The notes beneath the pieces were generated by a model, which saw only the letters and a list, made by a program, of their open reading frames with translations, was not told where the DNA came from and did no database searches. Below, piece by piece: positions 1 to 64,000 of a stretch of DNA of 64,000 nt (position 1 is its first letter; each line of letters begins with the position of its first letter). Origin of the DNA: Nitrospirota bacterium (GTDB lineage: Bacteria; Nitrospirota; Nitrospiria; Nitrospirales; Nitrospiraceae); NCBI GenBank assembly GCA_030684575.1, contig JAUXVD010000008.1, forward strand, positions 372,001-436,000, in the 5' to 3' direction. The position numbers were made by a program, and so were the translations under genes.

Positions 1-185
1 TTCGGATCAGGCTGTATTCCAATCCTTCGACGAAGGCGCCGCATATCGTTGCGGTACCCTTGGTGAAATTGGTTGTCGACCAGATGCCGCTCAAGCTCGA
101 TTCCAAGAAGCCGGACGGTGCGGTCGTGTTCGATATGGATTTGCAAGGCACCGCGAATCGCAAATCGGTGCCAGGGGCACAGTAG
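1..185 (+). CDS. C-terminal end of an unrecognised protein (partial)
   Basis: The reading frame that starts at base 3 is open for 60 codons to the TAG at 183-185, so the window begins inside a gene. The visible tail has alternating hydrophobic and charged residues (VAVPLVKLVVDQMPLKLD) and ends NRKSVPGAQ. I do not recognise a family. Third-position GC preference fits a real gene. A different frame could hold a 74-residue ORF from base 73, but it is rich in Arg/Ser and looks like a shadow. A weak hairpin (arms 196-201 and 206-211) lies just after the stop. Confidence 0.5.
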   Translation, partial: RIRLYSNPSTKAPHIVAVPLVKLVVDQMPLKLDSKKPDGAVVFDMDLQGTANRKSVPGAQ

Positions 186-237
186 CCCTTTTCCCATGGC
201 CTGTAGGCCATCATTTCTGGCTGAACTTTGTCCGCAA

Positions 238-266
238 TTGACTCAACTGGTGCGACTCGTTAGCGT
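238..266 (+). promoter_or_regulatory. Candidate sigma-70 promoter for the DUF4412-like gene
   Basis: TTGACT at 238-243 and TAGCGT at 261-266 are separated by 17 bp. The -35 is five of six; the -10 is weak. Transcription would start near 273, giving a leader of about 40 nt with the strong Shine-Dalgarno AAAGGAGG before the ATG at 313. Confidence 0.3.
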
Positions 267-312
267 TCTCTTGATCAGCAGTCCAGACCGCTACTAAAGG
301 AGGAGAGAGACT

Positions 313-1062
313 ATGAATATGAAGCTCTTGCGATCGGTCGGTATGGCAGTATCGATGGTGGTGATGCCCTTGACGGTCAATGCGGCGCCCCCACCGGAAC
401 CGCGAGTGGACTATTCAGCCGATAGCACGATGGAGGTGGACGGGGGGATGACGTTGAAGTCTCACGTCTCCCATACACCGGGCAAGGAACGCATGGAGAT
501 GGGCGGGGCGGAGGGCAGTGTCACCATCATCCGCAAAGATAAGAAGGTGATGTGGCAGCTGATGGGGGATATGTATATGGAGATGCCCCTGGATCAGTCG
601 AATGCGTCCGATCTCAGCGGCATGGATGTGGAACAGACGACCGTCGGTGAAGAAACGATCAACGGGATCAAGACCACTAAATCCAAAGTCATTGCGACGA
701 AGAAGGACGGGTCGAAGTTCGGCGGATTTTTCTGGACGACCAAGGATGGAATCACGGTGAAGATGGATCTCCTGTCCAAGGAGGGTGACAAGAAAATTCG
801 GATGGCGAGCGAATTGACCAACCTGAAGATCGAGAAGCAGGATCCGGCGCTGTTCGAGATTCCCGCCGGCTATACCAAGAACGACATGGGAGCCATGATG
901 GGGCAGGGCGGCATGCCGAACATGCGCGATATGATGAAGAGCGCGGAGCAGGAGCCGGCGAAAGACCAACGACGGAGTCGAGACAAAGCCAAGAGTAAAA
1001 GCGCGGACAATGAAGAGACGATCGATATGAACAAGATGCTGAAAGGCCTGTTGGGCCGATAA
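313..1062 (+). CDS. Secreted DUF4412-like protein
   Basis: A 249-residue protein with a clear signal peptide (residues 1-25, ending VNAAP) and therefore periplasmic or outer-membrane-facing. The body has the pattern of DUF4412/LolA-like beta proteins: a strand with STMEVDGGMTLKS, a Met-rich stretch (MWQLMGDMYMEMPL, about residues 78-91), then a conserved ending IPAGYTKNDM near residue 192. Residues 195-240 are Met/Gly- then Lys/Arg-rich and probably disordered. An ideal Shine-Dalgarno (AAAGGAGG) fixes the start. The next gene follows after 14 bp and is also secreted, so the two are likely co-transcribed. The family has no established reaction; metal or lipid binding is only a guess from the fold. 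Confidence 0.7.
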   Translation: MNMKLLRSVGMAVSMVVMPLTVNAAPPPEPRVDYSADSTMEVDGGMTLKSHVSHTPGKERMEMGGAEGSVTIIRKDKKVMWQLMGDMYMEMPLDQSNASDLSGMDVEQTTVGEETINGIKTTKSKVIATKKDGSKFGGFFWTTKDGITVKMDLLSKEGDKKIRMASELTNLKIEKQDPALFEIPAGYTKNDMGAMMGQGGMPNMRDMMKSAEQEPAKDQRRSRDKAKSKSADNEETIDMNKMLKGLLGR

Positions 1063-1076
1063 CGGAGGATGGCACG

Positions 1077-2054
1077 ATGATTCTGCTCAGACTGTTCTGC
1101 GGTGCATTGCTGCTTCTCGCTCTGACGGCTCCCTCCGTCCGCGCGGACGATATCTGTGTGGGCGATGTCGAAGAGAAGGCTGCCAAGACGCAGGTCGCCG
1201 CCCTGAATAAAGTTGAAAAAACTGGCTCGCCTGCTGAATTGTTTGTGGCGTATCGCGCTATTGCGGGGAACGACTGTATCGACCGGTACGATAAGAATGC
1301 TCAGGTCAGGGCGAAGGCGAACCTTCCGAAACTCGGTCGTGATTTGGCCAAGGCAGCCGAAGGGAAGGGGATCTTGTATTCAGGTGAGCCGGTACGGGCC
1401 GACGGGCGGACATCCGCCTTCCGGTATTTTGAGGACATGGGAGAGTATACCGAAGCCAACCGGGTGATGCTGAAAGCCGCGCAGGCCAAACCGGACGATA
1501 TGGCGTTATTCAAGGCTGCATGGAATGTCGACAATGGCCGCTCTGGTTCCAGTGATCCCAAGTCGGGCGAGCGACAACCCTATGTCTTGCCTTCAGCGTA
1601 TCGTCAGGAGCTTGAGAAAATTGCTTCGGTCAACGCCGACCGGCTCATGAAGGCCGAGGAAAAGGATGCCCAGGGCCTGTCCGGTGGGGCAGCGGAGGTT
1701 GCGAAGGCGGCCATGGGTTCGCTTGAGAATTTGAGGAAGGCCGCCGACTGGATGAAGTTTTTGCCAAACGGCGACAAGTCGGCCAAGGTCAGGGCCGAGC
1801 AACGAGGGGATACCGTCATGGCGCGGCCTGACCCGATGTTCACCCAGATGCATGCCAGGATGTATTACGAATTCGCGGACTCTGTGAAGGCGAAGGAGAA
1901 GGCCGCACAGCTCGACAAGAAGATGGAAGCGTCGGGGCGTGCGGGGGAGAAGTCCGGCGAGAAACTAAAAAGCTCGATCACGCAACAGAGCGAAGCGGAT
2001 CAGAAGAAGTTCAAGGATAAGAAGGCCGATCTCGAGAAAGAACTGGGCTTTTGA
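1077..2054 (+). CDS. Secreted protein of unknown function with C-terminal coiled coil
   Basis: A 325-residue protein with a signal peptide (MILLRLFCGALLLLALTAPS, cleavage after VRA near residue 23). After a short Cys-containing start (DDICVGD), the middle is helical with possible helical-repeat character (residues 80-200). The last 60 residues are Lys/Glu/Gln-rich and predicted coiled coil. I do not recognise the family. It sits 14 bp after the DUF4412-like gene with AACGGAGG as ribosome-binding site, so the two probably form a secreted pair. Confidence 0.65.
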   Translation: MILLRLFCGALLLLALTAPSVRADDICVGDVEEKAAKTQVAALNKVEKTGSPAELFVAYRAIAGNDCIDRYDKNAQVRAKANLPKLGRDLAKAAEGKGILYSGEPVRADGRTSAFRYFEDMGEYTEANRVMLKAAQAKPDDMALFKAAWNVDNGRSGSSDPKSGERQPYVLPSAYRQELEKIASVNADRLMKAEEKDAQGLSGGAAEVAKAAMGSLENLRKAADWMKFLPNGDKSAKVRAEQRGDTVMARPDPMFTQMHARMYYEFADSVKAKEKAAQLDKKMEASGRAGEKSGEKLKSSITQQSEADQKKFKDKKADLEKELGF

Positions 2055-2154
2055 CGATGCGCACGCGCAGCAGAGTTTCTCGATGAATTAGAACGATAAG
2101 CGGTTCTTAGAAAAACCCTGGGCAGGGTTACCCCCATCGTTCAGAGCCCGGATA

Positions 2155-2193
2155 TCACGATCGACCCTTCCGTAAAGAAAGGGTCGATCGTGA
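2155..2193. repeat. Perfect 15-bp-arm inverted repeat in intergenic DNA
   Basis: Arms 2155-2169 and 2179-2193 are exact reverse complements, with a 9-nt loop. It lies 100 bp after the secreted coiled-coil gene and about 160 bp before the lipoprotein gene. No T-run follows on either strand, so it is not a textbook intrinsic terminator. It could be a transcript 3' end stabiliser or a protein-binding palindrome. Confidence 0.6.
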
Positions 2194-2350
2194 ATGCCCC
2201 GTCCAATCACGGTCGCCTTCGTGGGCCTATTTCCAATCGCTTCCTTCCCCACCCTCTGGTAGCATAGCCAGGCTTGTTCTTCTTCGACAGCGGGAGTAGG
2301 ATCGCCCTCGTCCGGGATCCATTGTTCTTATTAACAGGAGGGGTGGCACC

Positions 2351-2734
2351 ATGGCAGATCGGGCAGTGAGCGTATTAGGCTTCGTCGCCTTAGTGGGAAT
2401 GCTGGTTGGCGGTTGCGCGAGTGAGGGAACGATGGGGTCGACAGGTGCCGGGGCGTCCGGGCAGGCCAGCCCGTTGGACGTCTGTTTGGCAGGAATTTCG
2501 TCCTCGGCTTCAGCGGGGACCAAGCAGGTTGCAGAAGAAAGCTGCAGGCGGGATTCATCAGTCAGAATGAGCATTATCGGTGCGGCGACGGCGAAGAGCA
2601 ACGATCGGGCGGCTTCGGGAACCCCGGGCGATTCTCTAGATGCTTGTATGGGGCGTATCCCCAAGGATGCCAGCGTGGGTCAGAAGATGTTGGCGGAGGA
2701 AAGCTGCAAACGCGATCAGGCCACTCGACGATAA
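2351..2734 (+). CDS. Small lipoprotein with an internal duplication
   Basis: A 127-residue protein with an N-terminal hydrophobic segment and lipobox (LVGGC, Cys about residue 24), so a predicted lipoprotein. The mature part contains two copies of the same unit: LDVCLAGISSSASAGTKQVA followed by EESCRRD (residues 46-72), and LDACMGRIPKDASVGQKMLA followed by EESCKRD (residues 97-123). Each unit has two Cys about 21 residues apart, suggesting one disulfide per unit. The Shine-Dalgarno ACAGGAGGGG precedes the ATG. I do not recognise a named family. Confidence 0.7.
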   Translation: MADRAVSVLGFVALVGMLVGGCASEGTMGSTGAGASGQASPLDVCLAGISSSASAGTKQVAEESCRRDSSVRMSIIGAATAKSNDRAASGTPGDSLDACMGRIPKDASVGQKMLAEESCKRDQATRR

Positions 2735-2753
2735 GTCAGTTCAGTCTTTGTGT

Positions 2754-2783
2754 CTGGGGGACGGCTGGACGGCCGTCTCCCAG
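2754..2783 (+). terminator. Hairpin after the lipoprotein gene
   Basis: Arms 2754-2765 and 2772-2783 form a 12-bp GC-rich stem with one G-U pair and a 6-nt loop, 20 bp after the stop codon. No U-tract follows, so it may be a weak terminator or a 3' stabilising stem. Confidence 0.4.
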
Positions 2784-2979
2784 AGCGTGACCTCGCTGGA
2801 GGCTCTCACGATTTGATAGGGACGTTGGTCTTTCTCTCCTCTGCTGCTCCTTCCTTTTCCCTCCCTGTTTCAGGCTGAGATACACCATTGATCTCGTATC
2901 CCAATCCTCTTACGCTGGGTTATTGCATCGGCGCAACGGCCGTAGCACACATGAAAGATTCGGACGTAAGGCAGTAGAG

Positions 2980-3588
2980 ATGCTGATGGCGAAGAAGGTA
3001 TTTTCTCAAGGATCTCGCGGCAATCGTTTAGATGCTGTGAAGCCCAGCGTTGCGATGGTGGTGCTGTGTCTCATGCTGGGAGCCTGTGCGGGAGTGGATT
3101 CGAGGGGTGCGCTCCAGACGGTCGCGGCGGTGGATCTCTCTCGTTACGCCGGCACGTGGTATGAAATTGCGCGGCTCCCGATGTGGTTTCAGCGTCACTG
3201 CGTAGATTCCAAGGCGGTCTATTTCATCCGTCCGGATGGGGCAGTCGGTGTGCATAATGAATGTGTGACGGATACCGGCGGGTTCGAGCAGGCAGAGGGA
3301 GTCGCGAGGGTGGTCGATCCCAAGACGAATGCTCGTCTTACGGTCGTATTCGATAACTGGTTCGCGCGGCTGTTTGGTTCATCTCGTGACGGGAACTATT
3401 GGATTCTTGATCTCGACGTGGAGTATCGGACGGCGATAGTGGGGACACCTGATCGGCGATACCTCTGGATCCTGTCTCGGACCCCTCAGCTGGATGAGCC
3501 GACCTATCGTGGCCTGGTGGAGCGGGCGCGACAGTTGGGGTATCCTGTGTCGGATCTCATGACAGCTCGTCGTCCCGCTTCTTCGTGA
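2980..3588 (+). CDS. blc: Lipocalin lipoprotein, Blc family
   Basis: Bacterial lipocalins sit on the outer membrane and bind lipids such as lysophospholipids. The protein has a hydrophobic segment with lipobox (LMLGAC), then the lipocalin signature GTWYEIARLPMWFQ, the NECVTDTGG region, and YWILDLDVEYRTAIVGTPDRRYLWILSR, which matches the third structurally conserved region. Length (about 200 residues) is normal. ATG at 2980 has AAGG upstream, but leaves a long n-region. A GTG at 3037 would give a tighter signal (MKPSVAMVVLCLMLGAC) without a good ribosome site, so the start is uncertain. It stands alone, with an aldo/keto reductase 58 bp downstream. Confidence 0.88.
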   Translation: MLMAKKVFSQGSRGNRLDAVKPSVAMVVLCLMLGACAGVDSRGALQTVAAVDLSRYAGTWYEIARLPMWFQRHCVDSKAVYFIRPDGAVGVHNECVTDTGGFEQAEGVARVVDPKTNARLTVVFDNWFARLFGSSRDGNYWILDLDVEYRTAIVGTPDRRYLWILSRTPQLDEPTYRGLVERARQLGYPVSDLMTARRPASS

Positions 3589-3646
3589 AGCTTGACATCA
3601 TAAATCTGGCAGGCATCAGGAGCCTGGTCATCATGGAGAATCGCGT

Positions 3647-4486
3647 ATGTCTTTGACTGCCTATAATAATGTGTCGGTTCCTTCGTTCATGTATGGCACC
3701 GCGTGGAAAAAAGAGGCGACGACGCAGTTGGTGCAGGTTGCCGTGGAGGCTGGTTTCACGGCCATCGACACGGCGAATCAACTGATTCATTATCAGGAGG
3801 CTCTAGTGGGAGAGGCGTTGTTGGTCCTCGCGCAGCAAGGGGTTACGCGAGACCGGCTCTTTCTCCAGACCAAGTTTACCTCGACGAATGGTCAGGATCA
3901 TCGGACTCCCTATGATGCCTCGGCTGATCTCACGACCCAGGTGACGCAGTCCTTCGACAGCTCGTTGGTCCATCTACACACCGACTATCTCGATTCCTAT
4001 GTCTTGCATGGGCCCTATCAGCGGCAGGGCTTGGGCGCGGCGGACCGTGAGGTCTGGGCTGCCATCGAAGGGCTCTATCGGTCAGGGAAAACCAAAATGA
4101 TCGGCATCAGCAATGTTACGGCTGAGCAACTCACCCAGCTCTGTGCCGAAGCGGCCGTGAAACCGATGATGGTGCAGAATCGCTGTTATGCCGCACTCGG
4201 ATGGGATAAAGCGGTACGGGAGATTTGCCGGGCTCACGGCATCATCTATCAAGGGTTTTCGTTGTTGACCGCGAATCAAGGCATCTTTGCCGAACCAGCC
4301 ATTCGGGCTATCGCCCAACGGCTAGGGGCTGGGCTGGCCCAGGTTGTCTTTCGGTTTGCGATGCAGGTCGGGATGCTCCCACTGACCGGCACCACGAATC
4401 CGCAGCACATGAAAGAAGATCTCCAGGCTGAGCAGCTCGCCCTGACAGAAGAAGACATGCAGGTGATCGAAACGATCGGGATATAA
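3647..4486 (+). CDS. Aldo/keto reductase
   Basis: A 279-residue cytosolic NAD(P)H-dependent oxidoreductase of the AKR superfamily (TIM barrel). The catalytic tetrad is visible: Asp in AIDTAN, Tyr in IHYQE, Lys in LQTKF and His in YVLHGP. The C-terminal phosphate-binding region is IPLTGTTNP-like (MLPLTGTTNPQHM). Length is typical. Start ATG is preceded by ATGGAGAA at good spacing. It resembles plant/fungal-type small AKRs more than 2,5-diketogluconate reductases, and the substrate cannot be told from sequence. It ends 36 bp before a palindromic repeat element. Confidence 0.85.
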   Translation: MSLTAYNNVSVPSFMYGTAWKKEATTQLVQVAVEAGFTAIDTANQLIHYQEALVGEALLVLAQQGVTRDRLFLQTKFTSTNGQDHRTPYDASADLTTQVTQSFDSSLVHLHTDYLDSYVLHGPYQRQGLGAADREVWAAIEGLYRSGKTKMIGISNVTAEQLTQLCAEAAVKPMMVQNRCYAALGWDKAVREICRAHGIIYQGFSLLTANQGIFAEPAIRAIAQRLGAGLAQVVFRFAMQVGMLPLTGTTNPQHMKEDLQAEQLALTEEDMQVIETIGI

Positions 4487-4521
4487 GCTTAAAGTTTAGC
4501 AGGGTGCGTGAGCACTTGCCG

Positions 4522-4644
4522 CAGGATGCTCAAAAAGGCCGCCCAGCAAGGCCGCAGCGAGCGAAGGGGTGAGGCGTGCCCTTGTGGTACGTTGAGCCTC
4601 TTCGTGAAGCGAGAACGCCGCTGGAGGCATTTTTCAGCTTCCTG
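4522..4644. repeat. 123-bp imperfect palindromic intergenic element
   Basis: The ends (4522-4547 and 4620-4644) are imperfect reverse complements of each other, and internal parts (GAGCGAAGGGGTGAGGCGT versus the complement of the CTCTTCG...GCGAG stretch) also pair, so the whole element can fold into one long broken hairpin. It fills the gap between two convergent genes and abuts the stop codon of the ABC exporter at 4645. I associate sequences of this type with dispersed repeats of Nitrospira genomes, from memory. It may act as a bidirectional transcription end or be a non-autonomous mobile repeat. Confidence 0.6.
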
Positions 4645-6375
4645 TTATGCCGGAAGCTCGGTCAGCCGCAGGGTGTAGAGGTATTGGTACAGTCCTTTAC
4701 GGTCGATGAGCTCGGCATGGGTGCCGGTTTCAACGAGGCGGCCCTTATTGAGCACGAGGATGCGGTCGGCTCGTTGGATAGTGGTCAAGCGATGGGCGAT
4801 CACAAAGGTCGTTCGGCCTTTCATGAGTTGCTCCAGCGCTTCCTGGACGAGCCGCTCCGATTCACTGTCGAGGGCGGAGGTCGCCTCATCTAACAACAAG
4901 ATCCGTGGATTTTTCACAATGGCCCTGGCGATGGCGATGCGTTGCCGCTGCCCGCCTGAGACGTTGATGCCTTTTTCCCCCACGACGGTCTGGTACTGAT
5001 CCGGGAAGCTCATGATGAAGTCGTGGGCATGGGCCGACCGGCTGGCCGCGATGACCTCCTCCTCCGTCGCTTCTCTGTTGCCATAACGAATATTGTCGAG
5101 AATCGTCCCGCCGAATAGGATCGTTTCTTGCGGAACCAGCGCGATCTGTCGATACCAGCTATCCATGGTGACTTGGCGGAGATCCTGTCCGTCGATCGTG
5201 ATGCGCCCTTCCGTGGGATCGTAGAAGCGGTGGAGCAAGTTCATCACGGTTGTTTTCCCGGCGCCGGTGGGACCGACGATAGCGACGAGTTCGCCCGGCT
5301 TGGCTTCGAACGAAATATCCGTCAAGACTGGCTGCCGTGGGTCGTAGGCAAAGCCGATGTGCTCCGCCCGGATATGTCCCGAGACGGTGGACAGCGACGT
5401 GGCCGTGGGGGAGTCGCTCACTTCGGAATGGGTGTCCAGAATTTCGAAGACCCGTTGTGTGGCGCCCTGCGCTTCCCTGATTTGTGCGAACACGCGGGCG
5501 GCGGAACTGAACGGACCGATCAGGATGCCGGCAAAGAGGACGAAGGCGAAGAGGTCGCCGGGCGACACGGTTCCGTCGATAACCTGAATGCCCCCGTACC
5601 ACAAGACTGCGGCGGCGGCGGAGAAGGTGAGGAGGCTGATGACGGGGACGAAGACCGCCATGATGTTCGCCCGTTGCATCGTCAATGACAAGGTCTGTTC
5701 GACTTGTGTGGAAAATCTGGTTTCTTCTCGTTCTGTTTGTACGAAAGACTTTACGATGCGGATGCCGGAGATCACTTCTTCGATCAAGGTGCTCAAGGCC
5801 GCAGTCTGGTCTTGAATCGAGGTCGAGAGGGATTTCAGTCTGCGGCCGAAAAATTTCGCCACGAGGACGAGTAATGGGAGCAGAACCAGGATCAACAGGC
5901 ACAGCCGCCAATTCATCATCAGTAAGAACGTGATCCCTCCGACGAAGGTCACGAGCTGTTTCGCGCTGTCGATCGGCGTTTCCGTGACAACGGATTGGAT
6001 GATCGTGACGTCGTTCATGAGCCGTGAGAGGAGTTCTCCTGTGCGCCGACGGGCAAAGAAGCTGACGGAGAGGGTATGCAGATGTTTAAAGAGGTGCTGG
6101 CGGAAATTGGCAACGATGCGCTGGGAAATCCAGGCGGTCAGATAACTGTGGCCCATCGAGCAGAGGCCTTGGAGGAGGACGAGTCCGAGAAAGAGGGTGA
6201 TCAACTCCGTCATTCTGGACTGGTCGTGCTGGACGGTAATGACGTCCCATAACGTGCCGGCTAACCGCAGCAGGGCCAGATTAATCGCGGCGACCGCCAT
6301 GACCAGAAGGCCTGCGAGGGCCATACGGGACAGATAGGGTTTCAGGAACGGGAGAAATCGTGAGAAGGTGGACAT
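4645..6375 (-). CDS. ABC exporter, fused membrane and ATPase domains (MsbA-like)
   Basis: A 576-residue half-transporter. Residues 1-300 form the six-helix exporter domain (first helices MALAGLLVMAVAAINLALL and ITLFLGLVLLQGL); residues 335-570 form the ATPase. Seen motifs: Walker A GPTGAGKTT, signature NVSGGQRQR, Walker B RILLLDEATSALD and H-loop IAHRL. The family includes lipid A/phospholipid flippase MsbA and multidrug exporters, and acts as a homodimer in the inner membrane. Length equals MsbA. No LPS genes are beside it, so the substrate is open. It may be co-transcribed with the two small genes upstream on the same strand. Confidence 0.9.
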   Translation of the reverse strand: MSTFSRFLPFLKPYLSRMALAGLLVMAVAAINLALLRLAGTLWDVITVQHDQSRMTELITLFLGLVLLQGLCSMGHSYLTAWISQRIVANFRQHLFKHLHTLSVSFFARRRTGELLSRLMNDVTIIQSVVTETPIDSAKQLVTFVGGITFLLMMNWRLCLLILVLLPLLVLVAKFFGRRLKSLSTSIQDQTAALSTLIEEVISGIRIVKSFVQTEREETRFSTQVEQTLSLTMQRANIMAVFVPVISLLTFSAAAAVLWYGGIQVIDGTVSPGDLFAFVLFAGILIGPFSSAARVFAQIREAQGATQRVFEILDTHSEVSDSPTATSLSTVSGHIRAEHIGFAYDPRQPVLTDISFEAKPGELVAIVGPTGAGKTTVMNLLHRFYDPTEGRITIDGQDLRQVTMDSWYRQIALVPQETILFGGTILDNIRYGNREATEEEVIAASRSAHAHDFIMSFPDQYQTVVGEKGINVSGGQRQRIAIARAIVKNPRILLLDEATSALDSESERLVQEALEQLMKGRTTFVIAHRLTTIQRADRILVLNKGRLVETGTHAELIDRKGLYQYLYTLRLTELPA

Positions 6376-6464
6376 GTTGAGGGACGATGGTAGAGGGGTG
6401 GCTGCGAATCACTCACGAAAGAGCGGTAGAGGCGACGTCTGAAGTCCCCTGGCAGAGTCGATCG

Positions 6465-6683
6465 CTACAGTTGAGCGATCGACTCAATCAGGTTCTTATT
6501 GACGGCTACGAACTCCGAGCGATCCTTATCATCGATCACCACGTCGGTGAGGCTGATAAAGAGGCGTTGCTCTTCGTTGATCGCATCGGACACACGATGT
6601 CTCATGGGAGGAATGAGGAAGTCGCCAACGTAGACGCAGTTCACAGTCCGGACGCGGATGCGAACCTTCTTGCCTTCGGGCAC
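6465..6683 (-). CDS. Small conserved protein, DUF6812-like
   Basis: A 72-residue protein starting at a GTG preceded by a strong GGAGGAGG. Its pattern is VRIRVRT...YVGDFLIPPMRHRVSDAINEE...FISLTDVVI then a C-terminal NKNLIESI motif. I recall this layout from small Nitrospira proteins of the DUF6812 type, but the match is from memory. It is soluble with beta-rich predicted structure, a little like a minimal PilZ barrel. It lies 29 bp downstream of the small ribosomal-protein gene, so probably in one transcript. Confidence 0.65.
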   Translation of the reverse strand: MPEGKKVRIRVRTVNCVYVGDFLIPPMRHRVSDAINEEQRLFISLTDVVIDDKDRSEFVAVNKNLIESIAQL

Positions 6684-6712
6684 CGACCCCTCCTCCCCGT
6701 TCTCGGGTGAGC

Positions 6713-6808
6713 CTAGCTCTTACGACGTTCGAATTTTTGACGCCGGCGAAGCTTCTTGTACTTGTGCTTGCGCATTTTCTTACGGCGTTTTTTCAAAACA
6801 CTGGACAT
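6713..6808 (-). CDS. 31-residue AURKAIP1/COX24-domain protein (bS22-like ribosomal protein)
   Basis: Too short for most gene finders. It reads MSSVLKKRRKKMRKHKYKKL and ends RRRQKFERRKS, with 19 Lys/Arg of 31. This matches the small basic AURKAIP1/COX24 domain family, which includes mycobacterial bS22 and mitochondrial mS38, bound to the small ribosomal subunit near the decoding region. The Shine-Dalgarno CAGGAGAG sits 7-8 nt before the ATG, and a plausible promoter lies upstream. Its downstream neighbour is the small DUF gene. The family match is by pattern and is strong for such a short protein. Confidence 0.85.
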   Translation of the reverse strand: MSSVLKKRRKKMRKHKYKKLRRRQKFERRKS

Positions 6809-6831
6809 GCGTTCTCTCCTGCGAAGGGGGG

Positions 6832-6860
6832 AGTGTAGAAGTTTCCGTCTCAAATTGCAA
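6832..6860 (-). promoter_or_regulatory. Candidate promoter for the bS22-like gene
   Basis: On the minus strand TTGCAA (6860-6855) and TACACT (6837-6832) are 17 bp apart. Each element matches four of six consensus bases. Transcription would start about 20 nt before the gene start. It is back to back with the promoter of the rightward lipoprotein gene. Confidence 0.4.
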
Positions 6861-6915
6861 GGCCATGAGCGGATTTAATTGGTCATGATCGCGGCGGATG
6901 CACTGTAGGGGACGC

Positions 6916-6944
6916 TTGACCTGCCTGATACCCATTCCTATACT
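6916..6944 (+). promoter_or_regulatory. Near-consensus sigma-70 promoter giving a leaderless start
   Basis: TTGACC (6916-6921) and TATACT (6939-6944) are 17 bp apart, five of six matches each. The start site expected 7 nt after the -10 falls on the ATG at 6951, and there is no Shine-Dalgarno before that ATG. The transcript is therefore predicted to be leaderless. Confidence 0.65.
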
Positions 6945-6950
6945 GCACGC

Positions 6951-7460
6951 ATGATGTCACCACACAAACTCTCACTGTTCCCCGTCTTGCTCTTCATCAG
7001 TTCAATCGTCTTGGTTGGCATCGGCTGTAGCGGAAAGACGATCCAATATCCCGAAGACCACGAACGGTATCTCCGTATCGACCGGGCGGTGGAATCGCTT
7101 CGTCAAGCCTATGTGAAGAAAGATGCGTCGGAACTGGCTGCAGTCATGATGCCGCTCGAACAGCTTGAGCGGTTGCAGGAAGAGGCGCGAGGCGATTTCG
7201 AGACGTATAGTGCCATGACGTTGGAGTTCTCGCTCGAGCGCATCATGATTGAAGGCGACGACATCGATGTCTTCGTGCATTGGCAGGGCCTGTGGAAAAA
7301 AGATGCGGACGATCCCGGCCTCCGGCAGCGAGGCCACACACGATTGCAGTGGGTCGGGACGAAGTCGGTTCTGTTACGCGGGGTTCAAGGCGATTCTCCC
7401 TTCGGGATGAAAGCTCGACAGGCCACGGCCGATTCCACTCATACTCCCAAGAAGAAATAA
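6951..7460 (+). CDS. Lipoprotein of unknown function
   Basis: A 169-residue protein with a hydrophobic N-terminus and lipobox (LVGIGC, Cys near residue 26). The mature part, from YLRIDRAVESLRQAYVKKDA through VHWQGLWKKD to VLLRG, has the helix-then-sheet pattern of small NTF2-like proteins, though I cannot name the family. The end is a Thr/Lys-rich tail. The start coincides with the predicted transcription start of a strong promoter. nadB starts 3 bp after its stop, so the two are one operon. Confidence 0.7.
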   Translation: MMSPHKLSLFPVLLFISSIVLVGIGCSGKTIQYPEDHERYLRIDRAVESLRQAYVKKDASELAAVMMPLEQLERLQEEARGDFETYSAMTLEFSLERIMIEGDDIDVFVHWQGLWKKDADDPGLRQRGHTRLQWVGTKSVLLRGVQGDSPFGMKARQATADSTHTPKKK

Positions 7461-7463
7461 TCT

Positions 7464-9110
7464 ATGGCATCTCGTCGATCGCGTGCGCCAGTGGAGGCTG
7501 ATTTCCTGGTTATCGGGAGCGGTGTAGCCGGTCTCCGCGCGGCGTTGGAGCTCAGCCGTTCGGGCCGTGTCATGGTGCTGACAAAGGGCCATCCGCTTCA
7601 GAGCAGTTCGATCCATGCGCAGGGCGGGGTGGCGGTGGCGATGAGCGAAGAAGACGATGTGGGCATCCATTTGACGGACACGCTCAAAGCGGGGCATGGG
7701 CTCTGCCGAAAAGAAGCGGTGCGGGTCCTCGTCGAAGAAGGGCCTGCGCGGATTCAAGAGTTGATCGGGTGGGGGGCGAAGTTCGATAAAGTGGGCGGGA
7801 AGTTTGCCTTCGCTCGAGAAGCAGCCCACAGCCGAAGCCGCATCCTGCGTGCGCGGGGGGATGCGACAGGGAACGAGATGGTGCGCGTGTTGATTGCCGA
7901 GGTGAATCGGCAGAAACAGATACAGCGGTTGGACCATCACTTTACCGTGGATCTCGTGGTCGATGCCGGGCGTTGTTGCGGGGCGGTGGTGCTGGATGAA
8001 GGGTCGGGCCGTCAGTTTGTGCTGCCGGCACGTGCCATTGTATTGACCACCGGCGGGGCCGGGCAGATCTATGCACGGACGACCAATCCTGCCAATGCCA
8101 CCGGTGATGGCATGGCTATGGCGTTGCGTGCGGGTGCGGTGCTGCAAGATATGGAGTTCGTACAATTCCATCCTACGGCCCTCTATCTGCCGTCGAGTCC
8201 GCCATTTCTGCTGTCGGAAGCGATGCGCGGCGAGGGCGCGCAGCTTCGCAATAATAAGGGTGCTCTATTCATGCAGCGCTACCACCCGATGGGGGCATTG
8301 GCGCCGAGAGATATCGTGTCTCGGGCAATCTTGGCGGAGATGGCCTCGACGAAAGCGCGCCATGTCTATCTTGATGTCACCCATTTGGGTGCAGAGTTCG
8401 TGAAGCGGCGTTTCCCGACGATCTATGCGACCTGCCTGCGCTACGATATCGATATCACAGAGGAATGGATCCCGGTATCTCCCAGCGCGCATTACATGAT
8501 GGGCGGGGTGTGGACCGATCTGAACGGTGCGACAACGGTTCCGGGGCTCTTCGCCGCCGGAGAGGTGGCCTGTAGCGGTGTGCATGGAGCGAATCGTCTT
8601 GCGAGTAATTCCTTGCTCGAAGGATTGGTGTTTGGTGCGCGCGCGGCTACGGCAGCCGTGGCTTTTGCAGACAGGCATGATATTCCACACCTCTCGTCTC
8701 AGGAGGCCGCGATCCGAGCGGGCCAATTCGGCACATTGGATGATGCGGAAAAGTTGCGAAGCTCGCTCAGGCGAACGATGTGGGGACAAGTCGGTGTGAT
8801 CCGCTCAGGCGAGTCGCTCATCCGAGCCTGCGCACAATTGTCGCGGTGGGCTCAACTTGTGGCTCAGCCGTTTGCCAGCCGAGCCGCGTTAGAAGTGAAG
8901 AACATGGTGCAGGTGGCGCAATGCGTCGCGGAAGCGGCGCTGTGGCGCGAGAACAGCGTCGGGGCCCATTACCGGTCAGATTGTCCGGAGGCCAAGCGGG
9001 CTGGTTGGCAGCAACACAGTCGCCTCTCCAGCGGGGAGGTGGTCAGCGGGAAGACTCTTCAGAAGAAGTCGCGGGGGCTGCTATTGTCTCTGCGGGGGCG
9101 TATCGGCTGA
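7464..9110 (+). CDS. nadB: L-aspartate oxidase
   Basis: NadB oxidises L-aspartate to iminoaspartate with FAD, the first step of de novo NAD synthesis; quinolinate synthase (nadA) is not in the window. Visible features of the succinate dehydrogenase/fumarate reductase flavoprotein fold are the FAD dinucleotide motif GSGVAGLRAAL near residue 18, SIHAQGGVAV, the substrate loop ARSRILRARGDATG (about residue 120), EFVQFHPTAL, and HGANRLASNSLLEGLVFG near residue 370. Length 548 is normal. It follows a lipoprotein gene by 3 bp. Its last 68 bp overlap the 3' end of the opposite-strand transglycosylase gene. Confidence 0.95.
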   Translation: MASRRSRAPVEADFLVIGSGVAGLRAALELSRSGRVMVLTKGHPLQSSSIHAQGGVAVAMSEEDDVGIHLTDTLKAGHGLCRKEAVRVLVEEGPARIQELIGWGAKFDKVGGKFAFAREAAHSRSRILRARGDATGNEMVRVLIAEVNRQKQIQRLDHHFTVDLVVDAGRCCGAVVLDEGSGRQFVLPARAIVLTTGGAGQIYARTTNPANATGDGMAMALRAGAVLQDMEFVQFHPTALYLPSSPPFLLSEAMRGEGAQLRNNKGALFMQRYHPMGALAPRDIVSRAILAEMASTKARHVYLDVTHLGAEFVKRRFPTIYATCLRYDIDITEEWIPVSPSAHYMMGGVWTDLNGATTVPGLFAAGEVACSGVHGANRLASNSLLEGLVFGARAATAAVAFADRHDIPHLSSQEAAIRAGQFGTLDDAEKLRSSLRRTMWGQVGVIRSGESLIRACAQLSRWAQLVAQPFASRAALEVKNMVQVAQCVAEAALWRENSVGAHYRSDCPEAKRAGWQQHSRLSSGEVVSGKTLQKKSRGLLLSLRGRIG

Positions 9111-9765
9111 CCGGACGTTCCAGGATCACACCGTCACGCACCAGAAATGTGCGGTAGTATCCGAGCACCTTCCTGACGTATCGCCTGGTTTCATCATACG
9201 GGGGCAGTGCCTGGTAATGTTCGACGGCATGTTCTCCTGCATTGTAGGCCGCCAGGGCCAGCGGTAGATTTCCATGAAATCGGTCGAGCAACTGGCGTAA
9301 GTATTTCGTCCCTCCGCCCACATTATCATCAGGGTCATACATATCCCGCACATCCAGACGCAGGGCGGTCTGCGGCATCAGTTGCATGAGGCCGATGGCC
9401 CCGGCACGAGATACGGCCCGTGGATCAAAATTCGACTCGGCTTTGATGACGGCTCGGATCAACGCGGGATGGAGTTGATGTTGTGAGGAGTAGCGGCGGA
9501 TGACTGGTTCGAGCTCTCGTTCGGACAGGATGTCGTGGAAGCGGTTGGATTTGGATTCGATCTCAATTTTCCTGTAGCGCGCATCGGAGGGGACATTTGT
9601 GAGCGAGATCGAGCCGTCGCGGCTCACGTATTGGTAGATTTCCGCCTGGGTTGTCGGCACGGAGAAGGCCAATGATCCGACAGTGGCGATGACCGCTGTG
9701 ATGAGCCCAATGGCTGCATGCTGTTTTTGGCGTGATGTCATGTGCATAGAAAATGTGTTGTGCAT
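9043..9765 (-). CDS. Lytic transglycosylase, SLT domain
   Basis: A 240-residue periplasmic enzyme that cleaves the MurNAc-GlcNAc bond of peptidoglycan. The N-terminus is a signal peptide (IGLITAVIATVGSLAFSV), followed by a short DUF4124-like stretch (IYQYVSRDGSISLTNVP) and then the SLT domain with the catalytic Glu in VIKAESNFDPRAVS, AIGLMQLMP, and the NAGEHAV and YVRKVLGYY motifs. The ATG at 9765 was chosen; 9747 and 9741 are possible and none has a good ribosome site. The 3' end overlaps nadB by 68 bp in antisense. Confidence 0.88.
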   Translation of the reverse strand: MHNTFSMHMTSRQKQHAAIGLITAVIATVGSLAFSVPTTQAEIYQYVSRDGSISLTNVPSDARYRKIEIESKSNRFHDILSERELEPVIRRYSSQHQLHPALIRAVIKAESNFDPRAVSRAGAIGLMQLMPQTALRLDVRDMYDPDDNVGGGTKYLRQLLDRFHGNLPLALAAYNAGEHAVEHYQALPPYDETRRYVRKVLGYYRTFLVRDGVILERPVSRYAPAETIAAPATSSEESSR

Positions 9766-9875
9766 GGTTGCAACGATATCAGTATGCCTCTGGCTGTCAA
9801 GAAACTGCAGATCTTGTGCCTGGAGGCCTGCAATAAATAGTGTGGGAAAACAATGGGTCTGTGAGGGGGGAACAG

Positions 9876-10751
9876 CTAGTGTTCTAAACCACGTGTTCGA
9901 GTGGCAATAAATTGTCTGTGGAGTTGTTGGGTAAGGGGTCCTGGGGATCCATTCCCGATCGAATGTCTGTCCACCATGGTGACCGGCATCACTTCCATGG
10001 TTGTGTTGGTGAGAAAACATTCGTCTGCCTGGGTGAGCGCTTCGATTCCAAAATGTCCCTCGTCAATGGGGATCTTGGCTTCATGGGCGAGGCCGAGCAA
10101 GATGTCGCGCGTAATGCCGTCTAGTAGGCCACAGTCGAGTGCCGGGGTGCAGAGCCGACCTGCTCGGACGAAAAAGAGATTGCTGACGGTGGATTCCGTC
10201 AAGTGTGACTCCCAATTGAGCAAAATACTGTCGAAGGCACCGGCCGCGATGGCTTCCCGCTTGGCCAAAATATTGTTTAGAAAGTTTGTGGCTTTGATCT
10301 GGGGCGAAAGTGCGCTGGGCAAGTTTCGCCTCGTTTGGGCAACGATCAGGCTCACGCCGGTTCGGTATTGTTCTGCCTGAGGAGGGTGAAGCGGTTTTGT
10401 CATGATGACCACGGTAGGGGTTGGGCACAGGGCCGGATCCAAGCCGATATCACCGGGTCCTCGTGAGATGGTGATGCGAAGATAGGCGTCGGTGCGTTCA
10501 TGTCCGACGTCATTCCTCATCATGGCCTCGTGGAGGAGCGCCGGCCATGTTTGCTCAGGTATCGGAATCGTCAGGCCGATCGCGTCTGCTGAGCGGCGCA
10601 GCCGGGCCAGATGTTGGTCCCGCATGAAGATCCGGCTCCCGTAGGAGCGAATCGTTTCATAGACGCCATCGCCGTAGAGGAAGCCATGGTCGAAGACGGA
10701 GACGACGGCTTCCTGTTCTGTCACGAACCGATCGTTCAGGTAAATCCACAT
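9876..10751 (-). CDS. pabC: Class IV aminotransferase, probable aminodeoxychorismate lyase
   Basis: A 291-residue PLP enzyme of the class IV fold (PabC, IlvE and D-amino acid aminotransferase). Seen: DHGFLYGDGVYETIR near residue 20, the PLP lysine in SPQIKATNFLNN, the phosphate-binding Glu in LTESTVSNLFF, and the second PLP motif near EVMPVT. The start lies 2 bp after the stop of pabB, so the two are one operon. That context argues for PabC, which releases pyruvate from aminodeoxychorismate to give p-aminobenzoate for folate. Sequence alone would also fit a branched-chain or D-amino acid aminotransferase. Confidence 0.75.
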   Translation of the reverse strand: MWIYLNDRFVTEQEAVVSVFDHGFLYGDGVYETIRSYGSRIFMRDQHLARLRRSADAIGLTIPIPEQTWPALLHEAMMRNDVGHERTDAYLRITISRGPGDIGLDPALCPTPTVVIMTKPLHPPQAEQYRTGVSLIVAQTRRNLPSALSPQIKATNFLNNILAKREAIAAGAFDSILLNWESHLTESTVSNLFFVRAGRLCTPALDCGLLDGITRDILLGLAHEAKIPIDEGHFGIEALTQADECFLTNTTMEVMPVTMVDRHSIGNGSPGPLTQQLHRQFIATRTRGLEH

Positions 10752-10753
10752 GG

Positions 10754-12238
10754 TTAGGTCCGTTGCAATGCCTTGAAAAAGGCTTGAGCCTTCTGAATCG
10801 TTTCCTCGTATTCTTTGGCCGGATCGGAATCGGCCACAATCCCGGCGCCGACCTGCAAGTATCCCTTTCCTGCACACCATACCAAAGTTCGAATCACGAT
10901 GTTCAGATCGAGGTTGCCGTTCCAGCCGATGTACCCGAATGATCCGGTATAGGGGCCGCGGCGTACCGGTTCCAGTTCCTCGATAATCTCCATGCAGCGG
11001 ATCTTCGGTACGCCCGTGATCGTGCCTCCAGGGAACAGTGCTTGAATGAGATCGAAGGGTGTGGCGTCAGGCCGCAAGGTGCCGCTGACGTTGGATACGA
11101 TGTGGCTGACGTGCGAGTACTGCTCAATCGCCATGAATTCATCGACCTGTACCGTGCCGAATTGGCAAACGCGGCCCAGGTCGTTTCGTTCAAGGTCGAC
11201 GAGCATGAGATGTTCCGCCCGTTCCTTCTCATTCGCGAGTAATTCGTCGATGAGGCGTTGATCGTCACGGTCGTCCTGTCCGCGCGGTCTGGTTCCGGCA
11301 ATCGGACGTGTATCCGCCTGCCGGTTGTGGAGACGGACCAGCCGTTCGGGCGAGGAGCTGATCAAGGTGACGTCATCGAAGTGCATGAGCCCTGAGAACG
11401 GCGAGGGGTTGACGGCCTGTAGACGTCGATAGAGCTCCTGCTCGTAGGTCTGTCGATCGGTGCCATCGTTGTAGGTGCCGGGAGGTTGCAGGGTAAATCG
11501 ATGCGACAGGTTGGCCTGGTAGATATCTCCTGAGGAAATATATGCTTGGCAGCGCCGAACTTGATCGAGGTAGTCGTCCCTGGTTTGGTCAGGATGAAAG
11601 GCCATCTGATCGAATGATGGGAGATTCGCAAAAGGAGCGGGCTGTCCACTCAATCGGGCTTCCCATTCGGTCAACCGGTCTATACCCTCGCGATAGAGCT
11701 GCTCACGGGATTCTCCTAAGAACCGTTCCATGGGCGGACAGAAGATAATGTGCAGACGGGCAGTCTGGTGATCGACTGCGGTGACGAGGTCGTACAGACC
11801 GAATTGTAGGTAGGGGATCTGCAGATCCTCTTTGGCCATAGAGGGAAGCGCTTCAAAGTCGCGCACGAGATCGTAACTGAAATAGCCGACGGCTCCACCC
11901 AGAAATGAAGGCAGCCCTGTAGGAGGTGCGATCTGGGGGCCATCGAACAGCTGGCGAAGGCTATTGAATGGGTTGTTCGATACACATTCGTGTCCCTCGC
12001 CGGTTCGAAGCGTGGCCTGCCCTTGTCGACCGGTCAGCATCGAGTAGGGGTTGCTTCCTAGAAATGAATAGTGGCCTTCTCTGTCCGTCCCTTTTCCGCT
12101 ATCGAGCAGAAATGAGGGCTGTGAGGGCGATGCAATTAATCGATACAGGTCGAAGGCTGTCCTTCCATGGTTCTCCAGCGTGAGGATGAGGGGCTGCGGA
12201 GGACCGATCAGGAACGATGGTTGGGAGAAACGAGTCAT
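10754..12238 (-). CDS. pabB: Aminodeoxychorismate synthase component I
   Basis: A 494-residue chorismate-binding enzyme. The N-terminal third is the anthranilate-synthase-I-like domain; the C-terminal part has the chorismate fold with YQANLSHRF, SSPERLVR, RPIAGTRPRG, EHLMLVDLERND, SHIVSNVSG and the tail GGTITGVPK...GPYTGSFGY. It would add ammonia from a PabA glutaminase, not encoded here, to chorismate. The overlap-free pairing with the class IV aminotransferase supports PabB. The PIAGT motif has Ala where E. coli PabB has its catalytic Lys, so a TrpE role cannot be excluded from sequence alone. Confidence 0.85.
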   Translation of the reverse strand: MTRFSQPSFLIGPPQPLILTLENHGRTAFDLYRLIASPSQPSFLLDSGKGTDREGHYSFLGSNPYSMLTGRQGQATLRTGEGHECVSNNPFNSLRQLFDGPQIAPPTGLPSFLGGAVGYFSYDLVRDFEALPSMAKEDLQIPYLQFGLYDLVTAVDHQTARLHIIFCPPMERFLGESREQLYREGIDRLTEWEARLSGQPAPFANLPSFDQMAFHPDQTRDDYLDQVRRCQAYISSGDIYQANLSHRFTLQPPGTYNDGTDRQTYEQELYRRLQAVNPSPFSGLMHFDDVTLISSSPERLVRLHNRQADTRPIAGTRPRGQDDRDDQRLIDELLANEKERAEHLMLVDLERNDLGRVCQFGTVQVDEFMAIEQYSHVSHIVSNVSGTLRPDATPFDLIQALFPGGTITGVPKIRCMEIIEELEPVRRGPYTGSFGYIGWNGNLDLNIVIRTLVWCAGKGYLQVGAGIVADSDPAKEYEETIQKAQAFFKALQRT

Positions 12239-12276
12239 GGGTGACGATATATCGCTTTACAAATGACGCGCTACCC

Positions 12277-12309
12277 ACTATACCCGACTGTTCCCGCTGT
12301 GTCACAGCG
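12277..12309 (-). promoter_or_regulatory. Promoter of pabB with an overlapping palindrome
   Basis: On the minus strand GTGACA (12305-12300) and TATAGT (12282-12277) are 17 bp apart, five of six matches each. Transcription would begin about 30 nt before the pabB ATG. A perfect palindrome with 7-bp arms, CGCTGTG-T-CACAGCG (12295-12309), overlaps the -35 element and could be an operator. No regulator gene is adjacent. Confidence 0.55.
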
Positions 12310-12319
12310 CAGAGTCGGC

Positions 12320-12349
12320 TTGACAAATTCGGGATGATTCTGCTTGAAT
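12320..12349 (+). promoter_or_regulatory. Candidate promoter of the F0 gene cluster
   Basis: A perfect TTGACA (12320-12325) is followed after 18 bp by TTGAAT (12344-12349), which matches four of six -10 bases. It lies about 70 bp upstream of atpZ and is divergent from the pabB promoter. Confidence 0.4.
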
Positions 12350-12418
12350 TGCGCGCCCGCCATCGGCAGAGTCCTTGCGTTATGGATCGCATAACGAACT
12401 CTCCTCCGTGGGTACGAC

Positions 12419-12640
12419 ATGACCCCTTCACAAGATCCATTGTACGCAGGGCTTGGCCAAGCGGTCCGGATCGGAACCGATCTGCTCGCGTCGCTGATTG
12501 TCGGGGGAGGGTTGGGTTGGGTGGCTGACACCTACCTCTTCGGTTCTACTCCCTGGGGAATGGTCGTGGGGCTCGTGCTGGGCGTCGTGGCCGGGATCAG
12601 GAATGCGTACCGGTCGGCGCAACAGTGGCCGAAGACATAA
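12419..12640 (+). CDS. atpZ: AtpZ/AtpI-type small membrane protein of ATP synthase
   Basis: A 73-residue protein with two membrane helices (LLASLIVGGGLGWVADTYLF and WGMVVGLVLGVVAGI) and a basic end. This is the AtpZ/AtpI layout: small proteins at the head of atp operons that help c-ring assembly or Mg/Ca uptake. The RQ or GLG(W)..D.. pattern between the helices (GGGLGWVADTY) is typical of AtpZ. It is first in the cluster, 31 bp before atpB. Whether it is AtpI or AtpZ is a matter of naming at this length. Confidence 0.8.
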   Translation: MTPSQDPLYAGLGQAVRIGTDLLASLIVGGGLGWVADTYLFGSTPWGMVVGLVLGVVAGIRNAYRSAQQWPKT

Positions 12641-12671
12641 CGACGTTGTAATAGGAAAGTACGAAAGCGCC

Positions 12672-13421
12672 ATGGAAGAAAGTCCGCTTCATCCGTTCGA
12701 GCTGCACAACTGGGTACCGATCTCGCTAGGCGGATTGGATATTTCCATCAATAAAGCCGTGGTGATCATGTGGGTGGTCGTTGCTCTCGTGGCGGCGCTC
12801 ATGGTCATGGCGGGATCAGCGCGCAAGCTGGTACCTGGCAAGTTGCAGAGCATGGCGGAGATGATGGTGGATTTCATCCGCGGCATCATCATGGATACGA
12901 TGGGCAAAGAGGGCATGCGCTTCTTTCCCCTCATCGCCACACTCTTTCTCTTCATTCTCTTCTGTAATCTCATCGGATTGATTCCCGGCAGCTACACGGT
13001 GACGAGTCAGATTGTCGTGACTGCCGTATTTGCCTGCCTGGTCTATGGGCTCAGCCTGGTCATGGGATTTCTGTTGCACGGGGTGAAGTTCCTGGGCATT
13101 CTCGTTCCGCCCGGCACGCCGGCCTGGTTGCTGCCGTTGATGATCCCGATCGAGTTGATCAGCCAATTGGCGAGGCCCATTTCGCTGGCTGTTCGATTGT
13201 TTGCGAATATGACGGCCGGCCACGTGATTCTTGGAGTTCTGTTCGGCTTGGCCATCAGTGGCGGGTTGTTGATCGGGTGGTTGCCCTTTGCGTTTACGAT
13301 CGCGATGAACGGGTTGGAAGTCGGTATCGCGTTCATTCAAGCCTATATTTTTACCGTGTTGACCTGCGTCTATTTGGGGGACGCATTCCACTTACACGGC
13401 CACGATGAGCACGCGCACTAG
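12672..13421 (+). CDS. atpB: ATP synthase F0 subunit a
   Basis: A 249-residue inner-membrane protein that forms the proton half-channels beside the c-ring. Several long hydrophobic helices are visible. The fourth contains the essential Arg in QLARPISLAVRLFANMTAGH (about residue 175), and the last ends AFIQAYIFTVLTCVYLGDA. The N-terminus MEESPLHPFELHNWVPI is typical. The ATG at 12672 was chosen because it starts this conserved N-terminus. The C-terminus is His-rich (HLHGHDEHAH). Confidence 0.95.
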   Translation: MEESPLHPFELHNWVPISLGGLDISINKAVVIMWVVVALVAALMVMAGSARKLVPGKLQSMAEMMVDFIRGIIMDTMGKEGMRFFPLIATLFLFILFCNLIGLIPGSYTVTSQIVVTAVFACLVYGLSLVMGFLLHGVKFLGILVPPGTPAWLLPLMIPIELISQLARPISLAVRLFANMTAGHVILGVLFGLAISGGLLIGWLPFAFTIAMNGLEVGIAFIQAYIFTVLTCVYLGDAFHLHGHDEHAH

Positions 13422-13457
13422 CGCGTGTGAGTTCAGACAAGGGAGGAGTAGGACACA

Positions 13458-13688
13458 ATGGATTCAGCAGCAGCAGCATTGTTGGGCATGGGGTTGGCGG
13501 CGGCAGGGTTTGCCGGAGCCGGCGTGGGTATCGGCTACATCTTCGGGAAGATGATCGAAGCCGTGGCGCGCCAGCCGGAAGCGGAAGCCCGCGTCGGAAA
13601 GTATATGTGGATCGGGTTTGCGCTGGTGGAAGCCATCGCGCTGTACGGCCTGGTCATCGCGTTCATCATCATGGGCCTTCGCAAATAG
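13458..13688 (+). CDS. atpE: ATP synthase F0 subunit c
   Basis: A 76-residue hairpin of two membrane helices that oligomerises into the rotor ring. The polar loop is ARQPEAEARVG and the ion-binding carboxylate is the Glu in GFALVEAIALYGL. Against the known Na-binding c-subunit pattern, the helix-1 Gln position is Ile (GVGIGYIFG) and the residues after the Glu are Ala-Ile instead of Ser-Thr, so proton coupling is inferred. The ribosome site GGGAGGAG is strong, as usual for this highly expressed subunit. Confidence 0.95.
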   Translation: MDSAAAALLGMGLAAAGFAGAGVGIGYIFGKMIEAVARQPEAEARVGKYMWIGFALVEAIALYGLVIAFIIMGLRK

Positions 13689-13777
13689 GAGCAGGCTCAA
13701 GGCCTGAGGCAATGGGCCGGGGAAAAGACGTGAGTTCCTTTCGCCATTTGCCACGCGCCTTGTGTCTGGGTTGAACT

Positions 13778-14284
13778 ATGCCGCAGTTTGAATCGCACTT
13801 TTTTTCTTCCTTGATTTTCTGGGAAGTCCTGTCGTTCGGGATTCTCTTTTTTGTGCTCTACAAGTTTGCCTTCCCTGGCATCTTGGGCGTGCTGGAAGAG
13901 CGGGAAAAGAAAATTAAGGACAGTCTCGATCAAGCCGAGCGTCACCGGTCAGAGGCCGAACGGAAGCTCAAAGAGTACGAGGCCAAGCTAAACACTGCTG
14001 CGAAAGAAGCAGAAACTATTCTGGCTGCCGCGAAAGAGCGGGCGCAGCGGCTCATGGAAGAAAATGAGCAGCGGTTGACGACCGAAGCCGAGCGGATCAA
14101 GGGCGATGCGACGCGCGAGATCGATCATGAGCGCCGTAAGGCGATTCAGGATATTCGGGCTCAAACGACGGACTTGGCCTTGATGGTGGCCGAGAAGGTG
14201 GTGCAGCGCAGTCTCACCGATGCGGACCACCGGAAATTTGCAGACGAAGCGCTTGAGGTCCTGTCGAAATCCTACCAGCGGTAA
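13778..14284 (+). CDS. atpF: ATP synthase F0 subunit b
   Basis: A 168-residue peripheral-stalk protein: one N-terminal membrane helix (FFSSLIFWEVLSFGILFFVLYKFAF), then a long charged coiled coil (residues 38-140) that ties F0 to F1. One b gene, not a b/b' pair, is seen. It is the last gene of the cluster: the delta, alpha, gamma, beta and epsilon genes that usually follow are absent, and larE comes next on the opposite strand. Confidence 0.93.
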   Translation: MPQFESHFFSSLIFWEVLSFGILFFVLYKFAFPGILGVLEEREKKIKDSLDQAERHRSEAERKLKEYEAKLNTAAKEAETILAAAKERAQRLMEENEQRLTTEAERIKGDATREIDHERRKAIQDIRAQTTDLALMVAEKVVQRSLTDADHRKFADEALEVLSKSYQR

Positions 14285-14295
14285 CTTTTTGATCA

Positions 14296-14323
14296 GGCGG
14301 GATCAGCCTAGGCTGGTCCCGCC
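14296..14323. terminator. GC-rich hairpin between convergent atpF and larE
   Basis: Arms 14296-14308 and 14311-14323 give a 13-bp stem with one G-U pair. It starts 12 bp after the atpF stop and includes the end of larE. There is no T-run after it on either strand, so its terminator role is likely but not proven. Confidence 0.4.
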
Positions 14324-15112
14324 CGGTCTGTATCCGTCCAAATCCACACAGACGAAGCGGAATCCAACCTGTCGCAGTCTGTCGCTGATTCGTGCTCGCA
14401 GGTCCGGTTGATTCAGCCTGGAGAATTCCTCCGGGCCGATTTCGATTCGCGCCACTTCGCCATGTTCTCGTACGCGTACATGGCGAAACCCTTCAGCCTG
14501 TAACATCTCTTCCGCCTGTTCTACGCGGCGGAGTTTGTCGATCGTGATCGGGATGCCGCGCGGGATTCGAGAGGAGAGGCAGGCTGCGGCCGGTTTATCC
14601 CAGTTCGAGAGTCCCAGAATCTTGGCGAGCGCCCGTACTTCCGCCTTTGAGAACGATGCCTCGACCAGCGGGCTGCGAACTCCCCACTCGCGGGCGGCTG
14701 TGATGCCTGGCCGATCATCTCCGAGATCGTCGAGATTCGTTCCATCCACAATCCACTTGCTCTGACGTGGTTCACGCAGCCCATCCATCAATTGATAGAG
14801 GTCTGTTTTGCAATGGAAGCAGCGGGCGGCATCGTTCTGTACGAAGGCGGGAATCTCGAGTTGATCGGTATGGACGAGTTCATGCTGCGCCCCGATCTCT
14901 GAGGCCATCTGCCTCGCTCCCTTGAGTTCGATCTCGGGAAATGTCGGTGAGACAGCGGTGATGCCCAGTGCGCGTGCACCGAGCTGCTCATGGGCGATTT
15001 TCAGGACGACGGTGCTGTCGATCCCGCCGGAGTAAGCGACCAGCACGGACTGCATGTCCGAGATCACCTGGCGGAGTCTGTCGAGTTTGCCCTGGAGGGA
15101 TTCGGTCGCCAT
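14303..15112 (-). CDS. larE: ATP-dependent sacrificial sulfur transferase LarE
   Basis: LarE activates the biscarboxylate nicotinate precursor with ATP and supplies sulfur for the nickel-pincer cofactor of lactate racemase-like enzymes. The 269-residue protein has the PP-loop motif YSGGIDSTV near residue 28 and an N-type ATP-binding fold. It holds CFHCKTD (about residue 98) and a third Cys in AAACLSSR. This is the three-cysteine pattern of LarE forms that carry a 4Fe-4S cluster rather than using up a single Cys. larB, larC and larA are not in the window, so it is an orphan here. Confidence 0.85.
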   Translation of the reverse strand: MATESLQGKLDRLRQVISDMQSVLVAYSGGIDSTVVLKIAHEQLGARALGITAVSPTFPEIELKGARQMASEIGAQHELVHTDQLEIPAFVQNDAARCFHCKTDLYQLMDGLREPRQSKWIVDGTNLDDLGDDRPGITAAREWGVRSPLVEASFSKAEVRALAKILGLSNWDKPAAACLSSRIPRGIPITIDKLRRVEQAEEMLQAEGFRHVRVREHGEVARIEIGPEEFSRLNQPDLRARISDRLRQVGFRFVCVDLDGYRPGGTSLG

Positions 15113-15146
15113 GGATGCCTGCCCCTTGGAGTCGATGCCGGGTCGA

Positions 15147-16517
15147 CTAGTTTTTGACTTTTGCTTTGGCGAGATTCCCCACCACGACTAAGGCGTAGCG
15201 TTTGGGGTCCAGATACTGTTTGGCGACGCGCTGCACGTCTTCCTTCGTAACCCGTTCTATCCATTTCGGATAGTCCGAAAAATATTCGAATCCCAGGCCG
15301 TAGAACTCCACTTGGGCGAGCACCTGCGCAAGTTTTGCCGTGGAATCGAGCCGGAGCGGGAAGCTGCCGACTAAGAATGATTTGGCTTCAGCCAACTCCT
15401 GGTCTGACACCGGCGCGTCACGAATCGATTTGATTTCTGACAAGACCCCGGTAATGGCTTGGTTGGTCGTCTCTGTTTTAGTTTGAAGGTTAACCCAAAA
15501 CGAACCGGGCATCAGTCGGGCGTCGAAGTGGCTCATGATCCCATAGGCCAGCCCCTGCTTGTCGCGAATCGAATCCATCAGGCGGGAGGAGAATCCCCCG
15601 GCTCCCAGGATGTAATTCATGACTGTCACAGAATAGAAGTCCGGGTGAGCGCGCGAAAGTCCCCCATGCCCCAGTACGATGGTGGATTGGGTGAGGTCTT
15701 TCTCGATGAGTTGAACCGTTCTGCGTTCGACCGGGGTGGGCTTCTTCGTATTTCGTGCCGCCACGGCCACTTTTTTCCAGGCGCCAAAGTGGGTCTGGAC
15801 CATTGTCGTGGCTTGTTCAAGGGTGATGTCGCCCACGACGGTTAAGATGACTTGGGAGGGTGAATATTCCCGTCCATAAAAGCTCTGTACGTCGGCGAGG
15901 GTGATTTTGCTGAGCGTCTCTTCCGTGCCAGTGACGGGCCAGCGATAGGGATGCCCGTGGAAGACCAGTTGGTTGAAGGCTTTCATGGCGATATGGCCCG
16001 GGTCGTCGTTGTCGCTGGCCATTTCTCCCAGGAGCTGTGTGCGAATCCGTTCGAACTCCTGTTTATGGAACGCGGGATGTTGCAGCATGTCGGCGAGCAG
16101 GGTAAAGCCGAGGTCGACGTCTTTTTTGAGGACGCGGGCGGAGGCGGTCGTGAAGTCCTCAGAGGCCTTGGCCTCCAGCGCTCCTCCGACAAAGTCGATT
16201 TGTTCTGCCTGCTGTTTTGACGTTCGGGTCGTCGTGCCTTCGTCCAGGAGGCTGGCGACGAGGTTTGCGAGTCCTGCTTTGTCGGGAGGGTCCTGCGCAG
16301 AACCGGTTTTGATCAATGCATGGATCTCAATGATGGGGAGAAAATGCTGTTCCAGAACCAGCACGGTGATCCCGTTGGCGGTCACAAACTTCGTCGGGGT
16401 GATCTCGGCCGCGACGGAGGCGCTGGATACCCAGAATATGGCGCAGCATCCCATCCCAAGAATCAGGGCTGTCTGACGCCACAGCGCAGCCGTCCGTTGT
16501 TTCATCATCGACATCAT
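15147..16517 (-). CDS. M16-family peptidase-like protein, catalytically dead subunit
   Basis: A 456-residue secreted protein (signal peptide ending about residue 37 at VAAEI) with two M16 domains. At the place of the zinc motif HxxEH it reads GLANLVASLLDEGT: both His and the Glu are replaced by Asn, Ser and Ala. The C-terminal half keeps the R/Y region (YGIMSHFDARLMPGSFWV) used for substrate binding. It starts immediately after the stop of the active M16 gene. M16B enzymes commonly act as an active/inactive heterodimer, as in mitochondrial processing peptidase, so this is the probable partner. Periplasmic location is inferred. Confidence 0.88.
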   Translation of the reverse strand: MMSMMKQRTAALWRQTALILGMGCCAIFWVSSASVAAEITPTKFVTANGITVLVLEQHFLPIIEIHALIKTGSAQDPPDKAGLANLVASLLDEGTTTRTSKQQAEQIDFVGGALEAKASEDFTTASARVLKKDVDLGFTLLADMLQHPAFHKQEFERIRTQLLGEMASDNDDPGHIAMKAFNQLVFHGHPYRWPVTGTEETLSKITLADVQSFYGREYSPSQVILTVVGDITLEQATTMVQTHFGAWKKVAVAARNTKKPTPVERRTVQLIEKDLTQSTIVLGHGGLSRAHPDFYSVTVMNYILGAGGFSSRLMDSIRDKQGLAYGIMSHFDARLMPGSFWVNLQTKTETTNQAITGVLSEIKSIRDAPVSDQELAEAKSFLVGSFPLRLDSTAKLAQVLAQVEFYGLGFEYFSDYPKWIERVTKEDVQRVAKQYLDPKRYALVVVGNLAKAKVKN

Positions 16518-17903
16518 TTAGGGGCGTCCCTGTTGTGCGGCGGTGGCTGGCGCCTCTGGTTGTTTGGGCGGCACCGGAATCAACGTGCCGACGGTTCGAT
16601 TATCTTCCGTCAGGTATTGGCGGGCGACACGTTGGATGTCTTTCGCCGTCACGGCCCGGATCCGTTCCACAAATTGGTCGATCTTTCGCCAGCCGGCGCC
16701 GACGGACTCCGCTTGCCCCAGTAGCATGGCATGCCGGAAGTTAGAGTCCTGCTCGAAGACATGGGTGGCTTCAACCTGGTTCTTAGCCCGTTGAAGCTCC
16801 AGCTCTGTCGGGGGATCGGTCTGGAGGCGTTTGATCTCTCGGTGAAGGGCTTCTTCGACGATCTCAGGCTTCTGTCCGGGGCTCACGAGTGCATAAAAAT
16901 AGAAAAGACCTGGATCAGCCTGGAGCAGGCTGTATTCCGCCCCGACGGCCAACGACGTTTTTTGTTCGTACACGAGGCTCTGGTAGAGGCGTGAGCTTTT
17001 TCCATGCGAGAGAATCGAATCGAGAATGTCCAGGGCATAGGAGTCTTCGCTCGTAAAATTCGGTACGCGATAGCCCATCATGACGAAGGGGACTTGGGCC
17101 TCTCGTTTGAGCAGAAAACGGCGTTCACCTTTTTGCTCCGATTCCATCGTGGCGATGGGCTTGGGTTCCGGTCCTCGTGGAATCGGCTCGAACAGCTGTT
17201 TGATAATGGGGAGGAGGCTGTCGGCCTTGATGTCGCCGACTACGACGAGGGTCGCATTGTTGGGTGAGTAGTAGGTGTCGTAATGTCGCTGCAGGTCGTC
17301 CAGCGTCATCGCGTCCAGATCGCCGAACCAGCCGATCACCGGCCAATGGTAGGGATGGCTGAGATAGGCCTGGGCAAAGAGCGCTTCGACGAGTGCACCT
17401 TGGGGATCGTCCTCCGAGCGAAGACGCCGTTCTTCCTTCACCACCTCCCGTTCCGTTTTCAACTCGCTCATCTCGAGCACGAGCCCTTGCATGCGATCAG
17501 CCTCAAGCTCCAGGGCCAGTTCGACGCGGTCGGCTGCGAGATTTTCGAAGTAGGCGGTGAAGTCCTGGCTTGTGAAGGCGTTATCCATGCCGCCGTTCTT
17601 GCGAATGAGCCGGGAGAAGGTGCCTTTCGGGTATTTGACGGTACCCTTGAACATCATATGCTCCAGCATGTGAGAGAGGCCTGCACGGCCCATGACTTCG
17701 TTGCGTGAGCCGACTTTGTACCAGACTTGGACGGTCGCAACCGGAGCTTTGGGCACTTCGACTAGGAGGACTTTCATCCCATTGGAGAGAATGAACTCAC
17801 GGGGTTCTGCGGCGAAAGCGGGTGCTGTGAGGGCGAAGAGGAGACTGCTCGCGGCGATCATCCAGGATAGTTGCATCATGTGTCGGGAATAGGGCCAGGT
17901 CAT
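16518..17903 (-). CDS. M16-family zinc metallopeptidase, active subunit
   Basis: A secreted zinc peptidase of about 461 residues. The inverted zinc motif is intact (GLSHMLEHMMFKGT), with the distal Glu about 75 residues later in EREVVKEERRL. The C-terminal half carries the Arg/Tyr substrate-binding region (LAVGAEYSLLQADPGLFYFYA). ATG 17903 was chosen because it gives a basic n-region before the hydrophobic stretch and leaves 25 bp after rlmN; 17879 and 17945 are also open, and none has a clear ribosome site. The inactive partner gene follows with no gap. Confidence 0.9.
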   Translation of the reverse strand: MTWPYSRHMMQLSWMIAASSLLFALTAPAFAAEPREFILSNGMKVLLVEVPKAPVATVQVWYKVGSRNEVMGRAGLSHMLEHMMFKGTVKYPKGTFSRLIRKNGGMDNAFTSQDFTAYFENLAADRVELALELEADRMQGLVLEMSELKTEREVVKEERRLRSEDDPQGALVEALFAQAYLSHPYHWPVIGWFGDLDAMTLDDLQRHYDTYYSPNNATLVVVGDIKADSLLPIIKQLFEPIPRGPEPKPIATMESEQKGERRFLLKREAQVPFVMMGYRVPNFTSEDSYALDILDSILSHGKSSRLYQSLVYEQKTSLAVGAEYSLLQADPGLFYFYALVSPGQKPEIVEEALHREIKRLQTDPPTELELQRAKNQVEATHVFEQDSNFRHAMLLGQAESVGAGWRKIDQFVERIRAVTAKDIQRVARQYLTEDNRTVGTLIPVPPKQPEAPATAAQQGRP

Positions 17904-17928
17904 AGTTGGATGGAATGCACAGTGCATG

Positions 17929-19035
17929 CTAGCAACGGGGTTCAATTTGTGTCAAGGCGCGTCCTGCATACTCGGGTGAAAGATTGCCCAATTGTCCGCA
18001 GGCGCCCAACACATCACGGCCGCGGCTCTTGCGGATGAAGGCGTCGAGGCCGCCATGTGTGAGTATGGCCTGAAATGCGAACACGTCCCGGTCGGCTGGT
18101 CGACGGAAGGGATTGCCAGGAAACTCATTAAAGGGAATCAGATTCACCTTGCAGCGGAGCCCCTTGAGCAGTTTCACCAGGCGACGGGCGTCCTCGTCAC
18201 GGTCGTTCACGCCGGCGAGCAACACATATTCAAACGTCAGTCGCCTGGTTGGGGCGAGCGGATAGCGCCGGCAGGCGGCCATGAGGGTCTTGAGCGAGGC
18301 GATTTGGCTGGCCGCCGGCATCAATTGCTGGCGTTGCTCTTCCGTCGTGCCGTTCAATGAGATGGCGAGATTCACCCCGAGCGCGGCCACATCCTTCAAC
18401 CGTGCGGCGAGTCCTGCAGTCGACACGGTAATGCGGCGTGGCGACCAGCCTAGTCCCCATGACTTGTTCGTGAGGCAATGGATGGCGGCTGAGAGCGCGT
18501 CGATATTGGCAAGGGGTTCCCCCATGCCCATGAAGACGAGATTGGTCAGGCGTTCGGCGCCGGTCAAATGGTCCTGAGACGTCAGCACCTGATCGACGAT
18601 CTCATGTGCCTTGAGGTTTCGTTTCAGTCCCATGGTGCCGGTTAGGCAGAAACCACAATCCAGCATGCAGCCTACTTGGGTCGAGACGCAGAGGGTGAGT
18701 CGATCCTCGTCAGGAATGAGCACCGTTTCGATGCGGAGGGCATCGTCCAATGTGAGTAGAAGCTTGCGCGTATGGTCGGTCGATTTAAGCACCGTGCAGT
18801 CTTGTGTGCGTGAAACCGTGGCGACCTCGGCCAGTTGTTCTCGATCGTTCTGGGAGAGATCGGTCATCTGGGCGATGCTTCGGGCACGCCGCTGATAGAG
18901 CCAGCGGAGAATTTGACCGGTTCGGTAGCGGGGCCATCCGAATGGCTGCAGGAGCCGACTGAGACCTTCTTCTGTCAGGGACAAGAGATTGATCGAAGCG
19001 GGGCTCGATAGGAGGGCCTGTTTCTCATGCTGCAT
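17929..19035 (-). CDS. rlmN: Dual-specificity 23S rRNA/tRNA adenine-C2 methyltransferase RlmN
   Basis: A 368-residue radical SAM enzyme that methylates A2503 of 23S rRNA and A37 of some tRNAs. The 4Fe-4S motif is CMLDCGFCLTG near residue 130. The N-terminal HhH-like accessory domain (FGWPRYRTGQILRWLYQRR) binds RNA. The SAM-binding GMGEPLANID motif is present, and the methyl-carrying Cys near the C-terminus lies in DVLGACGQL. Length is normal. It shares a divergent 116-bp upstream region with slt. Confidence 0.95.
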   Translation of the reverse strand: MQHEKQALLSSPASINLLSLTEEGLSRLLQPFGWPRYRTGQILRWLYQRRARSIAQMTDLSQNDREQLAEVATVSRTQDCTVLKSTDHTRKLLLTLDDALRIETVLIPDEDRLTLCVSTQVGCMLDCGFCLTGTMGLKRNLKAHEIVDQVLTSQDHLTGAERLTNLVFMGMGEPLANIDALSAAIHCLTNKSWGLGWSPRRITVSTAGLAARLKDVAALGVNLAISLNGTTEEQRQQLMPAASQIASLKTLMAACRRYPLAPTRRLTFEYVLLAGVNDRDEDARRLVKLLKGLRCKVNLIPFNEFPGNPFRRPADRDVFAFQAILTHGGLDAFIRKSRGRDVLGACGQLGNLSPEYAGRALTQIEPRC

Positions 19036-19094
19036 AGTGGCACCCTACCATAGCCTTAAAAAGTGGAACAAGGTAGAGGGTTCAGATGGCTCTG

Positions 19095-19124
19095 TTGGCA
19101 ACGGGGAAAGGACGCTGTTATATA
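19095..19124 (+). promoter_or_regulatory. Candidate promoter of slt
   Basis: TTGGCA (19095-19100) and TATATA (19119-19124) are 18 bp apart. Transcription would start about 20 nt before the GTG of slt, leaving room for GAGAGGGAG as ribosome site. Confidence 0.4.
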
Positions 19125-19151
19125 TGATAGGAGTCGAGAGGGAGACCACGC

Positions 19152-21425
19152 GTGCGCACCGGTACATATCAATTGACCATACGACGTCTATTCCTTGCCA
19201 CGAGCATTGGCCTCTGTGGGGTTGCTCTGCCCTCGGGCCAGGTGTTGGCCGGCTCTGTCCCTCCGCCGGCATTGAGTGACGGTGCAGTCTGTGAGGGTGC
19301 AGACGAATGCTTTCACGCAGCCGCACTGCCGAAGGAACGGCTCGGTAAGGTCCTGAACAAAGAGCAAGTGGTGTTGCTGAAGCTTGAGCGGCTTCAACGG
19401 CTGATGGAGCGATTTCCTGCCACGGTCTGGGCGAAGCGCGCAGGATTGTTGTCCGGGGTGCTGCTTCTTGAGCGAAATCCTGCCGTAGCCATGCAGTTTC
19501 TCCGCGCGGCACAGCGAGACATCCCGCTGTTAGACGACTATATCCGGCTATGGATTGGAGAGGCGCTGCTGAATCTTGGAGACGATAAACCCGCAGCAGC
19601 GATGTTCGAAACCATTTTCCTGACGGCACCGGATTCGCCGTTGTTGGTGAAGGCCGCCTATCGGGCCGGAGAAGCGTGGTATCAGGCTTCGAGTTGTCAC
19701 GAAGCGACGGCCTGGATTGCCAAAGCGGTGGCGATGAGCGTGAAGGAATTGGAGACTCCCCAGGCATTGCTTCGGCAAGGCGCATGTCAGCTGCGAGAGA
19801 ATAATATCGCCGAGGGTCGTGAAACCCTTACGCAGTTGTGGACCAAGTTTGCGGCCAGTGGAGAAGCGAAAGAAGCGGAGGCGCTGCTGGCATCGAATCT
19901 TGGTGGCGAGCCTTGGGTCGTCCAGCCGAACGAGCGGCTCGCTCGGGCGCAGGTGTATCTTGGGCAAGCGTTCCATGCCGAGGCGGTCGAGGAACTTCGA
20001 AAGTTTCTTGCGGCTGATCCACAGTCGCCGCGGCGCACCGAAGCCAAGCTGAAGCTTGGGATTGCACAGGTTCGGCTGAAGCAGTACGACCAAGCCCGAG
20101 AGACGTTTCGCGCCTTGGTGAAAGATGGCGCGGCTGAATCATCCGATGCCTCCGTGTGGCTCGCACGCGTCTATCTTCGGCAAGGTCAGGGCGACAAATT
20201 GCTCGATCTTGCGCGAACCATGCCCGCGTCGTTGTCCGCAGAGCAGAAAGGCCAGATCACGCTCTTCGCCGGTATTTGGCTGGAAGATCAGGGCCGCTTC
20301 GACGACGCGATCGCGAGATATCGGCAGGTGGCAAAGGCTGGCGAGCCGGCGTCTCAGCGGGCCGAGGGGCAGTGGCGTGTGGGCTGGGGGTATTACCGGA
20401 TGGCGCGCTATCGTGAGGCGTCCGACCAGTTGCGTGTGCTCGTGGACCAGCACGACGGCGATTTCGAGCCGCAGGCGCTCTATTGGATGGGGCGGGCGGC
20501 TGAACTGAGCCAACAGCCTCAAGCGCGCGAGGTCTACGTGAGGCTCTGCCAACAATACGTCTATACCTATTATTGCCAACTGGCTCGCGAGCGGATCGAT
20601 ATGCCGTCGCCGGATTCTCCTACCGCAGAATCAGTCGTGACCACCGTTCCGGTAGACGGCGGCATAGCTGGAGGTGGTGAGGCCGCACGTTCGGTGTCTG
20701 CCAGGGCAGAAATCGAGCAGCAGCCTGCCTATCGACGCGCCATCGAGCTGAAGACGTTGGGGCTGGACTCGGATGCCGCGCGAGAATTGGTGAGATTGAC
20801 GGAGCGGTATAGTCGAGAGCCTGATATTCTCATGGTGCTTTCGACATTGTTGAACGAGGCGGGTGCCTATCATCATGCCCTCAGGCTCGCGCGGGCCCGG
20901 TTCCGGGATAAGTTGGAGCGGACCGGAGGTGCTGTCGATCCATCGCTGTGGCAGGTGGCCTATCCGACAGGCCTTCTGCCTACGATCAAGGGGCAGGGGG
21001 CCAAAGGCGTCGATCCCTATCTGGTAGCGGCGATCATACGCGAGGAGAGTCAGTACGATTGGCGAGCGGTATCGCGGGTTGGCGCGATCGGCTTGATGCA
21101 GGTGATGCCGGGCACGGCAAATACTGTTGCCCAGCGACTGGGGCTTCCCGCAGTCGGACGGGATGACCTCTTTGATCAAGAGACGAATATTCGCCTTGGA
21201 GTTCGCTACGTCGAACAATTACTCGAACAGTTTTCCGGGAATATTGCCTATACGATTGCCTCATACAATGCCGGGCCGATTGCGGTTGGAAACTGGATTG
21301 CGCTGCACCGTGGGCGAAGTCAGGATGAATTCGTTGAATTGATCCCCTATCAGGAGACGCGGCAGTATGTGAAGCGTGTTCTGCGTAGTTATCGAGAATA
21401 TGCCAGGCTGGGCAGGGCTTCCTAG
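19152..21425 (+). CDS. slt: Soluble lytic transglycosylase with TPR superhelix
   Basis: A 757-residue periplasmic peptidoglycan-cleaving enzyme. Residues 1-35 are a signal peptide; residues about 60-560 are helical TPR-type repeats (the U/L superhelix of Slt70); the C-terminal 180 residues are the SLT domain with the catalytic Glu in AAIIREESQYDWRAVS, then GAIGLMQVMPGTA, YNAGPIAV and ETRQYVKRVL. Start is GTG with GAGAGGGAGA upstream. It is the second transglycosylase in the window; the one at 9 kb lacks the TPR part. Confidence 0.93.
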   Translation: MRTGTYQLTIRRLFLATSIGLCGVALPSGQVLAGSVPPPALSDGAVCEGADECFHAAALPKERLGKVLNKEQVVLLKLERLQRLMERFPATVWAKRAGLLSGVLLLERNPAVAMQFLRAAQRDIPLLDDYIRLWIGEALLNLGDDKPAAAMFETIFLTAPDSPLLVKAAYRAGEAWYQASSCHEATAWIAKAVAMSVKELETPQALLRQGACQLRENNIAEGRETLTQLWTKFAASGEAKEAEALLASNLGGEPWVVQPNERLARAQVYLGQAFHAEAVEELRKFLAADPQSPRRTEAKLKLGIAQVRLKQYDQARETFRALVKDGAAESSDASVWLARVYLRQGQGDKLLDLARTMPASLSAEQKGQITLFAGIWLEDQGRFDDAIARYRQVAKAGEPASQRAEGQWRVGWGYYRMARYREASDQLRVLVDQHDGDFEPQALYWMGRAAELSQQPQAREVYVRLCQQYVYTYYCQLARERIDMPSPDSPTAESVVTTVPVDGGIAGGGEAARSVSARAEIEQQPAYRRAIELKTLGLDSDAARELVRLTERYSREPDILMVLSTLLNEAGAYHHALRLARARFRDKLERTGGAVDPSLWQVAYPTGLLPTIKGQGAKGVDPYLVAAIIREESQYDWRAVSRVGAIGLMQVMPGTANTVAQRLGLPAVGRDDLFDQETNIRLGVRYVEQLLEQFSGNIAYTIASYNAGPIAVGNWIALHRGRSQDEFVELIPYQETRQYVKRVLRSYREYARLGRAS

Positions 21426-21509
21426 GGGCCGTTTCTTGACAAGATTTAGACAAGTTTCTATAGTGCGCCACAACCTATAGTGGCTACTTTTAAGGAGGGG
21501 ACTGAGGGA

Positions 21510-21773
21510 ATGGCACTCGATCGATTGGACGCGCTTGAAGACCGTATTAAAGACCTGGTGAAGCTGATTCAAGAATTGAAGAAAAAGAATGCGGCTGCTG
21601 AAGAAGAGTTGAAGGTTGTTCGGCAGCGACTTGCGGAGAAGGATGATTCGAATCGGCGCTGGGAGCAAGAGCGTATCGATATCAAGTCCCGTATCGAAAA
21701 AGTCCTCGGCGATGTTGAGTTGTTGGAGTGTTTTGAAGAACGCAAGGAGGTGGCCCTTGACGAAGACCATTGA
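21510..21773 (+). CDS. zapB: ZapB-like coiled-coil protein
   Basis: An 87-residue protein that is almost wholly heptad-patterned (LDALEDRIKDLVKLIQELKK onward). It precedes zapA and overlaps its start by 17 bp, the usual place of a ZapB-like cell division factor that links ZapA-FtsZ. ATG 21510 is chosen for the AAGGAGGGG 9-10 nt upstream; a GTG at 21480 is open but has no such site. Naming as ZapB rests on gene order and coiled-coil form, since these proteins have little sequence identity. Confidence 0.75.
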   Translation: MALDRLDALEDRIKDLVKLIQELKKKNAAAEEELKVVRQRLAEKDDSNRRWEQERIDIKSRIEKVLGDVELLECFEERKEVALDEDH

Positions 21774-22053
21774 CGTGGAAATCTATGGCCAACGGTTTGC
21801 GATCCGCGGGGAGGCGGACGAGGGATATGTTCGGCGGCTTGCGAGTTTTGTCGATAGCCAGATGCGTAGTCTCGCGGAGGGAATGAATACGACGACTCCG
21901 TCAAAGCTCGCCGTGTTGACGGCGATCAACCTGGCCCATCAGTTGTTCGAAGTTGAACGGAAGCGTGCACAGGGTGATGCGGATGTCGAGCGGCGGATGA
22001 CGTCGCTCATGGAATCGATCGAGGAGCAGGTGCCGACCTCGCTCTTTCGCTAG
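21757..22053 (+). CDS. zapA: Cell division protein ZapA, TTG start
   Basis: A 98-residue protein beginning (M)TKTIDVEIYGQRFAIRGEAD, with the conserved SPL-like SKLAVLTAINLAHQLFEVE helix, as in ZapA, which bundles FtsZ filaments at mid-cell. The only start that fits is TTG at 21757, with a perfect AAGGAGG 6 nt upstream inside the zapB-like gene. The 17-bp overlap suggests translational coupling. Confidence 0.85.
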   Translation: MTKTIDVEIYGQRFAIRGEADEGYVRRLASFVDSQMRSLAEGMNTTTPSKLAVLTAINLAHQLFEVERKRAQGDADVERRMTSLMESIEEQVPTSLFR

Positions 22054-22632
22054 ATTCATCTTGCAAAGGGTAATCCCCTTTGATATCGTGAACTGTGCTG
22101 TTGGGATGTAGTGGAGTTGACGGTCGGGATACAATCAGGTCACGCTCAAACCGGTTTAGTGATCCGGGAAGATGATGCAGTCGCCACGGAATAGATGTGG
22201 GTTCTTGATGCTGGTGAAATTGAGACAAGTAGAATCTGTGCAAGGGTTCGTCCTCCTCATGTATAACCTTCTCGAGATGTTGGGCAAATTCATGGAGTTC
22301 CTGCTGCCATCTGGCAATGCGGTGCATGGAGGCAGTCTTCGGCTGCTTCCCGTTCGCGCACTCGATCCTCTCAATCAGATGAGGGGGTGGCAACGTAGCG
22401 GAACCTCGTGGAATCTGTCCGGCACGGGACGTACTCGTTCGCTCAAACCATCAAGATCTTCATCCCCGTGGAGTCCGTTCTCGGAGTGAGTCTGTAGACC
22501 GCGTGTTGGGCTATCCTCTTCCGCTCAGCTAATCTTCCACTGCGCTCCCACATCAGGATAGAACCGTCGACCAACCTTGTATCAAGACGAGGCTGAGAAG
22601 CCGGGTGTTTCTCGTCTCGGGACTGTAGGGGG
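22054..22632. other. 579-bp gap between zapA and rny without a protein gene
   Basis: Just after zapA there is a 7-bp-arm hairpin (22064-22070 with 22076-22082). Near the right end an interrupted stem around AGACGAG/CTCGTCT is visible about 22590-22618. ORFs of 105 (plus) and 128 (minus) codons exist but have no ribosome site and no family look. The position between zapA and rny is a common place for 6S RNA (ssrS), but I could not fold it convincingly, so I do not call an RNA gene. Confidence 0.4.
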
Positions 22633-24210
22633 GTGAGTCAAATTACTACTTCAATTTTTGCCTATTTGTTGACAGGACTCGTTGGTGGATTGCTCGGAAT
22701 CGGGCTGTTCGAACTGATTCGTCGTTCTTCTGGCGCTACGAAGAAGGCGCAAGAAGAGGAGCAGGCCCGCCAGTCTGTGCAGAATGCCCAGCGGGAAGCG
22801 GACAATATTGTCAAAGAAGCCAAGCTGGAAGCAAAAGATCTTCTGCTGCAGTCGAAATCGGAACTCGAGAAAGAGCAGAAGGCCAAGATGGGCGAGCTCG
22901 CCGTTGTCGAAAAACGTTTGATTCAGCGCGATGAAACCATCGAGAAGCGAGTCAGTGTGATCGACAAGCGAGAAGTCGATACGCAGAAACGAGATCTAGA
23001 GCTGGTGAAGCGGGAAGAAAAACTGACGGTAAAAGAATCGGCTTGCGCTCGAGCGGAGAAGGAGCATTGTGAGGCACTGGAACGTGTCGCGGGAATGACG
23101 TCCGACGAAGCGAAGAAGCAGCTCATTCATGAAATGGAAAGTCAGGCTCGGCTGGAAGCTGTCGGGCTTGCGAAGCGGATCTTAGAAGAGGCCCGGGAGA
23201 ATGCGGAACGGGAAGCACGCGAGATCATTACCTGCTCAATTCAACGGGTGGTGCGTGATTACGTGTCCGAGTCCACGATTTCCGTGGTCCAGATTCCGAA
23301 CGACGCGATGAAGGGGCGGATCATTGGACGGGAAGGGCGTAATATCCGCGCGATCGAAGCTGCGACGGGAATCGACTTAATCATCGATGAGACCCCTGAA
23401 GCGGTGATTATCTCCGGCTTCGATCCGTTGCGCCGGGAGATCGCCAAGGTGTCGCTCGAACGGCTCATGCATGACGGGCGCATCCATCCGACGCGGATCG
23501 AGGAGATCGTTGAGAAGGTCAAAGTCGATATCGATAAGCTCATGTATGAAGAGGCAGAGAAAATCATTTTTGAGTTAGGCCTCTCTGATTTTCATCCTGA
23601 GTTGATCAAAGTGCTTGGTCGGCTCAAGTACCGGACGAGTTATGGACAGAATAATCTCTATCATGCGCGTGAAGCGGCCTATATCTGCGGCATCATGGCG
23701 TCGGAGCTTGGCCTTGATGTGAAGCTGGCGAGACGAGGGGCGCTGCTCCACGATATCGGGAAAGCCGTCAGTCACGAAGAAGAGGGCCCCCATGCCATGT
23801 TGGGCGCCGAGATCGCCAAGAAGTATGGTGAGAGTGAGAAAATTATCAATGCGATCGCAGGGCACCACGAGCAAGTGGAGCCGATCTGTCCCGAGTCCGT
23901 CTTGGTGGCTGCAGCCGAAGCGTTGTCTGCTGCCAGGCCAGGGGCGAGACGTGAGGCTTTGGAGACCTACGTAAAGCGCTTGGAGAAGTTGGAGTCGCTT
24001 GCCACGACGATCAAAGGGGTGCAGAAAGCCTATGCCATCCAGGCTGGCCGAGAGATTCGGGTCATCGTTCGACAGGAAGATATTACGGATGCCGAGTCGT
24101 TCCAGCTGTCGCGGGACCTGGCGAAGAAGATCGAGCAGGAGTTGACCTATCCAGGCACGATTCGGGTGACCGTCATTCGAGAGAGCCGGTATGTGGAGTA
24201 TGCGAAGTGA
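22633..24210 (+). CDS. rny: Ribonuclease Y
   Basis: A 525-residue membrane-anchored endoribonuclease that starts mRNA decay. Order: N-terminal membrane helix (IFAYLLTGLVGGLLGIGLFEL), long coiled coil (residues 35-190), KH domain with GRIIGREGRNIRAIEAATG (about residue 225), HD domain with the metal-binding LLHDIGKAVSHE (about residue 370) and a C-terminal region ending TVIRESRYVEYAK. All are standard. Start is GTG with a GGGGGG-type ribosome site. It is first in rny-ymdB-xseA. Confidence 0.96.
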   Translation: MSQITTSIFAYLLTGLVGGLLGIGLFELIRRSSGATKKAQEEEQARQSVQNAQREADNIVKEAKLEAKDLLLQSKSELEKEQKAKMGELAVVEKRLIQRDETIEKRVSVIDKREVDTQKRDLELVKREEKLTVKESACARAEKEHCEALERVAGMTSDEAKKQLIHEMESQARLEAVGLAKRILEEARENAEREAREIITCSIQRVVRDYVSESTISVVQIPNDAMKGRIIGREGRNIRAIEAATGIDLIIDETPEAVIISGFDPLRREIAKVSLERLMHDGRIHPTRIEEIVEKVKVDIDKLMYEEAEKIIFELGLSDFHPELIKVLGRLKYRTSYGQNNLYHAREAAYICGIMASELGLDVKLARRGALLHDIGKAVSHEEEGPHAMLGAEIAKKYGESEKIINAIAGHHEQVEPICPESVLVAAAEALSAARPGARREALETYVKRLEKLESLATTIKGVQKAYAIQAGREIRVIVRQEDITDAESFQLSRDLAKKIEQELTYPGTIRVTVIRESRYVEYAK

Positions 24211-24986
24211 AGGTTCTCTTCATCGGCGATATTTTCGGAGAGCCCGGGCGTCGTGCGGTGGCCCGGGCTGTTCCCAGACTGGTCGCTCAGCGGCAGATTG
24301 ATATTGTTATTGGGAATGGCGAAAACGCGGCCGCTGGGTTTGGCATCACGCCTGATTTGGCTGAAGAATTATTCGATCTCGGGCTTGCAGTGATTACGAC
24401 CGGGAATCATGCCTGGGATAAGAAGGAAATTCTCGACTATTTCCCCCGTGAGCCGCGCCTACTTCGGCCCGCCAATTACCCGATCGGTGTGCCGGGGTAT
24501 GGCAGTGTGGTGGTCGAGTCGGCCGGTGGGGAGCAGCTAGGCGTCATGCAGCTGATGGGTCGGGCCTATATGCCGACGTTGGATTGCCCGTTTCAGGTCG
24601 CCAAAAAAGAACTGGCCGGGTTGAAGAAACGAGTGGCAGCTGTGATTGTGGATATGCATGCAGAGGCCACATCTGAAAAAATGGCGATGGGGCATTATCT
24701 GGACGGCGAGGTCGTGGCCGTGGTCGGGACCCATACGCATGTACAAACGGCTGACGATCAGATTTTCCCGAAGGGGACGGCCTACATGACGGACATCGGC
24801 ATGACCGGCCCTCTCCATTCCGTGATCGGGGTAAAGAAAGAACTAGCGATCGAAAAGTTTCTGACTGGGATGCCGCGGCGCTTCGAAGTGGCCTCCGGAC
24901 CCTCCGTTTTTTGTGCGGTTCTGATCGAGCTTGATGCGCGTCTCGGGAAGGCCCTCTCGATCGAACGCATTCGCATCATCGATTAA
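24207..24986 (+). CDS. ymdB: YmdB-family metallophosphodiesterase
   Basis: A 259-residue enzyme of the TIGR00282/YmdB family, cyclic-nucleotide phosphodiesterases in which a two-metal centre is held by motifs seen here: FIGDIFGEPGR at the N-terminus, GNGENAAAGFG, TTGNHAWDKKE, VDMHAEATSEKMA and GTHTHVQTAD. The GTG start overlaps the rny stop by 4 bp, so translation is coupled; the rny-ymdB pair is conserved in many bacteria. Confidence 0.93.
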   Translation: MKVLFIGDIFGEPGRRAVARAVPRLVAQRQIDIVIGNGENAAAGFGITPDLAEELFDLGLAVITTGNHAWDKKEILDYFPREPRLLRPANYPIGVPGYGSVVVESAGGEQLGVMQLMGRAYMPTLDCPFQVAKKELAGLKKRVAAVIVDMHAEATSEKMAMGHYLDGEVVAVVGTHTHVQTADDQIFPKGTAYMTDIGMTGPLHSVIGVKKELAIEKFLTGMPRRFEVASGPSVFCAVLIELDARLGKALSIERIRIID

Positions 24987-24998
24987 AGGAGTCTCACC

Positions 24999-26381
24999 AC
25001 GAGCTCTCCAGGTTTTCCTGATCTCTTCTCTCAGTCCACTCCTCCGAAACAGATCTTTACGGTTTCGGAGTTGACAGGACTACTCCGTACCTCCATTGAA
25101 GAACAGTTCTCTGACATCTGGCTGGAAGGGGAACTCTCCAACCTTCGTGCTCCCGGATCGGGACATGTCTATTGCACCCTCAAGGACAAGACGAGCCAAA
25201 TTCGCGCGGTGATGTTTCGGTCCAGCGTGGTGCGACTACGTTTCGCCTTGCAAGAGGGGATGCAGGTGATCGTGCGGGGGCGGCTTACGGTGTATGAGCC
25301 GCGTGGCGAATACCAGATTGTCCTCGATACGGTAGAGCCGAAGGGAGTCGGCGCGTTACAGCTGGGCTTTAAACAGTTGAAAGAACGACTGGCTGAAGAG
25401 GGGTTGTTCGACCAGGACAGAAAGAAGCCGCTTCCGGCGTTTCCCCGGACAGTGGGTGTCGTCACCTCGCTGACTGGCGCAGCCATACGGGATATTCTAG
25501 CCGTGCTTCGGCGCCGCTGGCCGACGATCCATATTCTGATCGCGCCAGTTCAAGTTCAGGGAGAGAATGCCGGACGTCAAATCACCGAGGCGCTTGCTGC
25601 GTTGAATGAATGGGGTTCCGTGGACGTCATCATTGTTGGGCGTGGCGGAGGATCGATGGAGGATCTCTGGAGCTTCAACGAGGAGATCGTTGTGCGTGCC
25701 ATTGCGGCCTCCCATGTGCCAGTGGTGTCGGCGGTCGGGCATGAAATTGATGTGACGTTGTCTGATTTCGTGGCCGACTTTCGTGCGCCGACGCCGTCGG
25801 CGGCAGCCGAGGCGGTGGTTCCGGTCTTGGCGGAGATCGTGGAACGAGTACGGGAGCTGACCATCCGCGTGGAACAGATGATGCTCCGGCATTGCATGTT
25901 TGAGCGGCAGCGGCTGGATGCCGGTATTCGAGGGGTAACGGATGTCCGTTTTCGTCTCCAGGCAGCGGCGCAACGGACAGACGATATGGTGGATCGGCTA
26001 CGCGAGATGCTCCAGCGCCTGCTCACGGCAGGGCGGGAACGGGTGCATGAAGCACAGAGGGATCTCTCCGGTCTCAATCCTATTCTCGCGATCAAGCAAG
26101 GGTTGGCAACCGTCCCGCAGTTTTCACAGCGCCTGGAGGGACAGATGAGAGCGGTCTTGACGCATCATCGTCATCGTGTCCATGCGTTGCTGGCGCAGCT
26201 TCATACACTCAGTCCATTGGCCGTGCTTGGACGCGGGTACAGCATCCTTCAGACTGTTCCGGCTGGGAAGATTCTCCATCGAGCGAACGATGTGGAGGCT
26301 GGCCAGGAGTTGGAGGCTCAATTGGCAAGTGGGCGACTGAGTTGCAAGGTCACGCGGGTGTTCGACGATTCCGCAGTTTGA
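24999..26381 (+). CDS. xseA: Exodeoxyribonuclease VII large subunit with a probable ACG start
   Basis: XseA cuts single-stranded DNA with XseB. The N-terminal OB domain (IFTVSELTGLLRTSIEEQ then DIWLEGELSNLR...GHVYCTLKD), central catalytic region (GVVTSLTGAAIRDI, GRGGGSMEDLWSFNEE, SAVGHEIDVTLSDFVAD) and C-terminal coiled coil with LGRGYSIL are present. No ATG, GTG or TTG lies in frame between the upstream stop (24984-24986) and TTG at 25071, but the conserved FTVSEL lies before that TTG. ACG at 24999 stands 7 nt after AAAGGAG and is my chosen start (460 residues). Annotation software will probably place the start at 25071. Confidence 0.9.
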   Translation, partial: TSSPGFPDLFSQSTPPKQIFTVSELTGLLRTSIEEQFSDIWLEGELSNLRAPGSGHVYCTLKDKTSQIRAVMFRSSVVRLRFALQEGMQVIVRGRLTVYEPRGEYQIVLDTVEPKGVGALQLGFKQLKERLAEEGLFDQDRKKPLPAFPRTVGVVTSLTGAAIRDILAVLRRRWPTIHILIAPVQVQGENAGRQITEALAALNEWGSVDVIIVGRGGGSMEDLWSFNEEIVVRAIAASHVPVVSAVGHEIDVTLSDFVADFRAPTPSAAAEAVVPVLAEIVERVRELTIRVEQMMLRHCMFERQRLDAGIRGVTDVRFRLQAAAQRTDDMVDRLREMLQRLLTAGRERVHEAQRDLSGLNPILAIKQGLATVPQFSQRLEGQMRAVLTHHRHRVHALLAQLHTLSPLAVLGRGYSILQTVPAGKILHRANDVEAGQELEAQLASGRLSCKVTRVFDDSAV

Positions 26382-26405
26382 AATTGCAAGGTGGTCGAGT
26401 ATAAT
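26378..26405 (+). promoter_or_regulatory. Promoter of xseB inside the end of xseA
   Basis: TTGAAA (26378-26383) and a perfect TATAAT (26400-26405) are 16 bp apart. The -35 overlaps the xseA stop codon. Transcription would start about 30 nt before the xseB GTG. Confidence 0.6.
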
Positions 26406-26442
26406 GGCGCTCTACATCGGTGAATGAATAGCGAGGCGTACT

Positions 26443-26691
26443 GTGGCAGCGGTAAAGTTTGAACAGGCAATGGCGCGGTTGGAAGCCATTGTCGGCGAGT
26501 TGGAGAAAAGCGATCTTCCCTTGGACGAATCGCTCAGGATCTTCGAAGAAGGCATTCGCCTCTCCAAGAATTGCCTCAAGGTTCTGGAAGAAGCCGAACA
26601 TAAAGTAGAAGTGCTCGTGCAGGATAAGAACGGCAGGAAACGAATCCACGCCTTCTCCCCAGACGACGAAACCGATGAGCCGTCCTCCTAA
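26443..26691 (+). CDS. xseB: Exodeoxyribonuclease VII small subunit
   Basis: An 82-residue helical protein with the family pattern KFEQAMARLEAIVGELEK then LPLDESLRIFEEGIRL. Several copies bind the coiled coil of XseA. GTG start with GAGG about 6 nt upstream. It has its own near-consensus promoter, so it need not depend on the rny-xseA transcript. Confidence 0.93.
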   Translation: MAAVKFEQAMARLEAIVGELEKSDLPLDESLRIFEEGIRLSKNCLKVLEEAEHKVEVLVQDKNGRKRIHAFSPDDETDEPSS

Positions 26692-26751
26692 GTTCCCTGG
26701 TTGGGCTCCTCTATCCGCCTCCATTCTGTCGTAATACTTCCCTAAGTGACT

Positions 26752-27528
26752 ATGGCGACCACTCCTCGTGTTCACAAAGAACGGTTGGACCGCGTGTTGC
26801 TGGTGCAGGGCTTGGTGCCGAGCCGGGAGGCCGCGGCTCGAGCGGTTTTGGCGGGCGGAGTGTCTGTAGATGGGATTATGGTGGATAAGCCTGCGAAGCT
26901 GGTGCCGCTGGATGCGCGGATTGAGGTCGTGCAGCCTGCGTTATTCGTCAGTCGATCAGGCGATAAATTAGCCGCGGCTCTTGACGCATTTCACATAGAT
27001 CCACTCGGAGTAATTGGTCTGGATGTCGGCTGTTCGACTGGCGGGTTCACCGACTGTTTATTGCAGCGCGGCGCGACCCGTATTTATGCCATCGATGTGG
27101 GGTATGGGCAGTTCGAGTGGAAGCTTCGTCAAGATTCTCGTGTTGTCTTGCTCGAACGGACTAATATTCGGTATGTTGACCGTGCCACGGTTCCTGAGCC
27201 GATCGATCTGGCGGTCATCGATGTATCCTTTATCTCGCTGACTTTAGTCTTGCCCGCCGTTGTGCGCCTCCTCAATAGATCCGCGGCGGTTGTCGCGTTA
27301 GTCAAGCCACAGTTTGAAGTTGGCAAGGGGCAGGTGGGACGAGGAGGAATCGTGCGGGATGATGCGCAACGTGAGGCCGTGACTGAAAAAGTCATTGCTT
27401 GCGCGACGCAGTTGGGGCTTCACTTGAAGGGTGTGCTCGATTCTCCTGTGATAGGGCGAAAAGGGAATCGGGAGATTCTTGTCGGGTTTAGCATGGGCGA
27501 TCACAGCATGACTGGGACTGCAGGGTGA
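26752..27528 (+). CDS. tlyA: TlyA-family rRNA cytidine-2'-O-methyltransferase
   Basis: A 258-residue RNA methyltransferase/hemolysin-A-type protein. The N-terminal S4 RNA-binding domain (RLDRVLLVQGLVPSREAAAR to VEVV) is followed by an FtsJ-like Rossmann domain with the SAM motif GLDVGCSTGGFTDCLLQRG (about residue 85) and AVIDVSFISLTLVLP. The lysine of the catalytic set is in ALVKPQFEVG. ATG 26752 has no clear ribosome site; a GTG two codons earlier is possible. It follows xseB by 60 bp. Confidence 0.92.
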   Translation: MATTPRVHKERLDRVLLVQGLVPSREAAARAVLAGGVSVDGIMVDKPAKLVPLDARIEVVQPALFVSRSGDKLAAALDAFHIDPLGVIGLDVGCSTGGFTDCLLQRGATRIYAIDVGYGQFEWKLRQDSRVVLLERTNIRYVDRATVPEPIDLAVIDVSFISLTLVLPAVVRLLNRSAAVVALVKPQFEVGKGQVGRGGIVRDDAQREAVTEKVIACATQLGLHLKGVLDSPVIGRKGNREILVGFSMGDHSMTGTAG

Positions 27529-27565
27529 AGAGGATGACGACGATTCATTGGCGATGGGGGCATGC

Positions 27566-28489
27566 ATGAAGGTACTCGTGACGGGAGGTGCCGGCTTTAT
27601 TGGTTCCCATGTGGTCGATCGCCTTGTCCAGGAAGGACATGAAGTGGTGGTGGTGGACAATCTATCCACAGGAAAGCGGAAAAACCTTAATCGTGCCGCT
27701 CGTTTCTGCAAGATGGATATTCAGAGCTGGCGACTTGAGCGAGTGTTTCGCAATGAGCGGCCCCATATCGTCATGCACCTTGCGGCACAGATGGACGTCA
27801 GGAAATCTGTGGAAGATCCGGTCTTCGATGCCGAGGTAAACATTCTTGGAATGCTGAACGTGTTGCAGCAAGCAGTCAGGCACGGTGTGCGGAAGGTGGT
27901 GTTCTCTTCTTCGGGTGGAGCGATCTACGGCGAACAGGAGATCTATCCTGCTTCTGAGTCCCATGTCACGCGTCCGCTATCGCCCTACGGCATCAGCAAG
28001 TTGTGCGGGGAGCAGTACCTCTCCTACTACCAGCGGGTGAGCGGGCTTCAAGTAGTGAACTTGCGATACGCGAATGTCTATGGCCCTCGTCAGGATCCTG
28101 ATGGAGAGGCTGGGGTGGTCGCGATTTTTATTCAGAAGTTGCTGAACAACGAGCAAGCGATTATTTGTGGAAATGGACGGCAAACGAGAGACTTCGTTTA
28201 TGTTGAAGATGTGATTGAGGCAAATCTTGCGGTGATGAGTCAGGAAATACAAGGAACGTATAATGTTGGTACAGGGCAAGAAACGTCAATCAACGATTTA
28301 TTGAGGCTTCTCATCACCCACACGAATTCAACCTGCAAGGAAGTCCATGGGCCTGCCAGAAAGGGCGAGCAGGCACGGAGCGTCATTGATTCCACGAAGC
28401 TCCGACAGGAATTGTCTTGGGAGCCGAGAACCGATCTCAGCGAAGGGCTCAAGCGTACCGTCGAGTATTTTCGTGAGCGTATGGGCTAG
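27566..28489 (+). CDS. NAD-dependent sugar-nucleotide epimerase/dehydratase
   Basis: A 307-residue extended short-chain dehydrogenase. The NAD motif VTGGAGFIGSH starts at residue 6, the active-site set is SSSGGAIYGE with YGISKL (Tyr/Lys about residues 145-149), and the C-terminal substrate part has RYANVYGPRQ and RDFVYVEDV. This matches UDP-glucose 4-epimerase-like proteins of cell-surface sugar synthesis. No glycosyltransferases are nearby, so the exact sugar is open. The inner ATG (27566) is chosen over 27548 because the motif starts right after it. Confidence 0.88.
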   Translation: MKVLVTGGAGFIGSHVVDRLVQEGHEVVVVDNLSTGKRKNLNRAARFCKMDIQSWRLERVFRNERPHIVMHLAAQMDVRKSVEDPVFDAEVNILGMLNVLQQAVRHGVRKVVFSSSGGAIYGEQEIYPASESHVTRPLSPYGISKLCGEQYLSYYQRVSGLQVVNLRYANVYGPRQDPDGEAGVVAIFIQKLLNNEQAIICGNGRQTRDFVYVEDVIEANLAVMSQEIQGTYNVGTGQETSINDLLRLLITHTNSTCKEVHGPARKGEQARSVIDSTKLRQELSWEPRTDLSEGLKRTVEYFRERMG

Positions 28490-28541
28490 CACCAGCTGGG
28501 CCGTTCAGGAGTAACGGGTGCCATGCGCATCATCCACAGAG

Positions 28542-28862
28542 CTAGTATCGAGGAACGGTTCCGTCTACCTGGGTCGACCAGGCGTCTATTCCACCCACTA
28601 GATTCTTTACAGTACTGAACCCTTGTTGGAGTAGAAAGTTCGTTGCATCGGCGCTTCTCATCCCATGGTGGCAGATGGCAATGATCTCCGAGTCACGGGT
28701 TAACTGAGCCAGCGATTGAGGAAGTGTTCCAAGAGGAATGAGGGTTGAGCCCTCAATCTTTGCGAGAGAATATTCCCAGTCCTCCCGCACATCGACCAGT
28801 ACTAACTTGTCGCCCTTATCAAGTCTTGCTTTTAGTTCTTTTGGGGAAATGGCATAGCCCAT
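28542..28862 (-). CDS. Rhodanese-domain protein
   Basis: A 106-residue single-domain rhodanese (sulfur transferase). ISPKELKARL opens the fold, VLVDVREDWEY is the conserved aspartate-arginine motif, and the active-site Cys is in AICHHGMRS, as in GlpE/ThiI-like single-domain forms. TAAGGAGGCC is the ribosome site. A strong promoter lies upstream. It is convergent with the epimerase gene, 52 bp away. Confidence 0.92.
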   Translation of the reverse strand: MGYAISPKELKARLDKGDKLVLVDVREDWEYSLAKIEGSTLIPLGTLPQSLAQLTRDSEIIAICHHGMRSADATNFLLQQGFSTVKNLVGGIDAWSTQVDGTVPRY

Positions 28863-29229
28863 TGAGTGGCCTCCTTAATTGAGTGCATCATATGTGAGGG
28901 GCGAAAAGGCTGTCAATGATCAAGGTATTCGGTTTTCTGGGTACCGCTGGGTCGTTATTGTGGTGGTAATCCGATGATCTTTGACCAAGGATGATCAACA
29001 ACTGTACATTTTTGTCATTTTATTGTCTTTATATAGTCTATGCGACACATTTTGAGGGGAATGGACATTTGAATTTGTACGATTGATTAACGCAACATGT
29101 TGATAAAACTATAAAAGTAAGTATTTGCCTATGTGTCAGGTCCGGAAATTGCGTTATCAGGCCATCAGCAGTGAATGAGATGTATTTGGAGAGATTAGAT
29201 AACGGCATCACGAGAGGGTCGCTTCCTCT
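28863..29229. other. AT-rich 367-bp intergenic region before cutA
   Basis: It contains the leftward rhodanese promoter at its left end. The stretch 28970-29130 is far more AT-rich than the rest of the window (many TTTAT and ATAAAA runs), typical of control DNA or of H-NS-like or phage-type sequence. I see no ORF with a ribosome site and no fold that I recognise as RNA. A TTGATA...TATTTG pair near 29099-29126 is a weak promoter candidate for cutA. Confidence 0.4.
28887..28916 (-). promoter_or_regulatory. Strong sigma-70 promoter of the rhodanese gene
   Basis: On the minus strand a perfect TTGACA (28916-28911) and TATGAT (28892-28887, five of six) are 18 bp apart. The predicted start is about 18 nt before the ATG and leaves room for the AAGGAGG site. 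Confidence 0.65.
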
Positions 29230-29562
29230 ATGAAAAAAGCTCCAACAAAGGTCCTCATTGTTTTGGTGACAACGGTAAGTCAGAAAGAGGCGGTAAGAAT
29301 CGGGGCGAAAATGGTTAGTGCTAGACTGGCTGCCTGTGCGAATGTCATCCCCGGTATCAAGTCGATCTATCGGTGGAACGGGAAAATTATCAAGTCAGGA
29401 GAAACGCTCCTGATGCTGAAGTCTACAAAACTTCAGTACCAGGCACTCGAGAAGGCGGTTAAGGCGATGCATAGTTACGAAACTCCTGAGATCGTGGCAT
29501 TGGAGATCAAGGCTGGCCTCGATCAATATATGAGGTGGGTGCGGGTTGAGACTCATATATGA
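29230..29562 (+). CDS. cutA: CutA1 divalent-ion tolerance protein
   Basis: A 110-residue trimeric ferredoxin-like protein. The family pattern is complete: VLVTTVSQKEAVRIGAKMV near the start, LAACANVIPGIKSIYRWNGK in the middle, and the YETPEIVALEI motif. It is linked to copper tolerance in E. coli, but its biochemical role is unsettled. Unlike many relatives it is not beside dsbD or groEL genes; it precedes an M23 peptidase gene. Confidence 0.93.
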   Translation: MKKAPTKVLIVLVTTVSQKEAVRIGAKMVSARLAACANVIPGIKSIYRWNGKIIKSGETLLMLKSTKLQYQALEKAVKAMHSYETPEIVALEIKAGLDQYMRWVRVETHI

Positions 29563-29686
29563 TTGTTTACATTGAGTATTTACTTATAGTCAATGTGAGG
29601 GGTTGACCGAGGCCACCTGGATAGGTACACTCGCCGAGGACTATCTTGGACAGCTGGGGGAGCCCATTCAGCAGGGGGTGAAGGTT

Positions 29687-30724
29687 ATGGGACAAGTAAG
29701 CGGTGCGGAAAATAGTGATGCCTATACCGTTGTAATTTTTCGCGGCTCAACGGCCAAGCCTCTTCGGTTTAGTTTTCCACGCAAATTTGTCAGTAAGTTA
29801 TTGATTGTCGGAGCAATTCTCATATTAGCCGATATCCTGATCATTTCACATTATGTGATCAGAACGGGTGAGGTCTGGGAGCTCTCAGCGTTCCGCGCAG
29901 AAGCGATGAGCGCACGAGAGCAGACTGCCGCCTTCTCCGGAGCCGTCGATGATCTGAAGAAGCGCATAACAGGCATGAAAGAGGTCAATCAGCGACTTCG
30001 TGTCATGTTGGGAATTGAGGCACCGAAGACAGGGGATGTCGCGAATGGCCGAGGTGGTGAGGATGGCCCTCTTCCAGATGGCAATGCTCTATCCTCTGCT
30101 GAGAAGACTCTCAAGAGGGATGAGGGGGCTCAGCGCCCAAGTTTGGTAGAACCGGACCAAAATACTTCAGTCGGACAAACGAGCCACTCTGTCGATCCAA
30201 GTGGTCTCACCGAACAGGAGATCATTGCCTCAATCAAGGGTGGCATTGATTGGTTATCGAAAGAAGCGACGACTCAGGAGCAATTCCTTCAAGAGTTATC
30301 TTTGGCTGCCGAGCAGAAGTCTTCTCGTTGGGCAGCGACTCCGTCCATTTGGCCGGTGAAGGGCTGGGTGACGTCTGGGTTTGGACCGAGGGTTTCCCCA
30401 TTCACTGAAAAGCCTGCTTGGCATGATGGCTTGGATATTGGCGCTGCTGCGAATGCTCCAGTTCAGGCTCCGGCTCAAGGCCGCATCACAACAGTCGGAT
30501 TCGACCCGAAGCTTGGAAACCTCGTAAAGATTGATCATGGGTTCGGCATTGAAACCCTCTACGGACACCTGGCTAAATCTTTAGTCAAAGAGGGGCAGCG
30601 CGTGAAACGTGGGGAAGTCGTTGGATTAGTTGGCAGCACCGGACTAGCCACGGGGCCCCACTTGCACTATATGGTTAAAGTATATGGCCAGACGCTTGAC
30701 CCTGTTCGGTATATCCTCGAATAA
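29687..30724 (+). CDS. Membrane-anchored M23-family peptidase (LytM-like)
   Basis: About 345 residues. After a short cytoplasmic N-terminus comes a membrane helix (LLIVGAILILADILIISHYVI), a coiled coil (residues 75-120), a low-complexity linker, and a C-terminal LytM domain. Zinc ligands are seen: His/Asp of WHDGLDIGA and the HLH of GPHLHYMV, so it is likely an active peptidoglycan endopeptidase rather than a degenerate EnvC-type activator. ATG 29687 is chosen because homologues start close to the AYTVVIFRG segment; a TTG at 29603 is also open. Confidence 0.88.
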   Translation: MGQVSGAENSDAYTVVIFRGSTAKPLRFSFPRKFVSKLLIVGAILILADILIISHYVIRTGEVWELSAFRAEAMSAREQTAAFSGAVDDLKKRITGMKEVNQRLRVMLGIEAPKTGDVANGRGGEDGPLPDGNALSSAEKTLKRDEGAQRPSLVEPDQNTSVGQTSHSVDPSGLTEQEIIASIKGGIDWLSKEATTQEQFLQELSLAAEQKSSRWAATPSIWPVKGWVTSGFGPRVSPFTEKPAWHDGLDIGAAANAPVQAPAQGRITTVGFDPKLGNLVKIDHGFGIETLYGHLAKSLVKEGQRVKRGEVVGLVGSTGLATGPHLHYMVKVYGQTLDPVRYILE

Positions 30725-30891
30725 CTAGCTGGTTTTTCCGTTTCGATCAGGGGCCTCGTTATGATCCACTCGGCTCATGACGGGGCCAGACGAAACACAG
30801 CCCTCCTCAAGATCCCCCACCGAGTTGACCGAACTCCTATGTTATACTGCCGCGCTATTGCGGCGGTAGTCGTCAGGGTACCCCTCCAGCT

Positions 30892-32574
30892 ATGACAGAT
30901 ATCGAGATCAATAGATCGGTGAAGGCGCGCCCCATTCAGGATATTGCCGATCAGCTTGGCATCCAGGCCGACGAGCTATTCCCTTATGGAAAACTAAAGG
31001 CGAAAGTCTCGCTCGATGTGCTTACTCGCCTCAAATCAGCTCGACTAGGTAAATATGTACTCGTGACCGCCATCAACCCGACCCCGCTCGGTGAAGGCAA
31101 AACGACCACATCTATTGGGCTTGCCATGGGCCTGTCGCGCCTCGGTCATCGAACTGCCGTCACGCTTCGGCAGCCGTCCTTGGGGCCGGTGTTCGGGATC
31201 AAAGGGGGCGGAACAGGGGGAGGCCGCGCTCAAGTCCTTCCGATGGAAGAGATCAACCTCCATTTGACCGGCGATGCCCACGCGGTTTCTGCTAGCCACA
31301 ATCTTTTGTCGGCATTTGTTGATAATCATCTGTTTCATGGGAATGCGCTTCATGTGGACCAGAATAGGATCACTTGGCCTCGGACGTTAGGCGTGAGTGA
31401 TCGTGCGCTCAGGCAGGTTTCACTTGGGGAGGGGGCGGCAGGTCATATCGGTCAGTTTGTGATCACAGAAGCCTCTGAAGTCATGGCGATGCTCGCGTTA
31501 GCATCGAGCCAAGCGGACTTACGACAGAGGCTCGGGCAGATCATCGTGGGATTTACGACGGATGGAAAGCCAGTACGGGCAGAAGAGTTCGGCTGCGCCG
31601 GGTCTATGGCCGTTTTGCTGAGAGAAGCATTGCTGCCGAATTTGGTACAAACGCTGGAGGGAACGCCTGCGTTTGTGCATACGGGTCCCTTCGGCAATAT
31701 CGCCCATGGAAACTGTTCGATTATTTCCGATGCCATCGCGCTACGCTGTGCGGATTATGTCGTCACAGAGGCTGGATTCGGTAGCGATCTTGGTGCGGAG
31801 AAGTTTTTCAACATCAAGTGCCGTCTCTCAGGATTCAAGCCTGCAGCAGCTGTGATCGTGGCGACGCTTCGTGCGCTCAAGCTCCACGGAGGCGGCGAAT
31901 CGGTTAAGGTTGGTTCACCGCTTCCGGTCGGGCTGACTGGACCTAATCAAGAGGCTTTGGTCAAAGGCTTTGTTAATTTGGAACAGCACATTGCGAACAT
32001 AAAAGCTCACGGAGTCCCTGTGGTGGTGGCGGTCAATGCCTTCAGCGACGATCCGGCGGCGGAGCTGGAGTGGGTTCGAGCGCGATCCCGAGAGGTTGGT
32101 GCGCTGGATGCAGCTGTTTCAACCCATTGGGCCGATGGCGGGAAAGGGGCTGAGGCATTAGCGCATGTGGTGGTTAGGGCCACGGAGGAAGACTCTACAT
32201 TCAGGCATCTTTATGAGGTTGCGTGGCCGATCAAAAAGAAAATTCAGGCCATTGCTACGCAGATGTATGGAGCCTCCGACGTATCGTTTGAGACCACAGC
32301 CGAACGAGACATTGAGATGGCTGAGCGGATTGGATTGGATCAGTTGCCGATCTGTATGGCAAAGACGCCGTTATCGCTGTCGCACGATCCGGCGTTGAAG
32401 GGGCGCCCGTCTGGGTTTACGCTGCCGGTCAAGGAGGTGAGACTGCTTGCAGGGGCTGGGTTTCTTACGGCGGTCTGTTCGGGTATTCAGCTTATGCCGG
32501 GGTTGCCGAAAAAGCCGGCAGGGGAACGTATTGGGTTCGATCCCGCCACGGGAGAAATTGTGGGGCTGTCCTGA
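30892..32574 (+). CDS. fhs: Formate-tetrahydrofolate ligase
   Basis: A 560-residue ATP-dependent enzyme that makes 10-formyl-tetrahydrofolate from formate. The P-loop-like INPTPLGEGKTTTSIGLA (about residue 62), RQPSLGPVFGIKGGGTGGG, TEAGFGSDLGAEKF and HGGG motifs are all present. Length is normal. It lies alone, 3 bp from the convergent hflC. A TATACT sits about 50 nt upstream of the start but without a matching -35. In a Nitrospira-like organism it would feed C1 units to purines and serine metabolism. Confidence 0.96.
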   Translation: MTDIEINRSVKARPIQDIADQLGIQADELFPYGKLKAKVSLDVLTRLKSARLGKYVLVTAINPTPLGEGKTTTSIGLAMGLSRLGHRTAVTLRQPSLGPVFGIKGGGTGGGRAQVLPMEEINLHLTGDAHAVSASHNLLSAFVDNHLFHGNALHVDQNRITWPRTLGVSDRALRQVSLGEGAAGHIGQFVITEASEVMAMLALASSQADLRQRLGQIIVGFTTDGKPVRAEEFGCAGSMAVLLREALLPNLVQTLEGTPAFVHTGPFGNIAHGNCSIISDAIALRCADYVVTEAGFGSDLGAEKFFNIKCRLSGFKPAAAVIVATLRALKLHGGGESVKVGSPLPVGLTGPNQEALVKGFVNLEQHIANIKAHGVPVVVAVNAFSDDPAAELEWVRARSREVGALDAAVSTHWADGGKGAEALAHVVVRATEEDSTFRHLYEVAWPIKKKIQAIATQMYGASDVSFETTAERDIEMAERIGLDQLPICMAKTPLSLSHDPALKGRPSGFTLPVKEVRLLAGAGFLTAVCSGIQLMPGLPKKPAGERIGFDPATGEIVGLS

Positions 32575-32577
32575 AGG

Positions 32578-33438
32578 CTAGCGATGCTTCAGGTATTGAA
32601 AGAATTCTGAATCAGGACTGACGACCATTGTGGACTTGTCTTTGAACGTCTTCTTGTAGGCTTCCATCGACCTGGTAAATTCAAAGAATTTTGGATCTTG
32701 CCGATAGGCATCCGCGTAAACCTTGAAAGCCTTGGCATCGCCTGCGCCGCGTAGTTCCTCAGATTCTTTGTACGCCTGCGCGAGAATGATCTCGCGGTCT
32801 TTTTCCGCTTCGGACCGAATCTTTTGCGCTTCCTCAGCGCCTTCTGCGCGGTATTGCTTCGCCTGACGTTCACGTTCAGCCTGCATTCTGGCGAACACGG
32901 CTTTCTCGTTTTGCTCGGGGAGGTCTGCGCGCTTGATTCTCACATCTTGAATCTCGATCCCATAGGCGGAGGCTTTCTCATGTGATCGCTGGGTCACGAT
33001 TTTCATGAGATCGGCTCGGTGATCCGCGACGATTTCCAGAAGGTCGTGGCGCCCAAGTTCGACCCGGAGTTCAGAATAGATAATGTCGTTGAGTCGCTGC
33101 AACGCGCCCCGTTGAGTTTGAAAGCTCTGGTAGACCTTGAGGGGGTCGACAATCCGCCATTTGGCGTAGTTATCAAGAAGAAGGGTCTTCTTATCCTGCG
33201 TGATCACATCTTGCGCCTCTGAGTCATAGTCCAGCAGGCGTTTATCGAAGTAGGTGACTTCTTGAATGAATGGCACTTTCACATAGAGGCCTGGATCGGT
33301 AATGTTGCGAACAGGCTTACCGAGTTGAACCACGATCGCATTCTGGGTGATATCCACGACGAAGAGCGGTGAGGCGCCTAGGATAAACAGTCCGATGACC
33401 ACCACTAGCAGCGCAATAATGAATCCTTGCTTGGTCAT
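32578..33438 (-). CDS. hflC: HflC, SPFH-domain membrane protein
   Basis: A 286-residue protein with an N-terminal signal-anchor helix (FIIALLVVVIGLFILGASPLF), an SPFH/prohibitin domain (VVQLGKPVRNITDPGLYVKVPF) and a Glu/Lys/Ala-rich helix. With HflK it forms a large periplasmic cage around the FtsH protease and modulates its activity. Its ATG overlaps the hflK stop by 4 bp. FtsH itself is not in the window. Confidence 0.94.
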   Translation of the reverse strand: MTKQGFIIALLVVVIGLFILGASPLFVVDITQNAIVVQLGKPVRNITDPGLYVKVPFIQEVTYFDKRLLDYDSEAQDVITQDKKTLLLDNYAKWRIVDPLKVYQSFQTQRGALQRLNDIIYSELRVELGRHDLLEIVADHRADLMKIVTQRSHEKASAYGIEIQDVRIKRADLPEQNEKAVFARMQAERERQAKQYRAEGAEEAQKIRSEAEKDREIILAQAYKESEELRGAGDAKAFKVYADAYRQDPKFFEFTRSMEAYKKTFKDKSTMVVSPDSEFFQYLKHR

Positions 33439-34469
33439 GGTCTCTGCTCCTCAACGGCGGTGCCGGTTTTGGACTTGAGTCGCTCTAGCGGGAGGTATGG
33501 AAGCACGCGATCTCCGGCCTTGCCATCGATGATGATTTTCTCGATATTCGGCAGGATCTCTTCCATGGTTTCGATATAAATCCGCTTACTGATGATGTCT
33601 TTGGCTTGATTGTATTCTTTCAGGGTCGCTACAAAACGGTTGGCTTCACCCTGAGCACGATTGAGTCGGGCCTGAGCGTTGCCTTTGGCCTGGTTGACGA
33701 CCTGAGCCGCTTCGCCTTTGGCTTTGGGGAGAATGTCGTTGCGATAGCTCTGCGACTGGTTGATCAGTTTCTCGCGATCTTCCTTCGCATTTGTTACATC
33801 CTTGAACGCAGCCGCCACGGCTTCGGGAGGACTGACGTCCTGGAGTTGGATGGCTGCGACCTGAACGCCGCATTGATACTGGTCGAGAAGGGACTGGAGA
33901 AGGACCATGGTATCTTGTTGGATTTGGGCTTTCCCGGTCGTCAAGGCCTCGTCGATCTTGCCCTTGCCGACCACTTCTCGCATAGCCGCCTCAGCAGCTT
34001 TGCCGATCGTCTCATGAATTTCTGCGACGTTAAAGAGATAGTTCGCCGATTCTTTGATCTTGTATTGGACGATGAATTCGATGGCCAGGATGTTCATGTC
34101 GCCGGTGAGCATCAGGGCTTCCTGCGCCAGCATCTGCTGACGGCCTTGCCGATCCGTACGGAAGCCAACCTCTATGCGGTGGAGTTTTTCGACTTTTGGT
34201 TGCAGGACGGTTTCGATCAGAGGGATTTTCCCATGGGGGCCTGGTCCTACGGTTCTGACAGGGACGCCGAATCGCTTGACGACGCCCTCCTCATCCGGGG
34301 CGACGATAAACGCGCTTTGCCAGGCCAGGAAGACGACCAATCCGGCGAGGGCGACGTTTCTGAAGCCGCTCGAGGGCATCAGATTCTTGAATTGCGATTG
34401 GGCCTGCTTGAGGGCATCCTCAAGCGGGTCACTCTTCTTACTCCAAGGATCTTTGGGGTCCCAAACCAT
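33435..34469 (-). CDS. hflK: HflK, SPFH-domain membrane protein
   Basis: A 344-residue partner of HflC. A Gly/Pro-poor charged N-terminus (WDPKDPWSKKSDPLEDALKQ) precedes one membrane helix (VALAGLVVFLAWQSAFIVAP) and the SPFH domain (EEGVVKRFGVPVRTVGPGPHGKIP). The coiled-coil C-terminal half ends in a disordered tail. First gene of hflKC, divergent from arsR with 128 bp between. Confidence 0.94.
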   Translation of the reverse strand: MVWDPKDPWSKKSDPLEDALKQAQSQFKNLMPSSGFRNVALAGLVVFLAWQSAFIVAPDEEGVVKRFGVPVRTVGPGPHGKIPLIETVLQPKVEKLHRIEVGFRTDRQGRQQMLAQEALMLTGDMNILAIEFIVQYKIKESANYLFNVAEIHETIGKAAEAAMREVVGKGKIDEALTTGKAQIQQDTMVLLQSLLDQYQCGVQVAAIQLQDVSPPEAVAAAFKDVTNAKEDREKLINQSQSYRNDILPKAKGEAAQVVNQAKGNAQARLNRAQGEANRFVATLKEYNQAKDIISKRIYIETMEEILPNIEKIIIDGKAGDRVLPYLPLERLKSKTGTAVEEQRP

Positions 34470-34562
34470 GTGAGGTATGTGTCCGGTGGTGGCAGCGAAG
34501 GAACTCTATCCTCGTTACCTTAGCAGACTGCCAGAAGTTTACGCAATCGGGATCGTCCCCGC

Positions 34563-34592
34563 TTGACCCATCATGAATTCTTGATGTATAAG
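34563..34592 (+). promoter_or_regulatory. arsR promoter with operator filling the spacer
   Basis: TTGACC (34563-34568) and TATAAG (34587-34592) are 18 bp apart. The spacer (34569-34586) is an imperfect palindrome, CATCATGAA/TTCTTGATG, with eight of nine paired bases, matching the ATCAAG-type sites bound by ArsR repressors. Bound repressor would block RNA polymerase directly. The expected start site coincides with the arsR ATG at 34598, so the transcript is predicted leaderless. Confidence 0.7.
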
Positions 34593-34597
34593 AATGG

Positions 34598-34918
34598 ATG
34601 CCGATCTTATCTGGAAAGAATCGAACCAAAACCGCCGAGCTGTGCCATGCGCTGGCAGATGAGACCAGGCTGGATATTCTCGATCAGCTCAAGGAGGGCG
34701 AACGGTGCGTCTGCGAGCTGACTGATGCCCTTCAGACCGGGCAGTCGCGTCTATCTTTTCATTTAAAGGTCTTGAAGGACGCAGGCTTGATTCTCGATCG
34801 ACCGGAAGGCCGCTGGATTTATTACGCCATCAATTTCGAAGCGGTTGAGGAACTTGAAGAGCTTGTCGGCTCGCTCAAATTAACGAGAAGAACTATTCGC
34901 CCGAACTCACATTGTTGA
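34598..34918 (+). CDS. arsR: ArsR-family arsenite-responsive repressor
   Basis: A 106-residue winged-helix repressor. The arsenite-binding pair is in the motif ERCVCELTDAL (Cys-Val-Cys, about residues 36-38), and a Cys sits at the C-terminus (NSHC). The recognition helix is SRLSFHLKVLKDAGL. Arsenite binding would release it from the palindromes in its own promoter and before acr3. No Shine-Dalgarno precedes the ATG, in line with a leaderless message. Confidence 0.92.
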   Translation: MPILSGKNRTKTAELCHALADETRLDILDQLKEGERCVCELTDALQTGQSRLSFHLKVLKDAGLILDRPEGRWIYYAINFEAVEELEELVGSLKLTRRTIRPNSHC

Positions 34919-34936
34919 CATTTTTGGGGCCATTCA

Positions 34937-34952
34937 ATCAAGAACTCTTGAT
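34937..34952 (+). promoter_or_regulatory. Second ArsR-type palindrome, before acr3
   Basis: ATCAAGAA/CTCTTGAT is a near-perfect 16-bp palindrome and shares the ATCAAG/CTTGAT half sites with the operator in the arsR promoter. It lies 18 bp after arsR and 28 bp before the acr3 ATG. It could bind ArsR to adjust transcription of acr3-arsC. Confidence 0.6.
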
Positions 34953-34979
34953 GGATTGCTTGTGAGACCCACGGAGATC

Positions 34980-36062
34980 ATGCAGATGGAAGCGCCACTC
35001 GTCCTTGAGAAGCAGCTGAATCCTTTTGAGCGGTATCTGACCGTCTGGGTCACCCTCTGTATGATCGCGGGTATCGTGATCGGCCAGGCGGCTCCCGGTT
35101 TTGTCCAGACCTTGCGGGCGATGGAGTTCGGTCAAGGTAGCCATATCAACTTGCCGATTGCCATCCTCATCTGGCTGATGATCGTGCCGATGATGATGAA
35201 GGTCGATTTCGCCTCCATTCGCCACGTCGGGACTCGCCCGACCGGATTGGTCATCACCCTGTTCGTCAATTGGGTGGTTAAACCTTTTTCGATGGCCCTC
35301 TTGGCCTGGTTCTTCTTCCGCGTCGTCTTTGCCGCCTGGATCACACCGACCGAAGCCGATCAATACATCGCGGGGACGATTATTCTGGCCGCGGCGCCCT
35401 GTACCGCGATGGTATTTGTTTGGAGCTATCTCACGGATGGGGACCCCGCCTATACGTTAGTCCAGGTGTCCGTGAACGATCTCATCATGCTCCTGCTCTT
35501 TGCGCCGATTGTCGGGCTCCTGGTAAGCGGCGCGTCATCGCTCGCTGTTCCGTTCGATGTCTTGCTCTATTCAGTCCTGGCGTTCATCGTGATTCCGCTG
35601 GCGATTGGGTGGGGGCTTCGTATGTGGCTCGTGCAGCAACAGGGCCAGCGATGGCTTGAAGACGTGCTCTTACCGAAATTTTCCCCGGTCACCATTATGG
35701 CCTTGCTCCTCACCTTGGTCTTCATCTTCGCCTTCCAATCCCAGAACATCATGGGCAAGACCGTTCATGTGGCGTTGATTGCCGTGCCGATCCTCTTGCA
35801 AGTGTATCTGAATGCCTCATTGGCCTATGGGCTCATGTATCGGTTTCATGTGCCCTATGCGATCGCCGCGCCGGGTGCGTTGATCGGGGCCAGCAACTTT
35901 TTCGAATTGGCGGTGGCGACGGCCATTGCGCTGTTCGGTCCCGAGTCCGGCGCTGCTTTGGCAACGGTGGTGGGTGTGTTGGTGGAGGTGCCGGTCATGT
36001 TATCGGTCTGTGGGGTCTGTAATCGGACCAGGCATTGGTTCAGGCCTGAGGTGGCAGCATGA
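34980..36062 (+). CDS. acr3: ACR3-type arsenite efflux permease
   Basis: A 360-residue inner-membrane permease with about ten helices, which exports arsenite using the proton motive force. The essential thiolate Cys is in ILAAAPCTAMVFVWS, and the second conserved motif is GASNFFELAVATAIALFG. ATG 34980 is chosen for the GGAG site and the typical start; a TTG at 34956 is open. It overlaps arsC by 4 bp. Confidence 0.95.
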   Translation: MQMEAPLVLEKQLNPFERYLTVWVTLCMIAGIVIGQAAPGFVQTLRAMEFGQGSHINLPIAILIWLMIVPMMMKVDFASIRHVGTRPTGLVITLFVNWVVKPFSMALLAWFFFRVVFAAWITPTEADQYIAGTIILAAAPCTAMVFVWSYLTDGDPAYTLVQVSVNDLIMLLLFAPIVGLLVSGASSLAVPFDVLLYSVLAFIVIPLAIGWGLRMWLVQQQGQRWLEDVLLPKFSPVTIMALLLTLVFIFAFQSQNIMGKTVHVALIAVPILLQVYLNASLAYGLMYRFHVPYAIAAPGALIGASNFFELAVATAIALFGPESGAALATVVGVLVEVPVMLSVCGVCNRTRHWFRPEVAA

Positions 36063-36475
36063 AGGAGCGAGTCTTATTCCTCTGTACCGGTAATTCGGCT
36101 CGAAGCCAAATGGCGGAGGGTTGGTTGCGGCATCTGGCGGGCGACCGATTTGAGGTCTTCAGCGCGGGGACCCATCCGGTCGGCCTGAATCCCGGGTCGG
36201 TCGAATCCATGGCCGAGGTCGGAATCGATATCTCAGGGCACCGGTCCAAATCGGCGGTAGAATTCTCGTCTATGCCCATCGACTATGTGATCACAGTGTG
36301 CGATCGCGCCAACGAGACCTGTCCTCGTTGGCCAGGAGCGGTTCGACTCATCCATTGGAGTTTCGACGATCCTGCAGCCCTGTCCGATGCGGCTGAACGG
36401 CGACAAGTATTCCGGCGAGTCCGGGACGAGATCGCCATGGCTATTCGGACGTTTCTCGCCTCAGTGGCTGGATGA
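36059..36475 (+). CDS. arsC: Arsenate reductase, thioredoxin-coupled (low-Mr phosphatase fold)
   Basis: A 138-residue enzyme that reduces arsenate to arsenite for export by Acr3. The P-loop is FLCTGNSARSQMAE (nucleophilic Cys near residue 9) and the relay Cys pair is in CDRANETCPRWP. This is the B. subtilis/S. aureus pI258 type, recycled by thioredoxin. Start overlaps the acr3 stop (ATGA). Confidence 0.95.
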   Translation: MKERVLFLCTGNSARSQMAEGWLRHLAGDRFEVFSAGTHPVGLNPGSVESMAEVGIDISGHRSKSAVEFSSMPIDYVITVCDRANETCPRWPGAVRLIHWSFDDPAALSDAAERRQVFRRVRDEIAMAIRTFLASVAG

Positions 36476-36530
36476 TCCTCTTGCGAGAGTAATACCTACG
36501 GCGTGGTTGCCTTCGTTCAGGGGAGCGATC

Positions 36531-37664
36531 CTAGAGCAGGTAAGTGAGGATGAGGTACACAAGGCTCGCTAGAAACGCTGAGGCCGGCAGCGTCACGACC
36601 CACGCCAGGACCATGTCACGTACGGTCGTCCAGCGGACGTTGTTCAGGCCCTTGAGCAGACCTATGCCGATAATGGCCGAACTGCTGACATGGGTCGTCG
36701 AGACCGGCAATCCCAGCGATCCCGAAAGGAGCACGAGCGAAGATGTGGTCAGGTTGGCGGATAGCCCCTCCGCATGGTCCATACGTGTGACCTTTTCGGC
36801 CAGGACTTTCGTCACCCGCAACCCTCCAAAGTAACTCCCCAGTCCCATCGCCACGGCGACTCCTCCGAACGCGGCCAGCTGAGACGAGGTGTTGGGCCAT
36901 GCGGCGGTTGCGCTCCCGAGCAGAAGTATGGCCACAATTTTCGGCGCATCGTTCGTGCCGCGAGCGAACGATGCAAGTCCGCTCGAAAGCCAATGGATCG
37001 TATCGAGTCCCACAACCAATCCCTGCAATCCGGCACGGTCGCATTGCGACGGTACGGCCATGACCGGCTGACCGAAGCTGGAGGCCTGAAACAACGTTCT
37101 GGTGTCCCCGCGCACATCGATAGCCACTAATGCATGGGATGACGGCATCACGCATAGGCAGGAGCCTTCCCATTTCTTTGCGAGTGCGCGAATCGCTGGA
37201 TGAAGCAGAATCGACAGGGTGAGGGCAAGAAATGGACTGAGCAATAAGGGAAGGGCGATCTTGTTTCCGATCGCGGACCAGATCAATCCTTCTCCGGCGA
37301 AGGCGAAGAAGCCGGTGCCGACGATGGCCCCGGTGAGCGCATGAGTCGTGGAGACAGGCAAGCCCGTGTGCGAGGCGAAGAGTACCCAGGCCATTGCTCC
37401 GGTCAAGACCGCCAATGTGGCAGCCGGTTCGATAATCGTGCCGGTCTGGACGAGGCCATGGCTGAAGGTCTTGACCATCGCCCCGGCGACAAGAGCAGCC
37501 GAAGCTGCGCCGACTACGGTCCAGGCAGTGCCCCAGGCGATAGCCGAGCGATAGTTCGTGACGCCGCTGCCCACTAAGGTCGCAATCGCTTTGGAGACAT
37601 CGTTCGCGCCATTGGCAAACGCGAGGGCAAAGACGAGGGCAAAGGCGGGTAGGGCGATGTCCAT
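36531..37664 (-). CDS. pit: PiT-family inorganic phosphate transporter
   Basis: A 377-residue permease with about ten helices and the duplicated PiT signature: FANGANDVSKAIATLVG near the N-terminus and the second repeat with FARGTNDAPKIVAIL. Both GANDV/GTNDA motifs are present, so it is likely an active phosphate symporter. It starts 8 bp after arsS on the same strand, so it belongs to the arsM-arsS operon. PiT carriers also admit arsenate; here it may secure phosphate under arsenic stress or supply arsenate to the pathway. That role is inferred. Confidence 0.9.
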   Translation of the reverse strand: MDIALPAFALVFALAFANGANDVSKAIATLVGSGVTNYRSAIAWGTAWTVVGAASAALVAGAMVKTFSHGLVQTGTIIEPAATLAVLTGAMAWVLFASHTGLPVSTTHALTGAIVGTGFFAFAGEGLIWSAIGNKIALPLLLSPFLALTLSILLHPAIRALAKKWEGSCLCVMPSSHALVAIDVRGDTRTLFQASSFGQPVMAVPSQCDRAGLQGLVVGLDTIHWLSSGLASFARGTNDAPKIVAILLLGSATAAWPNTSSQLAAFGGVAVAMGLGSYFGGLRVTKVLAEKVTRMDHAEGLSANLTTSSLVLLSGSLGLPVSTTHVSSSAIIGIGLLKGLNNVRWTTVRDMVLAWVVTLPASAFLASLVYLILTYLL

Positions 37665-37672
37665 TGGAGCCC

Positions 37673-38731
37673 TTAGGTGGTGACAGACCCGCCGCACGAT
37701 GAGCCTGTTCCGGCGGTGCAGCCATAGCAATGGTTGCGGGTCGTGATCTGGCGCTGATTCAGCTGCACCGGATCGAAGTCGCGGATGTGGGCGGGCATGC
37801 CGTGGTCGACCGGCAGATCCAGCATCTGGTTGAAGTCGCAGTCGTAGAGTCTGCCATCCCAGCTGACTGAGATTGTATAGCGGCACATGACGCCGGCCGC
37901 GGCAGCAGGGTTGAAGGCGTTAGCGAGCCGCTCCATATACTGCTCATAATTTCCGCTCTCCACCAGAAACTCCAAGTATCGGCTCACCGGCATGTTGGTG
38001 ATCGTGTAGAGATGGTTGAACTCGACGCCATGTTTGGCCCGGAGTTCTTTGCGAAACTGTGCCTCAATCGCTGCTTGTTTGGGCGGAAGAAAGGCTCCGA
38101 CTGGATTGTAGACAAGGTTCAGGGCGAGGCCGCTGTCGGGCTGGCCATAGCCGAGCCGATTGAGCAGACGCAGTGCCTCGATCGATTTCTGAAAGATTCC
38201 GTCGCCCCGTTGGGCATCGGTTTGACTGGCCTGGTAGGAGGGGAGTGAGGCGATAATCTCGACCTGGTGGGCGGCCAGAAATTCGGCTAAGCCTGCCTGT
38301 GAAGGAATCAGCAGCACCGACAGATTGCAACGATCCAGTACATGCCGTCCGAGTGCGCGGGCCTGTTCGACCAGCCAGCGAAAGTTTGGGTTTAGTTCCG
38401 GTGCCCCCCCGGTGATATCGACCGTAGGAATATCGGTTTTGGCGAGCGCCTGCATGCAGAGCTCTGCCGTTTCTCGGGACATGCTCTCAGTCCGATCCGG
38501 TCCCGCATCTACATGGCAATGGCGGCAGGTCTGGTTGCAGAGTTTGCCGACGTTGACTTGAAAGACGGTGATTCCCGTGGCGCGAAGGGGGAGCAGCCCA
38601 ATCCGATCGAGTTGCCGGTCGAAGGGCGGAGTGCTCGTGATGGTTCCGAGCCGCTTCAATTGTTCTGCGGGGGAGGCCAGGGGGCTCTGTTGTCCCAATA
38701 GGGTTAGCGCCATAGGGTTCTGCTTCACCAT
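37673..38731 (-). CDS. arsS: Arsenosugar biosynthesis radical SAM protein ArsS
   Basis: A 352-residue radical SAM enzyme. The cluster motif is CNQTCRHCHVD (about residue 64), with the SAM-contacting DITGGAPELNP. The C-terminal DUF3641 region has extra Cys (CDFNQMLDL, NHCYGCTAGTGSSCGG) that may hold an auxiliary cluster. ArsS converts methylated arsenic to an adenosylated arsenical, the precursor of arsenosugars. It follows arsM by 62 bp. Confidence 0.94.
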   Translation of the reverse strand: MVKQNPMALTLLGQQSPLASPAEQLKRLGTITSTPPFDRQLDRIGLLPLRATGITVFQVNVGKLCNQTCRHCHVDAGPDRTESMSRETAELCMQALAKTDIPTVDITGGAPELNPNFRWLVEQARALGRHVLDRCNLSVLLIPSQAGLAEFLAAHQVEIIASLPSYQASQTDAQRGDGIFQKSIEALRLLNRLGYGQPDSGLALNLVYNPVGAFLPPKQAAIEAQFRKELRAKHGVEFNHLYTITNMPVSRYLEFLVESGNYEQYMERLANAFNPAAAAGVMCRYTISVSWDGRLYDCDFNQMLDLPVDHGMPAHIRDFDPVQLNQRQITTRNHCYGCTAGTGSSCGGSVTT

Positions 38732-38793
38732 ACCGAAGATCGTTTCTGGCCTGACGTATAGAGACGACGCCTGTGAGGGCTCCTCACGGAGTC

Positions 38794-39981
38794 TCAGCAG
38801 CAGCCTCCGTCAGGGGCGCAGGTAGTGGCGTCACCTGCCGCCGGTTCGCTGGCGCGATTGAGAATGGCGAAGTGCGAGCGATAGCCCTCCGTTTCGAGCA
38901 CCCTGCGCGTCTTGGCGCAGACTTCGACCGGTTCGCCGCGCCGGAACAGGTGGTGGTCGTCATCGCAGGCTTCCAGGAACGGACCGGCCAGGAGCGCGAA
39001 ATCGCCTGACCATAGGCACGGATCCTGTGAGGGAACCACGGAGGCCCAGCGAGGATCGGCCCGGTCCAGCCAGAGCGGAGTGGGCGAGAAGACAAACAAG
39101 GCGTCAAAAGGAGGCTGACTGAGGAGAAGGGCCAGGTCCGGCGTCAGTGGTTGAGGAATCCCGCGCAGGTAAGCCGTGCCCCGTTCATCTACCACTCGAC
39201 TGAAGGGGCCGCGCAGCGTCGCATAACGCGGGGCGGCGGTCGGGAGTTGTGTTGGCAATTTGTAGCCGGTTAAGGTTACCGAGAAGAAATGGATACCGTC
39301 GATCCGCTGCCAGGGTGACGAGGTGATGAGATGAATGCCGACGAACCCCGCGTCGGTCATGCCTCCCATGTAGTCGGTGAGTGTGAGGGCGCCGGACAAA
39401 CAATCGCCCCATTTTTTCGCATCGTGGATCAGGTACTGCGGGACGGGCTGGTCGGCCACGATATCGGAAACCGTGAATCGACCGCCTGGCTTGGCGACGC
39501 GGAACATCTCGCGGAACACCTTCCGCTTATCGGGCGCGAGGTTGATGACGCAATTGGAGATGATCAAGTCGACCGTATTCTCCGCCACCGGCATGGCGTC
39601 GGCCACCCCCTTCTTAAACTCGACATTGGAGGCGGGATAACCAAGGTTGGTGGCGACCACGACGGCGTTCTTGCGGGCGATCTCCAGCATCGTATCGGTC
39701 ATATCGATGCCGATCACTCGGCCGGTCGGACCGACGAGGCGCGAGGCTTCAAAACAGTCGATGCCGCCCCCCGAGCCGATGTCCAGCACTGTTTCGCCGG
39801 GGCGTACCGTTTTCAGGCCGGCCGGTGTGCCGCATCCGTAGGAGATCTTGAGGACCTCTTCCGGGATAAAGGATTTGAGGTTCGCCATGTCGTAACTGGT
39901 CGGGCAACACATCTGTTCGCCCGTACTGGCGGCACGGGCATAACGCTCGCTGACTTTTTGTTCAATTTCGTCTAAAGGCAT
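38794..39981 (-). CDS. arsM: Arsenite S-adenosylmethionine methyltransferase ArsM, arsenosugar type
   Basis: A 395-residue enzyme that methylates arsenite. The Rossmann SAM motif is VLDIGSGGGIDCF (about residue 66). The Cys residues that hold As(III) are seen in SYGCGTP, ISNCVINL and WGDCLSGAL. An extended C-terminal domain (residues 255-395) is typical of the arsenosugar-pathway ArsM, and the protein ends in a Cys cluster (CAPDGGCC). ATG 39981 follows GAGGACACC. First gene of arsM-arsS-pit. A TTGACG with a weak -10 lies about 70 bp upstream. Confidence 0.94.
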   Translation of the reverse strand: MPLDEIEQKVSERYARAASTGEQMCCPTSYDMANLKSFIPEEVLKISYGCGTPAGLKTVRPGETVLDIGSGGGIDCFEASRLVGPTGRVIGIDMTDTMLEIARKNAVVVATNLGYPASNVEFKKGVADAMPVAENTVDLIISNCVINLAPDKRKVFREMFRVAKPGGRFTVSDIVADQPVPQYLIHDAKKWGDCLSGALTLTDYMGGMTDAGFVGIHLITSSPWQRIDGIHFFSVTLTGYKLPTQLPTAAPRYATLRGPFSRVVDERGTAYLRGIPQPLTPDLALLLSQPPFDALFVFSPTPLWLDRADPRWASVVPSQDPCLWSGDFALLAGPFLEACDDDHHLFRRGEPVEVCAKTRRVLETEGYRSHFAILNRASEPAAGDATTCAPDGGCC

Positions 39982-40136
39982 GGTGTCCTCACGGTCGGGT
40001 AGAGTGCGGTCCAAGTCTCCATGTATCAATACTCATGCATGTCCGTCAACTCCGGCATATCCGGGCAATTTGCTGAATGGCATGCCTTATGAGAGTCGGG
40101 TGGAAGAAATATTTCTTACAGGGAGATCTGAGAAAA

Positions 40137-40175
40137 GAAGGGGGGAGCAGTAGGGATCTCGCGGCTCCCCCCTTC
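40137..40175 (-). terminator. Intrinsic terminator of the cytochrome P460 gene
   Basis: A perfect 12-bp stem (40137-40148 with 40164-40175) with a 15-nt loop lies 11 bp after the P460 stop. On the minus strand it is followed by TTTTCTC, so it fits a rho-independent terminator for the leftward gene. Confidence 0.75.
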
Positions 40176-40186
40176 CGAACGTCCGC

Positions 40187-40786
40187 CTACATCTTTCCGC
40201 GCTTCTCGAAGTACTCATCGTACCGATGCACAAAATCCTTCTGCGCTAACGGCATGTGGCAGGCGCGGCACTTCGTAAAGTCTTCCATCAGGGGTTTGCT
40301 GGCTGCGTCATAGGCGGCGTAGGCCCAATCGCCGTTTTTCAGATTGTCGGGGAGCTTGTCGCCCCAGCCCTGCTCCTTGCCCATCACGAACACCTTGGCC
40401 AGGTCGCCCTTCACCGGCTTCCCATCCATGCCGGTCGCCAGTTTGTCGCCATCCATCGTGGCCTTGTAGATTTCCATCACCATCACGGTCCCATTCGGGA
40501 AGGGTTGGCCTGCCGAGGTTCGGGCACCGGTTCGATTGATGTAGATGTCCCGCACCTGCTTAGCCTCGCCTTTTGGGATATCGCCCAGGAACTTGGGCCA
40601 GGACCTGTAGTCGGCGGGAAGGGCGACGGTGCCATCAGGGCCAGCAGGGGCCGCCATCAAGGGGGCCATTGTCGTCTTGGTATCGGCAGCCTTCATCTTG
40701 GAGTCGGACGACTCTGTCGTGTTGCAGCCGCCTATGACGAGCAGCAATCCGCTGAAGACAAGGGACGAGGCAAACTGTTTGTACAT
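40187..40786 (-). CDS. Cytochrome P460 family lipoprotein
   Basis: A 199-residue c-type haem protein. A lipobox (LLVIGGC, Cys about residue 21) anchors it to the outer side of a membrane. The haem motif is CRACHMP near the C-terminus, after the P460 fold (DYRSWPKFLGDIPKGEAKQV, RTSAGQPFPNGTVMVMEIYKA). Members oxidise hydroxylamine to N2O/NO in ammonia oxidisers or act as NO-related oxidases; in nitrite oxidisers their role is open. It has a GGAGGTCC ribosome site, a leader hairpin and an intrinsic terminator, so it is a one-gene unit. Confidence 0.9.
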   Translation of the reverse strand: MYKQFASSLVFSGLLLVIGGCNTTESSDSKMKAADTKTTMAPLMAAPAGPDGTVALPADYRSWPKFLGDIPKGEAKQVRDIYINRTGARTSAGQPFPNGTVMVMEIYKATMDGDKLATGMDGKPVKGDLAKVFVMGKEQGWGDKLPDNLKNGDWAYAAYDAASKPLMEDFTKCRACHMPLAQKDFVHRYDEYFEKRGKM

Positions 40787-41092
40787 GGTGGACCTCCTAT
40801 TGGTAGTGGTAGAGGGGCCCATGGAAAAGTGGGCCCCTATTCTTTCATCTCACTTTCCCTACGAAGCCCATCCCTATTTGGATGTCTGGTGTTGTGCAGG
40901 CCTATGTATGGACATAGGCCTGAACGCCAATGCCGCCTCCGCCGGATGAGAAGGCCATAGCCAAGCAGCCTGAACCGCTGTGCGTGATGATGAAAAAGAC
41001 GATGATAGGGAAAAGACGAGCAGAGGGGCCGATGAAGACCTCGTCTTATGACAGTGGGGTTGCGGAGCAGCCATGCTCCGTTGTCCGTGCCG
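40787..41092. other. 306-bp gap left of DUF2784 gene
   Basis: Apart from the leader hairpin of P460 (next entry), I see no gene. Possible ORFs of 66-98 codons on either strand lack ribosome sites and resemble no family. Confidence 0.4.
40813..40838. repeat. Perfect 9-bp-arm hairpin in the P460 leader
   Basis: AGGGGCCCA (40813-40821) and TGGGCCCCT (40830-40838) pair perfectly around an 8-nt loop, ending 26 bp before the P460 ATG. On the plus strand it is followed by ATTCTTTC. It may shape the leader RNA of P460, end an unseen transcript, or bind a protein. Confidence 0.5.
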
Positions 41093-41464
41093 TCAAGGCC
41101 GTTGCTGCTGAGATCGACGCCACAACCATCCATATACCGAGAGATTGATGGTCAGGACGACGAGGCCGAACAGGAGTTGTCTGTCGCGAGTCAGGCCGTC
41201 TGGATACAAGGTCGACAACAGGTAGTGGGAGAGAAAGTCTTCGCGATAGCCCTGTTGGCCAGCCTGTCCGCGCAGCCAATTTTCCAGCGGCGTCAGCGGG
41301 CAGATCCAGCCGGTGAATTCGACGGTCGCCCCCCACAGCACTGCCGGCAGGTGTACCCAGGCAGCGCAGGGCCACTTCACCGTCAAGAATCCGCCGAATA
41401 TCACGAAGAGGACAAATCCGGCATGTATGCACAGGGTCAGGTCTGCGAGCCATCCATACCACAT
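41093..41464 (-). CDS. DUF2784 membrane protein
   Basis: A 123-residue protein with four hydrophobic helices and the family pattern LHAGFVLFVIFGG-like (CIHAGFVLFVIFGGFL), HLPAVLWGATVEFTGWICPLTPLENWLR, and DFLSHYLLSTLYPDGLT. Function unknown. It starts 4 bp after the DUF488 gene. Confidence 0.88.
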   Translation of the reverse strand: MWYGWLADLTLCIHAGFVLFVIFGGFLTVKWPCAAWVHLPAVLWGATVEFTGWICPLTPLENWLRGQAGQQGYREDFLSHYLLSTLYPDGLTRDRQLLFGLVVLTINLSVYGWLWRRSQQQRP

Positions 41465-41468
41465 GGCG

Positions 41469-42026
41469 TCAGAAGAGCCGGGGCGGAGCCAAGGGATCGG
41501 CCGGCTGAGGATAGACGATCCTGTCTCCGTCGATGACCGCGAATGTCGTCAGCCGATGTTCGTCGGCCTTGGCCGGCGAGAGGATATGTCTGACGGTCCA
41601 GCCTCTGATCGCCAGCGCATCGGCAATCAAGGATCGGTGACAGCGCCAAGGGACAGCTTCGGCACACATGATCGCAAGTGATCCTTGCCGGCCATGCGTC
41701 ATCAGCGCTTCCAGTGCATCCCGGAATTCGTCCTGCTGCATATAGTCGGCATAGCCTCGAAAGCTGGCATTGCTCCATCCGTCGTTGATCGAATCCTTTC
41801 GGGCCTTTCGCAGTCCTCCAAGGGTCGGCATATGGAGATAGTTGAGACCTGAAGCTCTCAGGCTCTCAGCGAGGGCCTCCGTATTGAACTGCGGGTTGTG
41901 ACGCGACCGAGGAACGGTTCGCACGTCGACGAGGAAATTGATGGTATGGGCATGGAGGAGATCGGTGAACTCACCGATCGGTCTGGTCGAATGGCCAATG
42001 GTCCAGATGGTCGGCGGGGCAGGCAT
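41469..42026 (-). CDS. DUF488 family protein
   Basis: A 185-residue soluble protein with the family hallmarks TIGHSTRPIGEFTDLL, LVDVRTVPRSRHNPQFN and the Cys-containing MCAEAVPWRCHRSLIADAL. Function is not established; some members are near nitrogen or stress genes. Likely co-transcribed with DUF2784. Confidence 0.9.
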   Translation of the reverse strand: MPAPPTIWTIGHSTRPIGEFTDLLHAHTINFLVDVRTVPRSRHNPQFNTEALAESLRASGLNYLHMPTLGGLRKARKDSINDGWSNASFRGYADYMQQDEFRDALEALMTHGRQGSLAIMCAEAVPWRCHRSLIADALAIRGWTVRHILSPAKADEHRLTTFAVIDGDRIVYPQPADPLAPPRLF

Positions 42027-42080
42027 CGCTCAGTGTGGCACAGCAAACGAGGAATCGCCATCAGCCGAATAAGTCGAGGC

Positions 42081-42569
42081 TCAATCCGGCGGCAATTTAT
42101 CGGGGTCGATTTCAAGGAGTCGCAGTCGGCCATTGGTGATGTGTTCGGTCTTGTAGAGGCGGTCGCCCACCTGCATGGCTCCGACAAGCAGCGACCCGTT
42201 GACGACAAAGGTAAAGTCTCCCTTCGAGGGCGGCTTGAAGGTGCCGCGGAGCACGGCGGTATCATTGTTGCGGGAGATCGTGGAGCTGATATCCAGTTCC
42301 TGACTGGTCCCATCGAACAACTCGACGGTGATTCTGGGGAGGGGCCTGGCCCCGGCATCCTTTAAGACCTGGAGCAGGGGAAGGTCGAGCACAATTTCCC
42401 GATCGCGCAGGACCCAGGGCCTCCGCGGTGCCGGCTGATCGGTCGTGAGAGGAGTCAAGACCGTCTGCCATAAACTCTTCGGAGCCGGCCGTCCATCGGC
42501 CCAGGCGATCTGACAAAAGATTGCGCTCAGCATCGCCATGAAAAGAAGAGACCTGAATGGGTGGATCAC
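42081..42569 (-). CDS. Secreted protein of unknown function
   Basis: A 162-residue protein with a signal peptide (FRSLLFMAMLSAIFCQIAWA). The remainder is beta-rich, and the end (FVVNGSLLVGAMQVGDRLYK then RLLEIDPDKLPPD) resembles the propeptide part that comes before some secreted metallopeptidases, but no zinc motif follows. I do not name it. It lies 54 bp upstream of the DUF488 gene on the same strand. Confidence 0.65.
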   Translation of the reverse strand: MIHPFRSLLFMAMLSAIFCQIAWADGRPAPKSLWQTVLTPLTTDQPAPRRPWVLRDREIVLDLPLLQVLKDAGARPLPRITVELFDGTSQELDISSTISRNNDTAVLRGTFKPPSKGDFTFVVNGSLLVGAMQVGDRLYKTEHITNGRLRLLEIDPDKLPPD

Positions 42570-42683
42570 AGGGTTGTTTCCTGGTGAAAGCGGTGCTGTC
42601 GATGCATGTCATTATATAGAGGGATCCGTCCCGGCGCGATCACTCAGAGTGGGAGCCGCTGGAGTCAGGAATGCGGTGGTTTG

Positions 42684-42995
42684 TTATCCCTGTGCGGCGT
42701 GAGAGGCCCAGGTGAGGAGATCCTCGGGCGCTTCTACGATATCGACCGGAACTTCGTAGTAATTCTTGAGCGTCTGAGTGGACGTGGGTGTGAAGGGCTT
42801 CATGCCCCGGTCGCGATAGTGCGGCATGGTCAACCGATCGGTTTTAAAGTAGAGCCGGCCCTTGTGGATGATCCCGAAGAACCGGTCTCCTTGGTAGAGT
42901 CCGTATCCACCGAACATGGCACGGGAGGTCAGTCCTGGCAGCCCGCTGAGTTGATCCAGGACGAAGTCTCGAAACCCGTCGTGTTTTGGTGCCAT
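42684..42995 (-). CDS. TfoX N-terminal-domain protein
   Basis: A 103-residue protein matching the TfoX/Sxy N-terminal domain: LSGLPGLTSRAMFGGYGLYQ, FFGIIHKGRLYFKTD and YYEVPVDIVEAPEDL. Stand-alone forms of this domain occur often in DGPF/VOC gene clusters; no competence role follows. It lies 8 bp after the methyltransferase gene. Confidence 0.9.
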   Translation of the reverse strand: MAPKHDGFRDFVLDQLSGLPGLTSRAMFGGYGLYQGDRFFGIIHKGRLYFKTDRLTMPHYRDRGMKPFTPTSTQTLKNYYEVPVDIVEAPEDLLTWASHAAQG

Positions 42996-43003
42996 GGTGT
43001 CGG

Positions 43004-43864
43004 TCAGCGGGGTTTGCGTGCTGCGACGATCCGCACGGCAAGGGGGAATACAATGCGATGACCCTCCTGGTATGGGGTCACGGCTTGGGTGATGAGGCGT
43101 CTCACCTCTTGGGTCTGTGCCGGCGAGAGTCGTGCCATGAGATTCTGAATCGGCGCGGCGATGTCCATGAGGCTCGTATAGTACTCATCGGCTGACGCAT
43201 AGGACCATTCCGCGAGGAACTCCTGGTCTGTCACATCGATCAATCCGGCCTGCTGGAGCATCCCCGCCAGATCGTCTGGCTTTGCGAGCCTGAAGATGCC
43301 TGGCGCAGTGGGGTCCGGCGGCGGCAGCTCGATGACCTGCTTGATGGCCATCATCGAGAGGCCGATCGACGGATTCTTCTCCGGCGCCGACCAGACAGCG
43401 GCTGCGACCCAGCCTCCCGGCTTGAGCACGCGCGCGATCTCTGTCGCGGCTTTGGGAATTTCCGGCAAAAACATCAGGCAGAAGCGACTCGTCACTGCGT
43501 CGAAGGCGTGAGCCTCGAAGGGTAGGCTCGTCACGTCGCCGGTTTGAAAGGTCATATTCGCCAGCCCAAGCGCTGTCGCTTTGCGCCTCGCGGCAGCGAG
43601 CATCTGCTCGGCGAGATCCATCCCGATGACCTGGCCTGTTGGTCCAACGGTTTGTGCGCCTAGTATTGCGGGATAGCCGGTGCCGGAACCCAAGTCGAGC
43701 ATCTGCATGCCCGCTCGCAGCCTGGCATCGGCCACGAGACGATGGTTCAGACAGGCTAGCTGCTCGTCAAAGAACCGGTCCCACTTCTCCCAGCCGCCGG
43801 CGACACGGTTCCAATCCTGACGTTGGCCCTCGATGAGTTGCTGCGCGGTCGGTTGTGGAGCCAT
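43004..43864 (-). CDS. Class I SAM-dependent methyltransferase (UbiE-like)
   Basis: A 286-residue protein with SAM motif I MLDLGSGTGYPAILGA (about residue 55), the acidic loop GMDLAEQML, and ARVLKPGGWVAAAVWS. The substrate cannot be read from sequence; arsenic or ubiquinone methylation has no support here. It is 37 bp downstream of the MoaD-like gene and upstream of TfoX, in a run of leftward genes. Confidence 0.85.
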   Translation of the reverse strand: MAPQPTAQQLIEGQRQDWNRVAGGWEKWDRFFDEQLACLNHRLVADARLRAGMQMLDLGSGTGYPAILGAQTVGPTGQVIGMDLAEQMLAAARRKATALGLANMTFQTGDVTSLPFEAHAFDAVTSRFCLMFLPEIPKAATEIARVLKPGGWVAAAVWSAPEKNPSIGLSMMAIKQVIELPPPDPTAPGIFRLAKPDDLAGMLQQAGLIDVTDQEFLAEWSYASADEYYTSLMDIAAPIQNLMARLSPAQTQEVRRLITQAVTPYQEGHRIVFPLAVRIVAARKPR

Positions 43865-43901
43865 GGGTTACCTCTCTCCCTGTGACGAATGACGGTCTGG
43901 T

Positions 43902-44162
43902 TTATCCGCCGCTGAGCGCGCAGACGATGGAGATCCGATCCTCAGGCTGCAGCGGCGCGGTCAGGTGTGATCGCTGTTGGTCGTTCACGAAAATTCTGAT
44001 GTGCGGCCTGATCGTGTCCTGCTCCGTGATGATGCGGAATCTGATGCCAGGATAGCGCTGATCCAATGCCGACACTAGTTCAGCCAGCGTCCGGCCGCCA
44101 GCCTCCACCTCACCCTGTTGCTGCGTATAGGACCGCAAGGCGCTGGGGATATGGATCGTCAT
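43902..44162 (-). CDS. MoaD/ThiS-like ubiquitin-fold protein, copy 1
   Basis: An 86-residue beta-grasp protein ending in Gly-Gly (CALSGG), as required for adenylation and thiocarboxylation in sulfur carriers. The body has TLAELVSALDQRYPGIRFRI and IRIFVNDQQ, typical of MoaD/ThiS. It overlaps the upstream BNR-propeller gene by 4 bp (ATGA). No MoaE, MoeB, ThiF or ThiG gene is near, so a cofactor role is not implied; it may serve the propeller protein. A paralogous pair lies at 58.6 kb. Confidence 0.85.
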   Translation of the reverse strand: MTIHIPSALRSYTQQQGEVEAGGRTLAELVSALDQRYPGIRFRIITEQDTIRPHIRIFVNDQQRSHLTAPLQPEDRISIVCALSGG

Positions 44163-45313
44163 CGTCCGAGGGCAGCCGCTTCGACCGAATAGATTTCAGG
44201 CAGATGCCTGGCAATGCAGGTCCAGGTTGCCCCCTCGTTTCGGCTGGCCCAAATCTCACCGCTGGTGGTGCCCAGATAGAGGCCGACGGGGTCATGGGCA
44301 TCGCGGCTCATCGCCTGACGCTTCACCGTCCACCAGGCGTTTGACTTCGGGAAGCCTTTGTCTTGGCGCGTCCAACTCTTGCCGGCGTTCTTGGTCGTAA
44401 ATGCGGCGGGTTTGCCGCCGGGACTCACGCGCGGCCAGACCGTCGAACCGTCCATGGGAAAGACCCAGGCCTGGTCCGCATTGCGCGGGTGCACCACCAT
44501 GGGGAATCCGATATCGCCGATTTTTTTCGGCATGTTTGTGCCGATCCGCACCCAGGTGTCGGACGGCCGATCGAGCCGGTAGATGCCGCAATGGTTCTGC
44601 TGATAGAGCCGGTCCGGATTGCTGGGACAGAGCCGGACGCAATGGGGATCGTGGACGGTGACCGTCGAGGCGTCAAATCCTTCGACGACGTCCAGTCCCT
44701 TGATGAGCGGCACAAATCTGTTCCCGCCATCGACTGATTCATGCACCCCGCCTCCGGACATGGCGAAGTAGAGGTGCCTGGGGTCGCGTGGATCGACGAT
44801 AATCGAGTGTAGCTTCGGGCCGTCCGGCGTCCCGTCCTGCACCGTGCCCATCCACTCGCGGTATTGCGGATCGTCGTTGATCGAGGAAAACGGTTTCCAC
44901 GTGACCCCTCCGTCATCGGAGCGGAAGAGGCCTTGCGGGGATGTTCCGGCGTACCAGGCATTCAGTTCGTTCGCGTGACAGGGCGTCAGCCAGAAGGTGT
45001 GACCGACAGAGCGACCGTTCTGGCCTTCGGGAACCTTGGGAAAGGCCGGCGGGGCCGGCGATTCCTTCCAGGTTTTCCCGGCGTTGGTGGACCGATACAG
45101 CGTCGGTCCCAGATGCCCTGTGCTGGCCGCCATCAAGATCGTGCGACGATCCCGCGGGTCGGCGACGATGTGATGGATGATGTGACCGAGGAACATGGGC
45201 GCTGAGAGCTTCCACGTCCGCCTTGTCCGGTCGCTGGTGACGGTGAATGCGCCTTTTCTGGTGCCAATCAGCAGGGTGACGGCCCCGCTCTCTGTTGTGA
45301 CAGTCGATGTCAT
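44159..45313 (-). CDS. BNR/sialidase-like beta-propeller protein, copy 1
   Basis: A 384-residue protein without signal peptide, built of propeller blades with Asp-box/BNR motifs: LLIGTRKGAF at the start, STNAGKTWKE, SDDGGVTWKP, STDGG-like VDGGNRF, TKNAGKSWTR and SRNEGATWTC. These are the exo-sialidase/YVTN-like repeats, but the catalytic Arg triad of true sialidases is not obvious, so binding rather than hydrolysis is likely. GGAGG 6 nt before the ATG fixes the start. The 4-bp overlap with a MoaD-like gene is repeated in copy 2. Confidence 0.85.
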   Translation of the reverse strand: MTSTVTTESGAVTLLIGTRKGAFTVTSDRTRRTWKLSAPMFLGHIIHHIVADPRDRRTILMAASTGHLGPTLYRSTNAGKTWKESPAPPAFPKVPEGQNGRSVGHTFWLTPCHANELNAWYAGTSPQGLFRSDDGGVTWKPFSSINDDPQYREWMGTVQDGTPDGPKLHSIIVDPRDPRHLYFAMSGGGVHESVDGGNRFVPLIKGLDVVEGFDASTVTVHDPHCVRLCPSNPDRLYQQNHCGIYRLDRPSDTWVRIGTNMPKKIGDIGFPMVVHPRNADQAWVFPMDGSTVWPRVSPGGKPAAFTTKNAGKSWTRQDKGFPKSNAWWTVKRQAMSRDAHDPVGLYLGTTSGEIWASRNEGATWTCIARHLPEIYSVEAAALGR

Positions 45314-45333
45314 CACCGGCCTCCGTTGTCGGA

Positions 45334-45768
45334 TTACTTCAGGGTCTGCAAGGTCTCTCGCAGTTCTTTCAGCTCGGTGCTCAGGAGATCCAGATGCTGG
45401 TCCCGCTGCGGTTGCTCGTCTTTGAACTTCCAGAGCCGCCCGAATATGGCGCCGAGTTCTTTTTTGTGCGTCTTGGCCAGGTCGTATGCCGGCGTTTTCG
45501 ACTGTGCCTCGGTCACTCCACAGAACGAGTCCATCAAGGCATGGAGTTGGTTATGGAGGTCATCGAAGGCTGTGTCGACGCCCTTGCCGCCCTTGGCCTT
45601 GCCCGCCGTGGCTTCCATCATGTTCGTGAGGTTGATCATCGTTTCCACCCCGCTGGCTCCCTTCGCCTGCGTCGCGTAGTCGCCCGCACGGGGATAAAAT
45701 AAATAGCTGCAGCCACTGAGCCCGGTCAGCATCAGTGCCAATGCCAACATGCCAATCATTCGTTGCAT
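45334..45768 (-). CDS. Small lipoprotein of unknown function
   Basis: A 144-residue protein with a short signal and lipobox (LSGC, Cys about residue 20). The mature part is alpha-helical and charged, ending in a probable coiled coil (LDLLSTELKELRETLQ). I recognise no family. It lies 20 bp upstream of the propeller gene, on the same strand, with GGAGGC as ribosome site. Confidence 0.7.
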   Translation of the reverse strand: MQRMIGMLALALMLTGLSGCSYLFYPRAGDYATQAKGASGVETMINLTNMMEATAGKAKGGKGVDTAFDDLHNQLHALMDSFCGVTEAQSKTPAYDLAKTHKKELGAIFGRLWKFKDEQPQRDQHLDLLSTELKELRETLQTLK

Positions 45769-45841
45769 GAGAAGCCTCCTTAGGTAAACGTGTAAGGTCT
45801 CTAGTCAAGCATGTCGGTCTACCCAGGTCAATGCTGCGGCA

Positions 45842-46444
45842 TCACGGTTTCCTGGAATAGACGATTTCGAGGAACTTCATTTCCTTGCCACCATGGCCAT
45901 GCGTCCCGTACATCTCGAATGTTTGGTTGTTGGCGTCCTGGATCTTCCAGACCGCGCGATGGGACATCTTGCCGCCGCCCGGCTCTGGGTGCGACCCTTT
46001 CAGCGTGATGGTCTTGCCGTCGATGCTTGCCGAGCCTTCCATCATGAAAATCCCCGTGCCCATCGTATCGATCCAGGCCGTGACGTACTTCTTCGTCACA
46101 TTGTCGTAGCCGTCGATCCCGATGCCGGAGAAGGGTTGGCCCATCATGTGGCTGTTGTATTCCTGATACAGAAAGCGCCCGTCGAGCAGCATTTTCATTT
46201 CAGCGGTGCCGGTGGATTCCGTCGGCGGCTTGCCCGGCTCCATCCATTCCTTGGTGCTGGTCGTCCAACTGCCGGCTAGGGTTGCGAACAGCTTGTGCGG
46301 CTCGCCTGGTGCGGCCATTTGCTTCCACACTTCCATCATCGCCTCTGGGTCCATCGGCTTCTCCGGCTTCTTATCCTTAGCCAGAGCCACCGGACTCATC
46401 AGCAGGACGCAGAAAGTTGCGAGAATCAGGTTTTTAAGATGCAT
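45842..46444 (-). CDS. Secreted DUF1579 protein
   Basis: A 200-residue protein with a signal peptide (LILATFCVLLMSPVALA) and the DUF1579 pattern: HKLFATLAGSWTTSTKEWME, FLYQEYNSHMMGQPFSGIGI, DGYDNVTKKYVTAWIDTMGTG. Related proteins are common beside DGPF genes. Function unknown. AAGGAGG precedes the ATG. Confidence 0.88.
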   Translation of the reverse strand: MHLKNLILATFCVLLMSPVALAKDKKPEKPMDPEAMMEVWKQMAAPGEPHKLFATLAGSWTTSTKEWMEPGKPPTESTGTAEMKMLLDGRFLYQEYNSHMMGQPFSGIGIDGYDNVTKKYVTAWIDTMGTGIFMMEGSASIDGKTITLKGSHPEPGGGKMSHRAVWKIQDANNQTFEMYGTHGHGGKEMKFLEIVYSRKP

Positions 46445-46515
46445 GGGTTCCTCCTTGAATTAGGTTGCAGAATTTTTCGAGTGGCACGGCTGTTGCCAAC
46501 CTGTATACGAATCAC

Positions 46516-46875
46516 TCACGCTTGCACAAAAACATTGAACCCGCCACAGGCCATTCGCTTGGGATCGAAGGGCATCGACTTTTCATTGCACATACCGGCG
46601 AGACGAGGGTCCTTGTGAACCTTTGCGTTGACGCGATCGCGATGCGCGCGCGACTTGAATACGATCCATGCGAATATAATCGTCTCATCAGGCTTCGCCT
46701 TGGCTAAGCGAGTGAACGGAACTCCGAATGTGACCTTGAGATCCTCCCCGGAACATTCCCGGTACTCCAGCGCACCGTGCTCGCGCCAGATCTTCGCGGC
46801 CATCTGCGCCATTCGGCGATAGGCTGCCAGATTCTTTTTCGGAATCGGTAAAACATATCCATCGACGTACTGCAT
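46516..46875 (-). CDS. DUF1428 protein
   Basis: A 119-residue dimeric alpha/beta-barrel-like protein with the family pattern YVDGYVLPIPKKNLAAYRRM, GALEYRECSGED, IIFAWIVFKSRAHRDRVN and the end MPFDPKRMACGGFNVFV. ATG 46875 has AAGGAGGG. Function unknown; a usual member of ECF42/DGPF neighbourhoods. Confidence 0.92.
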   Translation of the reverse strand: MQYVDGYVLPIPKKNLAAYRRMAQMAAKIWREHGALEYRECSGEDLKVTFGVPFTRLAKAKPDETIIFAWIVFKSRAHRDRVNAKVHKDPRLAGMCNEKSMPFDPKRMACGGFNVFVQA

Positions 46876-46965
46876 CTGAGCCCTCCTTTGTGGTTGTCGT
46901 ATCAATGACGCATCGTTGGCGACCAGTAAAGTAGAATATTCACAAGTTGTCCGCCGCGATCACTC

Positions 46966-47394
46966 CTATTTTTTCTCATCCATCTTGGCGCGTAGGCGCT
47001 CCTCTTGTTTCCTGAGCTCTGGCGTGAACTCAGCGCCGAAGTCGTCCGCCTCGAACACTTGGCGGATCTCGATTTCGGATTCCTCGCCAGGCATCGGGTT
47101 GGGGCAACGCTTGACCCATTCGATGGCTTCTTCCTTCGACTTGCACTGCCAGAGCCAGAAGCCCGCGATCAACTCCTTCGTTTCGGCGAAGGGACCATCG
47201 ATCACCGTCCGCTTGTTTCCTGAGAATTTCACGCGTGCGCCGTTCGAACTTGCGTGAAGCCCCTCGCCCGCAAGCATCACGCCGGCTTTCACCAGCTCTT
47301 CGTTGTACGTTCCCATCTCGGCCAGGAGTTGTTCTCCCGGCATGACGCCCGCTTCCGAGTTTTTGGTGGCTTTGACGATAATCATGAAACGCAT
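46966..47394 (-). CDS. YciI/DGPF-domain protein
   Basis: A 142-residue protein with the DGPF motif in VIDGPFAETKELIAGFWLWQ and the N-terminal MRFMIIVKATKNSE. The last 15 residues are a charged helix. Starts at ATG 47394 with AAGGAG. A TGTCGA-N17-CGAC site lies about 80 bp upstream, as expected for an ECF42 target. Function of DGPF proteins is unknown. Confidence 0.9.
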   Translation of the reverse strand: MRFMIIVKATKNSEAGVMPGEQLLAEMGTYNEELVKAGVMLAGEGLHASSNGARVKFSGNKRTVIDGPFAETKELIAGFWLWQCKSKEEAIEWVKRCPNPMPGEESEIEIRQVFEADDFGAEFTPELRKQEERLRAKMDEKK

Positions 47395-47473
47395 GGGACT
47401 CACTCCTTGGTTTGATTGCGATGAGCCGGGTTTCTCGTAGGTGTTCTCCCGCCAGACCAGACTCTACTTATTA

Positions 47474-47500
47474 GTCGAAAGGAGTACCTCAAAATCGACA
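47474..47500 (-). promoter_or_regulatory. Candidate ECF42 promoter (DGPF gene)
   Basis: On the minus strand TGTCGA (47500-47495) is followed after 17 bp by CGAC (47477-47474) and then TAAT. Two further sites of the same form stand before the VOC genes at 58.2 and 61.3 kb, and an ECF42-type sigma gene is at 61.5 kb. The -35/-10 pair resembles what I recall as the ECF42 target motif. Confidence 0.6.
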
Positions 47501-47543
47501 AGGACGCAACCGATTGATATGGTTGCGCTTATCGTAATCCGTT

Positions 47544-48974
47544 TCAGGAGGGTCTTGTGTGAGCCGGTGCTAAGGAGGGTGAGACTGCCTCGTAGGCATG
47601 CCAGCCCCCGCCTAGCGCTTTATACAGTTGTACGACTGAGACGAGCTGCAGCCGATGAGTGCTGGCCAGCGCGAGTTCCGCTTCGAAGAGGCTGCGTTGA
47701 GCCACGAGGACATCGAGATAGTTGGCGAGCCCACCCTTATATCGGAGGCTGGCAAGTTGCAGGGCAGACCGCAGGGCCTCCACCTGTTCCGCCTGCGCGG
47801 CTCGTTGCTCACGTGCCGTCTTGACGGCCACGAGTGCGTCTTCCACTTCCCGAAAGGCCACGAGTATCGTTTGCTCATACTGAGCGAGCAGCTCGCGCGC
47901 CTGTGCCTCGGCTGCCTCTTGCTGGAAGCCCAGGATCTGGGCATTCAGCAATGGACCAGCCACACCGAGACCCACGACGCCAAAGGAGGTCTCGTTGGCC
48001 ACCAGTCTGGACAATTGTGGACTGGCCACTCCGAGAATCCCCGTGATGCTGAGTTTCGGAAAGCGGTCCGCCTTCGCCACGCCGATTCTCGCTGTGGCTG
48101 CCGCCAAGCCCTGCTCTGCCTGCACCACGTCCGGTCGGCGCTGCAGCAACTCCGACGGGAGGCCGGGCGGCACGTCCGGTGGCATCACCTGTTCGGTTAG
48201 AGACTGTCCCCGCGCAATGCGGCCGGGATTTCGCCCGAGCAACAGGCTGAGCTGATTTTCTTTTTGTACTTTCTGCCGTTCCAATTCAGCCAGACGCGCC
48301 ACCGCGTTGGCCCGTTCAGCCACGAACTGATCCGCGTCGATTTTCGTTACCACTCCCTGGCGTACCCGCGCCTGCGCGATCTTGACCGAGTCCTCCCACG
48401 ATCGCAGCGTTCGCGTCGCGATGTCCCGCTGCCGATCGAGCTGCAGCAGGTCAAAGTACGATTCCGCGACTCCGCTCACAAGCTGCAGGATCGTGGCGCG
48501 TCGCGCTTCCTCACGGGCCAGGAGGTCGCCGCGTGCCGCCTCGTTGGATCGGCGGATGCGACCCCAGATGTCCAGTTCCCAGGAGAGATTGCCCTGGAGA
48601 TAATAGTTGAAGGCGTTGGGGAAACCGGGGAAGAGAAACTCCGCTTTCCGTCCGAACGAAGGAGCATTGGCTACGAGATCGGCGTTGGGCGCAAAATCCA
48701 TCTTCGTGATGAACAGACGCGCCTGAAACTCTTCGACCGAAGCCACGGCCCGCTTGAGGTCTTTGTTCTCTCCCAGTGCCACCTTGATGAGCCGCTGGAG
48801 CTCTTTGTCCTGTAGGAGATCCCACCAGGGCAGGTTGGCAAATGACGTGGCCTCCTGCTCGGCGTCAGCCATCCTGAACGAGGCCGGGGTGGACATATCC
48901 GGGCGGGAATAGTCCGGGCCCACCGCGCAAGCCGCGAGGGACAAGAGCCCTATCAGTAGTATGAGTATGCGCAT
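47544..48974 (-). CDS. Outer-membrane factor of an RND efflux pump (OprM/NodT type)
   Basis: A 476-residue TolC-like lipoprotein. After the lipobox (LLSLAAC) it reads AVGPDYSRPD, the common OprM start, then the duplicated OEP repeats with LSWELDIWGRIRRSNEAARGD and RRPDVVQAEQGLAAATARIG. It would form the outer-membrane channel for the RND permease and adaptor encoded upstream on the same strand. ATG 48974 is chosen because it starts the lipoprotein signal. Confidence 0.93.
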   Translation of the reverse strand: MRILILLIGLLSLAACAVGPDYSRPDMSTPASFRMADAEQEATSFANLPWWDLLQDKELQRLIKVALGENKDLKRAVASVEEFQARLFITKMDFAPNADLVANAPSFGRKAEFLFPGFPNAFNYYLQGNLSWELDIWGRIRRSNEAARGDLLAREEARRATILQLVSGVAESYFDLLQLDRQRDIATRTLRSWEDSVKIAQARVRQGVVTKIDADQFVAERANAVARLAELERQKVQKENQLSLLLGRNPGRIARGQSLTEQVMPPDVPPGLPSELLQRRPDVVQAEQGLAAATARIGVAKADRFPKLSITGILGVASPQLSRLVANETSFGVVGLGVAGPLLNAQILGFQQEAAEAQARELLAQYEQTILVAFREVEDALVAVKTAREQRAAQAEQVEALRSALQLASLRYKGGLANYLDVLVAQRSLFEAELALASTHRLQLVSVVQLYKALGGGWHAYEAVSPSLAPAHTRPS

Positions 48975-49124
48975 GTCAGTCACGTCCTTCCTCTCGCACC
49001 CTGTTCTGCTCCTCATGGCCTGATTTCGACCGGACTCGCACAGGGGGCTTCTTTCACGTCAGGGAATTGAATACCAACCGCGCCAGCAATAGGATCGAAG
49101 CCCGTCTCCGCGTGACGACATGGC

Positions 49125-49436
49125 TTAGGGTATCCGGCCTTGATGCCCGTTCGATCGCTTCCCGGGATTCGAGGCCGTGATCTGACGCACCAGGCAATTG
49201 TTCAAGCAGCCGGCCGCTTGCAGTTGCGCTCCCTCCTGCCAGAGCCGGCGGAGCAGCGCCTGTCCCGAATGGTCCACGAAGGTGACGCCCGTGAAATTCA
49301 CCACGGCACCGCGTCTCCTCTCCTTCGCGATCGTGCGCCAACAGTCCCGTAGCTCCTGCACCCAGGGGCCGGCGAGTCGCCCCTCGACGATGAGGGTGAC
49401 GGATTTCGTCTCTTGATGGGTCGTGATCTTCAACAT
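49125..49436 (-). CDS. STAS-domain protein
   Basis: A 103-residue protein with the STAS fold: MLKITTHQETKSVTLIVEGR, GAVVNFTGVTFVDHSGQALL and RQITA. The loop DHSG stands where anti-sigma-factor antagonists have DSSG with the phosphorylated Ser. ATG 49436 has a GGGGAGATGGGGAG ribosome region. A GTG at 49598 would overlap the upstream stop by 4 bp and add 54 residues, so the start is open. It lies between the diiron protein and the outer-membrane factor. Confidence 0.75.
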   Translation of the reverse strand: MLKITTHQETKSVTLIVEGRLAGPWVQELRDCWRTIAKERRRGAVVNFTGVTFVDHSGQALLRRLWQEGAQLQAAGCLNNCLVRQITASNPGKRSNGHQGRIP

Positions 49437-49594
49437 CTCCCCATCTCCCCAGGTGAGCCGTTCAAGGAGAAGTCTATGCGGATCCCGGACATACCGGTAT
49501 GTGTGCAAGTCATGCAGTGACCGAAGATCCGTGAGACGAGCATCGCCGACCGAACCATCCCGCGCGTCGGGGTGAAGGTGTGAGCGGGTACCAT

Positions 49595-50344
49595 TCACCG
49601 GACCTGTCCTGTGCCGGGTCCGAGCACTTCCCGCATAGTGACGGCCAGGTCGCGGAGCGCCTGCTCACCGTTCCCCACGAAGGTGGAACCATGCATGAGC
49701 GCCAATTGTTTTGGCCGAAGATCCGCCAATCCCTGCAGAATCGGATCGGTCAGCGCGGTGTAGGGATAGGCGTTCGCAAACGGCCCTTGCTGACTCTTGA
49801 TCAATCCCAGCCTTGCGCGGTCGACGATGTCCGATTCCGTGATCGCCTCGACATCCCCTTCATGGGTGAAGAGATCCGAGCAGAGCAACGTGCGCGTGAC
49901 TTCCTCGAACAGCAGGCTCGCTTCCCAGCCATGCGGCACATGGGGCGTGTGGCGAAAACGAAACCGATATCGGCCGGTTCTCAGGACCTCTTCCTGCTCG
50001 AGTATGCGAGCCGGGCGGACGGAGAAATCGTTCACGCTGACGAGGGCGGCAACCCGGCCGCACAGCGGTTCGGCCCGTGGCGCCAGGGCCAGCCATTCGT
50101 TCAGCGCGCCGCATTCGTCCGCCTCGAAATGACTGAACGAAATCCAGCGGATGGTCCCTGGGTCTATGATGCGCGCGACCGCATCCATCACCAGCGGGAA
50201 CATCTGCTTCATCCCGGTGTGGAACAACAGAGGCTCGTCATCCTTGATCAGGTAGTGATTGAACCGGAGATTGAATTCCGGCACATAGGCCGAGATCACA
50301 TAGTGATCTGGCGCAATTTCCGTTACTCTGGCCCTATCCATCAT
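49595..50344 (-). CDS. Metallo-beta-lactamase-fold protein with flavodiiron-type ligands
   Basis: A 249-residue protein. The full ligand set of oxygen-binding diiron proteins is seen: HFEADECGA (His-x-Glu-x-Asp), His in [10 protein letters not shown], Asp in LLCSDLF and His in LMHGSTF. The flavodoxin domain of flavodiiron NO/O2 reductases is missing, so it is the stand-alone ODP type, suited to bind O2 or NO rather than reduce it alone. AAGGAGGGG precedes the ATG. It follows the RND permease by 81 bp on the same strand. Confidence 0.85.
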
Positions 50345-50425
50345 CGCCCCTCCTTCTTGTGACGCGGCCCCCCCGCACCTCGACACGTGAGACATGGCGC
50401 CTGGCCGGTGGCTCTCACAGGATCA

Positions 50426-53400
50426 TCACTGGGATAGAACGGGAACTGCTCTTCCAGTGGCCTCATTCCTCTCACCCCTTGCACCCACGAGCAGCAATTC
50501 TTCTTCCTCTACCGCTTCGTGAGTCGGACTAGGTTGATGCTGAGCCGCAATGAGCGAGTAAAACACCGGGACGACGAACAGGGTGAACAGGGTGCCCACG
50601 GTCATGCCTGTGACCAGGACCATCCCGATACTGTTTCTGGCTGCCGCGCCTGGTCCTGACGCCAGCACCAGGGGGAGGTGCCCGAAGACCGTGGCGGCCG
50701 AGGTCATCAACACCGGTCGCAGCCTCGTGAGCGAGGCCTCTCGCAATGCCGCTGTTTTGGAGAGCCCGCGGGCTTGGAGCGTATTGGCAAACTCCACGAT
50801 CAGGATTCCGTTCTTCGCGATCAGGCCCACCAGTGTGATCAATCCGACCTGGGAATAGATGTTGATCGTGGTCAGGTCCAGGAAGCTGAACAGCAGGGCG
50901 CCGGAAATGGCGAGCGGAACGGATCCCAGCAAGACGATCAGCGGGTCACGGAAGCTCTGGAACTGCGCTGCCAGGACCAGATAGATGAGCACGATCGCGA
51001 ACCCGAGCGTGACGGTCAGGGCCGACCCCTCGTGGCGGATCTGTCTCGACTCTCCCGCATAGTCGAGGACGACAGGGGGACTGCCCGTTGTCGCGGCGGC
51101 CGCCTCAAGGACGCGCAGCCCCTCCTCTTTGGTGATGCCCGGCTTGACGCCTCCGAAGACCCGGACGGCGTTGCGCTGTTGGAAGCGATTCAACGTACGC
51201 GGGGCGGTGCTCGACTCGATGTGGGTGAAGGTCGAGACCGGCACGAGTTGTCCTCCGGGTGTCTTGATCTTCAAATCGAGCAGTGGGCTGACGGTGGAGC
51301 GATTCTCGTCGCCGATTTGCGGAATGACCTTGTAACTGCGGTCGAAGTAGTTGAAGCGATTGACGTAGGCGCCCCCGAGCATCGTGCCGAGTTCCTGACC
51401 GACGCCGGCCAGATCCAGCCCGAGATCGGCGAGACGCTCGCGATCGAGGATGACGCGCGCCTCGGGCAAGTCGATATTCAAATCGGTATCGACGTACAGG
51501 AACTTGCCGCTCCGCCATCCCGCATCGAGCACCGCGGCCGTGGTCTCGAGCATCTGGCCGATTGGCACATCGCTCTGCAGGACCAACTCGACGTCGTACT
51601 GGCCGGGGGTCGGCAACGGGGGGTCGAGACGCGGAAAAACGCGCAGACCGGGCACCTGGGAGACCGCGCCGAAGACTTCCCCGTACATCTCTTCTGTCGA
51701 ACGGGTCCGTTCGCGCCAGTCCTTCGCGACCAATCCACCGAAGCCGCCCCAAGCGGTCGTCAGGGACCAGGCGAACCGGGCCTCGGGGAACGCCGTTAAG
51801 GTCTTCACCGCTTTCAGCGACTCCCGATTGGTCGCGTCCAGCGTCGAGTCCGGAGACGCTTCGAGAAAGAGGCTGATGTGGCTCTGGTCCTCGACCGGCG
51901 CGAGTTCCTGCCGTGAGAACAGATACAGGGGCCAGGCCGATACCATGATGAGCAATGCCGCCACCACGATCCCCCAGCGCATCTGTAAGGCCTCGTCGAG
52001 CCCTCGCGCGTAGGCGCGCCGGACGACCTCGAACGCGCGGTTGACCAGCGCCGTCAGCCGACCTTCTTTTCCCTGAGGATGGACAAAATACGCACTCATC
52101 ATCGGCGAGAGCGTGACCGCGACGATGCCGGACAGGACCACAGCCGCTGCGAGTGTGATGGCAAACTCAAGGAACAACGAGCCGGTCAGTCCCCCCTGAA
52201 ATCCGATCGGGGCATAGACCGCCGCCAGGGTAATCGTCATGGCGATAATCGGGCCGAGCAGTTCGCGCGCCCCGAGCAACGCCGCTTCGGTTCGTGATTT
52301 CCCCAGACGGACGTGCCGCTCGACGTTTTCGACGACGACAATGGCATCGTCCACCACCAGGCCCACCGACAGGACGATCGCCAGGAGTGTCAGGAGATTG
52401 AGACTGAACCCGAATGCGACCATGAAGATCGCCGCGCCGATGAGCGACACCGGCATGGCGACGAGAGGGACCAGCGCGGTCCGCACCGATCCCATGAAGA
52501 GGAATACCACCACGGCGACGATCGCGATCGTTTCGGCGAGCGTCTTGGCGATTTCTTTCAGCGCATTCTCCATGAACATCGTCCCGTTCCAGACAAGTTG
52601 CATGTCGATGTCCTGCGGCAATGTCGGCCGGATGCGCTCCATCTCATCGCGCAGCCGGTGTGCGACCTCGATCTCGTTCGAGCCGATCAGCGGCCAGACC
52701 CCAAGATAGACCCCTTCCTTGTCGTTGTACTTCGCGATCATGTCGGCTTCTTCGGCGCCGAGCTCGATCCGTGCCACGTCGCTCAGTCGGATGATGGCCC
52801 CGTCGCGATCGGCGATGATCAGGTTCTCAAATTCGGTGACGGAGCGGAGATCGGTGTTGGCGAGCAGGTTGACCTGCACGAGGTTTCCTTTGGTTCGGCC
52901 GACCGCCGCCAGGTAGTTATTACGCCTGAGTGCCGCCTGGACATCGCCGGGCGAGAGGTTGACCGTGGCGAGGCGATCAGGATCGATCCAGACGCGCATC
53001 GCGATCTGACGTCCGCCCTCGATCGTCACACGCTGGACGCCGGCCAGCGTGGCGAGTTGCGGCTGCAGGGTACGCAGCAACCAATCCGTCACCGCCGGCA
53101 CGGTGCGCTCGGTGGACGTGAAGCTGAGGTAGAACGACGCATAGGGACGATCCGCACGTTGCACATCGATCACCGGGGGCTCCGCTTCCTGAGGCAGCTC
53201 CGCCCGCACCTGTTGCAGCCGAGCCGTGACTTCGGCCAGCGCTGCCGTGCTGCTGTGGTTCAATTTGAGATGGACCGTGACGGTGCTGATGCCGGCCCGG
53301 CTGGTCGACTCCACGTAGTCGACCCCGCCGATTGCAGAGACCACCCGCTCGATCGGCGTGGTCAGGAAGCCACGGACGGTCTCGGCTGCGGCGCCGTAGT

Positions 53401-53554
53401 ACAGGGTGGTGATGACGACCGCCGCGCTTTCAATTTTCGGATACTGCTGGACCGGCAGGGTGGTCAGGGCCCGCCACCCCACCAGTACGATGGCCAGATT
53501 GACGACGATCGCCAGGACAGGGTGTTTGATAAACATGTCGGTGAATGAGCGCAT
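50426..53554 (-). CDS. RND efflux permease, HAE1 family
   Basis: A 1042-residue AcrB-like inner-membrane pump. The duplicated layout of twelve helices and two large periplasmic loops is complete. The proton-relay residues are in VGLVVDDAIVVVENVERH (two Asp) and GLIAKNGILIVEFAN (Lys). ATG 53554 (MRSFTDMFIKHPVLA) matches the usual start. ATG 53587 overlaps the adaptor stop by 1 bp and would add 11 residues. It is transcribed with the adaptor from a sigma-54 promoter. Confidence 0.95.
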   Translation of the reverse strand: MRSFTDMFIKHPVLAIVVNLAIVLVGWRALTTLPVQQYPKIESAAVVITTLYYGAAAETVRGFLTTPIERVVSAIGGVDYVESTSRAGISTVTVHLKLNHSSTAALAEVTARLQQVRAELPQEAEPPVIDVQRADRPYASFYLSFTSTERTVPAVTDWLLRTLQPQLATLAGVQRVTIEGGRQIAMRVWIDPDRLATVNLSPGDVQAALRRNNYLAAVGRTKGNLVQVNLLANTDLRSVTEFENLIIADRDGAIIRLSDVARIELGAEEADMIAKYNDKEGVYLGVWPLIGSNEIEVAHRLRDEMERIRPTLPQDIDMQLVWNGTMFMENALKEIAKTLAETIAIVAVVVFLFMGSVRTALVPLVAMPVSLIGAAIFMVAFGFSLNLLTLLAIVLSVGLVVDDAIVVVENVERHVRLGKSRTEAALLGARELLGPIIAMTITLAAVYAPIGFQGGLTGSLFLEFAITLAAAVVLSGIVAVTLSPMMSAYFVHPQGKEGRLTALVNRAFEVVRRAYARGLDEALQMRWGIVVAALLIMVSAWPLYLFSRQELAPVEDQSHISLFLEASPDSTLDATNRESLKAVKTLTAFPEARFAWSLTTAWGGFGGLVAKDWRERTRSTEEMYGEVFGAVSQVPGLRVFPRLDPPLPTPGQYDVELVLQSDVPIGQMLETTAAVLDAGWRSGKFLYVDTDLNIDLPEARVILDRERLADLGLDLAGVGQELGTMLGGAYVNRFNYFDRSYKVIPQIGDENRSTVSPLLDLKIKTPGGQLVPVSTFTHIESSTAPRTLNRFQQRNAVRVFGGVKPGITKEEGLRVLEAAAATTGSPPVVLDYAGESRQIRHEGSALTVTLGFAIVLIYLVLAAQFQSFRDPLIVLLGSVPLAISGALLFSFLDLTTINIYSQVGLITLVGLIAKNGILIVEFANTLQARGLSKTAALREASLTRLRPVLMTSAATVFGHLPLVLASGPGAAARNSIGMVLVTGMTVGTLFTLFVVPVFYSLIAAQHQPSPTHEAVEEEELLLVGARGERNEATGRAVPVLSQ

Positions 53555-53586
53555 GCGAATATCCTTGTCTAATCTTCCGGATGTCA

Positions 53587-54714
53587 TCAGCGGCTGCTGA
53601 GCAACCGGGTATGGGCGGCATCGCCGCCCTGTTCCCCGGCGATCTCGACCAGCACTCCGTCGCGGAGTTTGAACGATCCTGAGGTCGCGACCAGTTCGCC
53701 GCTGGCCAGCCCTGCATGGATGACGGTCTCATCGCCGAGCATCGCGCCGCTCTCGACCTGCCGCACCTGCGCACGGGTTTTGCCATCCTTGCCCGGTGCG
53801 ATCACGAACACTTGGTCGCCGCTTGGGCCCTTGCGCAGTGCGCTGACGGGGACTGCAATCGCCTTGCGCGGCGGACCGACCGGAACCTGGACCCGCACCG
53901 AGGCTCCCGGGGACGGCGGCCGAGCCAGTCCCTTGATGTTGGCCCGCACCATGGCATTGCGAGTCGTCGGATCGATGCGCGCATCGAGCGCGAGGATCGT
54001 GGCCACGATCGGGGACGACTGGTTCGCGAGGAACACGTCGACAGGGTCGCCTTCCTGCAGAGTGAGGGCGACTTGTTGCGCGACGGTGAAGTCCACATGG
54101 ACCGCGTCGTCGATACCCTGCAGGGTCGTGAGTTGGGTCCCTTCAAGGAGGTACTGTCCGGGATGCACGTCTGCGATACCCACCTGCGCTTTGAACGGGG
54201 CACGAATGGTCTTGCGGGCGATGATCGCTTTGGTCCGCGCGATCTGGGCCAACGCGACCTCGAGGTCTGCTCCTGCACGATCTACCTCTTCCTGGGTCGT
54301 CGCCTGGTCTTGATTCAAATTGTGCCTGCGAGCGAAGACCGACTTCGCAAGCCTCGCCTGCGCCTCTTGGGCCCTGAGATCGGCTTCTTCGACGGATACG
54401 TCGAGCGCGATCAGCACCGTCCCTGCCTCGACAATCTGGCCGGGTACGAGCGTGACGTGGTGGACCGTGCCGGGAAGCTCGTTCCGCACGGTGATCGATC
54501 GCAGAGCCAGGACCGTTCCGATCGAGGTGGTGGTTGGGCGGTGTTCTACCGCTTTCGCCTCGGCAACCATCACCGACTCTGTCGGTTCAGGCTGGCTGGC
54601 AGAGGCTGCATGACCGGCTTGGATGGACTCGTATTTCCATGCGCCCAAGCCCAGGCCGAGGGCGGTGAGGACGATGAGCAACAGCAATGACCCGACCCAG
54701 CCACGACGATTCAT
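53587..54714 (-). CDS. RND periplasmic adaptor subunit
   Basis: A 375-residue membrane-fusion protein. After one N-terminal helix (VGSLLLLIVLTALGLGLGAW) come the lipoyl/barrel-sandwich parts (ITVRNELPGTVHHVTLVPGQ and IRAPFKAQVGIADVHPGQYL), an alpha-hairpin and beta-barrel. ATG 54714 is chosen because the predicted sigma-54 transcript starts near 54783, which rules out 54798. It links the permease to the outer-membrane factor. Confidence 0.93.
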   Translation of the reverse strand: MNRRGWVGSLLLLIVLTALGLGLGAWKYESIQAGHAASASQPEPTESVMVAEAKAVEHRPTTTSIGTVLALRSITVRNELPGTVHHVTLVPGQIVEAGTVLIALDVSVEEADLRAQEAQARLAKSVFARRHNLNQDQATTQEEVDRAGADLEVALAQIARTKAIIARKTIRAPFKAQVGIADVHPGQYLLEGTQLTTLQGIDDAVHVDFTVAQQVALTLQEGDPVDVFLANQSSPIVATILALDARIDPTTRNAMVRANIKGLARPPSPGASVRVQVPVGPPRKAIAVPVSALRKGPSGDQVFVIAPGKDGKTRAQVRQVESGAMLGDETVIHAGLASGELVATSGSFKLRDGVLVEIAGEQGGDAAHTRLLSSR

Positions 54715-54793
54715 CTGTGACGCCCCCCTGCTATCTGATTCTGACGAAGCCTCTCTGGAGTTCCTGCTCTGTGTAAACATGCGACGATACTTC

Positions 54794-54809
54794 AGCAATG
54801 ACCGTTCCA
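54794..54809 (-). promoter_or_regulatory. Sigma-54 promoter of the RND operon
   Basis: On the minus strand the sequence TGGAACGGTCATTGCT (54809-54794) matches TGGCACG-N4-TTGCW except one base. The invariant GG and GC are separated by exactly 10 bp. The start site would be near 54783, about 70 nt before the adaptor ATG. Confidence 0.8.
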
Positions 54810-54934
54810 GGCAGGAGTCGGGCCGGTGAAGGCAGGCTAACTATTGAATGACATGGAAAATTGTTATGAAGTTGAAGATGGTGACGAGGCAGGGGGAAAA
54901 CTGTGATGCCGAAGTATTCGTGCCAGCAGGTCGG

Positions 54935-54958
54935 CATGTGCCGGAATGTCGGCACATG
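54935..54958 (-). promoter_or_regulatory. Probable upstream activator site for the sigma-54 activator
   Basis: CATGTGCCG-N6-CGGCACATG is a perfect palindrome with 9-bp arms. Its centre lies about 140 bp upstream of the -24 element, the usual distance for looping activators. A second, looser pair ATGCCGA (54906-54912)/TCGGCAT (54931-54937) shares the GCCG core. The activator gene ends 35 bp away. Confidence 0.75.
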
Positions 54959-54993
54959 ATGTAGGGGAAACAACGTATCGTGAACGAACGGAG

Positions 54994-57585
54994 CTAGGAA
55001 GGGCGGGCGATCCCGAGTTTCTGCATTTTGGATTGGAGCGTGGTCCGCTTCACCCCGAGCTTCGCAGCAGCGCCGGTAGGACCGCCGATCGTCCAGTTCG
55101 AGTCGCGCAGCGCCTTGAGAATATGTTCGCGCTCGGCTTGCTCGAGGGTCGAGCGATTGGACGGTCCAGCCGGACCGGCCGCCCGTTTCAACTCTGTCAC
55201 CGGCACGAACAGGTCCTGTCCCTTCGTCAGAATCACGGCTCGCTCGACGAAATTCTCGAGTTCCCGTACATTGCCCGGCCACGGATAATTTTGTAACGCT
55301 TTCATGGCCTCTGCCGGAATCGTCTCGATGCGTTTCTTCATTCGCTGGGCGAATTTCTGGGTGAAGTGTCTGACGAGCAACGGGATATCCTCCACGCGTT
55401 CGCGCAGGGGAGGGGCCGTCATGGGAAACACCTTGAGCCGGTAGTACAAGTCGCCGCGAAACTTCTGCTCCCCCACCATCTGCTCGAGGTCGCGATTGGT
55501 CGCGGCGATCACGCGGACATTGACACGGATCGTTCGGCTGCTTCCCAGGCGTTCGAACTCCTGTTCCTGCAGGACCCGGAGTAACTTGACTTGAAGTTCC
55601 AATGGAATGTCGCCCACTTCGTCGAGGAAGATCGTTCCTCGGTCGGCTAATTCGAATCGGCCGATCTTCGTGGCGATGGCTCCGGTGAACGCGCCCTTTT
55701 CGTGACCAAAGAGTTCGCTCTCGAGCAAACCGGTTGGAATCGCAGCGCAGTTGAGCTTGACGAAGGTGCGATCCTTCCGGTCACTCAGCGCGTGCAGCGC
55801 GCGAGCAACCAGTTCTTTTCCGCTCCCTGTTTCGCCGAGGATTAGCACCGTGGAGTCGGTGGACGCCACGGTCCGGACTTGCTTGAGCACGCGCTTGAGC
55901 GCATGGCTCTCGCCGACGATTTCCTCGAAGTTATGTTCGGTCTGGATCTCTTCTTCGAGATACAGCTTTTCCTTGGCGAGCGTATCTTTCAGCCGCTCGA
56001 CTTCCTGGTGCGCCAAGGCGTTTTCCACGGCGATCGCGATCTGATGCGCGACCTGATGCAGGAGTTCGCCTTCGGCTGGTGTAAAATCCTGTTCGTGCAG
56101 GCGTGAGACATCCAGTGTTCCGAGCACCTTGTCGTGCGACACGAGGGGAACGGAGCAGAGCGCTTTGACCCCTTGATCCAGCAGCTGCCGGGTCATGTCG
56201 GATTCGACGGCCAAGAGTTCCAGATCCCGCCGCCGATAGATCACGGGCTGCCTGGTTGTAAAGGCCCGTTCTGACGGGCACTTACAGTCGGATGAGACCT
56301 GGCCTTCCTCAATGAACTCTGCGGCCGTCGTGAAATCCAGCACGTGCGCTCGATAGCGTTGCGTGTCGGGGTCGCACAGGACCAGGGTCGATCCGTCGTG
56401 CTGGATGACCGTTCTGAGGCAACCGCTGACGGCCTTGAACAGATCGCTCAGGCTGAGCCGGGAGACGACCGCATTGTTGACCTCCAAGAGGAGACGCTGG
56501 CGATCGCGTTCCTGCTCCAATTGCTGTTGCGCCGACCTGGCGCTCTGGGCATGTAGTGCGTTGTCCACGGCAACCGCCACCTGTTTGGCCACCTGGCGCA
56601 TGAAATTGATATCCGCTTCTTGATAGGCCCTCTTTTGCAGGCTTCCGAAGCCCATGGCCCCCAGGCGCCGTTGTGCCGTTGTGAGAGGAACCACGCAAAA
56701 GGATCCCACACCGTTCTCGCGAAACAGCTTCATCAGTCCGGGGAAGCGCCGCTCTTGCTCCACGTCGTCGACCGACAGCGGCTGTTGGGTTTTCCACACC
56801 AACCCACCGGGTGATTCGTCCACAGGGGTTTCCAGGCCGGGGCTGATCGTCGTCGGTTGAGATGTCACCAGCAACCAAAGGCGCATCGCGTTCCGTGCAG
56901 GCTCATGGAGGACGGCGTTGATGAAATTGAAGGGCACGATGTGCGGGAGCCGCTGCGCGAGATCCTGAAACAGCTCTTCAAGGACGTGATGTGACGCAAT
57001 GGACTCGGATACCTCAAGGAGAAGGCGCAACCGGTCTCGGTCGCGAGTCAAGGCTTGATGATGGATGACATTGTCTACGGCGACCGCGACCTGATTGCCG
57101 ACCTGCCGGAGGAATTCAACATCTGCCTCGTCATAGGCGCTTTTCTGGAGGCTTGAAAACCCCAGCGCGCCCAACCGCCGCAACGACGTCGTCAGTGGCA
57201 CGAAACAACAGGAATTGATACCGTCCTCCTGCATCCGCTGCAGGACCTTCGGCCAGCGTGGTTCTTCGGCGAGATCAGGAACGATGATCGGCTGTTGCGT
57301 ATGCCAGACCATTCCGGCAGGAGTTTCCTCAACCGGCTCCTCATGGCCGCCCAGCAGATCGGCCGGCACGTTGGCCTGCACCGTGTGTAACTGCATGACG
57401 TTGCGCTCTGGATCGTGCAACGACAGGCCGACGAAATTTACGTGCACCACGCGCGGGAGACGTTGAGCAAGGTCGCGACATAAGTCGCGCAGGTCCTGGT
57501 GGGCAGAGATCGATTCCGCAACTCCCAGAAGCATGTGGTACTTCTCTGCCAGACTGTCGCAGGGCGATAGGGATTGCCGGTTCAT
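54994..57585 (-). CDS. Sigma-54-dependent activator with three GAF domains (FhlA-like)
   Basis: An 863-residue regulator. Three tandem GAF domains occupy residues about 15-175, 185-345 and 360-515, the first two clearly duplicated ([14 protein letters not shown] and [15 protein letters not shown]). The AAA+ domain follows with Walker [15 protein letters not shown], the sigma-54 contact loop GAFTGA in [10 protein letters not shown], and Walker [10 protein letters not shown] Fis-type HTH ends the protein ([18 protein letters not shown]). It would sense a small ligand through GAF and drive the RND operon from the adjacent promoter. Confidence 0.95.
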
Positions 57586-57652
57586 AGGCGCACAGTATGA
57601 TCCATACTCTTGTCACGACTCAAGATGACTCACCTGGGAGACGGCCGGTCGT

Positions 57653-58162
57653 TCATGCTCCGTCCGCATGGCGACCTGAGTGCCCCTCGTAGGCTTGCTT
57701 GAGCTTGTTGATGTCGGGTTTGGTCATCTGGAGCACGGCCTTCATGACGCGTTCAGATTTCGCGGCATCCTTGTCTCGCAACATGTCTTCCCACACCGGG
57801 GAGACGATTTGCCACGACAGACCATATTGATCCTTCAGCCAGCCACAGGGTCCTTGTTCTCCGCCTTGGGAGAGCTTGTCCCACATCTCGTCGATCGCTT
57901 CCTGCGTTTCGCACTTCACCATCATCGAGACGGCCTCAGTAAACTTGAAGATGGGGCCGCCGTTTAAGGCCACGAACTCCTGCCCTTCGATCTCAAACGT
58001 CACGGTCATCACCGATCCTGTTGGTCTTCCGGAGACCTCCGCGCCTGCCTCTCCATAGCGAGTCATTGCGGTGACTTTCGAATTTTTAAAAATCGAAACA
58101 TAAAAGTTCGCCGCCTCTTCGGCCTTGTCGTCGAACCACAAACAGGGAGTGATTCTCTGCAT
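57653..58162 (-). CDS. PhnB-like VOC protein
   Basis: A 169-residue glyoxalase-fold protein with PhnB/3-demethylubiquinone-methyltransferase-like pattern: ITPCLWFDDKAEEAANFYVS, EFVALNGGPIFKFTEAVSMM, and GWLKDQYGLSWQIVSP. Function unknown; metal ligands are not obvious. ATG 58162 with GGAGG. An ECF42-type site lies about 45 bp upstream. Confidence 0.9.
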   Translation of the reverse strand: MQRITPCLWFDDKAEEAANFYVSIFKNSKVTAMTRYGEAGAEVSGRPTGSVMTVTFEIEGQEFVALNGGPIFKFTEAVSMMVKCETQEAIDEMWDKLSQGGEQGPCGWLKDQYGLSWQIVSPVWEDMLRDKDAAKSERVMKAVLQMTKPDINKLKQAYEGHSGRHADGA

Positions 58163-58204
58163 AGTCTGGTCCTCCGATTCGAAATAACTCGCTTCTACTT
58201 CTTC

Positions 58205-58231
58205 GTCGAACGGGAGGGGTCGAAATCGACA
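58205..58231 (-). promoter_or_regulatory. Candidate ECF42 promoter (PhnB-like gene)
   Basis: On the minus strand TGTCGA (58231-58226), 17 bp, CGAC (58208-58205). Same arrangement as the sites at 47.5 and 61.4 kb; TTT follows TGTCGA here as at 47.5 kb. Confidence 0.6.
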
Positions 58232-58320
58232 GCGCCGCAACTTCCTATGATCTCTTGGCACGTCAGTTCGGACTCCACGTTCGGGTTCGGTGTAATGGAC
58301 TCGTCGTGTCGAGGTGGGAG

Positions 58321-58504
58321 ATGCCCTGGTTCAAGCCTGTTGGGATCATCTATCGGCCCCTGTCTCTCGCCGGATGGGCCGCTCACGCTGTTCGCCACCG
58401 GCTTTTGCATTCAGGTCTTTTTGCGCATCGACAGCCGATCTCACTCCGTATCGGACATGCTCTACGGCGTGTTTTCCTATTGGCTGCTCACGCTGCTCGC
58501 GTGA
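58321..58504 (+). pseudogene. Frameshifted small membrane protein gene
   Basis: From ATG 58321 (GAGGTGGGAG upstream) the frame reads MPWFKPVGIIYRPLSLAGW. The rest of the expected protein, PLTLFATGFCIQVFLRIDSR then SHSVSDMLYGVFSYWLLTLL, is in the +1 frame ending at 58504. Removing one G from the GGG at 58376-58378 restores one ORF of about 60 residues with two helices. I recall such short PWFKP..SHSVSDTL membrane proteins. Either the gene has decayed or the read has a homopolymer error. Confidence 0.7.
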
Positions 58505-58584
58505 GCTCTGGATTGCCGGACGGACTAGCGGCTGCACAGCGCGTGAATTGCTCTCTGCAATCGGCGGTCGATTCATTGCCTGTG

Positions 58585-58881
58585 TTATCCGCCGGCCATG
58601 GCTCCCACGATCAGTAGCGGTTCTGTTCCCGTTGCAACCGTATCCGGCAAAGGCGAGTCGGGCGGCTGGTGCGACAGATCGCGCTCGCAGGCGAAGAAGC
58701 GGATGAACGGCCTTCGCCGTCGCGTCGCGTGGTCGCGGATCGTGCCGCGCAACATCGGATAGCGGGCTTCCAATGTATCGAGCACCGCCTCCACCGTCGC
58801 CGGACCAGTGATGTCCAGCGTGACCTCACCATTCACGCGCGCCAACGTCCGTAAATGTGCCGGCAGCACGACTCGAATCAT
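58585..58881 (-). CDS. MoaD/ThiS-like ubiquitin-fold protein, copy 2
   Basis: A 98-residue beta-grasp protein ending VGAMAGG. It has [20 protein letters not shown] and a longer middle loop than copy 1 ([13 protein letters not shown]). The start overlaps the propeller gene stop by 4 bp, exactly as in copy 1. The conserved C-terminal Gly-Gly implies that it can be activated. Confidence 0.83.
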
Positions 58882-60062
58882 GGCAGCGTTTGGGCCTCGA
58901 CGGATAAAACAGGGGGTAAGTCTCTTACGATCGGCGTCCAACGGTCCCCGCCATCGGCAGACCCATAGACCTGCCCGCCGGTCGTGCCGAAGTACAGACC
59001 GCAGGGATCGAGCTGATCGACGGCCATCGCATCGCGCAGGATGTTGACGTAGCAATCCTGCTGCGGCAGTCCCTTCGTCAGCGCCTCCCATTCGTTCCCA
59101 CCGGTTCGACTGCGGTACACGCGCAGTTTTCCATCCGGCGGATAATGCTCGGAATCGCTCTTGATCGGCACGACGTAGACGGTGTTCGGCTCATGGGCAT
59201 GCACGGCGATCGGAAATCCGAAATCACTCGGCAAGTTGCCGCTGATTTTCTGCCACGAGTCTCCGCCGTTGTCGCTGCGCAGCACGTCCCAATGTTTTTG
59301 CATGAACAACACGTTCGGGCGGGCGGGGTGCATCGTAATACAGTGCACGCAGTGACCGACTTCGGCATCCGGGTCGGGCAGTTCATACTTCGAGTGCAAC
59401 CCGTTGTTGGTCGGCTTCCAAGTCTTGCCGGCATCGTTGCTCCGAAAGGCGCCGGCGGCTGAAATGGCGACGAACATCCGATCCTGGTTGGCCTTGTCTA
59501 GCACAATGGTGTGTAGGCACATTCCGCCGGCGCCAGGTTGCCAGAGCTGGCCCTTCGCGCTCCGCAGTCCCGCCAGTTCCTGCCACGTCTTGCCTGCGTC
59601 CGTCGACTTGAATAGCGCCGCATCTTCCGCGCCGGCATAGACTGTATCCAGGTCGGTCAGCGACGGTTCGAGGTGCCAGACCCGCTTGAACTCCCAGGGG
59701 CGCTGCGAGCCGTCGTAATGCTGGTGCGTCGTGAGGGGCTTGCCGGTTTTCTCCGAGGCGTCATAGAGGAACATGTTGCTCTCGCCCTTTGGCATGCCGT
59801 CCGCCCCCATGAGATCTTCCGGCTTGGTGCCGGGTGGGTTCCAGGTCTTGCCCCCGTCGTCCGACCGCTGGATGATCTGACCGAACCAACTGCTGGTTTG
59901 CGAGGCATAGATGCGATTTGGATCGACCGGCGATCCCTTGAGATGGTACAGCTCCCAGCCGCCGAAGTGCGGACCATCGACGGTCCACTGTTTCCGCTTC
60001 CCGTCCGACGCCAAGATGAACGCGCCTTTTTTCGTTCCAACCAATAACCGTATGCTGCTCAT
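58878..60062 (-). CDS. BNR/sialidase-like beta-propeller protein, copy 2
   Basis: A 394-residue protein starting [14 protein letters not shown], with Asp-box blades ([50 protein letters not shown]) and [13 protein letters not shown] near the end, clearly parallel to YLGTTSGEIWAS of copy 1. No signal peptide, so cytosolic. It lies 62 bp downstream of two DGPF genes in one probable operon. Confidence 0.85.
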
Positions 60063-60124
60063 TCTTTACTCCTTTCCCGTTTATGCGTCGCTGGTGTTGT
60101 GTGGCGTATCTTCATGCTCAGCAC

Positions 60125-60499
60125 TCAGCACATTTCGGTGTCAGGCAGTCCCGTGATCTCGATCAACGGGCGCACTTCGACGGTGCCGATCCGTGCGCCC
60201 GGAACGCGGACCGCAATACTGACGGCCTCGTTCAGATTTTGTGCATTCACCAGGAAGTAGCCGGCAATCTGCTCGCGAGTTTCGATAAAGGGCCCATCCG
60301 TCACGACCGGTTTGCCTTCGCGCACCCTTACAATGACGGCTGTGTCGGCCGAATGGAGCGGCGAAGCATGGACATATTGCTCTGCGGCATGAAGCTGATG
60401 TGTGAGCGCAATGGATTCGGCGAGCAGCTGCTGTCGCTTCTCCTGTTCGATCGTATTGAACGCCTCTTCGTCATGATGCACGATCAACATGAATTTCAT
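60125..60499 (-). CDS. YciI/DGPF-domain protein
   Basis: A 124-residue protein with MKFMLIVHHDEEAF and VVTDGPFIETREQIAGYFLV. Function unknown. It is third in the series VOC-DGPF-DGPF-propeller-MoaD. Confidence 0.9.
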   Translation of the reverse strand: MKFMLIVHHDEEAFNTIEQEKRQQLLAESIALTHQLHAAEQYVHASPLHSADTAVIVRVREGKPVVTDGPFIETREQIAGYFLVNAQNLNEAVSIAVRVPGARIGTVEVRPLIEITGLPDTEMC

Positions 60500-60535
60500 G
60501 GTGCCATTCCCTGTACGAACACGGATGAACGCCGG

Positions 60536-60892
60536 TTAAGCACAACCGCCTTCTTTGATCGGCCGTACCTCGATGCTCCCGTACTGGGCTGCGGGAAACT
60601 TCGAGGCGATCCGTACGGCGTCGTTCAGGTCTCTGACATCGATCAGGAGATACCCGCCCAGTTGTTCCTTCGTCTCGGCGAAGGGTCCATCGGTCGTTGA
60701 GACTTTCCCTCCGCGCACCCGCACCGTCGTCGCGGTCTCCACCGGGTGGAGTGGTGAGGCCGCGATGAATTGGCCATTTTGTTGCAGTTCGTCACAGTAG
60801 GCCATGGACTCGTTCGAGAGCACAATCCGCTCACTTTGCGGCATGGCGTGGAGTGTGGTTTCTTCGAGGTAGATTAAGCATAGGTATTTCAT
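60536..60892 (-). CDS. YciI/DGPF-domain protein
   Basis: A 118-residue paralogue of the next gene: MKYLCLIYLEETTL and STTDGPFAETKEQLGGYLLI. It ends GGCA. Same operon, 36 bp before the next DGPF gene. Confidence 0.9.
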   Translation of the reverse strand: MKYLCLIYLEETTLHAMPQSERIVLSNESMAYCDELQQNGQFIAASPLHPVETATTVRVRGGKVSTTDGPFAETKEQLGGYLLIDVRDLNDAVRIASKFPAAQYGSIEVRPIKEGGCA

Positions 60893-60936
60893 GGCAGGCT
60901 CCTGATGAGTGATGTGTGAAATCTCTCTTTCAGCCG

Positions 60937-61350
60937 TCAGGCTGCTTTTTCGTTCGGCTCCCAGAGTGCGAAGACGTTATGTTCCGTGTCCTCACAGATC
61001 GCAAAGTAACCCATGTGCGGCACGGCAGTTTTTGATTTGCAGACAGACCCGCCGAGTTTTGTGACCTTGGTTAGGGCCTTGCCAATCGATGGGACCGTCA
61101 CATAGACCGTGATGGATTGCCCAGGATGCATCCGGGGCAAGAGTCCACCGTCCGGCGAAGCATCTTTTCCGCCGGTGTCGATGTGCCAATAGTCGGCAAC
61201 GGCTGTCGACAACTCTGCGAATTTCCACCCGAACAACGAGCGATAAAATGTCTTCGCCCGTCCGAGATCATCGGCGGGAACGTCGAACCAGCAGATGCTG
61301 GCCACTGGCCGGGATGGTGTCACCTTCCGTTTCTGAATACGTTTCGCCAT
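60937..61350 (-). CDS. VOC-family protein
   Basis: A 137-residue glyoxalase-fold protein with SICWFDVPADDLGRAKTFYR and GYFAICEDTEHNVFALWEPN. This is the Streptomyces-hydroxylase-like VOC type found in DGPF clusters. ATG 61350 has GGAGG. First gene after the ECF42-type site. Confidence 0.9.
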   Translation of the reverse strand: MAKRIQKRKVTPSRPVASICWFDVPADDLGRAKTFYRSLFGWKFAELSTAVADYWHIDTGGKDASPDGGLLPRMHPGQSITVYVTVPSIGKALTKVTKLGGSVCKSKTAVPHMGYFAICEDTEHNVFALWEPNEKAA

Positions 61351-61390
61351 GGCATCCTCCAACATCGGTACGTCTTGCTGTCATGAGATA

Positions 61391-61416
61391 GTCGTTGGGA
61401 ACTCTGAATATCGACA
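61391..61416 (-). promoter_or_regulatory. Candidate ECF42 promoter (VOC-DGPF operon)
   Basis: On the minus strand TGTCGA (61416-61411), 16 bp, CGAC (61394-61391), then TAT. It lies about 40 bp before the VOC gene and 70 bp after the sigma-factor gene, so it would drive the VOC-DGPF-DGPF-propeller-MoaD operon. Confidence 0.65.
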
Positions 61417-61487
61417 TCAGCCGTCCACCTTCGAGGTGGGACGAGTTATTTCTGCTTGATCAATGACTTATGAATGGGGGCGGTGAA

Positions 61488-62756
61488 TCACGAGCCGGTC
61501 GAGCCCGGTAGCTCGTTCAGCCGTTTCTCCAAAAACCGCCGTTCCGGTTCCTGCTGCGTCAGGCTCAGGGCTCGCTGGTAAGAGGTGCGGGCCTCGTTCG
61601 TCCGTCCTAGCCGCCGGCAGAGATCCGCCCGCGCGGCATGTGCCAAGTGATAGGTGTCCAGATCTCCTGTCTTCAAGATGGTATCGATCAGGTCCAAACC
61701 GGCTGACGGACCGTCTCGCATGGCGACGGCGACGGCGCTATTCAGCTCGATCACCGGTGAAGGACAGGCCTGAAGCAGCAAGCCATAGAGCGCGACGATC
61801 TGGGCCCAATCCGTAGCCAGGGCGGCGGGCGCTTGCGTATGCACCGCAGCAATCGCTCCCTGGATGGTATAGGGGCCGACCTGACCCTGGGACATGGCCT
61901 GTCTGACGAGCGCGACTCCTTCCATGATCTGGTCTCGATTCCACAGAGCGCGATCTTGATCCTCTAATAAAATGAGTTCGCCGGTTGCGGTGGCGCGCGC
62001 GGCCTTCCGGGAGTCCTGCAAGAGCATCAATCCTAGCAATCCCGTCGATTCCGACTGCGGGAGCAAGGTATTCAGCAGTCGGCCTAAGCGAATCGCTTCC
62101 CCACAGAGATCGTGCCGCGTCACGGCTTCACCGAATGAGGCCGAGTATCCTTCGTTGAAGACGAGGTAGACCACGCGGAGCACGGCGTCCCATCGGTCCG
62201 GCAGTTCTTTCTCGGATGGTACCTCATAGGGAATGCGCGCGTCGCGGATCTTGGCCTTGGCCCGCACGATCCGCTGCGCGACGGTGGCCGGTTTTGTCAG
62301 GAATGCCCGCGCGATCTCTTCAGTCGTGAGACCGCAGACTTCGCGCAGGGTCATGGCGGCCTGGGCTTCAGGCGCGAGGGCGGGATGACAACATGTGAAG
62401 ATCAATCGGAGCCGGTCGTCCTCGAGGTGTTCGTCCTCCTGCTGTTCGGTCTCAATTGTGGCTGTGGGTTCCGTTTCCTTTGCCAATTCTGCCACAGACG
62501 CATCATGCCGGGCGCGACGGCGCATCCCGTCGATGGCTTTGAAACGTCCAGTCGAAACGAGCCAAGCTCTCGGATTGGCCGGCACACCGTCTCGCGCCCA
62601 TTGCTCGACCGCCACGGCAAAGGCTTCGTGCAAGGCCTCTTCGGCAGCGTCGAAGTCGCCAAGCAGGCGTATCAGCGTCGCGAGCACCTGTCGCGACTCA
62701 GCGCGATAGATCGTCTCCACCACTGTCCTCGTCCGACTGGAGGCCTCGTCGCTCAT
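61488..62756 (-). CDS. ECF42-type RNA polymerase sigma factor with TPR-like C-terminus
   Basis: A 422-residue sigma factor. Region 2 (GDFDAAEEALHEAFAVAVEQ with WLVSTGRFKAIDGMRR) and region 4 (MTLREVCGLTTEEIARAFL) lie in the first 185 residues. The long C-terminal extension (DUF6596, then TPR-like helices; ELNSAVAVAMRDGPSAGLDL) marks the ECF42 group. No anti-sigma gene is near, in keeping with that group, where the extension controls activity. DGPF genes, its usual targets, follow directly. Confidence 0.93.
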   Translation of the reverse strand: MSDEASSRTRTVVETIYRAESRQVLATLIRLLGDFDAAEEALHEAFAVAVEQWARDGVPANPRAWLVSTGRFKAIDGMRRRARHDASVAELAKETEPTATIETEQQEDEHLEDDRLRLIFTCCHPALAPEAQAAMTLREVCGLTTEEIARAFLTKPATVAQRIVRAKAKIRDARIPYEVPSEKELPDRWDAVLRVVYLVFNEGYSASFGEAVTRHDLCGEAIRLGRLLNTLLPQSESTGLLGLMLLQDSRKAARATATGELILLEDQDRALWNRDQIMEGVALVRQAMSQGQVGPYTIQGAIAAVHTQAPAALATDWAQIVALYGLLLQACPSPVIELNSAVAVAMRDGPSAGLDLIDTILKTGDLDTYHLAHAARADLCRRLGRTNEARTSYQRALSLTQQEPERRFLEKRLNELPGSTGS

Positions 62757-62782
62757 CGGTTGGGGTATCTCTCCAAGAAAAG

Positions 62783-63273
62783 TCAGTCGAGGATCGACAA
62801 CGCGGTCTTCGCGGTCTGTCTCGCCACGTCGGCCGGCGTGCCGGCTTTGATCATGACGATGGTCCCTTGCATCATCGTGACCAGGACCCGGGCCAACGCG
62901 CGCGGGTCTTTGTGTTTCGCAAGTTCCCCTTCGTGCTTCGCGCGTGAAAGCAGCCGAAAGAAGCCCTCTTCCACTATCTGCAACCGTCTCGACATTTTCA
63001 GGGCGATGTCTTTCTCATGTGGACCCAGTTTTACCAGCGTGTTGGTCATTATTCCACCTTGGCGTAATGGATCGGAGAGGCCGAATTCCAGCATGGCGCC
63101 GATGAACTGGCGGATGAGAGGAAGTGCCAGGCCCGCTGGCTCAAGATGGAGAGCCTGCTGCCGATGTCGCTACTGGAGCAATAGAGGTCCATGGCTTTCA
63201 AGAACAGTGCGCGGTTGTCGCCGAAGGTGGCGTAGAGGCTACCGCGATTGAGGCCCGCCGCATTGAGCAGACA
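62783..63273 (-). pseudogene. Decayed tetR-family regulator gene
   Basis: On the minus strand one frame reads LLNAAGLNRGSLYATFGDNR then ALFLKAMDLYC, the second half of a TetR DNA-binding domain, right after a TAG at 63276-63274. A different frame carries GLALPLIRQFIGAMLEFGLS through to ALSILD at 62783, the ligand domain. The first HTH helix is missing and a frameshift lies about 63140-63190. So it is a remnant; a 103-residue ORF (62783-63094) is its C-terminal piece. Confidence 0.8.
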
Positions 63274-63464
63274 CTAATCGATGCGTGAAGATCGTGCCAT
63301 GCCGTTGTCAGTACGAGGCCTACGTAGTTCTAGGGAACCCTTTTGTTTTCTATACAATCGCGCTCGCGGTGTAATACAACGTCACAGTTGCCGAATGCCG
63401 ACAATCCGGATGGGAGAATGCCGGGCAGGGGCGATGTCATTCGTTGTCTAGGTGGAGTTTGCGC

Positions 63465-63902
63465 ATGAAGCAGATCTTGGAATATCTACGGTCGTACGGG
63501 AAATCGTTACTGGGGAAGGCAGGCGTGCCTGCAGTCGAGCACGCGATGCATGATGTCTCGTGGCAGGGCAGACCTGCTCTTCGGGTTGAGCGCCGGCGGG
63601 AAGTTCGACATGCGAGAATCAGTCCCTGTACCTATGGCTTGATGCGTTCGGTGGATCGCGATGGTGTGATACTCGAAGAGGGGTATGGCACGGCAGTGAG
63701 CCTCAGCCCGACCGGACTGCGGCTCCTGCTCGGCGTCGCTCCGTCCACAGGGCAGCTTCTGGAAATCCAAACCGGTAACTCAGCGATCAAGAATGCAGTC
63801 TGTCTGGCAGAAGTCTGTTGGACGAAACCCCTGAGGCAAGAGTCGCAGGGTGCGCTCTACCTCGTCGGCTGTCGTGTGAGCTTCGGCAGTACGCATGCGT
63901 GA
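63465..63902 (+). CDS. PilZ-like domain protein
   Basis: A 145-residue protein. VERRREVRHARISPCTYG has the Arg-rich start and TAVSLSPTGLRLLL the (D/S)xSxxG motif of PilZ domains, which bind cyclic di-GMP. The Arg pair is present, but the aspartate of DxSxxG is Ser, so binding is uncertain. ATG 63465 has AGGTGGAG upstream; a TTG at 63444 is open. It ends the block of leftward genes. Confidence 0.7.
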   Translation: MKQILEYLRSYGKSLLGKAGVPAVEHAMHDVSWQGRPALRVERRREVRHARISPCTYGLMRSVDRDGVILEEGYGTAVSLSPTGLRLLLGVAPSTGQLLEIQTGNSAIKNAVCLAEVCWTKPLRQESQGALYLVGCRVSFGSTHA

Positions 63903-63960
63903 GGCAGCTCATGCCCTGTGTGGCTAGCCATCTTCTTTCCTTCAGCCTGCTCCCGGCCTC

Positions 63961-64000
63961 CTAAAAATCGTATAGATGATCGAACTGCACCCCTTCCTTC
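63961..64000 (-). CDS. Possible C-terminal end of a leftward gene (partial)
   Basis: On the minus strand one frame runs in from the window edge and ends KEGVQFDHLYDF-stop at 63963-63961. Twelve residues are too few to name. It would be convergent with the PilZ-like gene. Confidence 0.3.
   Translation of the reverse strand, partial: KEGVQFDHLYDF

Follow-up and report, generated by a model that had tools for sequence, protein, structure and literature searches.

A predicted sigma-54 promoter with conserved tandem upstream sites ahead of an RND efflux operon in the Nitrospiraceae

The locus lies within a 64,000-nucleotide stretch of a Nitrospirota genome (hereafter the window), and its features are listed in Table 1. 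Genes for an RND periplasmic adaptor and an RND permease are preceded by a control region and by the gene for a sigma-54 activator. The adaptor ATG follows AGGGGGG (54729–54723), and its placement in the preliminary description is borne out by agreement with the MNRR-type starts of its orthologues. The ODP gene is probably part of the pump operon; no ODP gene was seen there in the loci examined from N. defluvii and of the CG24 type. The small STAS-like gene has the ODP gene on one side and the outer-membrane gene on the other, and its relatives in other Nitrospira adjoin this pump or a sister pump. An Rfam search of 50000–58000 found no RNA. At 61488–62756 the window encodes a sigma-70-family protein (regions 2 and 4) with a C-terminal DUF6596 and TPR.

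Table 1. Genes and control elements of the efflux locus, in window coordinates.
Feature	Position	Strand	Remarks
Outer-membrane efflux protein (NodT type)	47544–49016	-	Beside the STAS-like gene
STAS-like small protein (MLKITTHQE...)	49125–49436	-	Weak Pfam STAS match, E 0.029
ODP-family metallo-beta-lactamase-fold protein	49595–50395	-	Between permease and STAS-like gene
RND (ACR_tran) permease, 1053 aa	50426–53587	-	Overlaps adaptor stop
RND periplasmic adaptor (HlyD_3/HlyD_D23, RND_mfp), 375 aa	53587–54714	-	ATG 54714
Predicted +1	54783	-	12 nt past the -12 C at 54795; from standard sigma-54 geometry
Sigma-54 -24/-12 element, TGGAACGGTCATTGCT	54809–54794	-	GG 54808–54807, GC 54796–54795; exact GG-N10-GC spacing
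Third conserved half-site, TCGGCA	54912–54907	-	Outside search pattern
Upstream activator site B, TGCCGACCTGCTGGCA, TGCCGA-CCTG-CTGGCA	54936–54921	-	Weaker right half; 18 bp from site A
Upstream activator site A, TGCCGACATTCCGGCA, TGCCGA-CATT-CCGGCA	54954–54939	-	Core of the palindrome first described
Inverted repeat first described	54958–54935	-	CATGTGCCG-ACATTC-CGGCACATG
Sigma-54 activator, 863 aa: three GAF, AAA+ (Sigma54_activat), Fis-type HTH	54994–57585	-	GAFTGA motif intact

A check of the sequence confirmed the -24/-12 element as first reported, with one mismatch between TGGAACGGTCATTGCT and the consensus TGGCACGNNNNTTGCW. Allowing up to two mismatches, the plain 16-mer occurs seven times in the 64-kb window compared with 10.3 expected, indicating no excess over chance, and the tighter form TGGNACGNNNNTTGCW occurs once in the window and six times in the 3.79-Mb genome, the pump copy included. 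A similar or identical element occupies the equivalent position in 37 homologous loci. The genome encodes RpoN (E 1.4e-55), the absence of which the preliminary description had named as grounds for rejecting its reading. The predicted start would give the adaptor transcript a leader of 69 nt. Judged from its sequence, the DNA ahead of the RND efflux operon is a genuine sigma-54 promoter, a switch of the conventional kind.

The palindrome upstream of this element was first described as perfect over 24 bp, which it is not: its arms are perfect over 9 bp and flank six non-palindromic nucleotides, with 20 of 24 positions symmetric. The accompanying distance of 140 bp holds from the palindrome center to the -24 box, whereas edge to edge the two are 125 bp apart. 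Several further places in the window have arms of 9 bp or more separated by no more than 8 nt, so the inverted repeat by itself is not striking. As a functional unit, TGTGCCG-N6-CGGCACA gave 31 near-matches per strand of the genome compared with 19 for the reversed control, a modest excess only, and the flanking CATG of the 24-mer is not conserved in relatives. The unit was therefore redefined. When several upstream regions are read side by side, what is conserved proves to be two 16-bp sites in tandem, each YGCCGA-N4-TCGGCA, at 18-bp spacing. In the window, site B carries two mismatches and the whole pair is a three-mismatch match; the tandem sites lie 145 bp upstream of the -24 box, within the 100–250 bp range used for activator sites. 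The tandem pattern has a single occurrence in the 3.8-Mb genome, at the pump, and its reversal has none. A looser pattern (18- or 19-bp spacing) finds one three-mismatch match elsewhere in the genome, at C21:19487.

To survey the family, regions around adaptor homologues were taken from whole genomes, and 75 upstream regions, that of the window included, were searched for two sites 17–19 bp apart followed by a GG-N10-GC element 110–170 bp downstream. This composite arrangement is present in 38 of the 75 adaptor loci (window included); the site-to-site spacing is 18 bp in all 38, and the site-to-promoter distance is 140–145 bp in 32 of them. Shuffled sequences gave 0 of 375 and reversed sequences none. 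The tandem pattern with up to two mismatches was found in 63 of 147 family genomes, with one reversed-control match overall. The search consensus was drawn from the surveyed loci themselves, the window among them, so that the fair evidence comes from these controls, from searching whole genomes, and from positions outside the search pattern; the counts are moreover not independent, since the genomes are related. Among the unsearched positions of the composite loci, the A after TGG is conserved at 95% and the ATT of the N4 spacer at 84–95%, and in the third half-site, 42–47 bp from the start of the pair, five of six positions are 82–95% conserved. The nearest named relatives of the window genome are Nitrospira MAGs, N. 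defluvii, and N. moscoviensis, and the N. defluvii pump locus has the same layout, with GGGAACGGTCGTTGCT and the tandem site. In an amoA search addressing the comammox question, the control had no match anywhere. An accidental origin of both motifs, toward which the chance-level frequency of the 16-mer with up to two mismatches and the several similar-sized repeats in the window might point, is refuted in practice by the composite survey: conservation across genomes, together with the shuffled, reversed, and whole-genome controls, leaves it scarcely credible.

The inverted repeat lies 35 bp past the activator stop codon and can be folded as a 9-bp hairpin, and it could thus be read as the terminator of the activator gene, with the pump transcribed from a sigma-70 promoter or by read-through. 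However, the repeat has no T run, its hairpin fold is ordinary (z -1.4), and terminator-like and sigma-70-like sites are absent from 54500–55100. In relatives, the sites hold their distance to the sigma-54 element while the distance to the activator stop varies between 0.26 and 16 kb. This reading is accordingly very improbable.

The gene adjoining the palindrome is an activator gene, as first proposed. Its product has an intact GAFTGA motif, a Walker motif, and an HTH, as bacterial enhancer-binding proteins do. The nearest NCBIfam model is FhlA (NF011958; E 1.6e-195), with a score of 651.7 bits that is below the cut-off of 830, and the NorR model scores 392.8 bits, under its cut-off of 476; by these models the activator is FhlA-like, and not FhlA. 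A close relative (E≤1e-180) is encoded in 79 of the 147 family genomes. When orthologues are counted as activators of about 63% identity or more, one is present in all 38 genomes with the composite promoter, and the composite promoter is present in none of the 14 genomes lacking an orthologue; ten genomes have the activator and no composite promoter at the adaptor gene. The association has a Fisher p of 7e-8, uncorrected for relatedness. In many relatives, the tandem site directly follows the activator gene. In one genome (G118), the activator is located ~16 kb away, and in two others (G108 and G134) it is on another contig, with the tandem site still at the pump, indicating that the site is more than a stretch of DNA linked to the activator gene. 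In six genomes, a change in the recognition helix from TTLQSKM to TTLHSKM accompanies a change of the sites from TCGGCA to TCGTCA, which is suggestive only, as G102 and G110 break the rule by combining TCGTCA/TGACGA-type sites with the common helix TTLQSKM. Sites of the TGTCGA/TCGTCA type occur at loci L099, L107, L108, L110, L112, and L128, with Q-to-H in the recognition helix of the activator.

The genome of the window encodes about 24 sigma-54 activator-type proteins, the closest being a paralogue with 53% identity across 395 aa, the HTH included. A paralogue could therefore act at the tandem site of a real sigma-54 promoter, the adjacent gene being a mere neighbor. We consider this improbable in view of the co-occurrence of promoter and adjacent-gene orthologue without exception in 38 genomes, the many relatives whose tandem site immediately follows the activator gene, and the helix changes that track the site changes in six genomes, G102 and G110 being misfits. 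It is most likely the adjacent activator that occupies the tandem site and drives expression of the efflux operon. The original proposal of a sigma-54 promoter under an adjacent activator is thus supported by 38 homologous loci with near-fixed spacing and an activator orthologue in all. The same loci uphold the upstream sites of what had been called a complete control region, a description that had missed site B and the third half-site.

Given the observed DNA elements, their conserved spacing, the co-occurrence of the activator, and the presence of RpoN, it is very probable that the region is an enhancer-dependent sigma-54 promoter of the RND efflux operon, worked by the FhlA-like activator encoded immediately upstream. 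What follows on binding, looping, the start site, the extent of the operon, and the signal is inferred. The C-terminal Fis-type HTH of the activator would bind the tandem TGCCGA-N4-TCGGCA pair and the half-site, about 125–170 bp upstream of +1. A signal perceived by the three GAF domains would release or assemble the AAA+ hexamer, and looping of the DNA would allow the GAFTGA loops to contact sigma-54 at TGGAACGGTCATTGCT. Transcription from about 54783 would then cover the adaptor, the permease, and probably the ODP and STAS-like genes.

Systems of this type are well known, and the Nitrospira pump switch is a further example. For NorR, the activator oligomer uses several enhancer sites ahead of a sigma-54 promoter as its assembly scaffold (PMC2941729). 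In sigma-54 regulons of Clostridiales studied by comparative genomics, the activator usually adjoins its target, mostly controls one or few operons, and has multiple inverted-repeat sites 100–250 bp upstream of the promoter (PMC6615313). The anatomy of the pump control region fits both arrangements. Like the locus described here, the NorR-norVW system of E. coli combines a GAF-AAA+-HTH activator with multiple enhancer sites before a sigma-54 promoter, whereas NorR has a single NO-sensing GAF domain and an NO-detoxification target. E. coli FhlA, acting at the hyc and fdhF promoters, likewise has an N-terminal sensor region, AAA+, HTH, a sigma-54 target promoter, and binding sites upstream of its target genes. 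In contrast to FhlA, which targets hydrogenase genes, the Nitrospira activator has three GAF domains and a drug-efflux operon as its predicted target; its predicted site is the tandem YGCCGA-N4-TCGGCA. The Clostridiales systems differ in phylum, in targets, and in motifs, which are mostly TGT-N10-12-ACA (PMC6615313). A UT-2/SMR/RND/OsmC/MBL cluster of Nitrospira, in which RND efflux lies beside a sigma-54-dependent regulator (PMC12516955), is probably the same kind of locus; unlike our analysis, the available passages of that paper give no promoter, binding site, or regulon.

Other genomes carry the same pump under a different regulator. Eight other genomes of the window's genus have adaptor orthologues of 71–74% identity, and where the adaptor start is covered a TetR-type gene runs into it, with no sigma-54 element (loci L085, L086, L087, L090, and L095). 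In a Burkholderiaceae MAG and a Verrucomicrobium, too, a TetR gene lies before the adaptor, and the non-Nitrospira adaptor homologues examined have neither the upstream sites nor a sigma-54 element at the pump. The adaptor tree places the five congeneric TetR-type sequences that it includes in a supported clade of their own. The window sequence groups, on a long branch, with the other Nitrospira sequences, a placement compatible with vertical inheritance and with transfer. A different long palindrome, TGCCGATCATTCAGCAAATGCTGAAATTTCGGCA, is kept in several genomes of the genus (L281 and L282; G005:C158:4250, G002:C22:330954, and similar) and has no sigma-54 element nearby.

In relatives of the window genome, the tandem site also stands ahead of further sigma-54 elements, at about 141–145 or 126–130 bp. 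The predicted targets are a VTT(DedA)-rhodanese protein beside the activator, and a small STAS-like protein with a second RND adaptor after it; N. defluvii has both DedA-type and pump promoters. Promoters of the STAS-like/second RND type (L248, L254, L255, and L262–L265) have the site-to-promoter distance of 126–130 bp, not 141–145. Many Nitrospira STAS-like genes carry their own tandem site and sigma-54 element. No second such pair was found ahead of the STAS-like gene of the window, and a genome search for the tandem pattern found the pump promoter only. A literature search reaching few subscription papers found no description of the tandem site or the regulon, and a wider Nitrospira regulon of two RND pumps, DedA-rhodanese, and STAS-like genes, with a membership predicted from sequence patterns, appears to be undescribed. 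Whether the FhlA-like activator and the tandem YGCCGA-N4-TCGGCA enhancer define such a sigma-54 envelope/efflux regulon of the Nitrospiraceae, one that has replaced an ancestral TetR-repressor arrangement that congeners and some non-Nitrospira homologues retain, we judge to be evenly balanced. If so, a multidrug pump once repressed would now be activated from an enhancer in an all-or-none manner. Because genomes differ in whether this pump is under TetR or a sigma-54 activator, it offers a tractable case of regulator exchange. For Nitrospira, a key group of nitrifiers in which genetic manipulation is difficult, the tandem sites and promoter would provide a precise cis-regulatory code for a stress/efflux regulon, one that can be read in MAGs from the DNA alone and that predicts which operons may be controlled by a single activator.
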